Source: Ehretia macrophylla (lineage: Eukaryota > Streptophyta > Magnoliopsida > Boraginales > Ehretiaceae). Taken from it: DNA of 64,000 nt. The stretch lies in contig CM075764.1 in NCBI GenBank assembly GCA_037974665.1, positions 89,894,825 to 89,958,824 on the forward strand. Reading direction: 5' to 3'. A program made the translations under genes and the position numbers. The notes under the pieces were generated by a model, which was given only the letters and a program-made list of their open reading frames with translations, was not told the DNA's origin and made no database searches. Positions 1 through 64,000 of the stretch are shown one piece after another (position 1 is the stretch's first letter; the number at the start of each line of letters is the position of its first letter).

Positions 1-372
1 ATGAAGCCCAAGAATTTGCCTGCCTGGACACCGAACGCGCACTTCTCTGGGTTAAGATTGATCCCGTACTGCTCTAGGGTAGCAAAGGTTTCTGCCAGGT
101 CTGCCACATAAGAGTGAGAACTTTTACTTTTAGTCAACATATCATCGACATAAACTTCCATGTTCCTCCCGATTTGACTGTCAAACACCTTGTTCACCAT
201 GCGCTGATATGTAGCCCCAGCGTTTTTCAGCCCAAAGGGCATCACTCTATAGCAGTAGGTCCCCATGTCAGTCATAAAGGTTGTTTTCTCCTTGTCTTCT
301 AAGGCCATCATGATATGATTGTAGCCTTTGAATGCGTCCATGAACGTGAGTAACTCACAGTCGGAGGTGGAA
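1..372 (-). pseudogene. Ty3/gypsy reverse transcriptase fragment, runs off the window
   Basis: The minus strand reads open for about 120 codons without a stop and matches the gypsy RT core. In order I see LLTFMDAFKGYN, MPFGLKNAGATYQRMVNKVF and the catalytic YVDDML box, then LNPEKCAFGV. This form (MPFGLKNAGATYQ) is typical of plant Athila/Tat-type gypsy elements. The reading becomes unrecognisable above about 372, so the piece is truncated there. The other side continues beyond position 1. It is a fragment of a retrotransposon polyprotein, not a host gene. Confidence 0.85.
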
Positions 373-1083
373 TAGCAAATAAAATGCAATTTTTGTAAAA
401 TCCCTCAACAAACTTGAGTTGTAGGAGCAAGGGAGAAGCTTTGTGATGGATTAGCACACCCTAAACAAGCTTGAAGAGATCCAAAGAGCAAAATTTGTAA
501 GAAAAATACTATTCCCGTAATAAGGATTTTTTGGCTGATTTTAGGCATTTTTGGTTTATTTTGAGCATTTGTTTTTGTGTTTTTTGTGTTTTGTTGATAT
601 ATATATGTGTAGGATGATTATATGGGTTGATGGGTTGGATATTGGGTTTGGGTTGTTGGTTTAAATGGGTTTTGGGCTTGGTTGTATTAAAATAAATGCA
701 AGAAAACTTCTTTAAGCCCAAAAATAATACATAGTTTTTACTATTCATATAATATCAAGATATTTTTGTAATTCAGTCGTCACATATGTAGTGAATATAA
801 TTTTTATGAACGTAGGCTAATAATAAAAAAATATGAAATTCGGGAAATAAGATAATAAAAATTTTAATCTGGGCTCAATTTAATATAGAACTCTTTAAAT
901 GTAAGTTTTACTAAAAGTCTTTTATAAAAATAGTTTAAATGCACATTGATCATCTTCTAAAATAAATTAATTCACCATTTTACTGTTAGAAGTCAATTCA
1001 ACATGAAACTCCACATAAAATGTCAAATAAGCATTTAATAGCATGTTATGACAAGTAAGCACTTAAACAAGCAAATACACAAT
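373..1083. other. AT-rich spacer, no gene seen
   Basis: No coding signature, RNA gene or clear repeat is visible between the gypsy fragment and the Copia remnant. Short open frames here are AT-biased and match nothing I recognise. Confidence 0.5.
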
Positions 1084-2603
1084 TTATATGCACATGAATG
1101 ATAAATATATGCACTGGGAGTCAGGCGTCACAATGAACAAGGACGAGTCTGCTTTATTGCAAAAGAAGCCAAGATGGAGTAAAAATTGTGAGAGACGATC
1201 AAACCAAGCACAAGATGCTTGTTTTAATCCATATAATGATTTCTTCAACAAACACACACGATCAGGAAAAATTGAATCAACAAAACTGGGAGGTTGTTCC
1301 ATATAAACAGTCTCTTTTAAGTGCCTGTGCAAAGATGCATTTTCGACATCTAGTTGGCGTATATTCCATTTCAAGGAAAGAGAAAGAGCTATGACAAGAC
1401 AAATAGTGGTTGGTTTAACCACGGGACTAAACATCTCATCATAGTCGACCTTTGGCATTTGTGTGAAGCCTTTAGCAACCAAGCGGGCTTTAAAACAATC
1501 AATAGAACCATCTTCTTTATATTTGATTCGATAAACCTATCGTGAATTAATGATGTTAACACCAGGTGGTCGTGGAACAAGTTCCCATGTTTTATTGGTG
1601 TAAAATGCTTGTAACTCATCTTTCATTGCATCAACCCATCGTGAATCTTTGAGAGCTGTCTTCAAAGTTTTCGGCTTGGATGAAGTTGAACTGGTAGATG
1701 ATGTAATGGCAATTGCAACATAGTCTTTGAGGTAAAGTGGTGGTCTTTTGTCTCGAACTGGTCTTGAAGAGATTACAGGCTCTATGGAGTCATTAGTTTC
1801 TGATTGAATCTCCAAGTAAGGACTGATTGCAATATATTCATGTGATGTATCCTCCAAGGTAGTAGATGGCATAATGGTATTAACAGTATCACTAGTTGAA
1901 TTGCAGCATTCAGCTGAGTTGAATTGCCCTCCATATTCACCAAATCATCAAGGTCAATTGGACCATTTGAATGAGAAGAATTTCTTTCAATATTATCTGC
2001 AACATTTTGAGAAAAATCTACAAAACAATTGTCATTTGAACAACGAGTATGAGTTGAAGAACCGGAATTTAGAATTGCATCTGATTGCGGAACCGAGGGA
2101 GTAAATCCCGAGCCAAGCCATTCATCCATATTTGGAAATTCAGTCAACTCCAAGTTCTTGGAATTTGGAGAGCCTCCCATGTATGAAGACTTGTACGGAC
2201 AAGTGTCTTCATCCAACACAACATGTCTAAAAATATAAACATGTTTTGTTTGAGGCTCTAAACACCTGTAACCTTTGTGAATTGGGCTGTAGCCAAGAAA
2301 GATGCAAGGATAAGTTTTCTTGTTAAACTTGGATCCATTGTGATGTCGCAATGATGGAAAGCATTGACAACCTAGTACCCGCAAGCCATTATAGTCAGGT
2401 TGTCATTTATAGAGCTTGAAGTAAGGACTTTCATTTTCTAGGACAGTAGATGGCAACCTGTTTATTAAATATACTGCTGTAAGAAAAACTTCAACCCAAA
2501 GATATAAGTGAAGATTGGCATGAAAAAGCATAGTTAATCTGGTCTCAACAATATACCTATGTTTGCGCTCTGATACCATGCAAAGTTTTCTAGTATTTGG
2601 CAA
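1084..2603 (-). pseudogene. Copia pol fragment (integrase C-terminus and RT start)
   Basis: Frame 2603-2403 reads VSERKHRYIVET and then FLTAVYLINRLPS, the integrase core end. Frame 2384-1782 reads MRVLGCQCFPSLR and CIFLGYSPIHKGYRC, the region after integrase. Frame 1872-1537 gives the linker ALKDSRWVDAMKDELQAF, and 1482-1084 gives RT ([30 protein letters not shown]). There is a stop at about 2403, a frameshift between 1872 and 1782, and a TAG near 1537 where Copia proteins normally have tryptophan (NSRxVYRIKYK), consistent with TGG to TAG. Pseudogene. Confidence 0.8.
2567..2578 (-). other. Copia primer-binding site (tRNA-iMet type)
   Basis: On the minus strand this is TGGTATCAGAGC, the standard plant Copia/TRIM site complementary to the initiator tRNA-Met 3' end. 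It sits directly after the LTR end (TTTGCA). It also reads in frame as part of the integrase codons V-S-E-R. Confidence 0.75.
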
Positions 2604-2853
2604 TGGAAACGATAATTTTATTGATCTTTGTACAAGTATATATACACCAAATAGATTCTAATTACATATGAATTCTAGGAGTGATTATTGAATGCCAAAA
2701 TGGAACATTTGAATTCAATCCTTGATTCCAGTGATCTTGTGTGATTGTGGGGATTGTCTTGGAGATCTTTTACCATCATTATTAGCACAATGATTATTCC
2801 TATAATCATGCAAATCGGATCCCATAATATTTATATGATCTCAAACTATCACA
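2579..2853 (-). repeat. Copia 5' LTR (275 bp)
   Basis: On the minus strand it starts TGTGATAG and ends TTTGCA, directly followed by the primer-binding site. A TATATATAC stretch and an AATAAA signal lie inside, as expected for promoter and polyadenylation in an LTR. No partner LTR is found in the window. Confidence 0.65.
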
Positions 2854-3334
2854 TTTCTATCCAAAACGGTAAAAAATGAATTGAAAAGGCTAAAGGAACA
2901 AAACCATTATAAAAGATGAAATTATGTTTATGAGTTGTGTGGTATTTGGGTTTTAGTTTCTAACGACTATGGAGTCAGTCTATGATCCATCAGTGGCAAA
3001 ATTGCCTAATGATTGTGGACCGCTGATCATTGATGATAAATATGAGCCGTTGATGATAACTTTTTTTAAAAAGAAAAAAAGAGCTTCATATTCGCTGTAA
3101 TGACAACGATATCCTTAGATTAGATGCGGGACCCATATGGACAAATCAAAATACTATATGTATTTCAGATTAATCTAAAATGTCTATTTTAACCTCTTGG
3201 TGTTTAGAATGATAACTATACCCTTGTCACTAACATCAGTTATATGCATAAAATTATTATTATAACCTTTACACCTAATCCTCATTCTTTCTTTTGCTCT
3301 GCAAAGACCACTTCATTTTTGCTCTCTAGTGACT
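2854..3334. other. Spacer, no gene seen
   Basis: AT-rich sequence without a recognisable gene. A stretch near 2965-3010 resembles, in inverted orientation, a segment at about 11640-11690 (shared TGATCC(A/G)TCAGTGGCAAA). Confidence 0.4.
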
Positions 3335-3800
3335 GTTTAAACATTTTTATCGCTCTCACAGTATGTGAAGCTTTAATTACTGCAAGTATGATTTAAATTA
3401 TGACGACTCATTTTCATTAACTATTTAATCATTTTCATCACTATTAAGGTATGTGAAACTTTAATTACTGCAAGTACAATTTAAATTACGACGACCTGTT
3501 TTTATCAACTATTTAACTATTTTTATTGCTATTACAGTATGTGAAGCCTTAATTACTACAAGTACATTTTAAATTACGAGTTTCATCATTTTTTTATCTT
3601 AGGATAGGGAGGCCTAAATGTAATGTCGTATAATATAACTAGTGAGATTCAAACTCACAACCTCTTGTATGCTTAGATAGTAACATTATCACTAGACCAA
3701 GATACGCGATTCCCAAGATGTAGTTATTGTCACGACCCGTTTTCATTAACTATTTAACCATTTTAATTGCTATTACATTATAACGAGTTTCATCATTTTT
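3335..3800. repeat. Degenerate tandem repeat, unit about 85-90 bp
   Basis: Three adjacent copies (about 3335-3585) share the block TATGTGAAGC(T/C)TTAATTACTG, a run close to TTTAAATTACGACGA, and ATTAACTATTTAA. A partial copy resumes at 3730-3800 after a SINE-like insertion. Confidence 0.65.
3597..3712 (-). mobile_element. tRNA-derived SINE candidate
   Basis: The minus strand reads like a tRNA: an A-box-like TGGTCTAGTGATAATG near the 5' end, then GGTTGTGAGTTTGAATCTC containing a B-box-like GTTTGAATC, and a short A-rich 3' end. It interrupts the tandem repeat around it. Target duplications could not be fixed because the flank is itself repetitive. Confidence 0.5.
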
Positions 3801-3917
3801 TTCTTTTCTTAAGATACTTTAATCGTGCTACTTTTATCAAAATACGACACGAGACATGTAATACGTAAACTTAACATACTCATAAAGAGCTACATGCCCA
3901 AATACTAAACATAAAAC

Positions 3918-4519
3918 TGTAAGAATATAACCAATTTCCCAGAAACGTCTTAACAACAATCAAGTAAAAAGACAACACTACTCGTTATAACAATTCAATA
4001 TAACACTTACAAGATAATTGTCCCACCGTGCGCTCTCAAGATTAGAGCTTCAATGGCTTCTGGACTTACAAGAAGAATACAAGAAAGAAAGACTAACTTA
4101 GGATTGTGTTTGGAGTTGTGTTGTGGATGAAAATGATGAACTAATGCATGCCTATTTATAGAATTCAGCTAGCTCGCCACATGAGACTTTCTTATCAAAC
4201 ATTTCAATCTTGGTTGGCTTTACCAACCATGTTCAAAGTATTAACCACCCATATTTATCACATGGGTGGCTACAATTGACCACATGGGTAGCTAGCATCC
4301 AAGTCAACTTCTAGGAAGTTTCCTTTGGTCAAATTGGCTAACTTTAGCATTGCATCAACCTGACGTCATCTTAGGTAATTCCAAATTCCCGAACTTCTTT
4401 CTTGTAGCCATCGTGATCTCTTTTGACCTCATCGACGTTTAAGTCAGAATCATTAATTTATGCTACCATATAATTAACGATACTTATTATGAAGAGGTGG
4501 ATATTGACATATATCAACA
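3918..4519 (-). repeat. Copia 3' LTR (602 bp)
   Basis: On the minus strand it starts TGTTGATATATGTC and ends ATTCTTACA (TG...CA). It is collinear with the LTR at 8657-9258 with no indels. The polypurine tract abuts it. Confidence 0.95.
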
Positions 4520-4539
4520 CCCCCCCTCAATGTTCACCT
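4520..4539 (-). other. Copia polypurine tract
   Basis: On the minus strand this is a purine-rich run ending in six G next to the 3' LTR, the expected primer site for plus-strand synthesis. Confidence 0.8.
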
Positions 4540-4547
4540 CATGTTGA

Positions 4548-7500
4548 CTAAGCTATTGGGCCAACACCCAATGTTTGAAGATGCTTGCTCAATTGGACGC
4601 TCTCTAACGCTTTAGTGAAGATATCTGCACAATTATCTTTTGTAGGGCAGTACTCCATGTAGATTTCACCTTTCTCGATCAGTTCCCTCACATAGTGATA
4701 CTGAATCTCTATGTGTTTTGTTCTAGCATGAAATACCGGATTCTTTGACATGGCTATACAACTCTGACTGTCACATTTCAACATTGTTGCTTCCTCTATT
4801 GGAATGCCAATATCAGTCATGATGCGTCATAGCCAAACAGCTTCACAGGATGCTACATAAGCAGCCTTGTATTCTGCCTCCGTTGATGAAAGTGCAACGG
4901 TGGGTTGCTTCTTACTAGCCCATGAGATGACTCCACCGCCGAATGTGAATACGTAACCTGTAACAGATTTTCTTGAGTCAATATCACCAGCCCAGTCTGA
5001 GTCACAGTACCCAGATAAAGTATCTCCAGACTTGTATGATATCCCATACTCCAACGTGCCTTTAAGATATTTGAGGATTCGCATCCCTGCTTTCCAGTGA
5101 CTTTGTTTCGGTTTATTTGAAAACCGACTGAGAACTCCCACAGCATAACTAATATCAGGTCTTGTGTTACAAAGAAAGATTAAACTTCCCACAAACCTTC
5201 TGTAGAGCTTGTTATCAACTTGTTCTGAAGGATCGTCAATTGATAACTTTGTATTCACTTCCATCGGGGTGACAACTGGTTTGCACTCGGACATACCAAA
5301 TGCAGTCAAAAGCTCACGAACATATCGTTGCTACGAGATGAAGATAGTATGAGGTTTTTGCCAAACCTCGATTCCTAAGCAATAATAAAGAAGACCAAGA
5401 TTTGATATTTCAAATTCTTGGCTCAACCATTCTTGCGTCTTCCGAATATTATCTTCATGGTCACCAGTGATTACAAGATCATCCACATATAGGACTACAA
5501 TTACCTTCTTTCCTTGTTCACTTAGAACATACAAGTTGGCCTCTGATTTGCTTCTACAGAAACCATGTTGCAAGAAGAAAGAGTCTATACGTTTGTACCA
5601 AGCTCGTGGTGCTTGCTTTAACCCATATAAAGCCTTTTTCAATTTGCAGACTTTTTCTTCTTCACCTGGTATTTAGAAGTCAGGGGGTTGTGCAACGTAG
5701 ACTTCTTCTTCAAGTTGCCCATTAAGAAAAGCTGACTTGACATCCATTTGATGTACAATCCATTCATAATGCGTGGCAGCTGCAACAACTAGCCTGATTG
5801 TTGACATTTTTGCTGTTGGAGCAAAGGTTTCATATACATCGAAACCTTCGACTTGCGAAAATCCTTGTGCTACAAGGCGTGCCTTGTATTTTTCAAGACT
5901 TCCATCTGCCTTGTACTTCACTTTCCAGATCCATTTGGTGCCGATAATTTTTCTGTTCGATGGCTTTTCAACGATCTCCCAAGTATCATTTTTCATGATA
6001 CTATCATACTCGACTTGCATAGCTGCTCTCCAATTTGGATCTGACATGGCTTCCTCCACAGTTACCAGTTCTTTTACTGTCTTGATGATTTGGGTCATCA
6101 AAGCCATGTTTACTAGTTGTTGTCCTGATCTGTTCTGCTCCTCTATTCTCTTTGATCGTCTTAGTCCATCAGGACGTGGACTATCATCAGTAATTCCTGA
6201 ATTTCTTCCATCAAAGAGCTGTTGGAACCACTTCGGTTGTGGCTTCCTTGTGGGTACAACAGGTTGGTCTTCAGTCTCCTCATCATTAGAGACTTCTTCA
6301 TTGTTCAACGGTCGTTGTTCAGGCACTTGGTGGATTACTTCATCAGTTGATGATGAAATGGCGGGACCGCTATCCTCCATTGAGTGTGGTCGCTCATTAA
6401 ACACCATATCTCGGCTTATGATCACCTTCTTGGCCTCTACATCATAGAGTCTGTATGCTTTAGACTCTTCACTATATCCCAAGAAAATGCCCTTCTTGCT
6501 CTTGTCATCCAATTTCTTTCGATTTTCATTTGGAATGTGTACAAAACACTCATACCCAAATTTTCTTAAATGAGACACAGAAGGTTTCGTACCAAAATAA
6601 GCCTCATTAGGAGTCTTATTGTTGAGTGCCCTGGTTGAGCACCGATTGAGAATGTATACCTCTGTGTTGACTGCTTCAGCCCAGAATGTGTCAGGTAGGC
6701 CAGCACCTTTCAACATGCATCGAGCCATTTCTACAATTGTTCGATTTCTTCGTTCCATAACTCCATTTTGTTGTGGTGTGTATGGAGCAGTCAATTGGCG
6801 CTTAATCCTAAGCTTGTTGCAGTAGTTGGTGAACTCTGTAGAACAGAATTCCCTCCCACGATCGGTACGAAGTTTCTTCAACTGAGTTGTGTTCCCATTT
6901 GTCATAAGTTTGTGCCACACTTTAAATTTTTCAAGAGCATCAACCTTGTCCCGAAGGAAGTATACCCACATCTTCTTACTATAATCGTTGACTAATAGCA
7001 TAAAGTAGGAAGATCCTCCCAACGCCGTCGTAGTCATTTTTCCGCAGAGGTCAGCATGTACCAACTCTAGAGGAGCCTTTGATTGGTTATGACTCTCTTT
7101 GGGAAATGACTGTCTATGTTGCTTGCCCAGCATACAAGCTTCACATGGTCCTTCAATTTCTTCAATTGAAGGCAAGTCGGCCACCATCTTCTTCTTTTAC
7201 ATTTCCTTTAACACAGGATAGGAAATGTGCCCGAACCTTTCATGCCAAAGTTGACTTGTTTTGGCATCCACGACAGCAGAAAGAGAGCTGATTTCGTAAA
7301 GATTATTTTTGCGAATACCTTTACTCACGATATTTTGATCCTTGTCAAGAATCAAAGCTTCCGTCTTCTTGAACTGCACTTCTAGATCATTATCTGTAAT
7401 AGCAGCTACAGATAGCAAATTTCTGGTAATCTGGGGTACAAAGAGTACGTTGGACAGCTTCTTGCTTCCTCCATCTTTAGACCCGAGCGAGATGGTTCCA

Positions 7501-8597
7501 GTGCCCTCAACGGGACACCTAGCATTATTCCCGACGATAACATTCATTGGTTCTTGTAGAGGTTTTATGGAGTCATATAACTCCTTCTTGCTGGTCATGT
7601 GTCGGGAAGCTCCACTATCTAACACCCATGCACTTGTTTGATGTACATGTACGCTAGTACACGTTTCCTCCGATACATCTGTTACAGTAAACAGATGCAC
7701 TTCCGTTTCAGCCGTATTGGCAGATTCTTTATTTCTCCAATTTGGCTTTAAAGTTCCGTTCTTCTCGTCATGGATTCGTTTCCTGCAATCTTTGACAGCA
7801 TGACCTTTCTTATTGCAGTAGTAGCACGATCCAGAGAACGTCTTTTTCTTTGCTTTCTTTTTTTTTTCTTGGTTACTCCTCGCCTTGGCTGTAAAGGTAG
7901 AGTCAAGTTGATTTTCTTTGCTCCTCAGCCTCATCTCCTCCTCCATCAACATGGCAGTGAATTCTTCAAACGTCAAAGGAGGAATGCGAACTTGTGTATT
8001 GAGTGCTGTCACAAGGCCGTCAAATTTTGGAGGCAACACTCTAATGCACCTTCAAGCTAGTTCCTCGGCTGATTTGGCAATACCAACTGCAACCATTTGA
8101 TCACGTAGGTTTTTCATCCTACTGATAAATGACTCAACTGCTTCATCTTCACTTAATCTCTCAGCAGCTAACTGATTCTCCAAGTTCTGAATGCGAGTCT
8201 AGTTCCTTGTTTCATATTGATTTCTCAGTATGTTCCAAGCTTCAGTTGCCTTGGTTGTGTGTTGAATTAGAGTAAGGACGGAATCTTGAACACTTGTTAC
8301 AATTGCACAAAGTGCATCAGCATTTCGTCTCCTCCATTCTTTAACAAGCTGAGGATCTGGAGGTGTGACCTTTTTTGTGTCATCTTCAGCACGAACTGCA
8401 ACTGGTTCTGTATCTGTGCCTAACACTGTATCAAGGAGTTCGTAGGAGTCCAGAACTGTAGTGATTTTGAGCTTCCACAAAAGATAGTTCGTGCCATCAA
8501 GCTTTCCTTCTGTGAAGGTAGGGGGACGGATACGAATTGTCGGTACTAAACCGGAACTAGAACTGGTAGAAGAAGAACTAGCACCTTGAGTAGTCAT
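4548..8597 (-). pseudogene. Copia Gag-Pol polyprotein with six in-frame stops
   Basis: A single frame of 1,350 codons from ATG 8597 to TAG 4548. Domains in order: Gag (FTEGKLDGTNYLLWK near residue 30), CCHC knuckle CYYCNKKGHAVKDC, protease WVLDSGASRHMT, integrase zinc site (LWHERFGH and CEACMLGK) and core (LVHADLCGK), RT (ARLVAQGFSQ, LKKALYGLKQAPRAW, YVDDLVITG), and RNase H ([34 protein letters not shown]). Stops lie at about 8199 (TAG), 8052 (TGA), 7197 (TAA), 5673 (TAA), 5331 (TAG) and 4827 (TGA), with no frameshift. At least five are explained by CAG, CAA or CGA to a stop by C-to-T change. Confidence 0.95.
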
Positions 8598-8643
8598 AGT
8601 TGTTGAGCTTTACTAGACAAGATTGTTGTTAAGAGCCCCTTAA

Positions 8644-8656
8644 GCTCTTGATACCA
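8644..8656 (-). other. Copia primer-binding site
   Basis: On the minus strand TGGTATCAAGAGC directly follows the 5' LTR. It matches the initiator tRNA-Met type site with one extra A. Confidence 0.85.
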
Positions 8657-9258
8657 TGTAAGAATATAACCAATTTCCCAGAAACGTCTTAACAACAATC
8701 AAGTAAAAAGATAGCACTACTCGTTATAACAATTCAATATAACACTTATAAGATAATTGTCTCACCGTGCGCTCTCAAGATTAGAGTTTCAATGGCTTCT
8801 GGACTTACAAGAAGAATACAAGAAAGAAAGACTAACTTAAGATTGTGTTTGGAGTTGTGTTGTGGATGAAAATGATGAACTAATGCATGCCTATTTATAG
8901 AATTCAGCTAGCTCGCCACATGAGACTTTCCTATCAAACATTTCAATCTTGGTTGGCTTTACCAACCATGTTCAAAGTATTAACCACCCATATTTATCAC
9001 ATGGGTGGCTACAATTGACCACGTGGGTGGCTAGCATCCAAGTCAACTTCTAGGAAGTTTCCTTTGGTCAAATTGGCTAACTTTAGCATTGCATCAACCC
9101 GACGTCATCTTAGGTAATTCCAAATTCCCGAACTTCTTTCTTGTAGCCATCGCGATCTCTTTTGACCTCATCGACGTTTAAGTCGGAATCATTAATTTAT
9201 GCTACCATATAATTAACGATACTTATTATGAAGAGGTGGATATTGACATATATCAACA
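8657..9258 (-). repeat. Copia 5' LTR (602 bp)
   Basis: Partner of the LTR at 3918-4519. The two copies differ at 12 sites, all A/G or C/T. At four of these this copy keeps a CpG that the other has as TG or CA. Confidence 0.95.
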
Positions 9259-9263
9259 AAAAC

Positions 9264-9669
9264 ATCATACCAAAGAGAACAAAATCAATTTTTATAGCAA
9301 CCCAAATCGTTCATTTTTTTAACCATCTCATAATTTACAGTCGATGACGACTAAGTTATGGCAAGTCTCGTTTTAATTACATATTTTTTGTTTTTGTTAT
9401 TTCTTAAGATTCATTAACTGTGATACTTTCATCTAAATATGAAATGACAAATGCTACTTTTCAATCCATTTTTATCGCCCATTTAACCATATTCCATTTT
9501 TACAGTATATGATATTACTAATTTTTATTTTTGAGCTTTATTTCACATACTTTATTCGTTATAAATGTTATATGTCCATGCATTTTCATCATTGTTTATT
9601 ATTTCTTATGAAAATGCTTAGTTGGAATGCGAAAATTAAAAAAAAAGATAATTAAAAATAGTTGTTATT
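9264..9669. other. AT-rich spacer, no gene seen
   Basis: No coding or structural signal is recognised between the Copia element and the repeat array. A few phrases (TTTTCATCATTG, ACTATTTAACC-like) echo the tandem repeat at 3335-3800. Confidence 0.4.
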
Positions 9670-11346
9670 CTAATATATCAATTATCTATCTATATAGGAG
9701 GGCGTAAATGCATGATAAATTACATTAATATGATATTATGTACTTGATCAAGCTAATAGGTCTCATTGGCTCTTATATATTCAGTAAATTAGTGTAATAT
9801 GATATTATGTCATTGATCATACTAGTAGGTCTCATTGGCTCTTACATATTCATTTCATAACTAATATGTCAATTATCTATCTATATTGGAATCCGTCGAT
9901 GCGTGATAAATTACACTAATATAATATTATGTACTTGATCATGCTAATAAGTGTCATTGGTAGGAATGACAATGATGCGGATAGGGGGCGGGGGGACCTA
10001 TCCCCATGCCCCGTCCCGCCACTTAAAAAGTCTCCCCAACACCTGCCCTACCCTCGCATTGTATGCTCTCATCCCCCGCCCCTACCCCGTCCCCGAATCC
10101 TTGCGGGGAATGGGATTAGCCGCAAGTTTTTTTATTATTCTTTAAATCTTACGATATTAAATTTAATTTGAATCTCGTAACTTGAAAATATAAATTAAAA
10201 TTATAGTAACTATAAATATAAATACATGTTCTAAACAAAAGTTAAATATTAATCATATATCAAATCTTATACTTGCAGTTATATAGTAAAAATAAATTTA
10301 CAGTAATTGAATTTTAAGCATTTAAAATAAATTCTAATTGAAACCATTGTGTATGAGAACTATATGTGAAAAAATAATACTTCTTTGTGTTATGGGATCG
10401 TATTGATTATTATAATTATTTTTGGTTATCGCATGCCACATATAATAATAATTACCATACCGTCCTTAATTATATTATTTGAAACTATTTTAATGTACAA
10501 CTAGGAACAACTAAAAAATTTCTTAAATCCATTAGATCAATAGTAAAATGGAGTTATTTATGTAAAATGATAACAAGTCTCAATTAGTGCAGTTGTCTGA
10601 ATTTAAAAAAAAATTATAAAATTCTTTTGAATAATCTATTTTTTCTACTCTATTTTTTTATAATACTTTATCTAATATCATTTTTTATACTTTTATATTT
10701 ATAATTTTAAAATTTTAATATATATGTAAAACTAAAGATATAAAAATAACCACATATGTATGTAGGGTGGGTTGTGTGGTAGGGAAATGCTTATCCCCGT
10801 GCCTCACCCCTCCCCCACGTGGGGACTAAAAGTTAATCCCCTACCCCCCACCCTATTCCCCATTTTCTACTTCAATCCCTGCCCCGTTTGGGGCGAGTGT
10901 GGGATGGGTACCCACAAAACCCGTCTCCATTGTCATCCCTAGTCATTGGCTCTTACATATTCATTTCATAACTAATATGCCAATTATTTATCTATATAGG
11001 AGGTTATAAATACATGATAAATTATACTAATATGATACTATGTACTTGATTATACTAGTAGGGTGTCATTGGCTCTTTCATATTCATTTCATAACTAACA
11101 TGTCAATTATCTATCTATATACTAATATGATATTATGTACTTGATCATTTTAGTAGGCATCATTGGCTCTGAAATATTCATTAAAATAGTGTAATATGAT
11201 ATTATGTACTTGATCGTGCTAATAAGTGTCACTGGCTCTTATGTATTCATTTTATAACTATCTATTTTAATTACACAAGGTAAATTATTTCTTATGTATT
11301 CATTTTATAACTATCTATTTTAATTACACAAGCTAAATTATTTTTA
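9670..11346. repeat. Satellite-like array, interrupted by a hAT element
   Basis: Degenerate copies repeat the order GATATTATGTACTTGATCAT, CTAATAGGTGTCATTGGCTC, TTACATATTCATTTCATAAC, AATTATCTATCTATATAGG. Full copies are about 170-190 bp and shorter ones 70-90 bp. Copies lie at about 9680-9960 and resume at 10942-11240. The right end is a 54-bp direct duplication (about 11239-11292 and 11293-11346). Confidence 0.7.
9961..10941. mobile_element. Non-autonomous hAT element, 981 bp
   Basis: Terminal inverted repeats TAGGAATGACAATG (left) and, in reverse complement, TAGGGATGACAATG (right) are flanked by the exact 8-bp duplication GTCATTGG at 9953-9960 and 10942-10949, diagnostic of the hAT superfamily. 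The subterminal 100-150 bp are G/C-rich (CCCCGCC-type), while the centre is very AT-rich. There is no transposase frame, so it depends on another element. Confidence 0.9.
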
Positions 11347-11699
11347 AAATTTCATAAGAACTATTGGAAGCCCATTTTCGTAATTTGTGTTTTTTTTGTT
11401 CTCATGCTTGAGCCCGATATAGTCTTTTTCTTACAACTCTCCTGTCATCCTTTTTGGTCATCTATTCATTATTTTGTCTTTAGTGAGTATTATTTTATAA
11501 ATTAGACATAATGGCATTTTAGACATTTTTCTTTATATCAGGAGGATATATTTGACATTTTGCATACTTTTCTTGTCATCATTGCAGGACGCCACTTGCC
11601 ACGTGACTTGATCTTGTGTTATTGCTTGTCCCATCTTCAACGGCAAATTTGCCACTGACGGATCATAGAATGCTCCACGACTATGAGGGAATTTAATAA
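11347..11699. other. Spacer with an unrecognised short frame
   Basis: On the minus strand, 11730-11533 is open for 65 codons (includes RGAFYDPSVANLPLKMGQAI). I do not recognise it. Part of it resembles an inverted copy near 2965-3010, so it may be a repeat or an old gene fragment. Confidence 0.3.
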
Positions 11700-11955
11700 A
11701 CTTTGGTTTGAAACGTTGATTATGCATCAATAAATGTTTTGAGATGGAAAAGGTAGTGGTTATGGTTTAATATTTATTCCTATGCTTTGACTTGTTTGAC
11801 TTTGGGAATTGATATGATGTACTCTCTAAAACGTCAAGTCTCATAACTTCTAATTTAGAACCATCTACTAGAAAAAAGAATTACTGAACTATAACTAAAA
11901 AATGTGAATCCATTACAACATAATGTATTTATGTCGTTCATTGAGTACATCTTAG
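11700..11955. repeat. Dispersed direct repeat, copy 1
   Basis: About 255 bp starting near TTGAAACGTTGATTATGC and running to ATTGAGTACATCTTA. The same order of words recurs at 12365-12467 followed by 13275-13455, where a second copy is split. Confidence 0.65.
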
Positions 11956-11983
11956 TTTACTTATGACCACTAAAGGATATGCG

Positions 11984-12016
11984 CCCCCCACCCCCCCCCC
12001 CCCCCCCCCCCCCCCC
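11984..12016. repeat. Poly(C) tract (C6-A-C26)
   Basis: A run of six C, one A and 26 C in otherwise AT-rich DNA. Its length is likely to be unstable or misread by sequencing. Confidence 0.9.
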
Positions 12017-12364
12017 AACCAAAGATTTAAAATTTGCCCCAAATTATGTGTAAAAATTTCATTAATGGCCCAAAAGTTAATTTTTTTTCCCCGTTATATT
12101 ATAAAGTAATTTAGCCTTGTCCAATCTCTCAACTTTGATTTTAGATCTACTATTGCTTATAGCTTACAACAAATCAATTTTTTTATACAATCTTGTGTGT
12201 CTTGTTGCGATTGAATATCTTACAATTTCGATCATAGGTACTGTATTCTGAAGATCAAACATTTAGTTGCTAAACTCTACTCATAATAGTAGCTGAAATC
12301 TTTTTGATGATTGTCTTTTGTTTCATCAAGTTTAATCTTTGGTATTGCACTATATATATATTTA
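12017..12364. other. Spacer, no gene seen
   Basis: AT-rich, with no recognised feature. Confidence 0.4.
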
Positions 12365-13455
12365 AAAAACTTTGTCTTGAAACATTGATTATGCATCAAT
12401 AAATGTTTTGAGATGGAAAAGGCAGTGGTACGGTTATGGTTTAATATTTATTCCTATGCTTTGAGGATGACGAATATTTTCCTTAAAATTCTATAGAGAA
12501 ATATTTTTTTCCATATATCTTCCATTTAGTCCTAAAACATATTACAGCATGATGCAATAAGTAATATATCCTAAAGAATGCTGACTAAAGATTCAAGAAA
12601 ACGAATGTGGTACTCAAAGGGACATATTCCTTCAATTTCATCCCTATCATTTTCTAAAAGTTTTAATTTTATCTCTATTGTTTAAAATTTTTTAATTTCG
12701 TCCTTACAGTTTTTAAAAAAAATTAATTTCGTCCCGATTGATTCTCTAAAGTTTTAAATTCGTCTCTATTGTTCAAAATTAGTCAATTTAGTGCCTATAA
12801 TTTTCTAAAAAAAATTTAAATTCGTCGCTATTATTTCTCAAAAACTTTTAATAGGGACAAAATTAAAACTTTTAGAAAAATAATAGATACAAAATTAAAA
12901 CTTTTTAAAAATAATATGGACGAAATTGAAACTTTTTGGTGAAATAATAAAGACTAAATTAAGAAATTTTAAACAATAGGGTTGAAATTAAAGTTTTTTT
13001 TAAAAATAATAGGGATTAAATGTGATCCGTGAATTGCATTTTATCTTTGATGGATTATAAAAATAAATATGAAAGACGTAGGTCAATATTATCACAACAC
13101 TTATTACAATACAATTTTATGAGTAATGGTGTTTAGCTCAAAGGTGTCTTATAGAAAGGGCAAAGCATAACACAATTGATAATAGAGGTCAATATTAATT
13201 TACTTTTCATATCTACTAATATGAAGAGGCTATCCATCATTTCCTTCTTTCTAATTCTTACCTGAATTATTGTTTGAATTGTTTAGCCTTGGGAATTTAT
13301 AAAATGTACTCTATAATAAAACTTCAAATCTCATACATTTAAATTTTGAACTATCTACAAGAAAAAATATATATTGAACTTTAACTACAATATGTGAATC
13401 TGGCATATCCACGAGAACATCATGTATTTATATTGTTCATTGAATAAACTTTAAA
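12365..13455. repeat. Dispersed direct repeat, copy 2, split by an insertion
   Basis: 12365-12467 matches the first part of copy 1 (TTGATTATGCATCAATAAAT, then ATTTATTCCTATGCTTTGA). 13275-13455 matches the rest (GGGAATTTATAAAATGTACTC, ATGTATTTATATTGTTCATTGA in shorter words). About 0.8 kb lies between, including the palindromic MITE at 12620-13030. Confidence 0.6.
12620..13030. mobile_element. Palindromic MITE, copy 1 of a three-member family
   Basis: The left half repeats units like AATTTCGTCCCTATTATTTT about every 30 bp, and the right half is their reverse complement (AATAGGGACAAAATT-like units), so the whole can fold into one long hairpin. The ends are more diverged than in the copies at 13711 and 60291, so the borders are approximate. 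Confidence 0.6.
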
Positions 13456-13500
13456 CGAATATTTATTACTAACCAATAAGTATAGGGCCATTGCATTTTG

Positions 13501-14157
13501 TCACTTCCAAACTTTGCTAGCTATAGTTGCTATTGTATGTGCTCAAGCTTACGCCACCAACTACCCGCACACTTTGGTGCGATAACTTTGGAGCCACAAA
13601 CCTCATGGCCAATCCACTTAACCAAGCGCGCACTAAACACATTGAAATCGACATACATTTTGTTCGCGAGAATGTGTCATCAAATGAGCTCCAAGTTCGT
13701 TTTATTTCTAGGGAAAAATTTCACAAATAGTCTATATTGTTACCCAATTGTTTCAGTTTAATCTCTATTATTTGTAAAAAAAAATTCTAATTTCGTCTCT
13801 ATTGTTTAAAATTTCTCAATGTCGTCCCTATTATTTTTCAAAAAGTTTTAATTTTATCCCTATTATTTTTAAAAAGTTTCAATTTTGTCCCTATTATTTT
13901 CTTAAAGTTTCAAATTCGTCCCTATTATTTAAGGACTAAATTAAAATTTTTTGAGAAATAATAGGGACGAATTTGAAATTTTTTTAAAATAATAAGGACG
14001 AAACTGAAACTTTTTGGCAAACAATAAGGACGAAATTGAAAAATTTTAAACAATAGGGATGAAATTAAAACTTTTGAAGAAACAATAGGGACCAAACTAA
14101 ATTTTTTTTCAAACAATAGGGACTAAATGTGAGATTTTCCCTATTTCTACATTGGAT
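13501..14157 (+). pseudogene. Copia RNase H C-terminal fragment, interrupted by a MITE
   Basis: The plus strand reads [30 protein letters not shown] and NELQVRFIS, the conserved end of Copia RNase H. After the MITE (13711-14141) the frame resumes TLD-stop-stop-TD, where intact elements read TLDQxTDxxTK. The fragment is 5'-truncated and ends within about 15 bp of the MITE. Confidence 0.8.
13711..14141. mobile_element. Palindromic MITE, copy 2 (431 bp), TSD TATTTCTA
   Basis: Ends are GGGAAAAATTTCACAAAT and, in reverse complement, GGGAAAATCTCACATTTAG. The 8-bp duplication TATTTCTA lies at 13703-13710 and 14142-14149. The body is two opposed arrays of about 30-bp units based on GTCCCTATTATTT. 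Removing the element with one duplication restores the Copia reading RFIS-TLD. Confidence 0.85.
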
Positions 14158-15496
14158 TAGTAAACCGATGAGAGAAATGCAGCAGAAGCACATGAGAGAA
14201 ATGCAGTAGAAGCAAATCGAGGAGATGAGAGAAATGCAGCAGAAGCAGGCCGACGAGGTGAAACTAATGCAACAACAAAACGCCGAACAAATAAAACTAA
14301 TGATGTAGAAAATTGTTGCTTTACAGGATCTGATGCCAAAACATCAATACTGACAGCACGAAAATGAGGATGACGAAAATTAGAATAGTTTTAGGCTCCG
14401 CTTGTTTGCTGTAAAATATTTTTTTGGAAAATATTTTTTGGATTTTATGATGTTTGGTAATATTAAAAAATTAGTCAACTGTAAAATGTTTTTCGGTCAA
14501 AAATTACGTCTGCTTTTACTTAATTTTATGATGTTTGGTAATACTAAAAAAATTGGTCAACTGTAAAATGTTTTTCGGTCAACAATTGCGGCTAGTACAA
14601 AATTCTGTAAAATATTTTCATTTTCTTTGGGAGAATAAAATATTTTACAGAACTCACGTTACATCCGAACAATAGAAAATATTTTTCAGTATTCTATTTT
14701 CCAGAAAAATATGTTTCCCCAACAAGTTATTTTATGGCAAAAAAACGAAGTCCCATAAAATATTTTATTTTCCATGAAAATATTTTTCACGGAAAATATT
14801 TTACACAAGCAAGTTATTTTACGGCAAACAAACAGAGCCTTAGTTAGTTGTGAAACAATTTTTATTTGGGTAATATAAATATTATTTACAAATTAGTATA
14901 ATATAATATATTTTTCTTTTTATGGTTTAATATTCTTTTTATATCTAAAATAAATAAATTTATCTTAAAAAATATTAATGAATTGAACTTAAAAAAAATT
15001 ATGACAAATTTAGCCATGGATTAGCTACGGATGACATTCGTCGCCATTTTGCGATGGACTTGGCGGCGTCGCTATTTTTCAATGGATTTAGCGATGAACT
15101 TTTGTCCTCGTTAACATAGTGACAGATTAGATATCATATTATTTTCGTCTCTATTTAGCTACGAATTTGATGACAAACTATTTTTGTTGCTATTTAGCAA
15201 CGGATTTGGTGACGAACTTTTGTCGTTGCTGTTTAGTGACAGATGTAGCGACTGTATTACTTCTATCGTGGTCTGTCGCTATTTAGTGACAGGTTTAGCA
15301 ACTATATTATTTCTTTCGCGTTCTAACACTATTTAGTGACGGATTGGGCATCGAACTGTTTTTATCATGAAATAGCGACAGAACCACTATTTAGGAACGA
15401 ATTGGTTTGCAACCGTTATTTAGCGACGGATTTCTATCGCTAATTAAATTTAGCGATAAAAACCTTCTGTCACTCGTATATGTTTTTCTTGTAGTG
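14158..15496 (+). mobile_element. 3' end of a CACTA (En/Spm) transposon
   Basis: The right terminus GTTTTTCTTGTAGTG (15482-15496) is the CACTA-type inverted end (CACTACAAGAAAAAC in reverse). Before it, 15000-15480 is packed with subterminal words such as TTTAGCGACGGATTT and its reverse form. At 14170-14340 a broken frame reads MREMQQK repeats and QADEVKLMQQQNAEQIKLM, resembling the glutamine-rich coiled-coil C-terminus of plant En/Spm-type proteins. The left terminus is missing, and a Tourist-like MITE sits inside. Confidence 0.7.
14394..14839. mobile_element. Tourist-like (PIF/Harbinger) MITE, copy 1, TSD TTA
   Basis: 446 bp with ends GGCTCCGCTTGTTTGC and, in reverse complement, GGCTCTGTTTGTTTGC, flanked by TTA at 14391-14393 and 14840-14842. 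The interior is imperfectly palindromic, with many AAAATATTTT blocks. A close relative is at 57101-57545. Confidence 0.85.
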
Positions 15497-15643
15497 ATGA
15501 CAAAGAAACTATCTATTTCCACTTTCCACTGTTGCAGGAATGTATTATAAATAATCATTATATTTTTCTCAACAATTTATTCATGTGACTTCTATTAGGT
15601 TATTACACTTCTATGTTGGCAAAGTAGATAGACTATGAATTTA

Positions 15644-15834
15644 CTAATTTCTCTTTGATGGTGGTGATTTCTTTGGGGCAGGTTTTGGTGGTAATTTCGA
15701 AATAGATGTTGTCGGTTGTAAAGGATATCCAGATCGACATAGCTGACCAAGCTTCTTAGGAGTTGTGCAAACACAAGAGCACCCAGAGCACTTACAATTT
15801 CTTTTCTTTATTTTTTGCAAGGTAATTACTTCTT
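15644..15834 (-). other. Unrecognised Cys-rich open frame without a start codon
   Basis: The minus strand is open for about 63 codons and includes NCKCSGCSCVCTTPKK followed by a proline/lysine-rich tail (LPPKPAPKKSPPSK) and a stop. There is no ATG and no clear splice acceptor. The clustered cysteines are unusual for random AT-rich sequence, but I cannot place it in a family. It may be a gene remnant or chance. Confidence 0.2.
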
Positions 15835-16854
15835 ATTATTTAAGAATATAATTTGAAGCATAGCAAGAAGTAATATAAACGAATGCTTACTATAAAGTTA
15901 ATAATTTTAGTCGCTTATATTTTGATAAAGGATGATTGATTTCATTTAGGCATACATGCACATGGTATAGAGTCATCAAATAAATGTTAAAAAATCTTCT
16001 CAATGAATATATCTAATGTACCAAATAAGATGAATAGAAAAACGTATATTTAATAGAATGAATGGGCAAAAGGAGAGATAGAGATGAGCAAGATACAACT
16101 ATGCTAAAAGAATTATCTCATTTGATATGTTTTCTTTTTTTCAATTTTCATTTATACTCATGTACACACGTCTATAGCTAGATCTTGTCTGAGTGTGCGT
16201 GTGTGTGTGCGTGTGCGTGCACTCTCTTGCTACATAGAAAGAAACAGACCTAGGAAAATGATACACAGAGAATTGAGAAGGCAACAAGCGAAGGATAGTT
16301 TCACCATCTTAGTGAAAAGAAAATTAAAGTTGTTTAAGATTTCTTTGATGAATTGATCTATGCCTTGGCTTTTTTATAGGATATCATTGCGTCAATTAAG
16401 TGGAATTGTAATTGTAGCAAGTATTTTAGAACTGCTTGACCTATCTGTTTGATAATTAATTTTTACATTCCATGGATGGTATGATGAAAACCACAAATAA
16501 AGGTCTGATTTGAACAATTAATATTACTCAATCTCTAGACATCTGCTGGAAACTTTTCATGACAACAAGATGGTCAAACCATTCGAGCAAGAGTAATACT
16601 TTATGTCAACTTCATCTCTTCACTCTTTTGTATGTAAGAAGTTATGTATTAAATGTCAAATTTTTCGTGTATATAATAAAATTTCTTTTATATAAGAAGT
16701 GATGAACATGTGATATATAACAATGCTCTTTCACCGTATTGTTAAACTCTTTTTTAAGTTAAGCCCTTGAAGCTAATTGGAGAATTTCGAGATTTTGATG
16801 CTAGGGGCAATTGTTGCGGAAGATCACCCGGTCGATGGAAACCATTGACCTTAA

Positions 16855-17260
16855 CTATGTTTGGGTTGCACAAGGGAAACGGAAGGAAAATAAGGTAGAG
16901 GAAACCTAATAAAGGAAAGGAAAGGAAAGGGGTATTCTCATTTGGATTGGAAAACAATAATAAAGAAAGAAAAGAAAATGACTTTATAATTTCTTTTTTG
17001 AATTGGAGAAGGAAGAAGAATAATTTTAAGTGGAAAATCACCTAAATAGGGCCAGATTTATACTCATTGTTATGTTAAGAATATAACTAAATTATGTATT
17101 AAGAAAAAAATATATTAAGGGCAATTAAAAGAATACACTCGTTCACCTTTCTTTTCCCTCTATTCAATCTCAAAGTGGAAGATTGCAAAATCTTTTCATT
17201 AAAATATTTTTTTTATTCCTCATAACCTTTCCTCTCTTCCAAAAATCAATGCAAACAAGG
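16855..17260. mobile_element. Possible MITE with diverged inverted ends
   Basis: The left end CTATGTTTGGGTTG and the right end in reverse complement CCTTGTTTGCATTG are similar, and the arms just inside (GGAAGGAAAA and its partner) continue the match. No clean target duplication was found. Confidence 0.3.
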
Positions 17261-17503
17261 AGAGAAATTTTTTTTCTATTTTTCTAAAGAAAGGAAGTGT
17301 GTATAGTTAAACTATAATATAGTAATCAAAATGAAGGAGAGTTTTAGGGTGGGAAAAAAGGGAAACGAATCATTGTTCTCCTTGTTTTCAAATCTACTTT
17401 TTCTATTTTTCCAATTCTTTAAATTCATCTTTTTCTTATTGTTATTTTAACTAGGTGCGCTACAATTTTAGAAAAGAATACTTTCAACCAACTTAACGTG
17501 CCT

Positions 17504-17602
17504 ATAATCCGAGGATTTACCAGTTGGTGATTAGGGTTCACCGGATAATTCGGTAACCCCGCCTCTATCAGCTGGGTTACCATGTCATCAAAAAAAAAAA
17601 AT
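17504..17602 (+). mobile_element. Short poly(A) retroposon with TSD
   Basis: About 99 bp ending in a run of A. The 12-bp duplication CTTAAC(G/A)TGCCT lies at 17492-17503 and 17603-17614 (one mismatch). The body includes GGGTTCACCGGATAATTCGG. It could be a SINE or a truncated LINE end. Confidence 0.7.
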
Positions 17603-17786
17603 CTTAACATGCCTGTAGTTTTTCTTATTTTGAACTTCCAAATGATCCCAGCCCAATGATTGAATTTTTCCTAAATATGTATCTTTCATTCTTTTCTTAC
17701 AAAGATAAACAGAGCACTAATGTGATTATAAATAAGAGCAAAAGAAATATAGTCATACAATCTTGAATAATAGATGAATAATGCAA

Positions 17787-18076
17787 TGTTCCACATCAAT
17801 TGGAGACATGATATGAGTTTTATTTATGAGAGTATTATGGTTTTTAAGTACTAACTCAGATCAACCATATAGGGGCTAGATATTTAGCCCAAGATAATTA
17901 GACGATACCTCGCGTGTATAGAGCTTATAGAGGAGATGACTCTCGACAGAAATGAATGACGTCGCATGATCTATGTAGCTGACCCCATCTAGTGGAATAA
18001 GACTTAGTTTGATTTGGTTTACAACACAAGTGTCATTTACGAGTCCAAGATCCAGACCCAGACCCAGAGTGTGACA
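17787..18076 (+). repeat. Solo-LTR-like remnant (TRIM/Copia type) with primer-binding site
   Basis: Starts TGTTCCACATCAATTGGAGA and ends GTGTGACA, the hallmark start and end of many plant TRIM-type LTRs, followed at once by TGATGGTACCAGAG, a degenerate initiator tRNA-Met site. No internal region or second LTR is seen. Confidence 0.5.
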
Positions 18077-18599
18077 TGATGGTACCAGAGTGGGAGCAAG
18101 TCAAAAGTGTTGAAATTAAGTTTGTGTAGGACAAAGTTCTACACATAGACTACAAAAAAGCAGTAAAGTCACCTCTTGAACTAGTATGAGTTATCTCTAA
18201 ACTCGCGCATCGCCTAGTTGGTGATAGCCTGCCGATTGTTCATCTCAACTTCCTGCGTATCCAGACGCATTGACTTTATAAACAGCATTGCTCATAGAAC
18301 ACGAGAGGCAGCAGTTATGCTTGAGCGAGCTTAGCCCCATCTTGAAGTCAAAAACTTTCATCCATGATCTGATTCTTGGCAACGAACAACCGATTTTTTT
18401 AACAATCCAAATAGGCGAAAAAATATACAAGCTCTGGTACTGATAGGCATTCCTCCGCAAGGCTCAGTCTGGCTTTTCAGTCTCCAGTCCTCGCATATGT
18501 TAACTGTTCGCTGAGGAGTTCCAGCTACAAGAATGATAATTCTGTTAGAAAACATACATGCCATTTAAAAATGCATTGCTCGAGTTGATTCAATCTCTC
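18077..18599. other. Spacer downstream of the PPR gene
   Basis: It presumably includes the 3' UTR of the PPR gene, which is transcribed leftward. No further coding exon could be supported. Confidence 0.4.
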
Positions 18600-21108
18600 T
18601 TAACCAGCTTGATAACGGACCATCAAATTTATGAGATCATGGTACGTCCATGTTTCTTTCTTTACACTGCTGTGTCGAAGAGAGGAATAAATCTCTTCAA
18701 AACTATTAAAGAACTGCCCTTTACCAAATGAAGTGAGAACCAAACCATCAGTATTCATTTCAACATCTTCATCGAAAAATCCCACTCTTCTCCATATATT
18801 CTTTACAGCCTTCCCATCAAACCCAGCAATGCATGCATCAAAAAGGATACCTACGGTTACAATATCTGGTTTCACATATCGAGAAGGTAATTCTGATAGT
18901 AAAAGGTTCAAATGTTTAAAATCTCTCATCTTAAAATAGGCTAGCGCGATTATGTTGGCAATTGTCACATTCCACGGCAATTCATTTGATTCCATCTCCT
19001 GAATAACAGCATACATTCCTTTCTTACTCAGAAGGCAAGCATGTGAAAGCATGCGTAAGCACCAAACAAGATCAGTGCTACCAGTTTTTAATGATAGTTG
19101 AATCCCCAAATCATCTAACCTCGAAAACATGTGATTCTCAATATATAGTCCAGCTATCTTACGAATCAAATCCTCCTTTAAAAATGTTTTTGAGTTTGAT
19201 ACCCGGTTCAGAAGTCTCTCCATCTTGTCAACTATCCCAAAGTTGGCATACGCCTCAACCATGGCAATTAATGTAGAAGATTGCAGATCCATTCTTTTGC
19301 TAAGAAGAGAATGACGCGTGCTCTCCATCTTCCTGACTAGTCCTGCTCGTGCAAACTCTCGGATCAGCAAATTATAAGTAATATGATCACGTAAACAGCC
19401 CTTTGATTCCATATTCTTCACGCATTGATCCATCTCATCGTACATTCCGTAGTCTGCATAAGCTTGGATGAGCCCGTCATATGTTTCTGTATCTGGCTTT
19501 AAGCCAGCATCCTCCATCTCCTTTAGATAAAACAAAGCATCATCAAATCTCCTCTTTCTGGCATGGCCAAGAACTATAAGATTGTACACCTCTAGAGAAG
19601 GTCTAAGCCCCTGAATCTCCATATCTCCCAATACTGATACTGCTGCTTCAATGAGTCCCTCATCAACTAATAGCCTTACGATCCTCTGATAATTGACGTC
19701 ACTAATTCTTGATCTGTCCATGCTTTTCCAGAAGTCAAATACCTGTTAACGCAAATTTGAGGTCAAATTCACGTCACAGAAGTGGTGATAACTTATTCAA
19801 TTATGTAGTTTTAAAGATATAAATTTTAGAATCCCATCTTCTTGCTTAAACCATACAAAAAGAAAGCCTCAAGTCAATGACAATATCACATCTTAACTTA
19901 ACAAGATAACAGTCGGCGCATGTAATAGACAGACAAACACAGGATTAACCACGTTGTCCTCAAATCATTTTACCTCTGTCGAGGTTCTTGATTCATTAAT
20001 TGTGAAAGTAAGTTGAGGAAAATATTATCCATCAAACATAGAACATGAAAACAACAAATACAAATGAACAGAGAGAATCAATTCAAGTAGAGAAGTAAAA
20101 GGTCCCTTCACTTTGGAAATGATTTCTTTTCACCATTGTTTTCAAGAGAGAGAGGGGGAAAAACACACACACAAACGCACAATAATACTTCTGATTTCAT
20201 CTCTTTTTCTTGAATTGCTTGATGTCCAACAGAAAATGCTCAATTTCAAGACAACCAAACTTTTACATAGTCCTTCGCAGACAAAGATTATTGAAATAAA
20301 ATGTTTTGCTTAATTAATTTCGAGTTTTTGGCAGTTGTTTTTGACTCATTGTAAATGTGAATGTTTGTTTCCGTAGAGAAATGAAATGATTCTTATTGGC
20401 TTAGCCAAAAAAAAAAAGATTATTGAAATAAAACCAAACTTTACATCGTTTGCAATAAAAACAAAGTCCAAATAACTTCAGTAACATCTCATATCAAATT
20501 GATTCTACAAAGAATTTGTGTTCAATTTATAATAACTTTGGCATTCTATCATCAACATGGATGTAAGTATTTCGGGGTCAATGTATTGACATACTAATAG
20601 CCGAAACAAAGTCATTAAATTTTTTATCAGATTCTTATAATCACAATATGATGTTTAAAAACAATTTTTATAATGAACCAAATAAATAAATAAAAAGAAA
20701 GATAGAAAACAACAACAACAATACCTGAAGAATCTCTTTGAATCTTGAGGTGTTTATGAGGAATCTGATGACAGCCCACAACTGTTGTTTGCTCCAATCA
20801 CCATCTTCCTTTAATATCTCAACTGGGTCTGAGCCTTTTTTCTTGAGCCTCTCAAGAGTTGTTTTCTGAAAGCAAATGCTGTTTTGGCTTCTTGTAAATG
20901 AATGTGATTGTAATGGTGGGAGGTGATGTGTTTTCTGTTTTGCTTTATTATGGAAATCATGGTGAAGAGAAAGTGAGTCATAAGTGTTGTTAGTGGAGGA
21001 AAAAGTGAATATTGTTGTTGTTTTTGTGGGTTTTGAGAAAAGTAGATCTTTGGTGAGGGTGTTTTGGTTGTAGAGAGAGCAATAGTTGTTTGTCAAAAGA
21101 AAACACAT
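18600..21108 (-). CDS. P-class pentatricopeptide repeat protein, probably chloroplastic
   Basis: Two exons, 21108-20725 and 19742-18600, join in phase 0 (CAG|GTATTG donor, AACAG acceptor) to give 508 residues. Residues 1 to about 75 are rich in Ser, Thr, Asn and Lys with few acidic residues, like a plastid transit peptide. From about residue 140 come roughly seven PPR units, for example YNLIVLGHARKRRFDDAL, then YDGLIQAYADYGMYDEM and YNLLIREFARAGLVRKM. No E, DYW or SMR domain follows, so it is P-class, a type that binds single-stranded organelle RNA. The layout recalls the Arabidopsis At4g14190-type PPR, but that is from memory. The 982-bp intron carries a small retroposon. RNA target unknown. 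Confidence 0.88.
20302..20416 (+). mobile_element. Short poly(A) retroposon in the PPR intron
   Basis: 115 bp ending TTGGCTTAGCC plus 11 A, flanked by an exact 17-bp duplication AGATTATTGAAATAAAA at 20285-20301 and 20417-20433. It is antisense to the PPR gene. It is SINE-like or a truncated LINE end. Confidence 0.85.
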
Positions 21109-22916
21109 TATGCAAAGTGAATCATGTCATTGCCCAAGGTGGTCTATTTTATTCACTACACCATAAAAAGTGGTGTTGTCTACACCATTAATTAGTTTAA
21201 AATTCTTTAAATTACAAAAAATTATAACTAAATTGTATATGGTTAGCAAAGTTAAGTTCTCCTTTTTGAATAAGACTTTATATATTGCCTGGAATATTGA
21301 TACACAACAAATCATGTAAACCCATTCTTCGGTATTGAATACTATAAATACTTTTGTTGTTAATGAAAACTTCTGCCTGCTTTTAGCAAAAAAAATAAAA
21401 AATTACAAAAAAATTATAACTCTCAATAGAAATTAGTGGTATTGTTAAATTATATATTTGGATTGGGTAAATATCTTTATTCCTTTCTTAACTTTAGAAA
21501 AAATGATAATTTGGTGTGTAACTTTATAAATGGGTATTTTCGTCTTTAACTTACTAAAATAAGCTTCTTTAGTCCTTCATCAATTTTTTATCCATTTTCA
21601 AACGTTAATCCTTCACCAATTTAAAATCCACGTGCGATTAAAAAATTGACTAAAAAATGAAAAAAAAATGACTAATAATGTCCTATTTTATAAAATTAAA
21701 GGATTAAAATGCACGTTTTTTAAGTTAGAGACCAAATTATCATATTCGCTATGATTAAGGGATCAATAAAGATCTTTACCTAATTGAATCCACATGGTAC
21801 AATAAGGTTTAATTTGATTTTAAATTAAATTTAATTTAGTTTTTGTTTTATAGAAGATTATTTAAGTCATGTTTGGCTTATGTGTTAAATTTTAGTTATT
21901 GAGTTATAGAGTTTTGAATATTAAAAATTTGGTTAAAAGTATTGTTAAATATAAACAGTTGCTCTTGTCATGTCAGAAATACTATTCATCGTAACAACAT
22001 AATAAAATAAAATAAATAAATATGAAAAAATAAAAAATAAAAAATTGGTAGTATATTATCTAAAAAATATGGAGGGTATTCTTTAGAAATAAATTTAAAA
22101 GAAAAACAGCTTATGTTTTAGCTTTTTTTAATTTTGGTGTTTACCTAAAAACTTTTTAAAAAATGGGTTAAGAATAACCCTATATAATTTATAAATTATA
22201 TATGTAAGTATATATAGTGTCTGTGTCAATGGATTTACGTATGATTAAGCCGGCTAAATCTGAGCCAACAAAAGAAGCCCCACAAAATGCCATAATACGG
22301 CCGGACCTGACAATGCGGCTAAGGGACTCCCTTGCTATAACACACACGACCATGACTAGAGACGGTGTATATACTCTTAAAAATGCCAAAATCTTTTCGA
22401 AAATAAAGAAGGGAAAGAGGGAACAGAAAAAAGAAAGGAAGGATATAAATTATGAATAACAGAAACAGAGGCCGGCTTCCTGGAGGACAAGCTTTCCCAA
22501 TTAACGAGATAAAACTTAATTTGATTTGATTTAATTTCACTTTTCATTTTGCCAAAAACTGTGATTAAACACACAAGAATGGCAAAGCAGGACACTCCCC
22601 GTAGAGTACGAAAAATGAAATTAATGGGTCAAACTATGCTTCACACTTGAAGAAAACTTAATCAAGCAAATATGTAAAAGAGTACATCCACTTCATATCA
22701 GATCACTCATTGAATGAAGAAGATCCCAGAGACATTTTATCAGCCATGATGCTACCAAATTTATTTATACAACTTTATTTACTGTGGATCACAGATTCAA
22801 ATATGCTGCAAAAACATAGACCTCAGGATATACCAGGGCTCTTTAACAGCATATTTCATATATGTAGCTCATAAAATTGTTCTGAAAATAAAATAGGCTA
22901 GTGTGAAGTCACTGGT
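21109..22916. other. Intergenic region between PPR and zinc-finger genes
   Basis: It holds the PPR promoter side, a MITE (21476-21780) and, at 22220-22370, a less AT-rich patch without recognisable protein similarity. Nothing else is seen. Confidence 0.4.
21476..21780. mobile_element. MITE with inverted ends GGTAAAKATCTTTATT
   Basis: The left end GGTAAATATCTTTATT and the right end in reverse complement GGTAAAGATCTTTATT differ by one base. The 305-bp interior is partly palindromic (TTAACTTTAGAA-like and TTAAGTTAGAGA-like arms). The flanks show no clear duplication. Confidence 0.6.
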
Positions 22917-25900
22917 CTATACTACTACACGTGTACTCCTTGCAGTTCCATCAGTAATGGCTCCAACGCCGGCCTGCAAAATAAGAATGGGTATATAGTG
23001 CAATCACCTCTAGTCGGACGTGATCTCTACAAAGTGACCAAGGCATTATAAATCCCGATGCACCGAAGAGCAGCAAACAAATGGTACCCAATATGGTTTC
23101 CCCTTCCTTTTCTCTTTCTTAATTTGGGATGGATATCTTGCGGGAGAGTTCCATTCCTTCTCCATCTCGTTATTGGCGGCCTGATCATTCGGTTCTTCCA
23201 AGCGTAGAATGGCATTCACAGTAGTCACTGCAGCACCATTACTTTTAGCGACAGGTGCATTGCTCTGAGTTACAGTAGGCACTTGTTTTGTGTTTGGTGA
23301 CATGGCTTCACCCAGAAGATTTTTCAAGGGACTATGCTGATTCCCTGTGCTCCAATTTGCTACTTTGGCAATAATCTCCTCATTTTCCTTTCTACCTTGG
23401 GATTCATTTACCACATTAGAGAGAGATGGAGACCAACCAGCTTGCAGATCTTCAGGTTTTTGCGGTTGAATGTTAACCGCAGTCTGGATTTCCGGAGTAG
23501 CTTTCTTGGACACACAATCTCCTGATTCAACTAATGTCATGAGTGACGGAAGCTCTAACATGTCTGACTTGTCGGGATGGCATTCATTGGTTGCATTTTC
23601 TGGCATTTGCAAATCAGCCTCCGACTTTTCTGGTGGTTGAGAAACAGAAGATGGCAAACCTCCAGCATCAGCAGTAGCTGTTGTATCTGACTGAGTGGAA
23701 ACTACTGTTTTGTTGATTAAAAACAAGTATACATTAGTTCAATAGAAATCTAAAAGGCACATCTTCTACGCACTATAGCAAAATTGCTAGTAGATTAAGT
23801 GTACACCTATAGTAAATGAATTCTTTTTTGACAAAGGAGCCTGTACGACTCGTTTGTGAAGCCACATTTTCAAAATCATCATTAAATCTTATGCTATTTC
23901 TCAATGATGCACAACATATTAATTTATCGTGCATGATAGATGACTGCAGGACCTTAGTATCTTTCAAAGATATATGCTGTTCTGCGGTCAAATCAAATGA
24001 TCAAGTTTCATACAGTAGTAGTATAAGATCATTAATTGCTAACTTCTGGTACGTGAAAAGTCTAAAATTGTCATGGTCACTGACTTTTGGAAGTCTAGAA
24101 GTCAAATGAACTGACAAGGACTATAAGTGACAAAAGGACAACAAAATGTGTACCTGAAATTGATCCCCAGTTACCGTCCAAACTATCAGCTCGACTACTT
24201 GAAGCAAACGATATATCAATTGCAGGAATACCATCGTGTTGGTTTTCAAACCTGTGGTCACGTTCATCTTGTGAGGGCTCAGAATTACAATCAGAAACAC
24301 TTTTTACAGCCTCTCTGGTGTTGGTGAATTCATCAATAGCAGAACTTTTGTTTAACAGTTCAGGTTCTACATGCAAAGGTGCTGTCTCTTTAGACGTGGA
24401 GTCTTCTGGATTTTCATATGATGCTAAAAGGCTACCATCATGATTGACATCAATATCCTTAGCAGTAAAATCAACAGACTCTACTACATCAATAATATTA
24501 CCAGGTTCAAATCCATGCGAGGCTTCCTGAGAACTCTCATCTCCACACTTCCGTAAACTGCAATTAATTAGTTCCACGTTTCCTCTTGCATGTACTTTAT
24601 CTGGAACACTATCCAAATCAGTGGATTCTGGTAACTGCCAAGCAGCATCAAGTGTGGCTTCTGTATTCTTCACCAAGTTTTCCCCACCACCCACTTCTGT
24701 GCTTTTGCACCTTGCTACATCAAAAGGTTCAACTGTAGCTCTTTCATGGTCTTGGTTCCCATTGCGTTTAAGCTCGTCAGTAGTTTGGTTGCCTTCAGAC
24801 ATAAAAGATTTATCAGCATGTTCTTGGATAGTCTTGCTGCTTGTCGAACGTTCATCCTCAATGGGTTCTTTACTGGTCTCATTTCTAGCCATAACACATT
24901 TTTCATTTTCGTTCATTTCATTGTCACCAGCATTCTCACCTTCACATACTTTAGCTGTTTGCTTGACCTCCTCAGCAAAGACTGCAGACTTTATATCTGA
25001 CTGGTCCACCATGGCATCTTCTGAACGAGCCTTCTGAAATGACTTACTGTCACTAGAATGAAGATGGAATCCTTCAGAACTGCCCCTTGTTTGAATTTTC
25101 TGTGTCTCAGTTCTAGGAGCATCTGACAGGGCTTCTAAGCCACAAGACTTAAGATCTTCACGACTTCCCACTAATAATCCAGAAATATCATCTTTCCTTT
25201 GAATAGAATTTTCAACTCCCTGCTCATTAAGGTCATCTTTCAATGCATTTAAATCTGCAGAAGAGCTCTCTATGCTTCCACTGGGATGACCTGAAATATC
25301 ATCTTTCCTTTGAATATAATTTTCAACGCCCTGCTCATTAAGGTCATCTTTCAATGCATTTAAATCTGCAGAAGAGCTCTCTATGCTTCCACTGGGATGA
25401 CCTGAATCAAAACCAGAATGACCCTCCTGAGCAGTAGTAGCCTTGTTATCATCTTGAACCAATGTAATTACTTCAGCAGAGCCTAGGTCCAAAGGAAGAG
25501 TAGACTTCAACGTGTTATGGTCTTTGAAACCTTCAATAATACTTTCAACATTGTCTGTTACAGGCAAATTTCCGGGCACTGACAGTGAATCCATATTTTG
25601 CTTCCCTTCCTCCGGTGAGTTACAATTTGTAGCTTCCTTCTGATTAGTTATGTTGTTTACCTGCATATAATCTTTCTGTGCCTCGCTCAAATAGCACACT
25701 GTATTTTCCTCCTTTTGTTCCTTCAAATCAGAAACCTTCATTTCCTCTCTCCTGCCATGGACCTCAACAATCTTACTGCAACCACTACCATCTATGTCTT
25801 GAGCAAGATCAGGAACAGAATCATCCATGTCCTCAAGAAGTTTAACCAGAGGGGATAGATCATTTTTTACCACATCGGCTTCCAACTCATCACTTCCATC

Positions 25901-28900
25901 TTTCTTTTGTTCAACAATTCCATCAGCAGAAGAAAGACCTGAAGTTTGTTCATCACCCACAGTTAATTTATAAGCTGCGGTCACAGGTTCTTGTACCACA
26001 GTTTCGGGTGTCAGAAACTCTGAGGATTTCCGCTTTGTCTCTTCCAATTCCGACTCTCCTTCTTGATCCTCCTTATGCATCAAACATTTCTGTGTCAAAG
26101 CATCCAATGTTTGATTACCTGTCTCTTCTAAATTAAATTCCACTTTAGATATGTCTCTGGCAACTTTACCATGTGGGTCTATAGAATCAGTCAAAGATTT
26201 ATCTATGTCGACATCATCATTCTCATGTACAACTGGCTCCTGTTCAGTTCCCCTATTAATTTGTGCATTTATATCATCAATCAGAACATCAGTAGGAGTT
26301 TCGGATTTAAGAGGGGAAGAGTCAAACTGTGAGCCAACTATTCCACAGGATCCAACAGGAAATTCTGCACTTGTGGTGCCATGCGATGATATACCACTCT
26401 CTGACTGGTCTTTTGCAATTTCGAGGACCTCTTGGCTGCTCGCCTTTGTATCATTTAGTGGGGCAAATGTATCTACGTCACCAAAAATGAGTTTTGAGGG
26501 ATAGCAATCTGGATCAGAATAAACTATATTTGCAAAATTGAGTTAAAGATGGCAAAAAGGTGTCTCCTTATGACAGAATACAAAATGTAATTAACACTTA
26601 TATCTATACCAATTTTAATGTCAAAGAAGTTCCTCTTCTGTCATGCAGAGATCACCATCTGCGGAAGATAATTAAAAAGGAACCCACAAACAATCAAAAC
26701 ACACGTCACATAATGATTTTAATTCTATTCTTAGCAAGCACAGTAAAGTGGTTCTTTTTTCCCTTAACAAGGCCCTCAACAGAATTGAATGACATTAAAT
26801 CCACGAAGCAAACCTTACTTAGTGCGCCAACAACAACTGTTTCAGTTATATTATTTTCAATATCAGCTAGCACTACATAGAGGCTAAAAATTGGCATTAT
26901 TATTGAATGATATAATAATTGGCACAAGCCCAGACCTAAAAACAAGTAAGCAACTCTTATCTTCAAAACCTAACCACATATCAAGTGGATGGAAATATGT
27001 GCCCAACATTAAGAAGTCATTACAGCCTCACCACATCCCCCATGTTAATAAAAGCAAATACAGGCACTCCGTTAGTACAAAAGCAGATAGTACACTCCTA
27101 ACAGATACCAAGGGAATGTTAATTGGTAACCTGTGAGTCTCACAATTGCTCCACTCTCCTAGGAATGTTCCACTCAATCTTTGGGCTCAAAGTGAACTTA
27201 GCTACATTAATAGGATTCTCTTACAGAATCTTGCTTTCACCTTGGGTTTGATCGTGTGTGAGGAAATGAATCTCAAAAAGGAATTGTCAGATGTCACATA
27301 TCTTAGGCCTCTAACTGGTGCCATCACCGATATCAAAATTGAGTATTCACGGAAGGAAAAATTTTGTACCCTTTGCAATATGATTGGCCATAGCTCTGCT
27401 CTATGCCCTTCTCAGAAAAATGAGGTTGCGGTTCTCCAAAACAAACCTCATATCCATCCAAGGCCAAAAGAGGAACAGGAAGAAAAAAGGACAAATTGCC
27501 AAGTCGACCTAAGAATAACGACAGTGGAACCGTCAATGTTGCTAAAGCACCGATAGCCCCCAAGCGCCTCTACTGCCTCTAGCCCCCCAAGGTTTTCTTC
27601 TCATGCCAAGGGAAAAAGACCGAAAGCTCCAAATGTCAAGCAAACAGATTGGACATATTGCAAGGCATTGCAAATGAAATGCAAAATGGTATGGTCAAAG
27701 TTGATGGCCCGGACCTATCGGAGGCTATCAATAACTTCCTAGAAGGAAAGCCTTCAACTTCAAGATTATGAATTTCCTTCCACGGCTAGATTCACCCACT
27801 CTGTTCAACTTCAACTTCAATTCTCCTTTTTTTCAACTTTCTGGTACCTACTTGTTGACACTGTTTTTAATGACTAGAAAAAGTTTCTCAGAAAAGAAGA
27901 TATTTTTTTCCACAAGAAAGTCAATCAATCCAAACTAGTTGAATTTTAGTTTATATTTTCACAGTTATCATTTATTGAAGTCTTTAGGCAACTCTTGCAA
28001 AAGCCAAACGAATGGGTAAATACTGAAGCTTTTTGCCAGTAACTTGAACAGAAAATCCACAAAGTTGGTCTGAGAATCTTTTAAAGGACATCATCAGGGA
28101 CTACTAGACTATCTTTCAGGACAATTTGACCAACACCAAGTATTCAGCTTGTTTCTAACAAGATGAAGACAATCTTGTTCAGTGCATATAAACTCTCGCT
28201 TCTTTGCTCTTCCACACTATATTATCGTGTCCTATCCCCCTCTCCCCTGCGCCACGAGAAAGGGAAATATGAATTTTATTTATTAAATTTAAAATGATAC
28301 ACTTTGGTGAAAACTAACCACAAGTAAGACACTCTCCCCACCCACACAGAAAATTAGTTCGTGCACCAACCCTCATCATTGTAGTACCTACTTGCTTATA
28401 CATTGCCCCTTTTAAGAAGCTAGCTAATCTGAATGGTTACGATTATTGCCTATCATTCTCAAGCAGATTTCCCAACATCAACAAATACTTATAAACCAGA
28501 AAGATAATTTTGCGTGGCTAGCCATCCATCCTATCCATTGTCAAGTCCGTGAACAAAATGCGATTGAAATCACAACAGTACTTATTAAAAGCTTACCAGC
28601 AGTTGCATCCACCTTCAACAATTGGCTCTCATTCGGATCAGTCTTTATCAGCTTCTCCACATCTTTATTCAGTTCTTTAATGCGCTCTTCCATGCCTGGA
28701 CTAACCCCACTATCAGAAAACTCCGTAACTGCATCCGTAAACACTTCATCTTCTGATGCATTAGATTTTTCACCCACTCCACCACTACTCACAAGCTCCT
28801 TCACACTTCTCTTCTCAATTTTAGGACCTAAAGGACACCAATTCAACAAAATAACTTCGGGTTCACGATTATAAAGGATATAAATTCAAGATAAAATAAC

Positions 28901-29936
28901 CATTATTTGGAAAAAAAATGGTAGTGAAAAACTGAGAAATCTCACTTGGGGTCCGGTGATCCTTATCGGAGGCATGCTCATCATCTGAAACAGCCAGATG
29001 GGGATGACATGCATCTGATTCAATGAGCTTATACCCTTCAATGGTTCCACAGACCTTCTTGTGAGCTCTTCTGTGTTTGGCACTTGGATGTGGATTTGGA
29101 AAAGGCCATCCACATTTGTGACATACATGTACCCCATGGTTATCATGCCCTACAATTTAAGAAAGCCCAATATTGAATACTTATTTGACATTACTAAGAA
29201 AAAATTACTAACATAAGAGAACCAAAGAAAAAATCACACACAGCGGCGTGCACGTGCACATACACACACATACCCCCATACACATAAACTATGGAAATTA
29301 TTCTACAACTTGCTTTATACACAGGCACACATAGCTACACACATAAATACATGTATATATACATACACAAACACATTCATACATATATAATGTACATATG
29401 TCACATATATATATTCTATATGGCACATATATATATACACACACATGTATCCATATACATATAGCAATGGACTGAGTAGTATTTCAAAATGAAAGCAATG
29501 ATTTTCAAGAGAACTAAAGGAAATATCACACACACACACTCACACACACACAAACTCAAAACAAACATAAACACACATATGAACATTATTGTACAATTGC
29601 AATATAAACAGGCAAACATAGCTACATACATACATACATGTGTCCATACACACACACACACACACTCACTCATATATAATGCACACATATCACATACACA
29701 TATATAGAGAGAGATCAAGAATCACATGGAGAAAGCAAGCAAGAAATGCAAAACCCAGAAACACTTATTCAAGAAAAAGGGAAAAATACATGAAGAAACA
29801 TAAACTCAAAACAAAAAAAAAATTAAGTTTAAAATCACAGAGTCAAAAATGAGAGGAAAAAAAAAAGCAAAAGGGAAAAAGAAGAAGTTCCCTAACCTGA
29901 AGAGCCATTCTTCTTGCTATAATCTTGGCTATCCAT
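22917..29936 (-). CDS. Large acidic protein with an N-terminal C2H2 zinc finger
   Basis: Exons 29936-29897, 29149-28946, 28827-28597, 26523-24154, 23704-23064 and 22973-22917 join in phase with GT-AG borders to about 1,180 residues. Residues 23-43 form one C2H2 finger (VCHKCGWPFPNPHPSAKHRRAH, spacing C-x2-C-x12-H-x3-H). The remainder is low-complexity, rich in Asp, Glu, Ser and Asn, and probably disordered. It includes a tandem 37-residue duplication and a basic-aromatic end (KGKPYWVPFVCCSS). If the last intron is not removed the protein ends 23046 with VHRDL instead. The single finger suggests nucleic-acid or protein binding, but the function is unknown to me. Exon 4 alone is 2,370 bp. Confidence 0.85.
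25179..25400 (-). repeat. 111-bp tandem duplication inside the zinc-finger gene
   Basis: Two copies (25179-25289 and 25290-25400) differ at about three positions, so the duplication is recent. It adds a second copy of a 37-residue block containing SGHPSGSIESSSADLN and keeps the frame. Confidence 0.95.
27140..27830 (+). pseudogene. LINE ORF1 fragment in intron 3 of the zinc-finger gene
   Basis: The plus strand reads VPLNLWAQSELSYI, typical of the DUF4283 region of plant L1 ORF1, then a CCHC knuckle FCTLCNMIGHSSALC (C-x2-C-x4-H-x4-C). It has no complete ends and no tail. It lies antisense to the host gene, wholly in the intron. Confidence 0.75.
29240..29712. repeat. CA/TA-rich microsatellite cluster in intron 1
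   Basis: Several (CA)n and (TA)n tracts with CATACA and ACATAT variants lie in intron 1 of the zinc-finger gene. Two similar blocks (about 29320-29460 and 29575-29710) share wording such as AGGCA(A)ACATAGCTACA(T/C)ACATA, suggesting local duplication. Confidence 0.8.
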
Positions 29937-29943
29937 ATTACAG

Positions 29944-29944
<1 letters not shown>

Positions 29945-29975
<31 letters not shown>
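29945..29975 (-). repeat. (GA)n tract just upstream of the zinc-finger start codon
   Basis: A run of GA on the plus strand (CT on the coding strand) begins about 9 bp before the ATG, a common form of plant 5' leader. A second shorter GA tract is near 30083-30101. It may bind GAGA-type factors, but that is inference. Confidence 0.8.
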
Positions 29976-31424
29976 TGAAAAATCAAGAAATGTATGAAGA
30001 GAAGGTGCAGTGTGTGTACTGTGTGTCAGTGTCTCTAGAAAGTGAGAAAATGAGAAAGGCTAAATTTTTTTTGGAGGTATTGGAGAGAGAGAGAGAGAGA
30101 GTGATAAATGATGAATGATGATGATAGCGAATCAAGCAGAAGGACACCATGTGAGCGATGTTCATCAGGCTTTGCAGTGCATGGGGGCATTTTAAGGGCT
30201 TTGACTGATACCTGCAACAAGGCAAGCTTATGATGTTTGTACCTTTCTGACTCTTTTGCCCCTGATGGAGAATAATGTTCTTAAGACAAAATTATTAATT
30301 GTTTGGTTTTTATTAGCTATGGTATGATGTTTAAAAGACGAGTGAAGTGACCAAGTTTATAGTCCTACAATTAAGTCATTTGTGAATGTGTGGCATTTTT
30401 TATTTTTTTTTGGTCGAAAATGTGTGCCATTGATAAATGTACGTTTGGGAGTTTGATTGTAAATAAATTGTTCTATATAAATTACACATAGTTAACTTAA
30501 CGTGATATTTTTATAATTTAAAAAAAAATTATGAATTGTATTTACTGAATCGAATAAAGTATGAACTTTTTTCGTATCGTCTAAACATGTCAAAGGATAA
30601 AGGTTGTAAAATAGAAATGCATTAAAGATTTCGATCATGAAAGTAGCATCAATTAAAAAGAAGAAGAAGAATTTTGAGATGAGACATTTTCTAGTTAGGC
30701 CTTGTTTGTTGAAACTAGGGAAAAGAAACTATATTCAAAGAAAAAGAAAATTTTCATGGGAGTGTTCGAATCATTAATGTTAAGAAAATTAAAAAATAAA
30801 ATTACATGAGATATTCAAAATTTGAAAATAAAAGTTTCAAAAGTAGGAAAATATCGTCTATTATAGGAAAATGTTAAGTTTACCAAAAAATATCTCATTA
30901 TATGACTAATCACTTGAAAATTCCAAACTTAAAATATTTCATTTAAAATTCTCTTCTAAAATATATTTTTCCTCATTGTTCCTATTGGAATAAAAGTATC
31001 AAATGATGGGAATTTTCATTTTAAATTCGTCATACTGAGGGTTTGGATTAAAACTAAAATAGGGCCCATATATGTCATCTTAGTAACCAAATAGGAAATG
31101 ACCGGAAAAAAAAAAAGGAAAAACAATTTAACCAAATAGCTATAAAAACAAAGGAGAATGCTAAAGTACAACTACAAATGCAGTAAGACATATTTTTTAC
31201 GTTTCCATTTAGGTAGCCCTTACAACAGGCATATAATAGTGGTAAATTATTTAGATTGTTTATCATTATTTTAAGAATAATTCAATATTATTGGATCTCT
31301 AAAAAATAATCTCTATAAGAGAATTCAATAATAATAAAATATTTAAATTATTTATTATAAATTTATAGACAACAATGTCATTAATTTATCTTATAAAAGT
31401 ATAATAAGATTTAAGAGTAGTTTA
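29976..31424. other. Upstream region of the zinc-finger gene and spacer
   Basis: It probably contains the promoter of the minus-strand gene. No core element could be fixed. A very short poly(A) insertion is at 30397-30418. The stretch 30700-31030 begins TTAGGCCTTGTTTG like a MITE end but has no clear partner. Confidence 0.4.
30397..30418 (-). mobile_element. Very short poly(A) insertion (22 bp)
   Basis: On the minus strand it reads about TTCGACC followed by A9-T-A5. The flanks repeat AATGTGTGGCAT (30385-30396) and AATGTGTGCCAT (30419-30430), a 12-bp duplication with one mismatch. Confidence 0.65.
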
Positions 31425-31517
31425 ATTATAAATTATTTACTTAGTTGTTAGGAGATTCGGGTTGAAATCTCATAAGAGTGAGCCATGTTGGGTGTGTTAA
31501 AAAAAAAAAAAAAAAAG
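31425..31517 (+). mobile_element. tRNA-like SINE candidate with 17-A tail
   Basis: Contains TTAGTTGTTAGGAGATTCGG and a B-box-like GGTTGAAATCTC, then GTTGGGTGTGTT and a run of about 17 A. The 5' border and target duplication are unclear. Confidence 0.45.
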
Positions 31518-32346
31518 GGTATAGTGTTAGAATCCAAGTCCAGCCATTCTCGACCAAAAAGTCGAGCCATTAACTACCAAATCCACATTACTCGTGTTCT
31601 GTTGGATGAACAATGAAGGAAAATATTACACTTTTTGCCTTATTCGAGGAGAATCTAGGCCTCACATGTCTGTGACCGTCGCTAAATGATCAACAAATAA
31701 ATACAAAGTTTTTGTCAAATACTGCAATTTAGATGACTAATTTTTATCAAATCATATTCTAGCTTGTTATCATATAATCACAGGCATGGGGTATTTATCT
31801 CTGCCTCAATTCTTTGTCTTTAAGGCTAACCTAGTTTGATAGTATCTAAGCGACAAGGATGTGCAAACCATATTAAAATACTCAACTGTTGTATGAAGAC
31901 TAGAAAACAATGTTTTAAACGATAATTCACTTTTAGTTAGTTTAGTTTAAGTAAAAATTTATTTTATTCTACCTAGTAAGACCGGCCTAGTGTTCAGAAT
32001 GGTGTTTCCTTTCTGAACAAATTGTTATATTGTTTGCTTTATTTTAGAGAAATTTGGAATCTAATATCTAATGTATAAGGTCTTAGCAAAAATTATAATA
32101 AGTATTTTTTTTGGGTATACTTGATGGTCGAAGTTGTAGATCGAATTTAATTTTTTTTTGTAATAATAAGTCGATATTCGGTCGTTCACCTAACTCTAGG
32201 GTAACATTATATGTATTTTTGTGCCTCAACCCTAATTAGTATTTGTAGACCACAAAATCTATAATTAAAATTACAAATACAAATGCTCAACTAGATAGAA
32301 TGGACAATAACAACCCGTACAATTAGAAGGTAAGGAAACAGAATTA

Positions 32347-32735
32347 GGCTATGTTTGACCTGACTTTTTAACACTCAAAAGTACTTCCAGTGAGTTTAGA
32401 AGTTGATCTCACCTGTTTAGTTCATTTCTGAAAGTGTTTTTAGATAAAATTTGAAGTTAAAAAATAAGAAACTCTAAATTAGAGCTTTTCAAAATAAGTT
32501 TTTCCGAAACTGTTTTTATATAATGTGAGAAGTTATTTTTTTTTTCTTTATCAAATATATCCCTTCATATTTTTTTTAAGTACAATATTGTCATCAAAAT
32601 TTTTAGAAGTTCAATATTGCTCAATATAAGTTAAATAGTCAACGACTTTTATTTAACAACTCTTGTAATCAAAGCTCTATTGTAAAAATTTTACAGTTCA
32701 AAAATTAAAATTTTACAATTACACCAAACAAAACT
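32347..32735. mobile_element. Tourist-like MITE, family B copy 1, TSD TTA
   Basis: The left end GGCTATGTTTGACCTGAC and the right end in reverse complement AGTTTTGTTTGGTGTAA are flanked by TTA at 32344-32346 and 32736-32738. Internal words (AGTTTAGAAG, AAATTAGAGC or AAATTGGAG) match the copy at 37293. Confidence 0.65.
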
Positions 32736-33260
32736 TTAAATTGGAATATAGGTGCAGTACCAACTAAAGGCACTTTCACGTTTAATACAGTGATCTAATA
32801 AGGGTAATATAAGTGACAGACAATAAATTTTGTATTATTTTAGTAAAATTTGGTATTCAACAAGGTATCACCAAACGTTAAAAGAACTAAAGTGCTTCAA
32901 ATTTAATTAGTATGCCAAAACGTTACAAGTATATGAAATGCTAGATTTTTTTTTTAGGTGCAACATCCAATCCAAATAAATTCCCCTTTTATACTTGTTA
33001 GAAAAATGTTGTTAGTATGATTTATATGTTTATAAAAATAATCTTTACTTTGTAAACAAAATGCAGAAAGTTGTTGGATCGAGTTTTGAATTGGATCTAA
33101 TTTTTTAAAGATTTTATTACCCACACAGTTGCTAACAGCTTAGTGAATAAATTGTGTAAAACGATCTCTCTGATACTAGCTAGTAGTACTATAGAACGTA
33201 AGAACCACAAACCAAAAAAAATGGTTTACTAAACTACGAAAATGATGTGAATGAATTGTG

Positions 33261-33467
33261 GTCCCAGACGTAAGTGGCGAGTAGCTTGCGAATGTTAAGC
33301 GAGATCGAGAGTTCGATTATCTGTAAAGGCGTCATATTAAACAGATCTGAGTCAGGTCTTTCCCCTAAGTAAGAGTCAGATTCTGCAGACATTACCTAAA
33401 CTAAATTCCGAATTAGTCGGACTATTGTGGTCCCGGACACCGGGAGCCTTAAGCAAAAAAAAAAAAA
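33261..33467 (+). mobile_element. tRNA-derived SINE, about 207 bp
   Basis: GTGGCGAGTAGCTTGCG followed by GAGAGTTCGATTATC resembles tRNA A and B boxes at the right spacing. The 3' end is GGGAGCCTTAAGC plus about 14 A. A 7-bp repeat AATTGTG flanks it (33254-33260 and 33468-33474). The short duplication keeps the borders tentative. Confidence 0.7.
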
Positions 33468-33774
33468 AATTGTGTAAAATTCGGTTATGAGCTTCTGTTG
33501 TTTATAGAGTGCAAGACACTTGTTCTGACAGGGGCAAACTAAACTTGACCAACTGCCAGATCCGTTCAACCATGATTGTTGGAGAAAATCATCTTCTAAC
33601 ACGACTGTTGGAGCAATAGACTCGTTTAGACAAAACCTGAGAAACAGACCAGTTACAAGATATTTTTGTCCCAAATTAAAATAAAATTTTAATTATTTAA
33701 ATTTTGATATTATTTTACTATTCTTTAAATTAAAAAAAAATTTAAAAGTACTTTCTTACAAAAATGGTAAAGCC

Positions 33775-34266
33775 ACCAAAACTAGGACTTGAACCTAGAC
33801 CCACACCCACATACGTGTGTCGAGTTGGGTCGGATGCGCATGCATTAGTTTGGACCGAGTTTAATACTGGGTAGGTCCTCTCTCGTTTAACGACAGTGAT
33901 GTCCCTTAGGACGCAATCTCAAGTGTCAAATTTAAGATATATAAACAGATATAAATGATTTTATTTTTCAATGTGAGAAACTTTAACTTCTTCAATATTG
34001 ATATCCTTTTACTTTTACCAAGTTAATTCTTTCACTTAAGCTCAATTTTCTCATTCACTTCTTGTCAAATTTAATCAAGTGAATATACTAAGTTCATTTA
34101 TTCTTAAAAACAAACATGATCAAACGTTGTGCTTCTCATTTCGGGTTATAGGTCCCAGTAAAAAATTGAGCCAAAGTCAACTACTTTTCACTTGAATTAA
34201 ATTCAAATATCATTGGGTTAAACATTGGCAGATCTGGGAATGTTGTGGAGACTCTAGTCTCCACTA
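33775..34266. other. Spacer with a B-box-like motif, no gene
   Basis: On the minus strand near 33800-33822, GGTCTAGGTTCAAGTCC carries a perfect tRNA B-box core, but there is no cloverleaf around it, so it is at most a SINE relic. Nothing else is recognised. Confidence 0.3.
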
Positions 34267-34934
34267 ACTTCAACGTAACCTTCCTGCTATACTAAATAAC
34301 ATCCATGAATATGATACACTGCTTCCGCAATCGTTAGGTGCAGCTGAGCATAGTGGGACGTTTATACCAAATTCTCCTATGCATCACTGGCAGCCTCCCC
34401 CTCCTACTGTTCTAAAATTTAACTGTGATGCCTCATTTATTAATGCTTCTCAACCGTCAGGTATTGCAGTCATTTGTAGGGGTCACGACGGCCATCTAAT
34501 AGTAGGGCGCGCTCAACGAGTGTTTTGTAATTCTAGTAGCGAAGCAGAAGCATTGGTATGCCATTTGGCCTGCTTGTATATTGCATCTGATAATGTACCA
34601 CAGGCGGTTATTGAATCAGACTCGGTCAATGTTGTTCACGCTCTTACTGATAACACTCATTCTGACTGGCGTATCAGGCCTATAGCTCAGAATCCACTCT
34701 CTCTTCTATCCGCCAATGTTGGCTACACATTTCGGTGTGTCAATAAACACGCCAATCGTGTTACAAATTGGGCTGCTAGAGCAGTTAGGATAGGTTTGTT
34801 ACCTTTTTACTGGATGTACAACTTTCCTGCAGCTTTATTAGCTTTTCTGTTTAGTGATGTAGATGCCGCTGGTATCGACTAAACTTGTGTAAATGTGTTA
34901 GGTTTTGCTCAATGACAAAAAAAAAAAAAAAAAA
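34267..34934 (+). pseudogene. 5'-truncated LINE 3' end: RNase H domain plus poly(A)
   Basis: The open frame from about 34269 to the stop at 34882 contains the RNase H start LKFNCDASFINASQ, then EAEALVCHLAC, VIESDSVNVVHAL and the end LLPFYWMYNF. This is the RVT_3-type RNase H found at the C-terminus of plant L1 ORF2. A short 3' UTR and about 18 A at 34917-34934 follow. It belongs to the same broad group as the LINE at 40262-46233, which ends its RNase H with LPFYW. Confidence 0.85.
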
Positions 34935-35551
34935 GAAAGAACAACAACAAAAACAACAACAACGATTTACCTTGTCACTGTGTCAAAATGAAGTTCCAAT
35001 TGAAGAAGTTGACATGGTTAACTAAGGAAACAAAAAATGTGAAGAAACCTTTTTTATATTCACGAAGAGTTTTTTGTATCCACACAAGAAATGTTAAAGT
35101 TAAGAACATATTACTCCAATTGAGAAAAAACATAATTCAGACTAATTAAATACAAAATTTATTAAAATTAATTTTTTAAAAAAAATTAACTTCTTAATTA
35201 ATTCAAAATCACGATCTAAAAAACTCGGTTACACCAAATCCTTTACTATGTACTGCCAGATTGCCGGGATGATCGACCACATATAATTTCATATGATTTC
35301 TCCAATTTTAGTTAGGCGCTGTATTGGATAATGATGCGAAATGATAGTGTTGGCACCAGCAAAATCCATGATAGCTACCGCCTAAAGCAGTAAAGCGGTC
35401 CTGTTAAATGACTTTGTCCGCTTTTATGTAATTGTCTTTTTCATTTCTTTTTTTGTTTGTCAGGTTTTTTGTACTTGTCACGTGTTTTACAATTAATTAA
35501 CCACGTTCTGGAGAGGTGCAATTGGATGCTTGTCAGGTTTTGAGCGCTGGT

Positions 35552-35575
35552 TTGATTAAAAAAAAAAAGAAAAAA
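35552..35575 (+). mobile_element. Very short poly(A) insertion (24 bp)
   Basis: TTGATT followed by A11-G-A6, between two copies of AGGTTTTGAG(C/T)GCTGGT (35535-35551 and 35576-35592, 17 bp, one mismatch). Confidence 0.8.
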
Positions 35576-35629
35576 AGGTTTTGAGTGCTGGTAGGTTTTG
35601 TTGAGTGTGCCTGGAATAGTTTATGAGGG

Positions 35630-35995
35630 GAGTAAATGACAAAAATAGTTCTTTATTTTTTAGATTTTTTATATTTTTATCTCTCATTTATTAAACGCAA
35701 TATTTTAATTTTGTATCATTTATTTTGTGACAACGTTAATTTTTTTTGTTAAATTTGTTAAAAATTTAATGAAAAATTTGTGATATTAAAATGTTGATTT
35801 TGCCCTTACTAATTTTGAAAATTAGTGGTCACGTAAGTTGCATGTGAATTTATTTTTAAATTTTTAACAGATTTAACAAAAAAGACAAGCGTTGTCACAA
35901 AATGAAAGAAACGGAACTGAAATGTTGCGTTTCGTAAATATGGGACAAAAATGTCAAAAATCTAAAATATAAGAGACTATTTTGATCATTTACTC
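35630..35995. mobile_element. MULE-like MITE with long inverted repeats, 366 bp
   Basis: Ends are GAGTAAATGACAAAAATAG and, in reverse complement, GAGTAAATGATCAAAATAG. The similarity continues inward for more than 100 bp (TTTTGTGACAACG on both arms). A 10-bp duplication TTT(A/G)TGAGGG lies at 35620-35629 and 35996-36005, the size range of Mutator-like elements (9-10 bp). Confidence 0.8.
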
Positions 35996-36531
35996 TTTGT
36001 GAGGGCTATAGATAAAGTTTGAGGGCTATAGATAAGCGAAGGGGAAAGTACCTTTTGGATACAATCAATTATAAATTGTATGTATTATTTCATTATGATT
36101 TTAATTCGTAATTATTAAAAATCGCTCATAATTCAGTTATAAATTATCTATATTAGTTTATAATGATTAATTTTATAATATTATTAGTAATTTTATTCCT
36201 CAAAAAAGTAAGGATTGTAATCTCGTTTTATGTATAAATAAAACCTCTATTAAAGTAAAATTTTAAATCCGTCCTTTGATACTCGGGGTTCATGTTTAAG
36301 GGGTAATGTAGTTGTTAACTCTGGTAGGAATTTGGATGAAAATGTTTAATCAATCCTAGACGATCCTTCTCTTTAAATCTTTATGGATTTAAATATCAAG
36401 ATTACTTTGCTTATAAGCCTAAACTTGAGTGCTTTTAAATGAGAAACTAGGCATATTTTGAGTAGCTATTGATCTTCATCAGCCTTTAAAAGAACAAGGC
36501 ATTATTTTAGAACCTTTAGTTAGTGGAGCTT

Positions 36532-36554
36532 GTTACCAAAAAAAAAAAAAAAAA
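36532..36554 (+). mobile_element. Very short poly(A) insertion (23 bp)
   Basis: GTTACC followed by about 17 A, between exact 13-bp copies of GTTAGTGGAGCTT (36519-36531 and 36555-36567). Confidence 0.85.
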
Positions 36555-36567
36555 GTTAGTGGAGCTT

Positions 36568-37292
36568 CGCAAGCTATGAAACTTTTATGTGGAGATTCAT
36601 TAAACTTGACGTCGAAGTTTGAGTGATCATTTGGCCATTTCCTTTTTCTAATAATCAATTACTCAAAAGATGATGATAAGGTGAAAATAAGATATATAGT
36701 CATCGGTCAATATCTAAATTAGTGACTTGCAAAAATAATAGTACGGGTTTAATTTCTTTGATAAATTTAAACGATCAAGTTAGTAATGATTATATCAGAA
36801 ATAGAATGATTCAAAAGAGGAATTACTTACAATTTGTTTTAAAAAAATGGTACTTATATTATTTTTAAAAACGATCCTCGAGATTTATGGGCGTAGGAAT
36901 CTTCTCTGAAGTTGTCTTCACCCAAACAATTCCTCCACATTTTATGGAGGGTATGGGGAATATTTTGTGTGACCTTTTCGGATTGGAGAAAACCATTCGG
37001 TCCGAGAGCTATTACTCTTTAGAAATTCTTGAATATTTCAGCATATATGTAACTCAGTTGATCTCTTACTCGACAGTGCCCGAAAATTGGTCATTTTGTG
37101 CTAGGAGGGTGATGGGCCTTATTTTCGCTGCCAGGTTGGTCTTAGTCATGGTATCAAGGTCAGAAGGGGAGCCAATGAAATCGTACAACCCATATCATAT
37201 ATTGTTATCAGTAATTATTGAATGAGTATTAAAATATAAAGAATACAGTAAAGAAGGGCAGCGCACATACATGCAATCATTAATGATATTTC
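36568..37292. other. Spacer, no supported gene
   Basis: A plus-strand frame of 112 codons at 36887-37225 has no similarity I recognise, and codon content gives no support. TGGTATCAAGGTCAGAAG at 37149 loosely resembles a primer-binding site. Confidence 0.35.
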
Positions 37293-37686
37293 GGCTCTGT
37301 TTGACCTAACTTTTATACACTCCAAAGCGTTTTCTGTGAGTTTAGAAGCTGAACTAACTTGTTTGACCCATTTTTTAAAGTATTTTTAGGAAAAAGTTGA
37401 AGTTGAAAAAAATTAAAAAATAAGAAGCTCCAAATTGGAGTTTTTCAAAAAAAACTTTTACGAAACTATTTTACATAATGCAGAAATCTGTTTTTTTTTT
37501 TCTCAAATATACCTCTCCATATTTTTTAAAATCCGATATTAATCTCAAAAGTTTTAAAAGCTCAACGTTGCCTAATACGGGTCAGACAGTCAACGACTTT
37601 TGTTTAACAATACTTCTAACAAAAGTTCTACTCTAAAAGGTCTACAATTCAAAAGCTAAAATTTCACAATTAAGCCAAACAGAGTC
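37293..37686. mobile_element. Tourist-like MITE, family B copy 2
   Basis: The left end GGCTCTGTTTGACCTAAC and the right end in reverse complement GACTCTGTTTGGCTTAA pair well. The interior matches the copy at 32347 in order. The target duplication is not clean here. Confidence 0.65.
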
Positions 37687-37784
37687 GAATTCGTCTTAGA
37701 TGAGCAAATAAACTTATAGGACTCGTTCAAAATGTTGACACTTTACAAAATGTTAAGTGAAAAATATTTTTTCTTTTCTTCTTT

Positions 37785-37855
37785 GGTTAGGGGTTAGGGG
37801 TTAGGGGTGAGGGGTGAGGGGGTGAGGAGTGGGAAGTGGGTGTGTGTGTGTGTGC
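37785..37855 (+). repeat. G-rich telomere-like tract followed by (GT)n
   Basis: Three TTAGGGG units grade into TGAGGGG units and then GGGAAGTGGG and (GT)7. The unit differs from the plant telomere TTTAGGG. The G runs could form a quadruplex. Confidence 0.8.
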
Positions 37856-38792
37856 GCATACTTTTGGAGAACTTCCAATCGTGGGGAAGAGGGAGAAGGG
37901 GATTACCTGATTGTCCCATATCTTCTGCCTGTCTTATATGTGTGGAACCAAATTTTTTTTCAGTTTCAGCCTTGTTTGTTATATAGTAGGCTTTTCTTTC
38001 TAAATCTTGGTTTGGCTTTCTTAAGGCACAAACCCTAGTTGCTAGTATAGATTAATTGAATTATGATTTTTCATATGAGATGATGTTACTCTATGCATTG
38101 TTTTTTGTTCTTGGTCAACATGATATTCATACAAAAACATATAATTACAAAATTTAGGCCCATAAAAAATTTAGGAGCAACTAGCTCGAGCAAACCAAGA
38201 TTAAAAATACATGAGCAGCAAATTAACCACAACCAAATTAGGCCTAACAGAGGCCGAAACAACAACCAACAAGTCATACAGCCCAAAAAACAAAGCATAG
38301 AAACCTTAAGGCTATCAAATCAAAACCAGAGGTAAGAAAAATTAATTAAAACATTCTCTCTAAGGTATCTCTCTTATATTAACTCTTTTGTTTGAAGGGT
38401 TGCCGCACAATTCCTCACTCATTCTCCATCATTATATTCTTTATTTCAACTTTCTTTTACTCGACTAAGCCACATTCTTTCCCATAATCTTGTTGGTAGT
38501 TCTTGTGTCTTATTATTCTATTTGATTTGGTAATCTTACAATAGACCAAGTGTTTGTGTATTCTATTTCTCTAAATTTGACCAATTCAATTTATTTGATA
38601 GATCTTGGAGTTTGTCTTGTTTCTCGACCTTAGAGAATTTGTAGATTCATCTCTGTTTTCCCTCACCGAGTTCCTTATCAAAACATGACATTATTCTATT
38701 GTTTGGGCTTTTTTCTCTTTTGTGTCAAAAGAGGAGGATCAAACCAAATGTAAAACAGTAAAAGGACAAAGAGACAACTTATCTGCGTCTTA
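37856..38792. other. Spacer, no gene seen
   Basis: AT-rich, with no coding or repeat signature that I can support. Confidence 0.4.
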
Positions 38793-38803
38793 CTTTTCTA
38801 GAT

Positions 38804-38938
38804 TTTTTTTTTTTTTTTTTGAAAACTTTCATTGCACATAGAATATTTACAACTAACCAATCCCCCTATTTGAAAAGTTACTAAGCAAAAATCTATAAGA
38901 CATAGGTGGTATATTAGCTAATCAATTTCCTCATATCG
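38804..38938 (-). mobile_element. Short poly(A) retroposon, 135 bp, with 11-bp TSD
   Basis: On the minus strand it ends GTGCAATGAAAGTTTTC plus about 17 A. The duplication CTTTTCTAGAT lies at 38793-38803 and 38939-38949. It is a SINE or a truncated LINE 3' end. Confidence 0.85.
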
Positions 38939-39503
38939 CTTTTCTAGATATATCACCATGCACATACAAAACTAGAGGTGAATGTACATGGGGGACAGTG
39001 GGATCGGTAACTGGCTTAGGAAAATATTAATTTTTTTATATATATTTTTAAAAAAAATTAAGATATTTATGTATTTTTAATTAAAAAATTAAAAAAAATA
39101 TCATGTTATCCTTTATGATATGCGAAAGTATCACTTTACCCCTTGTATTCGTAAAATTTTAAAAAAATTCTGATCTCACATTATTCCTTTTATATCTCTT
39201 TTAAATTATTAAATGACGTTTATACTCTTTTATAATTTATATATTTTTTTTTTCATTTCCACTCATTTACCACTAAATAAAAAAATAAACAAAAATAAAC
39301 AAAAAAAAAAGAGACCATATTCCCCAACTCCCACCCCCCACCCGTCAGGCCCCTCCTTTCCGACTCCCACTCCCACTCATGCCTTCTAGGTTGGATCAGA
39401 AGGCATGTTAATACCTTCTGCAAATTTCAGACTGCAAACCACTTCCCTTGCGATCATACATTCTTTAGGATTTTCATAGATTTATCCTTTACTTTGGTTG
39501 CAG

Positions 39504-39859
39504 AGGTCCATCGCATCATCAACAAGCCGAAGAATAGCAATTCGATTTGCAGATCTCAAACAAAGAAGATATTGGTTGCCTCTCATGGTATGCTTAGTTT
39601 TAGTTGTTTAAATCTCCCTTGTTTCTCTATTTCTTTTCATTTCAATCATGGCTTAAGGATATCAAGCTTATTATTTTTTTTTTTTTGCTACACTGATCTG
39701 TTTATTTTGCAGATAGGAATTGGATTATTGGTCTTGCAGCAGCTAAGTGGAACTAATGGTGTCACTAAAATTTTTGAACTGTTTATTCTGCAGATAGGAA
39801 TTGGATTATTGGTCTTGCAGCAGCTAAGTGGAGCTAATGGTGTCACTAAAATTTTTGAA
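39504..39859 (+). pseudogene. Captured ERD6-like sugar transporter exons
   Basis: Exon A (39504-39587) follows a TTGGTTGCAG acceptor and reads RSIASSTSRR then FADLKQRRYWLPLM, ending ATG|GTATGC. After a 125-bp intron with a polypyrimidine tract and TTTTGCAG, exon B (from 39713) reads IGIGLLVLQQLSGTNGV. Together they match the monosaccharide transporter segment LKQRRYW(F/L)PLMIGIGLLVLQQLSGINGV of ERD6-like (MFS) proteins. Exon B stops matching after NGV, and the usual LFYSS is missing before IFE. No other transporter sequence is present. It is a fragment, not a functional gene. Confidence 0.8.
39698..39859 (+). repeat. 81-bp tandem duplication of exon B with its 3' splice site
   Basis: Units 39698-39778 and 39779-39859 each contain CTGTTTATT(T/C)TGCAG and IGIGLLVLQQLSG codons. 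81 is divisible by three, so the frame continues. A shorter third echo (GGAGCTAATGGTG...AAAATTTTTGA) follows to about 39920, then GGAGGGA repeats to about 39970. Confidence 0.95.
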
Positions 39860-40313
39860 TTAGCAGACCCGAGGAGGGAGGAGGGTGGAGCTAATGGTGA
39901 AACTAAAATTTTTGATTTACCAGACCCGAGGAGGGAGGAGGGAGGAGGGAGGAGGGAGGAGGGGGAGGGAAGGTGGTGGCTGACGGGTGGGTGGCTGACG
40001 AGTGGGTGAGGGATAGGAAGATGGTTTTTTATTTATTTTTTATTTTTTATTTTTAGTAATAAATGGGTGGAGATGAACCAAATATATATATATATATTAA
40101 AAAATGGTAAAAATATCATTTAATAGTTTAAAAGAGATATATTTATTACATTCAATACCTTTCTTGTCAGTGTAACATATATCTTGCTAATAAAATAAGA
40201 TAAAATAGTATTTAGATACCTATAATTTGGCAAGATACACCAATTCAATTGAGGTAAGATATATATATATATTTTTTTCAAATGAAATTTTATTAATAAA
40301 AAAATAAAGTACA

Positions 40314-43300
40314 TTATCCTACCCCAACAGTAGGTTTGTCAGTAATGATAAGCCTAGAAAGAAGATCAAGTACATTTAATAACCAGTAAAAAGGTAATGA
40401 ATTGTGACGAATCTGGTTAGCAATCCAATCAGCAGTGACATTAGCTGTTCTTCTAGTGAGAGTGATGCGAAAATCATTCCTTCTTGTCAAAGCCAACTGA
40501 ATGTCGGTGATGATTGAATCAATCTTCCAATTGTGGCAAGTTCTTTGAAATGAGAGGGCTTGGTAAACCTCCTCGCAATCAGTCTCAATAACAACACTCT
40601 CATTGCCATAAAAGCTTGCAAGATTGATAGCGTTAAGCATGGCTAAGGCTTCAACTTGTTGAGGGAATTCGCAGAGTGTATTGAAGGCGAGACCATTGGC
40701 CAAGGCACCTTCATGGTTCCTAATGGCTGCAATTCCTGCATTATTGCCTTCGGATGCAAAGGAGGCATCACAGTTAATTTTGAGCGCGCCTCTATCAAGG
40801 GGAATCCACCTAGTTGGGATGAGCAGTTGAGGAGGTGGATTTCCATGAGTGTTTATATTTGTAACCAAGTTACTCACAACTCCTCTGTATTCCAAGTTGT
40901 ATTGGTTAGCTGCTGCGACTGTCTTGATTGGGCAAGTATTGATCCTATCGAACAAAAAGGAATTGCGGCTCTTCCATATTTGCCAATATAAGTGTGCAAT
41001 GATAGATTCTGCATGCCCTTTTTCATATCCAGTCTCACGACATCTTTTGAGTATGTCTAAATACCACACATCAAATCTGGTGATAGAAGCCTCATCTGAA
41101 CAGAATTGCAGGGGCGAGGCAAGCCTACAGTGTTTGCTCCATGGACAAAGAAGTAACAAATGTTCGATTGTTTCCGAAGAAGAGTTACAGATCTTATAGA
41201 GCGGGCTGTTTGAGCACTTCTTTTTGCACTTGTTCTCTTCTGTTGCAAGGAGGTTTTTGCATGCCTTCCATATAAAAGGCATTAAGCTTTGCAGGAGCTT
41301 TAACATTCCAGATAGTTCGCCAAAGATGCTTGGGGAAAAGGTATGATGATCCGGGATTGGAGTCAAACCTTGGGTTGGCAATCTTGAGGCAACAGTAAGC
41401 ATTTTTGACTGAGTAGTTTCCCGATTTGGTGTGCGGCCAAACAAGAGTGTCCTCATTTGAGTTTGTCGAGAGATAAATGCTAAGAATACTTGCTTGATTA
41501 CTTCTGTCGAATAGTTGATGCATCAAATTATAATTCCATCTATTATCTATAATGAGCTCATTGACTGTCTTGAGGTTACAGTTGGGAGTCTTTTGGGTGA
41601 ATCAGTTCTTTGAGGTCCACTGGTTGACCCAAATATTGATCCGGCTACCATCACCGACCAGCCAAAGAGCTTCTTTTTTAAGAAGATCTTTCCTTGTAAT
41701 AAGGCTTCTGAATGCCCATGAAGGTCTTCTACCCACCTTTACATTCCAGAAATCGGCATTGGGGTGATATTTTCCTTTAATGATCTTGGCAACCAGAGAG
41801 GTGGGATTCTTCAAGATCCTCCAGGCTTGTCCTGCGAGAAGCGAGATATTCATAAGTTCAAAATTCCTAAATCCTATTCCCCCATCCCATTTGGAGGTCG
41901 TCATCGTACTCCAGTTAATCCATCTAATGCTTCCTTTGCCGTTCTTGCTCCACTAGAAATTAGAGACAATAGAGCAAAGTTTTTTGCATATGGTTTTAGG
42001 AACAAGCAGGAAGGACATTAAGTAGCTAGGGATAGCTTAAAGGAAAAATTTTATAAGAATTTCCTTGCCTCCTTCCGAGAAGAATTTTTCTTTCCAACCC
42101 TGAACTTTGGAAAGAGTTTTGTCAAGAAGACAATTAAGCGCAGTAGTTTTGGAACTACCTCAAACCGAGGGTATACCTAAGTATTTCCCCATGTCTTGGT
42201 TGCAATTGACCTGAAGAATAGCACTAATTTCCTCTTTGACAAATTGAGGAGTATGCAAGCTAAAAGAAACACCAGATTTGCTTTTGTTTATACTTTGTCT
42301 AGTGGCAAAACAATAGTGATACAAGATGTCATTGAGGGTAGATGCTTCATGGGCATTGGCCTCAAGGAAGAATAATGAATCGTCTGCGAACAGCAAATAT
42401 GTCACCGAAGGGCAGTGTTTAGAGATTTGAATGCCTTTAAGAATACCTCTAGTAGAATGGTGGCGTAAGAGCATAGAGAGGGCTTCAGTGAGGATGGAGA
42501 AAAAGAAAGGAGAAAGGGGATCCCCTTGTCGAATCCTTCTTTGTGGCGAGAAAGGTGGCAATAGTTCCCCATTGACAGAAATGCGGTATTGAACAGAGGA
42601 AATGGATTACATGATAAGTTTAATCCAATGAGGATGAAAACCCATTTTATCAAGCAATTTTTTTGGAAAATCCCATTCCACACGGTTGAAAGCTTTGTTC
42701 ATATCCAATTTGAGTGCAGCTTTAAAAGATTTTTTACTTTTGAGAGTTTTGAGATAGTAGGATACTTCCTGGGCGATAAGAAGATTGTCTTGGATAATAC
42801 ATGCGGCAATGAAAGCGCTCTGGTTTTGGGATATGATATCATTCATTAATGGTTTAAGGCAAAGAACAAGAACCTTGGAGATTACCTTGTAGAGGAAATT
42901 TGAACATGAAATAGGCCTATATTGAGAAATATTTTCGGGATTAGACACTTTTGGGATCAGAGCAATTGTAGTATGATTCAAGTCTCCTAAAGATTTAGCT
43001 TTTGTGAAGAACTCATTGACCATGGCAAACACATCATGCTTAATCAAATCCCAATACTTATGAAAAAAGGTATCTGTGAGGCCGTCGGGGCCTAGATATT
43101 TGGAGGGACTGAGGCTCCAAGCAGCAACCTTTACCTCTTCCATTGAAAAGGGTTTCATTAGTTCTTCGTTCATTACAGTGGTGACTACCTGCGAGACATA
43201 GTTGAGGACCAAGTTAAGATTCCTTGGTCCAACTGAAGAGTACATATTATAGAAATGATTTTGTATAGAAAATTTAATTGCCTCAGGATCATCAATCCAA

Positions 43301-44454
43301 TTTCCGTTGGGTGAAAGAATTCTCAGTATACGATTTCTTGCTCTTCGTTAGATTGTGCACGCATGGAAGAATTTCGTGTTCTTGTCTCCATACCACAGCC
43401 ATTGGATTCTTGATCTCGCTGCCCAATACTGTTCTTCCCTACTCCAGAGTCCTTCAATCTTGTCGTTGAGTTCATTGATTGTGCCTTGGTTAAAAGGTGA
43501 CCACGGCTGATTATGGAGTGTGGTGAGCTGTTCTTTCAGAGAGTTGATGAGCTTTCTGTTGTTGGGGAAGTATTACTTACTCTAGTTAATGAGACTGTTA
43601 GTGCAGAATTTTACCTTTTTGCAAGTCAGGTTAACACCTTTTTTGAAGGGGGCGAACTTGTGGTGGTTCCAACTGTTGTCAATGGTTCTGCTGCAGCTTT
43701 CTTCTTCTGTCCAGTACGACTCAAACCTGAATGATTTCTTCCTTTTTTTTAGACCAATAGATGTTGAGAGAATTATAGGGATGTGGTCCGAGCCCACAAG
43801 TGGATGGTTAGCCTCCCAAGCATCCGGATAAATGAAGCTCCAAGTCGTAGTGCAAATAGCCCTATCTAGTTTTTCTTTGACATTCTCCTCGCCTTGCCGG
43901 TTGTTGCTCCAAGTAAAGTGGCACCCCTTGGATTCAATATCAAGCAGCTCATTATGATTGAGAAAATCCTGAAATCTTTGGATCTTGATATTCGATTTTT
44001 GCTTCCTTCCAAGCTTCTCTAATTGATGTTTGATATCATTGAAGTCCCCAATGAAAAGCCATGGGATATTTTTGTCTAGTTCAAGAGCACTAATCTCATT
44101 CCAGAGAGATTTACGATCCTTGAATTTGGGACAAGCATGAAGAGAAGTAAATTTTCATTTGTGAGTATCTCCAGTGGTGACTGATGCGTGAATAAAACTT
44201 TGATGATGTCTGATGACATTGAGGTTGATATCTTTTGACCAAAGCAGTGTTAATCCTCCTGAAAAGCCAACATGATCGACAAAAAAAGTGTTATCAAAAC
44301 CCAACTTTTTGAAGACTTTAGTAAGCTTATGATTTTTAATCTTGGTTTCAAATAAACAAACTAAATTGGGCCTAAATTGAGAGACTAAGTCTCTGAGGTT
44401 TTGAACTGTCAAAGAAATGCCCATTCCTTGACAGTTCCAGCTTAAGACAATCAT
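40314..44454 (-). pseudogene. LINE ORF2: endonuclease, reverse transcriptase, RNase H
   Basis: From ATG 44454 (MIVLSWNCQGMG, endonuclease start) through FIGDFNDIK and SDHIPIIL, RT (SPSKYLGPDGL, FHKYWDLI, QYRPISCSN, RIRQGDPLSPFFF, the catalytic box YLLFADDS), the zf-RVT region (LWRTIWNVKAPAK, then ETIEHLLLLCPW), to RNase H (LKINCDASFASEGN, VEALAMLNAI, IETDCEEVYQAL, LPFYW). One frame holds to about 41285, then a one-base shift moves it to another frame that ends at 40314. Stops near 44155, 43582, 43348, 42607 and 42160 mostly fit TGG to TGA or CAA to TAA. Confidence 0.92.
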
Positions 44455-44507
44455 TGGGCCTGCTGGGGCTATTTAGAAACAGACCCCAGCTTGTCATTGG
44501 TTGCCCT

Positions 44508-46009
44508 TTAGGCATGAGAGTTTTTTGCATAGGAATTTTTGTGGCTTGTAGCAGATTTTGAAGGTAAGTACCAGTCCTTGTGTAGATGTTGTTCAATTGG
44601 AATATCGAACAAGAGTTTTTTGCTTTTGGGAGAGGTGCTATTGGGTTTTGGTGGGGTGTTTAGGTGTTGGTTTGTTTTTCTTCTTTTTGGCGGAGTAAGC
44701 TTTAGTTCTGAGGTGGGTTTTCGTTTGCAGGTTTGGGCAGATTGTAGGTTTGGTGAAGGTTGGGTAGGGGTTTTTTATGCTGGGCTTTTAGTAAGATGGT
44801 TTTTGGAAGTTGGTGTTGGGCTTGATTGTGCTTGGGCTGAGGAGGAGAAAGTTGATATGGAAGTAGAGTTAGAAGAGCCTAGCTCGGAGACATGCGTCTT
44901 TCTGAAGTTTGTGGGCCTCGTTTTTTGGGCTGAATTTGAGGATTTTGGGGTGGTTGGGCTTTGGGTTTCATTTTGTTTTTTGATGGGTTGGCTTGATTGG
45001 CTTTGCAATGTGTTTTTCAGAGAAAGAGATTTTGAATTTACTGAGCTTGAATTGACAGGATGGGGGCTTTGTTTCGAGCCGTATGCTTTTGTAGTAGAGT
45101 CAGAGCTCTTCCTGTAAGATTTTCCTTTTTCGTGAGAGGTTTTCTGTACTTTCTTCTGATGTTCTAGTTCCAGTGTGGACTTTTCCAAAATTGGGGAGAA
45201 AGTCCTGCTACCCACTTTTTGGGATGATTCTGGTGCATGCGCCTCCCGAGTAGGTGGTGGAGCCTGATGAGACATCTTTAGAGTTCTTTTCCAGCTAGGA
45301 GAGGAGATCATCCAAGGCCCTAGGACCTTCGTCTTATGCGAAGGTGAAGATGCAGAGGTGTTCAAACTATGAGAAGGGCAAGATTCAGTATCATGACTTA
45401 TAAGGCCACAATTGTGGCAGAAACCACTCAATTTTTCATACTTAAATCTGATCCAGAGATCAGGAAGGCCCTCCCTGGGGAGAGGAAATCATGGAACGAG
45501 GGGCTTGCGGATATCCCATTTGATCCTGATACAGATTATGGTGTTGCGGCCGAGCTTGCCTTCTTCTATGGGATCCATTTCCTCCATTTCTCCCAAGTAA
45601 GAGCGGATATGCATTGCATTGTAATTGGTGATGTAGCTGAATGGGAGGCTATGTATTTGAATCCAGAATGATGTGTGGAAGAGCTCCAGTTCTGGTGCTG
45701 TGAGATTTGGCTTCCAAGGTTGCAATAGGAAGTGGAAACCCTGTACGCCCATAGTCTGTGATTCCAAGCCTTTTCTTTGTCCTCTTGAGTTTTGAATTCA
45801 AGGATGAATGTGTTTAGCTTGAGTGGGATTAGTTCCACTTTGTCTTGGAGGCCCCAAGATCTGTTGATAGTGTTTCTGATTATTCCAAGGGCAACATGGG
45901 TGTCAGTGACCAGTCTGCCAACTAAGGCATGATTGACAGTGTGAACACCTTGTTCCAGAAGTGGAATAAGTTTTATTTTGTTAATATCGGGGTTGGATGA
46001 TGAAGCCAT
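44508..46009 (-). pseudogene. LINE ORF1: DUF4283 protein with CCHC zinc knuckle
   Basis: ATG 46009 opens MASSSNPDINKIKLIPLLE. A DUF4283-type fold follows (VGRLVTDTHVALGIIRNT, then FHFLLQPWKPNL and FHTSFWIQIHSLP), then the knuckle FCHNCGLISHDTESC (C-x2-C-x4-H-x4-C) and a Ser/Pro/Lys-rich tail ending near 44508. There is a frameshift near 45745, a TGA near 45489 where Trp is expected, and a TAA at 44775. ORF1 of plant L1 packages the element RNA. Confidence 0.85.
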
Positions 46010-48932
46010 AGTGAAGTGAGTTCAGAGTGAGGAACAATAATGATGGGCGAAGAAGAAGTGATATGAGAGTGGATGATGAGTAATTTTTTGGTCAGCGAGT
46101 TAGTTGTGAGTAAATGAGGCTGGAATCAAAAGGAGAAAGCGTTGCAGTGATGAGGGAAGAAAAAGGATGGTAATAAGGATGAGAGAATGACAGAGAAGGT
46201 TGCAGTGATGAGAGAAGATTTAGTAAGGAAGGCGAGGTAAGATACTTCAACATTATAAATTCTTTGCTATCATCTTGAATACTAAAAGGACCCTTTAAAT
46301 ATCAATAATCAAATCTTGGGGGCATCCAAAGTATGAGCTTTATTGCTTTAATCTTTCTCTTCACACGATGATTGATGAATAAATTTTTCATCTAATAAAT
46401 GCTCGAACTTCAGGTCGAGACACAATTTGATTCTCCAAAAATCTTCCATCATATGTCTGGTATAAATACACCATTTTCTTATGAGAACGCTTCAGGAGTC
46501 TCTCTTACATTAAAACCTCTAACATATGTTTCTCAATAGAAATACATAGGTTGTTGGGATATTAACATATCTTTTCATTTAATGATTTGTTCTAAGACAA
46601 TTATATCATATTCTTACAGAATACTTTCATCCATACAAAAATCTTTGTAATTTAATTGAATACATTTCCTCTGAGGTTTTATGCTTCAAGCATTCTCAGC
46701 CCTTCAATGGCTTTTACACAACGGGGTCTATAAGGATATATTATTACCACATTCATAAGACGCATATAAAATCTTTTCAAAAATTTTCAGGCTCATTAGA
46801 AATAAATATAATTTCATCCACCAGAAGAGAATATATCTCTTTATTATTTTAATTTCAAGGTGTAACCACATAGCGCACTAGTCTATTTCTTGCTTATGTT
46901 GTCCACTTTAAGCAGTTTAAGAGCTACCCAACTTATGATACATTTCTTGAACTTTATAAGCAATATGTGATTATTTTATTACACACCCTCTTAATCCCAT
47001 ACACAAAAGTGTATTGACCTCCATAGTCCAAAAACTTTACATATAATGAGAATTTGATTATGCCTGAATTGCGTTTTTCTATTTTGGCCAATCATTTCTT
47101 TGTTGACATTCTTGAAAAAATGAACTTTTTATTCAAGATCCTCACTTTTATTGATTAGATCAGTAACTACTGTATATTCAAATATTTGATTATGATCAAA
47201 TTCTATTTTCAATCCATTATTTTTCAGTAGTATATAACTGAGTAAGATTTCTTTGTTCTTAATATTTTAGATATGCACATCATATTTAGGTATCTGATAC
47301 TCTCTTGGTGTAAATTTTTTTCAGTTACATTTTTTACTTGTTTTTTGTGTCTTGATATCTTCAGGATATCAAACACTTTCAAGATACCAGCTTGCTTTAT
47401 TTTGCTCCTTTTTCTTTTGGAACCAATAGTTCTACCATGCTTCAGGCGTATAATATACTCATTTCAATAACATTACTTTGAAAAGAAGCACTTAAATTTG
47501 GTATTGTGACTCAGTCACTTTTAAATCTGAATGCATCTTTGCAATTTCTTTGCAAATAAATATTTTTTTAAACTTTCAGTTCATATTGATTGTGCGAGGA
47601 TCAATATTTTGATGCATTGCATAACAATTCTCATTGGTCCAGCTTTTATTTTTCTCCCTTGATGCTAGAATCTTTATTTCAACAATTAGAAAAAATACTA
47701 TAAAAACAACTTCAGTCAATGATTAAAAATATTCAATAATTGACGAATATTTAAATAGAAGTTCCCAATCTCTTTGTAAACTCATCTTATTGTGTTGTGG
47801 TGAAGGACTGTAACATATATAGCACACTCATATTTTCTAAGATGAGATATTTTATATCTTGACCAATGGGGAGTATTTATATAAGAAGTTGGACTTGCTA
47901 GAATTAGTGCTAACACATGTAATATAATATGTCCCAAAGCAAAACTAGGCAACCTTATAAACATTGGACTAGTACTTCGCTGCAAGCGATTAGTAAAAGA
48001 TTATGTCAAACTCATATATATCCCCTTGAATTTATCTTATTCAATATCAAGTTATTTAGGGATTGCCTAATAATTATTTTTCTTTGGGAACAAGCAACAC
48101 ATAAAAATTCATTTGTAAAAGAATCATCTGATTCTTTAATGGGTGTTTATTTAAATTTTCAAGAACTTTCTCATCATTATCACACCCATATGACCTACCA
48201 GTCATGCCAAAGAACAAATAGTTCTTAGATCAAATAACTTATGGTCATTCAAAGTATTGGATTATGTCAAATTTATATATAATATAATCCAATCTAGAAG
48301 ATAGAGTTGGTAATTTTTTCATTGTAGACTTTTTGCCAGAGATAAGCGACATAATATAGAGATATTCTCCATTTCTTTCACATGTGGTCTTAATATGAGA
48401 ACCATTAAAATATATATTTCTAAAATATAATAGACTGCTCTATGATCTAATAGAATACAAATCATTACTTATTTTCAGTTATATCTATTTAGGAAACATA
48501 ATATACGTTTTTGAAAACCTTCAACAGTTCACTGAAGTTCTTCAATAACCTTCAATTGAATGTTCAGTAAATCCATATTTTTAAAAAAAAAAGGAATAAT
48601 AAATAAAGTGGCATATATACAAATATTAAATTCTTGCAACATGATACTTCGAGATAAACTCTAATTCATAGTAAGGGAAAATATAAATTATTAAAGTAAA
48701 AAATAACATTATAGTAATTGCCACTATATGAATGCTCTTGATCATCTTAAGAGTAGAACGAATGTCTAAAAGTTAGTGTATATGTGAATACTAGTATCAT
48801 TCTAATTTAAATTACACCATAAGAATGATAAAAACGTCAATAGATAGTGTACTTACACACAATATGTAAGACATAATCATATATCTTTGATTGCACAATG
48901 CATACGTTAAACCACTAAAAGCTTATATGCAC

Positions 48933-49062
48933 GCATCATATATTATAATAAATCAAATATCATATATAGTAGGACAAAGTTAAATAACTTATATATCCAT
49001 GCATCATATATTATAATAAATCAAGCATCATATATAGTGGGACAAAGTTAAATAACTTATAT
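48933..49062. repeat. 68-bp tandem duplication
   Basis: Two adjacent copies starting GCATCATATATTATAATAAA and ending AATAACTTATAT, with a few differences, inside the decayed Copia. Confidence 0.9.
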
Positions 49063-49901
49063 TGTATGTGCTAAAAACACAATGCAAGTATACTAATTTT
49101 TTATTTTAATGTCAACCTATATAATGAATTATTACTCATCTTCAGAAGACATGTAATTAAAGAATACATCTACCTAAGTGCAAGAGTCAACTTTTCAATT
49201 TTATTCATTGTATTCAAATAAGTTTTCCATTTATATTTTAACATCAAATTTTTAAAATTTGATATATCTCATTTATATATGAATATAACCAAGTATATCC
49301 AAAATAAAACCATTCAAGTATTACATAATAATTGTACTTCAAATTTTTTTCCCAATAGGCAATTTCTTGTGAGGAACAGTTATACTTAATAAAGTTCAAC
49401 CAACATAAGAAGTACATATATTTCATACATGAACACTAACAAAAACTGATTTAATTGCAATGTCTGCATTATCTACATGTTCATAACATGATGTAATTGC
49501 TCTACACATTATTTTTTGGTGTTGAGATCTCAATTTTCAATCCTTCTCGAAGCTAGAAAATTTTAATAATTTTATAACATACGTGAATGAGAAAGTATAG
49601 AATATAAAAAAATACTTTTACTTTATAGAGTTAAGATTTGCTAAGTAGAAGCAACATCTAAAAGCCAAAAATAAAAATAGTGACGGTGGACCATCACATG
49701 CTATAGAGTCTACATGTACAAAAGTATCTAACTAATAAAACATTAATCAATTAAACTATTCATGCAAATCTTGCTATTCTAAAAGTTGATGATATTAAGA
49801 AAAGATAGCATAATTACTGAAAATTTGGTAAACATTAACAAGATATTTAGATATATGATAAGTATATGTCTAATATCTTTTCAAGTCACATTGTTAGCAA
49901 T

Positions 49902-49918
49902 TTTTTTTTTTTTGGTCA
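49902..49918 (-). mobile_element. Very short poly(A) insertion (17 bp)
   Basis: On the minus strand about TGACC plus 12 A, between exact 14-bp copies of ACATTGTTAGCAAT (49888-49901 and 49919-49932). It lies inside the decayed Copia, so it is younger. Confidence 0.8.
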
Positions 49919-50445
49919 ACATTGTTAGCAATCATTAAGATTTCTTTTGTAAATCATTCATTTCTCTTTTCATGTCTCTCTTGATTATTTTCAGGCTTTC
50001 TAAAATTTTAGTTGTTTATGTTCATTATAATATCTATAGTTATTATAATCACCATTATAGTCACAATCACGTCCATGATAATATGATAATATACCATTTA
50101 TTTCAGGGAATGGTTATAAACCAATTGGCATAATTGATGATGTTTCATCAAAGTTTATTATTTCGCTCAGATGATGTGATAACAACCCCAAAATATTTTT
50201 TTCAAAGCTATAATCTCAATATTGTTAATGTAGGAGAATATTCAAGGCATAAAAAGTATAATATACTTCTTTCCAACATATCTTCCACTTTAATATTACT
50301 TCTGCATAATTTTAGTTGAGAAGTAATTCAAATATTGCTGAATCATGCTAGCTTTAAAAATTCTGCAATTGCAGATAAATTTATTAATAACGAGTTTTTA
50401 GAAGATCACTGTCTTGTCATGATCATATATTTCTTTTCAAATTTT

Positions 50446-50502
<57 letters not shown>
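50446..50502. repeat. (TA)n microsatellite, about 28 units
   Basis: An uninterrupted AT dinucleotide run within the decayed Copia Gag region. Confidence 0.95.
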
Positions 50503-50504
<2 letters not shown>

Positions 50505-50670
50505 TTCATCTAGGATCTAGGATATTTAGGCTTTTAGTTTTCATAGAGATAATGATGAAATAATATCATTATTTTATCACAATCCTTTAGGAATGAGTGA
50601 TTTCCTTCTTTAAATTATTTCTTCAAAATTTTATCTATATGGATTTTAACCTCTAGAGTTTATGAATAAG

Positions 50671-50724
50671 TATTATTGTCTGATATATCAAAAGCTATGT
50701 ATTATTGTCTGATATATCAAAAGC
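50671..50724. repeat. 29-bp tandem duplication in Copia Gag
   Basis: TATTATTGTCTGATATATCA plus AAAGC occurs at 50671-50695 and 50700-50724. It duplicates the codons for FDISDNN. Confidence 0.9.
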
Positions 50725-51304
50725 GACGAACTTCAGGTGCGTGACCATATGGATGAAAATATAAACTTTTCAGACAAATTGTTATTGTTTAATATATTAG
50801 AACCATGAATTTCTAGTTCGTGAGATTTGACATCATGAAATATATACATTTCAAAATAAAATTGACAAAGGAATAAAAGAAAGTTTACTGAAAGTCACGA
50901 TATGCAATATCCTTAAGTTGTTAGTAATATTTTTTCCTCCGACTTTCATATTTGTCTCTTCTTACCTATAAGATTGACAGAGACTAATTGTGCTCAAAAC
51001 GTGTTATGGAACTAGAGAAAAAGTAGAAGAGATAATAAAAGTAAAAAGAAAGAAGAACTTATATTGATTTTTCATGGTATTACTTTACAGTGCAAAGAGT
51101 CTTATTTAGAGCCAAAATATAAAAGAAGTTGCATACTGTTAGATTTTATATGAATTCAACATATAGCTTAAATAAATATTATCTTAGTGAGCAATAGATA
51201 ATTACGAATCATAATATGTATTGGGGATGAATATCCATAAATCTAAATAATTACATAACATAAAAGATTTTTTCCCAAGAGATTTGAATTCTTATTCAAG
51301 TGCA

Positions 51305-51312
51305 TATAAATA
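51305..51312 (+). promoter_or_regulatory. Candidate TATA box of the TIC22-like gene
   Basis: TATAAATA lies about 240 bp before the ATG, followed by a C/T-rich leader (51465-51490). It lies beside the decayed Copia LTR end. Placement is by consensus only. Confidence 0.3.
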
Positions 51313-51550
51313 AAGAAAAAAGAATAACTAATTTGGAAGCAGGTAAGAGCAAAAATAAAATAAATAAATAAATAAGAGAATAATCCATTGCCATTTTGAT
51401 TTTCCTTTAACTTTTGTCAAGGAATAATCCATTGCCCAAAACGGCAAAACCTCACTCTTCTCCTCCTTTCCACACCGTTCCCCCCCATAAACCCCCAAAG
51501 GCCAAACCCCTTGCCCCAAAAGAAAGAAAACACACAACCACACGCGCAAT

Positions 51551-54500
51551 ATGAGTTTCTTCTTCAAACCCAAACACTCGTCAGCACCGCCACCACGACC
51601 ACGACCACGACCACCACTACCACCACCACCACCACAACTCCTACTCCAACAAGCCTTCTCCTCCCTCCAAACCCACCTCTCAAACTTCCTCCAACACCAT
51701 AATATCCCTTCCTTTAATCCCATCCCCACCTTTGCTAGAATCTCCAATACCATCACCAACAATAATGATACCACATTAATTACCAGTAATAGTAATAATA
51801 ACACTAGTAAAAATAATCTTTCCATGTCTACAGAGGCCGTAGAGGAGCGCTTAACTGGTGTCCCTGTGTATGCACTAAGCAATGCTGCGCAAGAATTCGT
51901 CCTCGTTTCGGGCGTAAATACCCAAAAAAATCTTGGGTTGTTTTGCTTTAGTGAAGCAGATGCTCGAGCTCTTCTTCAACAGATGCAGTCTATGGAGCCA
52001 TCTATGCAAAATGGCTCTCAAGTTGTTCCTGTGGCTCTCAATAAGGTAAAAAAAATGACATTTTTTGTTCATTGCATTGGTTACGATTGAATTCATATAT
52101 AGTTTGTGGAATTGAATTGTTTTTGGCCTAGTTATGTGATTTTTCTAGTGTTGAAGTTTAAAGGGTGTGTGGTGTTGCAGGTTTTTCAGTTGAAAGTTGA
52201 TGGGGTGGCGTTTCGGTTGATACCCGAGGCATCCCAAGTAAAGAATGCGCTAAAGGTGAGAGATATTGTGTAATGAGATTTTAATCCTTTGTTGGTCTTA
52301 CTTGTTTGTTGTGTAGACTGTGGAGTAGAGAAATAATTTATTTGTGCTCCATAAATGGCTAATCTGAAGTAATTGATAAGTGTTTTACATATAAAAATGT
52401 GAATTTTAATCACGATTTAAATCAGAACTTCTGAACTGGTGCATTTGGTGGTAACTCCTGTCAATGGTTGGTTAGAGGTATCCATTCTTTATAGTTTGAA
52501 AGTGTACTTGAGAATGAAAGAAAGGTTTATGAGGAACATATATTCTGCCTTATATACTTCTCAAAAAAAAAAAAATTCTGCCTTATATTGACGTGACATG
52601 TTCACGTCTTTATAGATTGTATGCTGGTTTTTAAAGATATTTGTTTTTGCTTGCGTGAGTTGCTCTACCATTGGTGTGCATGTTATCAAATTAATATTTA
52701 TTGTTCCTCCTTCTGTAGGAAAGAAAAAAGCTTGGAATTCCTGATGAGAGCTTTGCTGGTGTTCCAGTTTTTGGGGTAATTTCTCCAACAACCCCGTCCC
52801 AAAAAAAAAAAAAAAGAAAGAAAACAAGAAACAACAAAGTTATAAAATGTATAAAAATGTGTTTCCAGATATTTGTATGGTTCATGACACTAGAATAGAC
52901 ACGTTAGTATTAGGCATGTTCTGTACCTTTGCAGGAAGAATATGTTGGCTCCATAATCCATCAATTATACTTTTGACAATGAAAATTAGACCACATTCAT
53001 ATCTTAACATATTTGCCAGACTGTCATATGTTTGATTCATTTGTAGGTGGAAACTGGAAAGAGGAAATTCCTGGAACTAAAATTTCCTTGTCTAACAACT
53101 TTATCTTCTCACCATTGTAAATTATACGACCTGTTCTGTTTTACAATTGATGTATGCTTATTTGGTGTTTCAGCATTATCACCTTGGCATGATATTAAGC
53201 TAGACGCATTATGTACATTGTATTATTCACTGAATATTTTGTTGTCTTGACATTTGCTATTGACTATTGATGGTTGAAGTCTTATATCTCTCTGAACACC
53301 AAGCTATAATTTTTCTGAAACTACTCAGTTGCATACTGCCTTCTCTTCAATGTCATTTTAACAAGACTTTTTCTCTCATTAAAATGTAATTGTCAGTGGA
53401 ACCTTTTTCACAGCCGCATTGTTATCTGGAACTTATACTGCAACTGCCACAGGTTAAGAATGAAACTCTCACTCTAGATATTTGTGGTTTTAGGGAAAAA
53501 TGGGTTACCTTTATATTTCAGAATCTGGACAGTCGATTGGAGGTTTTTGTTTTCTGAATTACAACTGTCCATTTTGAGCTTCATGTCAACGAGACCATGC
53601 ACCTTCTCCTCCCTACTTCTCCTGAACTCTACGAGTATGGTCCCATGGATACAATTTGTTTGTGAAAAAATTTCAAATTTTTCTTAGAGATTGTTAACAT
53701 ATTAACATCGCTCACCCTTCCTCTCAGAGAGAGGAGAAGGGGAACATGGGTGGCATTGGAAGCAGTGTTAAAAGTAGTTGTGTATGTGGCCTCTTTGCAC
53801 GCAGCCCGAACCTTTTAATGTGTTTTATAGATCAATTAGTTGGTAGTTTGGGGTTTTAGACCAAAACCCACCTTTTTGCCTTAAGAAGCAGTGTACTGGG
53901 TTAATGAGTTGATCCTGTATAGCTAAAAACTTTGATTACAATGACTTGTCGCTTGAATTCCTGCTGGTTCTCATCTCTTCTAAGTATTTATATGGCATCT
54001 TTACCATCTTGATTAATACCTGTTGCAGTCCAAGAGCTTGGTCCTTAGGAGCCAAAACAAAAGATACCGACCCGTTTTCTTCAGGAAGGTTAGTTAAGAA
54101 GCCATTCACTACTCTTGCTTTCTGCTTCTGTTGAGCATTATGCTTACCCTCCTTTCTTTTGCATGCTTGTGAATTTTGTAGGAAGACTTGGAGAAGTCCC
54201 TCATGAGAGCTTCTCGTCAGCAGAAGCGAATGAATCCTGCTTTCAGAGAGGGAGATATCCAGGTAAGTTTCTGATCACAATCACCGATGCTGATTGTGAA
54301 CACGATCCTTTGTTAGTAGAATTATGTCATGAAACTAATTTTGTATGATTCAACAGGTTGCTGTTTTGGAGGACATAATTCAAGGGATGAAGGTGAGATA
54401 CCCATGCATGTTTGAATTTCTCCCATATTTATTTGATTTTCATGTTATTACTATACCTAGTAATAGCTGAAGGAGGAACACACTTTTCAGGCCTTAATAC

Positions 54501-55773
54501 GCACATTGAACAAAACATGACTAGCATGTTCTATGTACTTCTGGATAGATGACTACATATGCTAATATTAATGATACAAGTGAAACTACATAATTCTATA
54601 CATTAATGTTGTTGATATTTACATCATTCTTATTGTTAAAAAGTTTAAGGTACCATTATGTCTTATATTCTAGTGTTGTGGTTTTCAAACTTTTGTTCAA
54701 GTAAAGAGTTGTTGTGTAACTAATATTTTTCAACATTCATCTATTGTTATGTTATGCATTCATCTATTTATCAAATCATGTTACAGTTGGAATGACTATT
54801 TGTTGTCTATGAAACTTACAAAGACCAACTAGAATGAAGATTCTGGAGTCTAACATTCATTGACACGGACAGAATTAACAAATAACTCTTATCCAGTCTA
54901 GGGAAAAGGGTGCTATCAAATTTGTTCTGCTCATATAGTTGCTCTAGAGACTTTCAGGGTCTTCTTGCCTTCACATTTGGATCTACAAGCTAATCTAGTG
55001 CAGGTTAAATCTGCTAATTCCATTCTTGAGAGAAATAATCTAATTCAGAAAGTGAGAGTTTTTAATATATGCTACATAAGAGTCAAGTATCATGTATTGC
55101 ATTACGGCTAGCAACATGTGATACACATGTCATAGCCATTTGCGTCCATAGACTTTCTCCAGAGTCCAGTATAATTTTTCACAGTTGAATATATATATGC
55201 AGGTGTTGATATTAAGAGGGAGGAGGGGGGTTAAATTTGGTTAACTTGTTTCTTGTTGCAGCTAGGTCGAAAAATCGTATTTATACTTGTGTTAAATTTA
55301 CGTAATAGGGAAATAATTAAACTTCTTCGGAAGATTTCAAATTTATTTTTTTGTTTCAGCTATCCAATAAAAGAGAAAAATAGTCTTCCAAATACTAGAA
55401 GGTTCTGGGAGGTTATATTTGAATAAAAAAGATGCTGAAAAAGCTTCGCAAAATGTATAAAGATAAATTCTATCTAGCTGCTTGAACAATAAATGTCTTT
55501 GTCTTTAGAAAATTCTTATAAAAGTAAAATCAATTAGCATACTCAGCGACACTCATTGTGGCTATTCTGTTCGAATGAAGAACTTGTTACAATGGTTTAG
55601 TAATTAGTGTCAATACTTTAGGCTTATGTTATGCATGAACTTCAATTCTCCAGCAGAATAGCAAAATTACAAAACCAAAACCTTTGCAGGATAATTCAAC
55701 GTCACAGTGGGATGATGTGGTTTTCATCCCTCCTGGTTTAGATGTTTCAACTGATCCCTCCCAGGCCCAGTAA
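51551..55773 (+). CDS. TIC22L: TIC22-like chloroplast protein import component
   Basis: Seven exons, 51551-52045, 52181-52255, 52719-52775, 54029-54088, 54182-54262, 54357-54392 and 55690-55773, all joined in phase 0 at GT-AG borders, give 295 residues. The Tic22 family acts in the chloroplast intermembrane space as a chaperone-like link in preprotein import. Family segments are RLTGVPVYALSNAAQEFVL (about residues 99-117), GLFCFSEADARALLQQM, VFQLKVDGVAFRLIPEA, KLGIPDESFAGVPVFG, RYRPVFFRKEDLEKSL, NPAFREGDIQVAVLEDII and WDDVVFIPPG near the end. The N-terminus is a proline/arginine repeat (PPPRPRPRPPLPPPPP, residues 13-28) encoded by CCA/CGA triplets, then an Asn/Ser-rich stretch. It resembles the TIC22-like (TIC22-III) branch in its targeting region. 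Symbol by family. Confidence 0.93.
52556..52574 (+). mobile_element. Very short poly(A) insertion (19 bp) in TIC22-like intron 2
   Basis: ACTTCTC followed by 12 A, between exact 14-bp copies of ATTCTGCCTTATAT (52542-52555 and 52575-52588). Confidence 0.85.
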
Positions 55774-57100
55774 CAGGGAAGCAGCAACTTGCAAGGTGAT
55801 TATTTCCTAGCCTATGGTGCTGCCTTTATAATGATATTCCCCGAAAATGATGCAGCATCTCTTCTTGACTCTCGTCCCTCTAAATCAATTCTTCACTCAG
55901 CGGCAGTCTCAATATTGTTTGCGACATTGCATGTAGTAATGACCTGAAGATAGGGTACGTAAAGTAAAGAAAGATTCTCTATGGAACTCCTATAGATGAA
56001 TCTGTAAAGTACGAGAAACATTTGAGATTATGGATTACTATTACTATTACTATTGCTATTACTACATTTCTGTGGTTTGAAAATTGTTTGCACATGCACG
56101 ATTGTCATACTATATTGAAAGGAGAATATAACAGAAAATCTCTGTTGGTCTACTTACTGCTCTTCGTATGATTGATTGTCCATAACATAATGCGGCTGAG
56201 GACAAAGTGTTTTGTTGATAAAAAATTGATTATGCAGTCATCGGGGGTATCACTTGTAGAAGAACTTCATTTTTTTGCTGTAAAAAGAAAGAAAAGATAA
56301 AGATACAGCTGAATGTCTGATGATTGTTGCTATGTCTATTTTCTATTTATATTTTTTAACGTTGATAGCGAGGCACTTCACTCTTTACATGATTTTTGTT
56401 TTGCTGGGTCAGCGAGTAAATTCATTTCATTCCATTATCTCAAATCAATTTACAACAGTGTACAATTGTGTCTCAAACAAACAAAAACTTGAAACAACTA
56501 TAGAATAACACTAAGGTTCCAATGTTCGGATAGCTCCTTATTTCTTCGATTTTTACTAGCTTTCTTTTTCCGAAAGCATCTTCCATTCTTTACATGATTT
56601 AAAACAATCTACATCATAAGTCGATCTGATTTGAATGTTAATAGCTTTCACTCTGATTCTTTGCAGGGTACAGAAGCATGTCACAAATAAGTTAAGAGAT
56701 TTCGACTAGACTCGATGATGTCTTGAAAGGGACGGGCCGTGCGACCCTTTAATACACATTATGTGGAGCTCACTTTTATCTCATGATTGAGTAGAAGAAT
56801 TTTCGTCTTGAAATAGATATGATGTGCGAGGTGGCATCAATTGTACACTGTTAATAGAGATGAAAATCACAACCACGTTCAATTAGGAAATAGAGTTAGT
56901 AATCAAGTTTCTAAGGTCATCCACTGGAATATTTCTTGTGATTGACTTGGTGAACCAAGAAGTTTCTCAAAGTTACACCACATATTTAGACTTAATTTTC
57001 CTTTATATGCATTTGAATTGACAAATGACAATTCATGGAAAATGTGATCTACAATGGCTAGATATAATTTTACATATAAAAGAAAATAGCTAAAGGTTTC
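55774..57100. other. TIC22-like 3' UTR and spacer
   Basis: It presumably starts with the 3' UTR. TTCTTTGCAG near 56660 could be an acceptor of an untranslated exon. No other gene is recognised. Confidence 0.4.
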
Positions 57101-57545
57101 GGCTCCGTTTGTTTGCTGTAAAATATTTTACCGGAAAATATTTTTTGGATTTTACGGTGTTTGGTAACACTGAAAAATTGGTCAACCGTAAAATGTTTTA
57201 TAGTAAAAAATTGCGGCTGTTTTTTCTTAATTTTACGGTGTTTGGTAACACCGAAAAATTAGTCAATCGTAAAATATTTTCCGGTCAACAATTGCTGCTA
57301 GTACAAAATTATGTAAAATGTTTTCATGTCCTTTGGGATAAGAAAATATTTTACCGAACTTACTGTACATCCAAACACCAGAAAATATTTTTTAGTATTC
57401 TATTTTCCAGTAAAATATTTTCCCTCAATAAGTTATTCTACGGCAAACAAATGGAGTCATGTAAAATATTTTATTTTCCAAGAAAATACTTTCTACAAAA
57501 AATATTTTACACAAGCAAGTTATTTTAGAGCAAACAAACAGAGCC
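57101..57545. mobile_element. Tourist-like (PIF/Harbinger) MITE, copy 2, TSD TTC
   Basis: 445 bp with ends GGCTCCGTTTGTTTGC and, in reverse complement, GGCTCTGTTTGTTTGC, flanked by TTC at 57098-57100 and 57546-57548. Collinear with the 446-bp copy at 14394 (shared ACGGTGTTTGGTAACAC-like and AAAATATTTT blocks). Confidence 0.88.
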
Positions 57546-59828
57546 TTCATCTCTAAATAACTTACCGGATGTGTGAAATTCGTTGACATAAAAATATTCC
57601 AGACGTGACACAAAGTAATCTATTCAAGATTAAAGCATTTATTTAATATTAGGAATTCATATCAAAACGAAAACTAGTGTGGAAAGTATCAGCTGCATAG
57701 ATTATATAATTCATGATTTTTTTGAATTTATTGGTCGGATTTATTTTTGCAAGTGAAGAGTCACTTTTTTATTAAAAAAAAAAAAAAATTGCAACTAAAT
57801 GACCATGACTCTTATTACCAAGGGTGGAGCCACTAAAAAGGTGTAGCCTCCACTCAATTCATTTTTTATATTTTAAAATAATATATGTAATTTTAGAGTG
57901 AAAAATTAATTTAATCCACATTAAAAAAATTATTTATATATGAATACCGAATTATATGTTTTTAGCTCTCACTAAAAAATACTTCTAAAAAGTGAAATAT
58001 TTTCAAATAATACTATTATCAGACGCACAAACTAATTTTGTTAACATTGTAGCAATTAATTTGAGGAATTCAAATTAACATTGTAGCAATTAATTTGAGG
58101 AATTCGAATCGTAAAGGAAACTAATGCTGATTTTTATTTTATTTTTTAAATTTTTTGGGTCGCAAAAACTAAAGTTGAAATTATCACCTGCACAGTTTGT
58201 TATTCATGGAGTTTTTTAAGCAACAGTGACTCTTTTTATTCTCTCCCCGTGTTATCTACACCTAAAGCTACGTTCTGTAGGTTAATCACATATTATTTTG
58301 TACAACTTATACTGGTCACGGGTAGATTCTTCACATAAAGAATGATTGTTGAAGTTGTGGTCTTCCATAGATGCCTTGGAAAAAAGCAACTCGCACTTTA
58401 AGTTGGGCCACATTAAATTCATGATAAATTTATAAATTCTATGATACAACAATATACTTAAGCGTATATTTCAAATTAATTAAAGACAAAACGATATTGA
58501 TGATCGGAAGAAAAAAATTTAAACTTAAAACCTTTAGTCACAACTCACAATGAGCTGTTACTGGCAGTGGCAGAGGTACGTGGAGCAAATAGGAGCTGCA
58601 TCTCTTACTGGTCAAAGAAAATGTTTAAAATTTTATGTATTGTTTTTAAAGAAAAAGTTGAATATTTATATATTTTTAGTTAAAACGATTAATTAGTTCT
58701 TACTAAAAAAAAAAATTATTTATAATTTCAAAATCATGAATTTTAATTTCATTAAAAAAAAATTTAAATTCATCCCTAATTATTGAATTAGTCCACCCGA
58801 CACTTGAGACCAGGGCGATTCCAAATACAATTTTAAAGGGCCCAAACGTGGCTCCTTGGAAATTATCTTTTAGTTTCCTATGGCGCAACATGAGAGTGAC
58901 AACTCTAATCATAATTATCTTTATGTTTATTAATTAAATAATTGGAGGTCAAGATGGCAATGAGCTGTCATTTTGTGTATGAGATGAAGTTTTGGTCGAA
59001 CCAAATTTTTGTTAGGAAGATTTTATGCTCGAATCATAATTATGATCAAACACACACCAATATGTTATTTTTTCATTGATATTGCAATCCATCTTGACCT
59101 CACAAAGCTAGATGATTGCATGCTTAACTTAAGAGGTTCTTGATGCCTTTTCCTTTAATTCTCACCAACCATGGCCTTGCCAAGAAGCTTTTCCTTTATT
59201 TGATGCCACAATGATTACATCCCCAACTCCACTTAATCTTCTTTAATTAACTGGGGCATCAAATAAATAACTACTACAATTTGTTAATTACGAGAACCTT
59301 TACCTAGACCTTTTGGTGGCAAATGAGATGCAGTATGAAGAGCTTTTGGTAACATAAAGTAGCCCAAGGTCTACGGAATCAAGAATTGATTTGTTCATAA
59401 TATTATAATATTATGAGAGAAATTTTTATTAATTAGGATAAAATGATATGAACATTTTATAATCGTTAAATCCAGCTCATATCGTTTTAAGAGTTATATT
59501 CCTTTTTAACTGTTACAATCATAAGCTTATCACAAAGAGTAATGCTTTACATTTGGATAATGTTTCATTCTTTTTATTTTTATTTTAATGTATTCATATT
59601 AAAAAAATTTCTATAAAATAAAAATTCTAATTATAGAGGGATGAATATAATAGTGATCTGTCCCAAAATGTTAAATAACTGAGAAATTAAACTACTACAC
59701 CAATTGGTTTGCTTCAAGGTGGTAAGAGCTCTGTCATATCTGAAATCTAATTAGTACATGGGCAGCCATAAACTTCTCTTTTAGTTTGATATATAGGCAA
59801 GTAAACGAGTAATGATTCCCTCAAAACT
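57546..59828. other. AT-rich spacer, no gene seen
   Basis: Contains a small tandem duplication (58041-58107) and fragments near 57825 (GGGTGGAGCCACTAAAAAG) and 58565 (GCAGTGGCAGAGGTACG) that look like single ends of small hAT-type MITEs. No coding signal. Confidence 0.4.
58041..58107. repeat. 34-bp tandem duplication
   Basis: Two copies containing TTAACATTGTAGCAATTAAT and TTGAGGAATTC lie side by side, nearly identical. Confidence 0.9.
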
Positions 59829-60013
59829 AGTGGCGGAGTCAGGAATTTAATGATAAAGTGTATACTTATAAATTTAAAGAGATTAGAGTGTACACTCATA
59901 TAGTGAAAATTTTTAATATAATATATATTTTTTTAAACAAAAAAAACAAAAGAATTATTATTCTTTTTCCAAATTGAAGCACACCCTCATTCTTAAGTGG
60001 CTCCGCCGCCGCT
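59829..60013. mobile_element. Small hAT-like MITE candidate
   Basis: The left end AGTGGCGGAGTCAGGAATTT and the right end in reverse complement AGCGGCGGCGGAGCCACTTA resemble each other with a small indel. No clear 8-bp duplication. Confidence 0.45.
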
Positions 60014-60290
60014 CACAACATCAAAATATTATGAGTGAGATTTAACGGTTGTGAATTTCTCACATTATTTTATTATAATTGTATTAATAATTTATAACTA
60101 TTGGATCTTACTAATAACATCATTCTCAATAGTTGTAAACTGTCCACATCATTTTATTATAATTGTATTAGTAATTTATAACTATTAGAACTTCCTCATA
60201 ATATCTTAATAATGTTATAAGTAGATCCATTAACCAGATAAACAACAATGTAATACAATAATATACTTTTATGTGTTTATGTTAAAAAAT

Positions 60291-60685
60291 GGAAAAATTG
60301 CAAAAATGGTCTCTATTGTTTCTCTAAAATTTTAAATTCGTTCCCATTATTCAAATTAGTCAATTTAGTCCCTATTATTTTTTAAAATTTTTAAATTCGT
60401 CCATATTGTTCAAAATTAGCCAATTTAGTCCTTATTATTTTTCAAAACATTTTAATTTAGTCACAATTATTTAAATATTAAGGACTAATTTGAATTTTAT
60501 ATGAAAATAATCGAAACTAAATTTATTTTTTTAAAAAATAATAGGGACTAAATTGGCTGATTTTCAACAATAGGGATGGAGTTGAAATTTTTAAAAAATA
60601 ATAAGAACTAAATTGATTAATTTTAAATAATAGGGATAAATTTAAAATTAAAAAAAATAATATAGACTATTTGTGCTATTTTTCC
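60291..60685. mobile_element. Palindromic MITE, copy 3 of the family
   Basis: Ends are GGAAAAATTGCAAAAATGG and, in reverse complement, GGAAAAATAGCACAAATAG. The same opposed arrays of TAGTCCCTATTATTT-type units as in the copies at 12620 and 13711. The target duplication is unclear in an A-rich flank. Confidence 0.75.
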
Positions 60686-60811
60686 AATAAAAAAAGACAG
60701 CGTCAAATATCAAACAAAAAAAACTAGTGTTGCTATAAGTTTTTGGAGAAGAAGAGATAAGTATATGATTTGAACTGCAAGGCTCAAGCATCTAAATACA
60801 GAGTTCTGAAT

Positions 60812-62900
60812 TTTTTTTTTTTTATTATTATTTTTTTGTTGTTGTGTCATTGGTATAGATAGAGCTAGCATATGGGCCAACTCGGCATGACCCCTGGCCC
60901 GACCAGATCATGTGTTGAGAAAATTAAATCTTACTCGGCACAAATGTTTAGTAGGTTGAGCTGAGTTAGACTCATTTATTAGAATATAGGATCTAGTTCG
61001 GCCCACGAGCCTGCTACCACGAGTCGAGAGCTGGGTTGAGCCAATCCATTTTTTTGTGATTAGTGTATTATATATATATATATATATATATTACTTGAAT
61101 AGTTGGATTAATAATTTTAAAAAAAAATTATACTTAATTTTTTAAGAAAAGTTAATTTAACTATTAACGAGACAATATATAAATTAATTGATAACATTAA
61201 CAAGTAACATAAATGATAAAAATTACATAACAAACTATAAGTTAATGAGACACGAGTGTATTAGTGATATAAACATAAAAATAAAATATTACATAAACGC
61301 TTGAGAAAACCTAGTGCAAAAGTTCTCCATTTTGTTATGCTCCTTGTATGGGGTGCTAGGCCTACTGGTAGTAATAGTGGGGATGGTCTTGGCGGTAGCA
61401 GTGGTTGAATAACCACTTTAAAATTAAAATAATTTGTGATATTTGGGTGTTGAGATACAAAGTATCTTACAAGCGTCCCAATTCTAAATTTACATCAAAA
61501 TATAAATTGACGTTGACAATAGTTACAAATTATATACTACTGTTTTTCAAAATATGTAAAATGATTCAAAATCTCTGATGAATGTAATCGTCGTGAAAGA
61601 TTTTCTTCTCTTGTAGACATAGTTATATATAATATTGTAGACTTGGTAGTAAAATAAAGTTGAATATGCCCCAAGTATTTATAGAAAAATTATACATACG
61701 ATTATAAAAATTGTTAAAAAAAAAATTGTACTTAAAATATTTTTAAAAAAATATGAAGGGACTTAAAGTTGCAAGTTGCAAACTTGTAATATCATAAAAA
61801 AGATTTGATAATAAGTCATTTAATATCAACTTAATAAATAAATTTGCTACTTGTTATTATTAGTTTGTTAAAAAGAAAAATAGTTACTACAACTTGCTAG
61901 TTTGTTTAAAATAAATAGTTATTACGACTTACATTGCATGTATAAAGCATAATGTTTCAATTTCTTTTATTAAGTGAGCTCAAATTGTACTTAATTTGTA
62001 CTAGGCCCAAGTTAGGTTTGAGATGAGCTTTATTTGGACTCGAACTGGGTCTGAGTTAGGCTGGTTCCCTAGTTGGGCTGGGCTGGGCTTGGGCTCAAAT
62101 AGGATGGGTCAAAAATTATATGACTTAACTTGGTCTACTTATATGTGGTGGGTTGGGATGAGTCGAACCCATTTTTAACCGAGTTGGGTTGAGCTCGAAT
62201 TTTCGTGTGTTGAGCTAGTTAGGCTGAAATGCCACCTCTAGGTATAAATACAACAAAGAGTACAAGGTTCAGCCAACTCCAGATGTCAAAACATCTGGCT
62301 GTGTACACAAAAGCAGCAAAAAGAAAGCTAAAGGTTGAAAAAAACACTAGTCATGAGAAGAGAATTTATTATAATTGCTGAAACAACTCAAGTTGCCACA
62401 TGGGTGTCTCGTGGAAGGAGCAGGAAATGGCTAGACGAGGAAAATAGACTGAACTTCAAATCGTGAACAACAGAGAAAACACTCATGTCACAATTCAAGT
62501 AACCCTAAAAAACATCCAAAACCAGTAGTGCACCAGAGGCAAAACCATAAGGAGTTGGCCTATACACCACAAACCAATGAAGGAAACTGTACAGAGAATT
62601 GGGCCATGCAATACCTATCAACAAACCAAAATAACCATAGTGCAATAGAAAAACTCGCTACAGGAAGGAAAGCCAACATCACATAACTAACAAAAGGAGT
62701 CAGTACCAAACCCAACAAAATAGATATAAAAAAAGTCACAAGAAAAATAAACGAAAACAACATCAAAAGGACCTTCAACAAGAGGTGAGGGGTGAGGAAG
62801 AAAACTCTCACAGGAGGATTTCTTCTGAAAGTTGACCGACTTCACAACAATGACCATTGGCAGACTTACATACAACCATGCACCCCTCAACTTGAAACAA
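60812..62900 (-). mobile_element. Truncated LINE 3' end, interrupted by a hAT element
   Basis: On the minus strand the sequence from about 62900 contains words usual in plant L1 3' UTRs (ACCTTGTACTCTTTGTTG just before the hAT) and, after the hAT, continues AATGACACAACAAC and an A-rich tail at 60812-60837. No LINE coding domain is left, so the 5' limit is uncertain. Confidence 0.45.
60860..62240. mobile_element. Non-autonomous hAT element, 1,381 bp
   Basis: Ends are TAGAGCTAGCATATGGGCC and, in reverse complement, TAGAGGTGGCATTTCAGCC. An 8-bp duplication GGTATA(G/A)A lies at 60852-60859 and 62241-62248. The subterminal regions are rich in GGGCT/GAGCT words and the centre is AT-rich with no transposase frame. 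A different hAT family from the one at 9961. Confidence 0.8.
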
Positions 62901-64000
62901 TATATATTTTTTTCTTTCTTTTTTTATTTTTAATTTTGAAAACAGTTATATTAGACACTTGCGTTGTATGATATCACATCCTGACTTTTCTCACCACACA
63001 AATATACTCTTGACCTTGGATGTCTGGATTCATCACTGATAACGTGAGACCCAAGTCATGGAAGAGGAAAGCGATGTCAAAGGAGGGCTTCCTTGAGGCA
63101 GTACATTAGAGAGAAAAAAAAATTGAGGAGCTCTCCACTGCCTCTTAGACAGAGTTCCAAATTAATGATAGTTCAAGTTCACAACTTAAGCTTGATTTAC
63201 GATTTTATAATTCTCTTTTCAGTGTAAGTATCATTTAACTTGAATTTTACTAGAATTTCCATTTTATTTAAAAATAGCCAAATACTCTTAGAACTGAAAG
63301 ATCCAATTAGACAAGATCTCATAAATACGTGGGTTTTTTTTGTTTTTTTTTTTGTCAATGAAAACATGCACGTTTAATTGAGAAAAATTGAGTGTTGCTT
63401 CCAAGGACCGAGTGGAGCAGTATTATTCTTTGATTGATCTGATTTATGTATTAGTATTTGTCAATATTTGTCATTACGTATAAATTTAGGGTTAAATCTA
63501 CTTTGTAACTCTAATCTTTACATGCTCTGACACTTATTAACCCCCACTTATTAATCCGACCTTTAAAAATTCCTTTTACTAACCCTACAGTTCACTTATC
63601 ATTAAAACCTTAACATAAATTATAACTCTTCCAAATGTTGGGACAAAAATGCCCTTACCATTAAACCTGCTCCAAACGCACAATTTCTTCCACACTATCA
63701 TCATCAAAACACACACTAAACATATACACCAGACACACACTAAAACACACACACCAGAGACACCAATACACAGAGAGACATGAAACACTCACTAAACACC
63801 ACGAGCAAACATACACATATGCAATCAACACACATACACTATACCTATTGCACGCGCACACACGAACACTGTAAAAAAATGGTGGTGGTCAGCGACGAGG
63901 TGGAAGGCTTGGTTGGTGGTCTTAGCGGTGGTGGTAGCTAGGTGGTCACAGCATCGGGTGGGGTGTGGATCTACAGTGGGGGTGGGGGTGAGGGTGAGAG
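62901..64000. other. AT-rich then CA-rich end of the window, no supported gene
   Basis: 63700-63870 is rich in CACACA-type words, and 63880-64000 becomes GGTGGT-rich on the plus strand. Open frames here are products of the simple repeats. Confidence 0.4.

Follow-up and report, generated by a model that had tools for sequence, protein, structure and literature searches.

A probable Pack-MULE, truncated on its right side, carrying part of an ERD6-like sugar transporter gene in Ehretia macrophylla

The window analyzed here, a stretch of 64,000 nucleotides of contig 1 (89894825-89958824), contains what is very probably a Pack-MULE: a non-autonomous Mutator-like element, old and truncated. The element belongs to a dispersed TIR family, its left end is preserved and its right side is truncated, and its cargo derives from an ERD6-like sugar transporter gene, with an intron kept. 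All comparisons were made within this one genome, which comprises 1.58 Gb in 20 contigs. The features of the element and its borders, with their positions in the window, strand and basis, are as follows.

39010-39092, plus strand: left flank, a dispersed and often tandem repeat broken by the left end of the element (many genome matches)
39093-39383, plus strand: left TIR, full length, with the outer end at about 39093 and the inner end approximate (family alignment and consensus match)
39384-39859, plus strand: cargo captured from an ERD6-like sugar transporter gene; internally, 81 bp of it are duplicated in tandem and 12 bp are deleted (blastn to the contig-11 locus L044)
39504-39587, plus strand: captured loop exon (RSIASSTSRRIAIRFADLKQRRYWLPLM; ...LKQRRYWLPLM) (translation; 91.9% identity to the contig-11 gene over 39503-39588)
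39588-39712, plus strand: retained GT-AG intron (91.5% identity without gaps to the corresponding contig-11 intron)
39713-39778, plus strand: first copy of the captured TM7 exon (IGIGLLVLQQLSGTNGV...), which lacks 12 bp present in the contig-11 gene
39775-39859, plus strand: second copy, with the intron tail at 39775-39793 and the TM7 exon from 39794 (tandem duplication)
39828-39941, plus strand: two tandem 57-bp copies in which the end of the cargo is mixed with inner TIR-like sequence (repeat search)
39943-40141, minus strand: right TIR with the outer 115 bp or so gone (pairs with 39191-39387; the consensus match ends at 40140, which is consensus position 117)
40137-40141, no strand: breakpoint at which the right TIR gives way to a dispersed repeat unrelated to it (other copies of the repeat extend upstream of here)

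Results

The arms belong to a dispersed family with 9-bp duplications

The first-pass annotation had described two inverted arms around ERD6-like exons, and these were recovered by blastn, which aligned 39191-39387 to the reverse complement of 39943-40141 (E 3.8e-24; 73% identity over 205 columns). The ends that it had given, 39191 and 40141, hold as the limits of arm-to-arm pairing but not as the ends of the element, because the family TIR is about 300 bp long, the left end lies at about 39093 and the right end is lost. The inverted-repeat score of the piece 39093-40160 was 124, compared with a mean of 28 for 41 other window pieces of the same size, one of which scored higher (165) owing to a different repeat at 60290-60686. 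An inverted repeat is no rarity in the window, and the arm pair alone is not special; it is the genome-wide family with 9-bp duplications that makes the pair more than chance.

A pattern of the 33 bases at the TIR end, searched with up to three mismatches, occurred at 174 places genome-wide, whereas the reversed control occurred at none; the further arm copies that the first-pass annotation had proposed to look for are thus many. A genome search with the element yielded at least 129 matches (from the best 40 of 453 candidates), many of which were facing arms a few hundred bases apart, while three were other ERD6-like loci and some were the window itself. Thirty-five facing-arm loci (L009-L043) were examined, and both ends could be scored in 24 of them; the 11 with a missing or weak end (L010, L013, L015, L016, L019, L023, L031, L034, L035, L036, and L042) were left out.

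Target-site duplications, also proposed as a check, were found at the arm copies. The called ends were flanked by an exact 9-bp duplication in 11 of the 24 copies and by one with at most one mismatch in 16, compared with means of 0.0 and 0.135 (maximum 2), respectively, when the right flanks were shuffled between elements. No exact duplication of 6, 7, 8, 10, 11 or 12 bp was present among the 24 copies. The 9-bp duplication had more than one mismatch at the called ends in eight relatives, including L043, in which it becomes exact if the end is shifted by 1 base. Across the 24 copies, the median left arm was 302 bp (the arm search being limited to half the element or 400 bp), the identity between the arms of a copy was 78-89%, and the median element length was 734.5 bp. 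The interiors were mostly short, exceeding 300 bp in only four copies. In the 3-kb member L015, the long insert was rejected as cargo since it resembles a solo LTR by eye.

Long TIRs together with a 9-bp duplication are the mark of Mutator-like elements (MULEs). With its 9-bp duplications and TIRs of more than 100 bp, the arm family is a MULE family, both properties being observed at the level of the family. A survey in tomato took duplications of 9-11 bp as the criterion for MULEs (PMC3310237).

As a separate observation, the 33-base TIR end occurs four times on contig 6, near 56072770, 56111608, 56150345, and 56189269, at a spacing of 38.7-38.9 kb, a regularity that would fit a large unit repeated in tandem.

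The left end is intact and the right terminus is lost

The outer family consensus matched 39096-39166 (81.9% over 72 bp, E 1.6e-14), so that the left end falls at about 39093, about 100 bp to the left of the start in the first-pass annotation. The window departs from the left-flank repeat at 39092, as determined by aligning it with 11 further copies of that repeat; the query of the left-flank search itself stopped at 39092, and the divergence beyond this point was read from the alignment. About 290 bp of the left arm and about 200 bp of the right arm remain in the window.

On the right side, a different dispersed repeat begins at about 40138 (at least 40 matches, from the best 40 of 92 candidates), so the two flanks of the element are two different repeats, from which no empty site could be assembled. 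Other copies of the right-hand repeat have up to about 490 bp in common ahead of the breakpoint, and these are absent from the window. Because these copies continue upstream, the outer right TIR and any duplication beside it are gone, and the missing terminus was not detected elsewhere in the window by a search with the outer consensus (best match after the left arm, E 0.17). Since the right terminus is lost, the MULE class of the window copy is established through its relatives rather than through a duplication of its own. A short stretch shared at the breakpoint, ATAT by eye, would be in keeping with microhomology joining.

The cargo originates from an ERD6-like gene and keeps an intron

Two exons with intact splice borders, and the spliced reading that the first-pass annotation had derived from them, were confirmed: the exon at 39504-39587 is followed by a GT-AG intron and an exon from 39713. 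The proposal that capture took place at the DNA level and not by retrotransposition was likewise upheld, as the intron at 39588-39712 is kept and aligns to the parental intron; its presence rules out a retrogene. A complete ERD6-like donor, which had been suggested as a check, has a near match at 90% in a gene on contig 11. The window positions 39384-39762 aligned with 4811357-4811730 of that contig (locus L044; 90% over 382 columns, blastn) and the second cargo block, 39776-39860, aligned with the same locus at 84%. The same cargo showed 75% identity to a locus on contig 12 (L045) and 73% to one on contig 17 (L046). By these alignments, the contig-11 gene ranks as the nearest relative found among the best 40 of 453 candidates. 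No family TIR was found around it at E 1e-5 in 9.9 kb. The element thus has the characters of a Pack-MULE, namely a fragment of a host gene, a parent without the family TIRs in 9.9 kb, and a kept intron.

The contig-11 locus also contains, in order, what we take to be the other exons of the ERD6-like gene. When its frame pieces were compared with Pfam, Sugar_tr was matched in 4 of 10 and above the cut-off in two, and the piece with the loop exon was not among these; in a comparison with structures, the TM7 piece matched GLUT (best E 0.001) and, less strongly, XylE. The contig-11 and contig-12 loci shared 12 aligned blocks between L044 positions 678 and 8959, and the frames of the former matched all along the latter by tblastn, but matched only the fragment at the contig-17 locus. 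No other exon of the contig-11 gene was found in the 64-kb window with frames of at least 15 residues (other matches had E 0.014 or weaker).

The gap-free identity to the contig-11 gene was 92.4% in the upstream intron, 91.9% in the loop exon, 91.5% in the intron, and 100% over 49 bp in the second exon. The loop exon has diverged as much as the introns, as expected without selection. Among the six differing codons of the loop exon, the window agrees with contig 12 and not with contig 11 in three, the two genes agree with each other in two, and all three sequences differ in one. Given the three codons shared with the contig-12 paralogue, the present contig-11 gene may not be the direct donor; the capture may predate it, or the donor may have been its ancestor or a relative.

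A second copy with ERD6-like cargo was not found in this TIR family among the best 40 of 453 candidates, and movement of the cargo together with the element is for this reason inferred. The contig-17 locus (59552738-59553088) is a second lone ERD6-like fragment consisting of the same two exons without the family TIR. It lies between an unrelated pair of inverted repeats (L046 positions 3416-3693 and 6916-7186), and no flanking duplication was seen there by eye. The search also found no family TIR at a further locus, L079. A search of the literature for sugar transporter sequences in Pack-MULEs brought up work on cacao NLR genes.

Internal duplications preserve an open spliced frame

Two tandem duplications in the element had been overlooked in the first-pass annotation. 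One of 81 bp (39694-39774 and 39775-39855, 96% identity) has as its unit the intron tail and the second exon, and the other is of 57 bp (39828-39884 and 39885-39941, 93% identity). These two duplications and the 12-bp deletion each have a length divisible by three, for which the combined probability by chance is 1 in 27, and consequently the spliced frame is open for 126 residues. The unspliced frame has a TAG 27 bases before the loop exon and no ATG from there to the exon; the only in-frame ATG of the loop exon is therefore its last codon. The longest frame (236 residues, stop-to-stop, 39299-40009) was scanned and had no Pfam family. It runs through the intron and was regarded as a chance frame rather than as coding.

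Other members of the family carry other cargo

Cargo was sought in two of the family loci, L018 and L036. The latter was recovered in full on contig 2 as L074, where both termini are present, and its cargo showed 84% identity to contig 3, 43514610-43515250. At this source, a GDSL lipase profile was matched in three of four frames, ordered along the profile (17.8, 22.0, and 13.4 bits, all below the cut-off of 23.6); in the cargo itself it was matched in one of three frames (12.5 bits, E 0.16). The flanks of this member are runs of A, so the duplication there is uninformative. Contig 2 has two more matches to its cargo, one of 99% over the whole at a distance of 33 kb and one of 98% over 147 bp at 17 kb, which seem to stem from local duplication. 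The cargo of L018, which has no duplication at its called ends (4 of 9 positions agree), showed 90% identity to contig 6, 67202682-67203178, where no coding region was identified. The interior frames of L018 and L030 had no Pfam match above the cut-off (weak matches, E 0.0094 or weaker). Pieces within the family thus match at least three other host loci, that is, ERD6-like, GDSL-lipase-like, and the contig-6 locus.

Transposase and long members of the family

The MULE transposase domain PF10551 is common in the genome, with at least 150 matches above the cut-off (all of the best 150 of 1321 candidates). No member with both these TIRs and a transposase was found. At L084 (contig 3, 32252700-32261020), the TIR ends are 8.2 kb apart, with an 8-of-9 duplication read by eye; this member seems, also by eye, to be long through a nested Copia-like element, and it was rejected as the autonomous partner on account of its Copia-like interior. 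Another member, L085, is about 2.1 kb long and contains more arm pieces inside.

Neighboring repeats in the window

A LINE occupies the minus strand at 40262-46233, with reverse transcriptase and RNase H-like frames above the Pfam cut-off and zf-RVT and endonuclease frames below it. It is flanked by the 11-bp repeat GAGGTAAGATA at 40251-40261 and 46234-46244; other matches of 10-12 bases beside GAGGTAAGATA were taken as chance. The LINE splits a large dispersed repeat (40138-40261 and 46234 to about 50681), both sides of which were matched in 10 of 10 loci (L064-L073); the repeat resumes after 46234, with an overlap of 11 bases in the other copies. Elsewhere in the window, the inverted-repeat element at 60290-60686 has arms of about 152 bp and looks unrelated to the MULE family, a weaker inverted-repeat element is present at 13781-14138, and Copia-like retroelement frames were recognized by eye from the ORF list at 1084-2402 and 4827-8051.

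Discussion

The Pack-MULE-like nature proposed in the first-pass annotation is supported by the 9-bp duplications of the family, the long TIRs, and a cargo that comes from a gene elsewhere. In such a history, a MULE transposase acting in trans would cut the element at its TIRs and reinsert it at a target cut with a 9-bp stagger. As for the gene piece, it was probably copied in as DNA, by gap repair or by template switching between the inverted repeats, both of which are discussed as capture models for animal Pack-TIRs (PMC8277862). Slippage would afterwards have generated the tandem duplications, and a deletion after insertion, or other illegitimate joining, would have removed the right terminus; without that terminus, this copy is probably an immobile fossil now.

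Alternatively, cargo-free, MITE-like MULE arms might flank or adjoin a pseudogene fragment of the ERD6-like gene that was duplicated here otherwise and was never inside the element. The lone fragment on contig 17 demonstrates that other origins are possible, and the lack of a second ERD6-like cargo copy among the candidates compared points in the same direction. Against this, the fragment begins a few bases from where the left TIR ends on its inner side, its right end lies in inner-TIR-like sequence, and two relatives hold other pieces between their own TIRs, which makes such an arrangement very unlikely. Capture by a MULE being the preferred explanation, the TIR could putatively drive expression of the captured exons, and the product, whether a chimeric transcript, an antisense RNA or a small RNA, could affect the parental gene. 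The intact splice sites and the open spliced frame would permit this, and expression of Pack-MULE interiors from TIR promoters has been reported (PMC3310237). The TAG upstream of the loop exon and the position of its only ATG speak against it, as does the equal divergence of the exon and the introns from the contig-11 gene, and we consider it extremely unlikely. It is similarly far-fetched that a putative short chimeric transcript, composed of the loop and TM7 exons with their in-frame duplications and two usable 3' splice sites, tunes the contig-11 ERD6-like gene.

In summary, the window copy of this Pack-MULE-like element most likely has no function today, and both its kind and its fate are ordinary for plant genomes. 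The single copy has no wider importance; capture of this type is the route by which chimeric gene pieces, and also spurious gene calls, arise in plant genomes.

The window copy resembles the Pack-MULEs of rice and the PM-ZIBP family of tomato in its long TIRs, the 9-bp duplications of its family, its intron-bearing host cargo, and its length of about 1 kb; PM-ZIBP-1 is given as 944 bp with a 9-bp duplication (PMC3310237). Unlike these elements, the window copy has no right terminus and its cargo is tandemly duplicated, and whereas PM-ZIBP exists in several copies, one copy with ERD6-like cargo was seen among the best 40 of 453 candidates. The MITE-like members among L009-L043 have the same TIRs, with 9-bp duplications of at most one mismatch in the 16 of 24 copies noted above, and mostly short interiors. 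Pack-CACTA and other Pack-TYPE elements, which have been reported from several superfamilies in rice and maize (PMC8903248), likewise have TIRs and shuffle pieces of genes; they differ in the length of the duplication, which is 5 nt for CACTA and 8 nt for hAT, compared with 9 in the family studied here.
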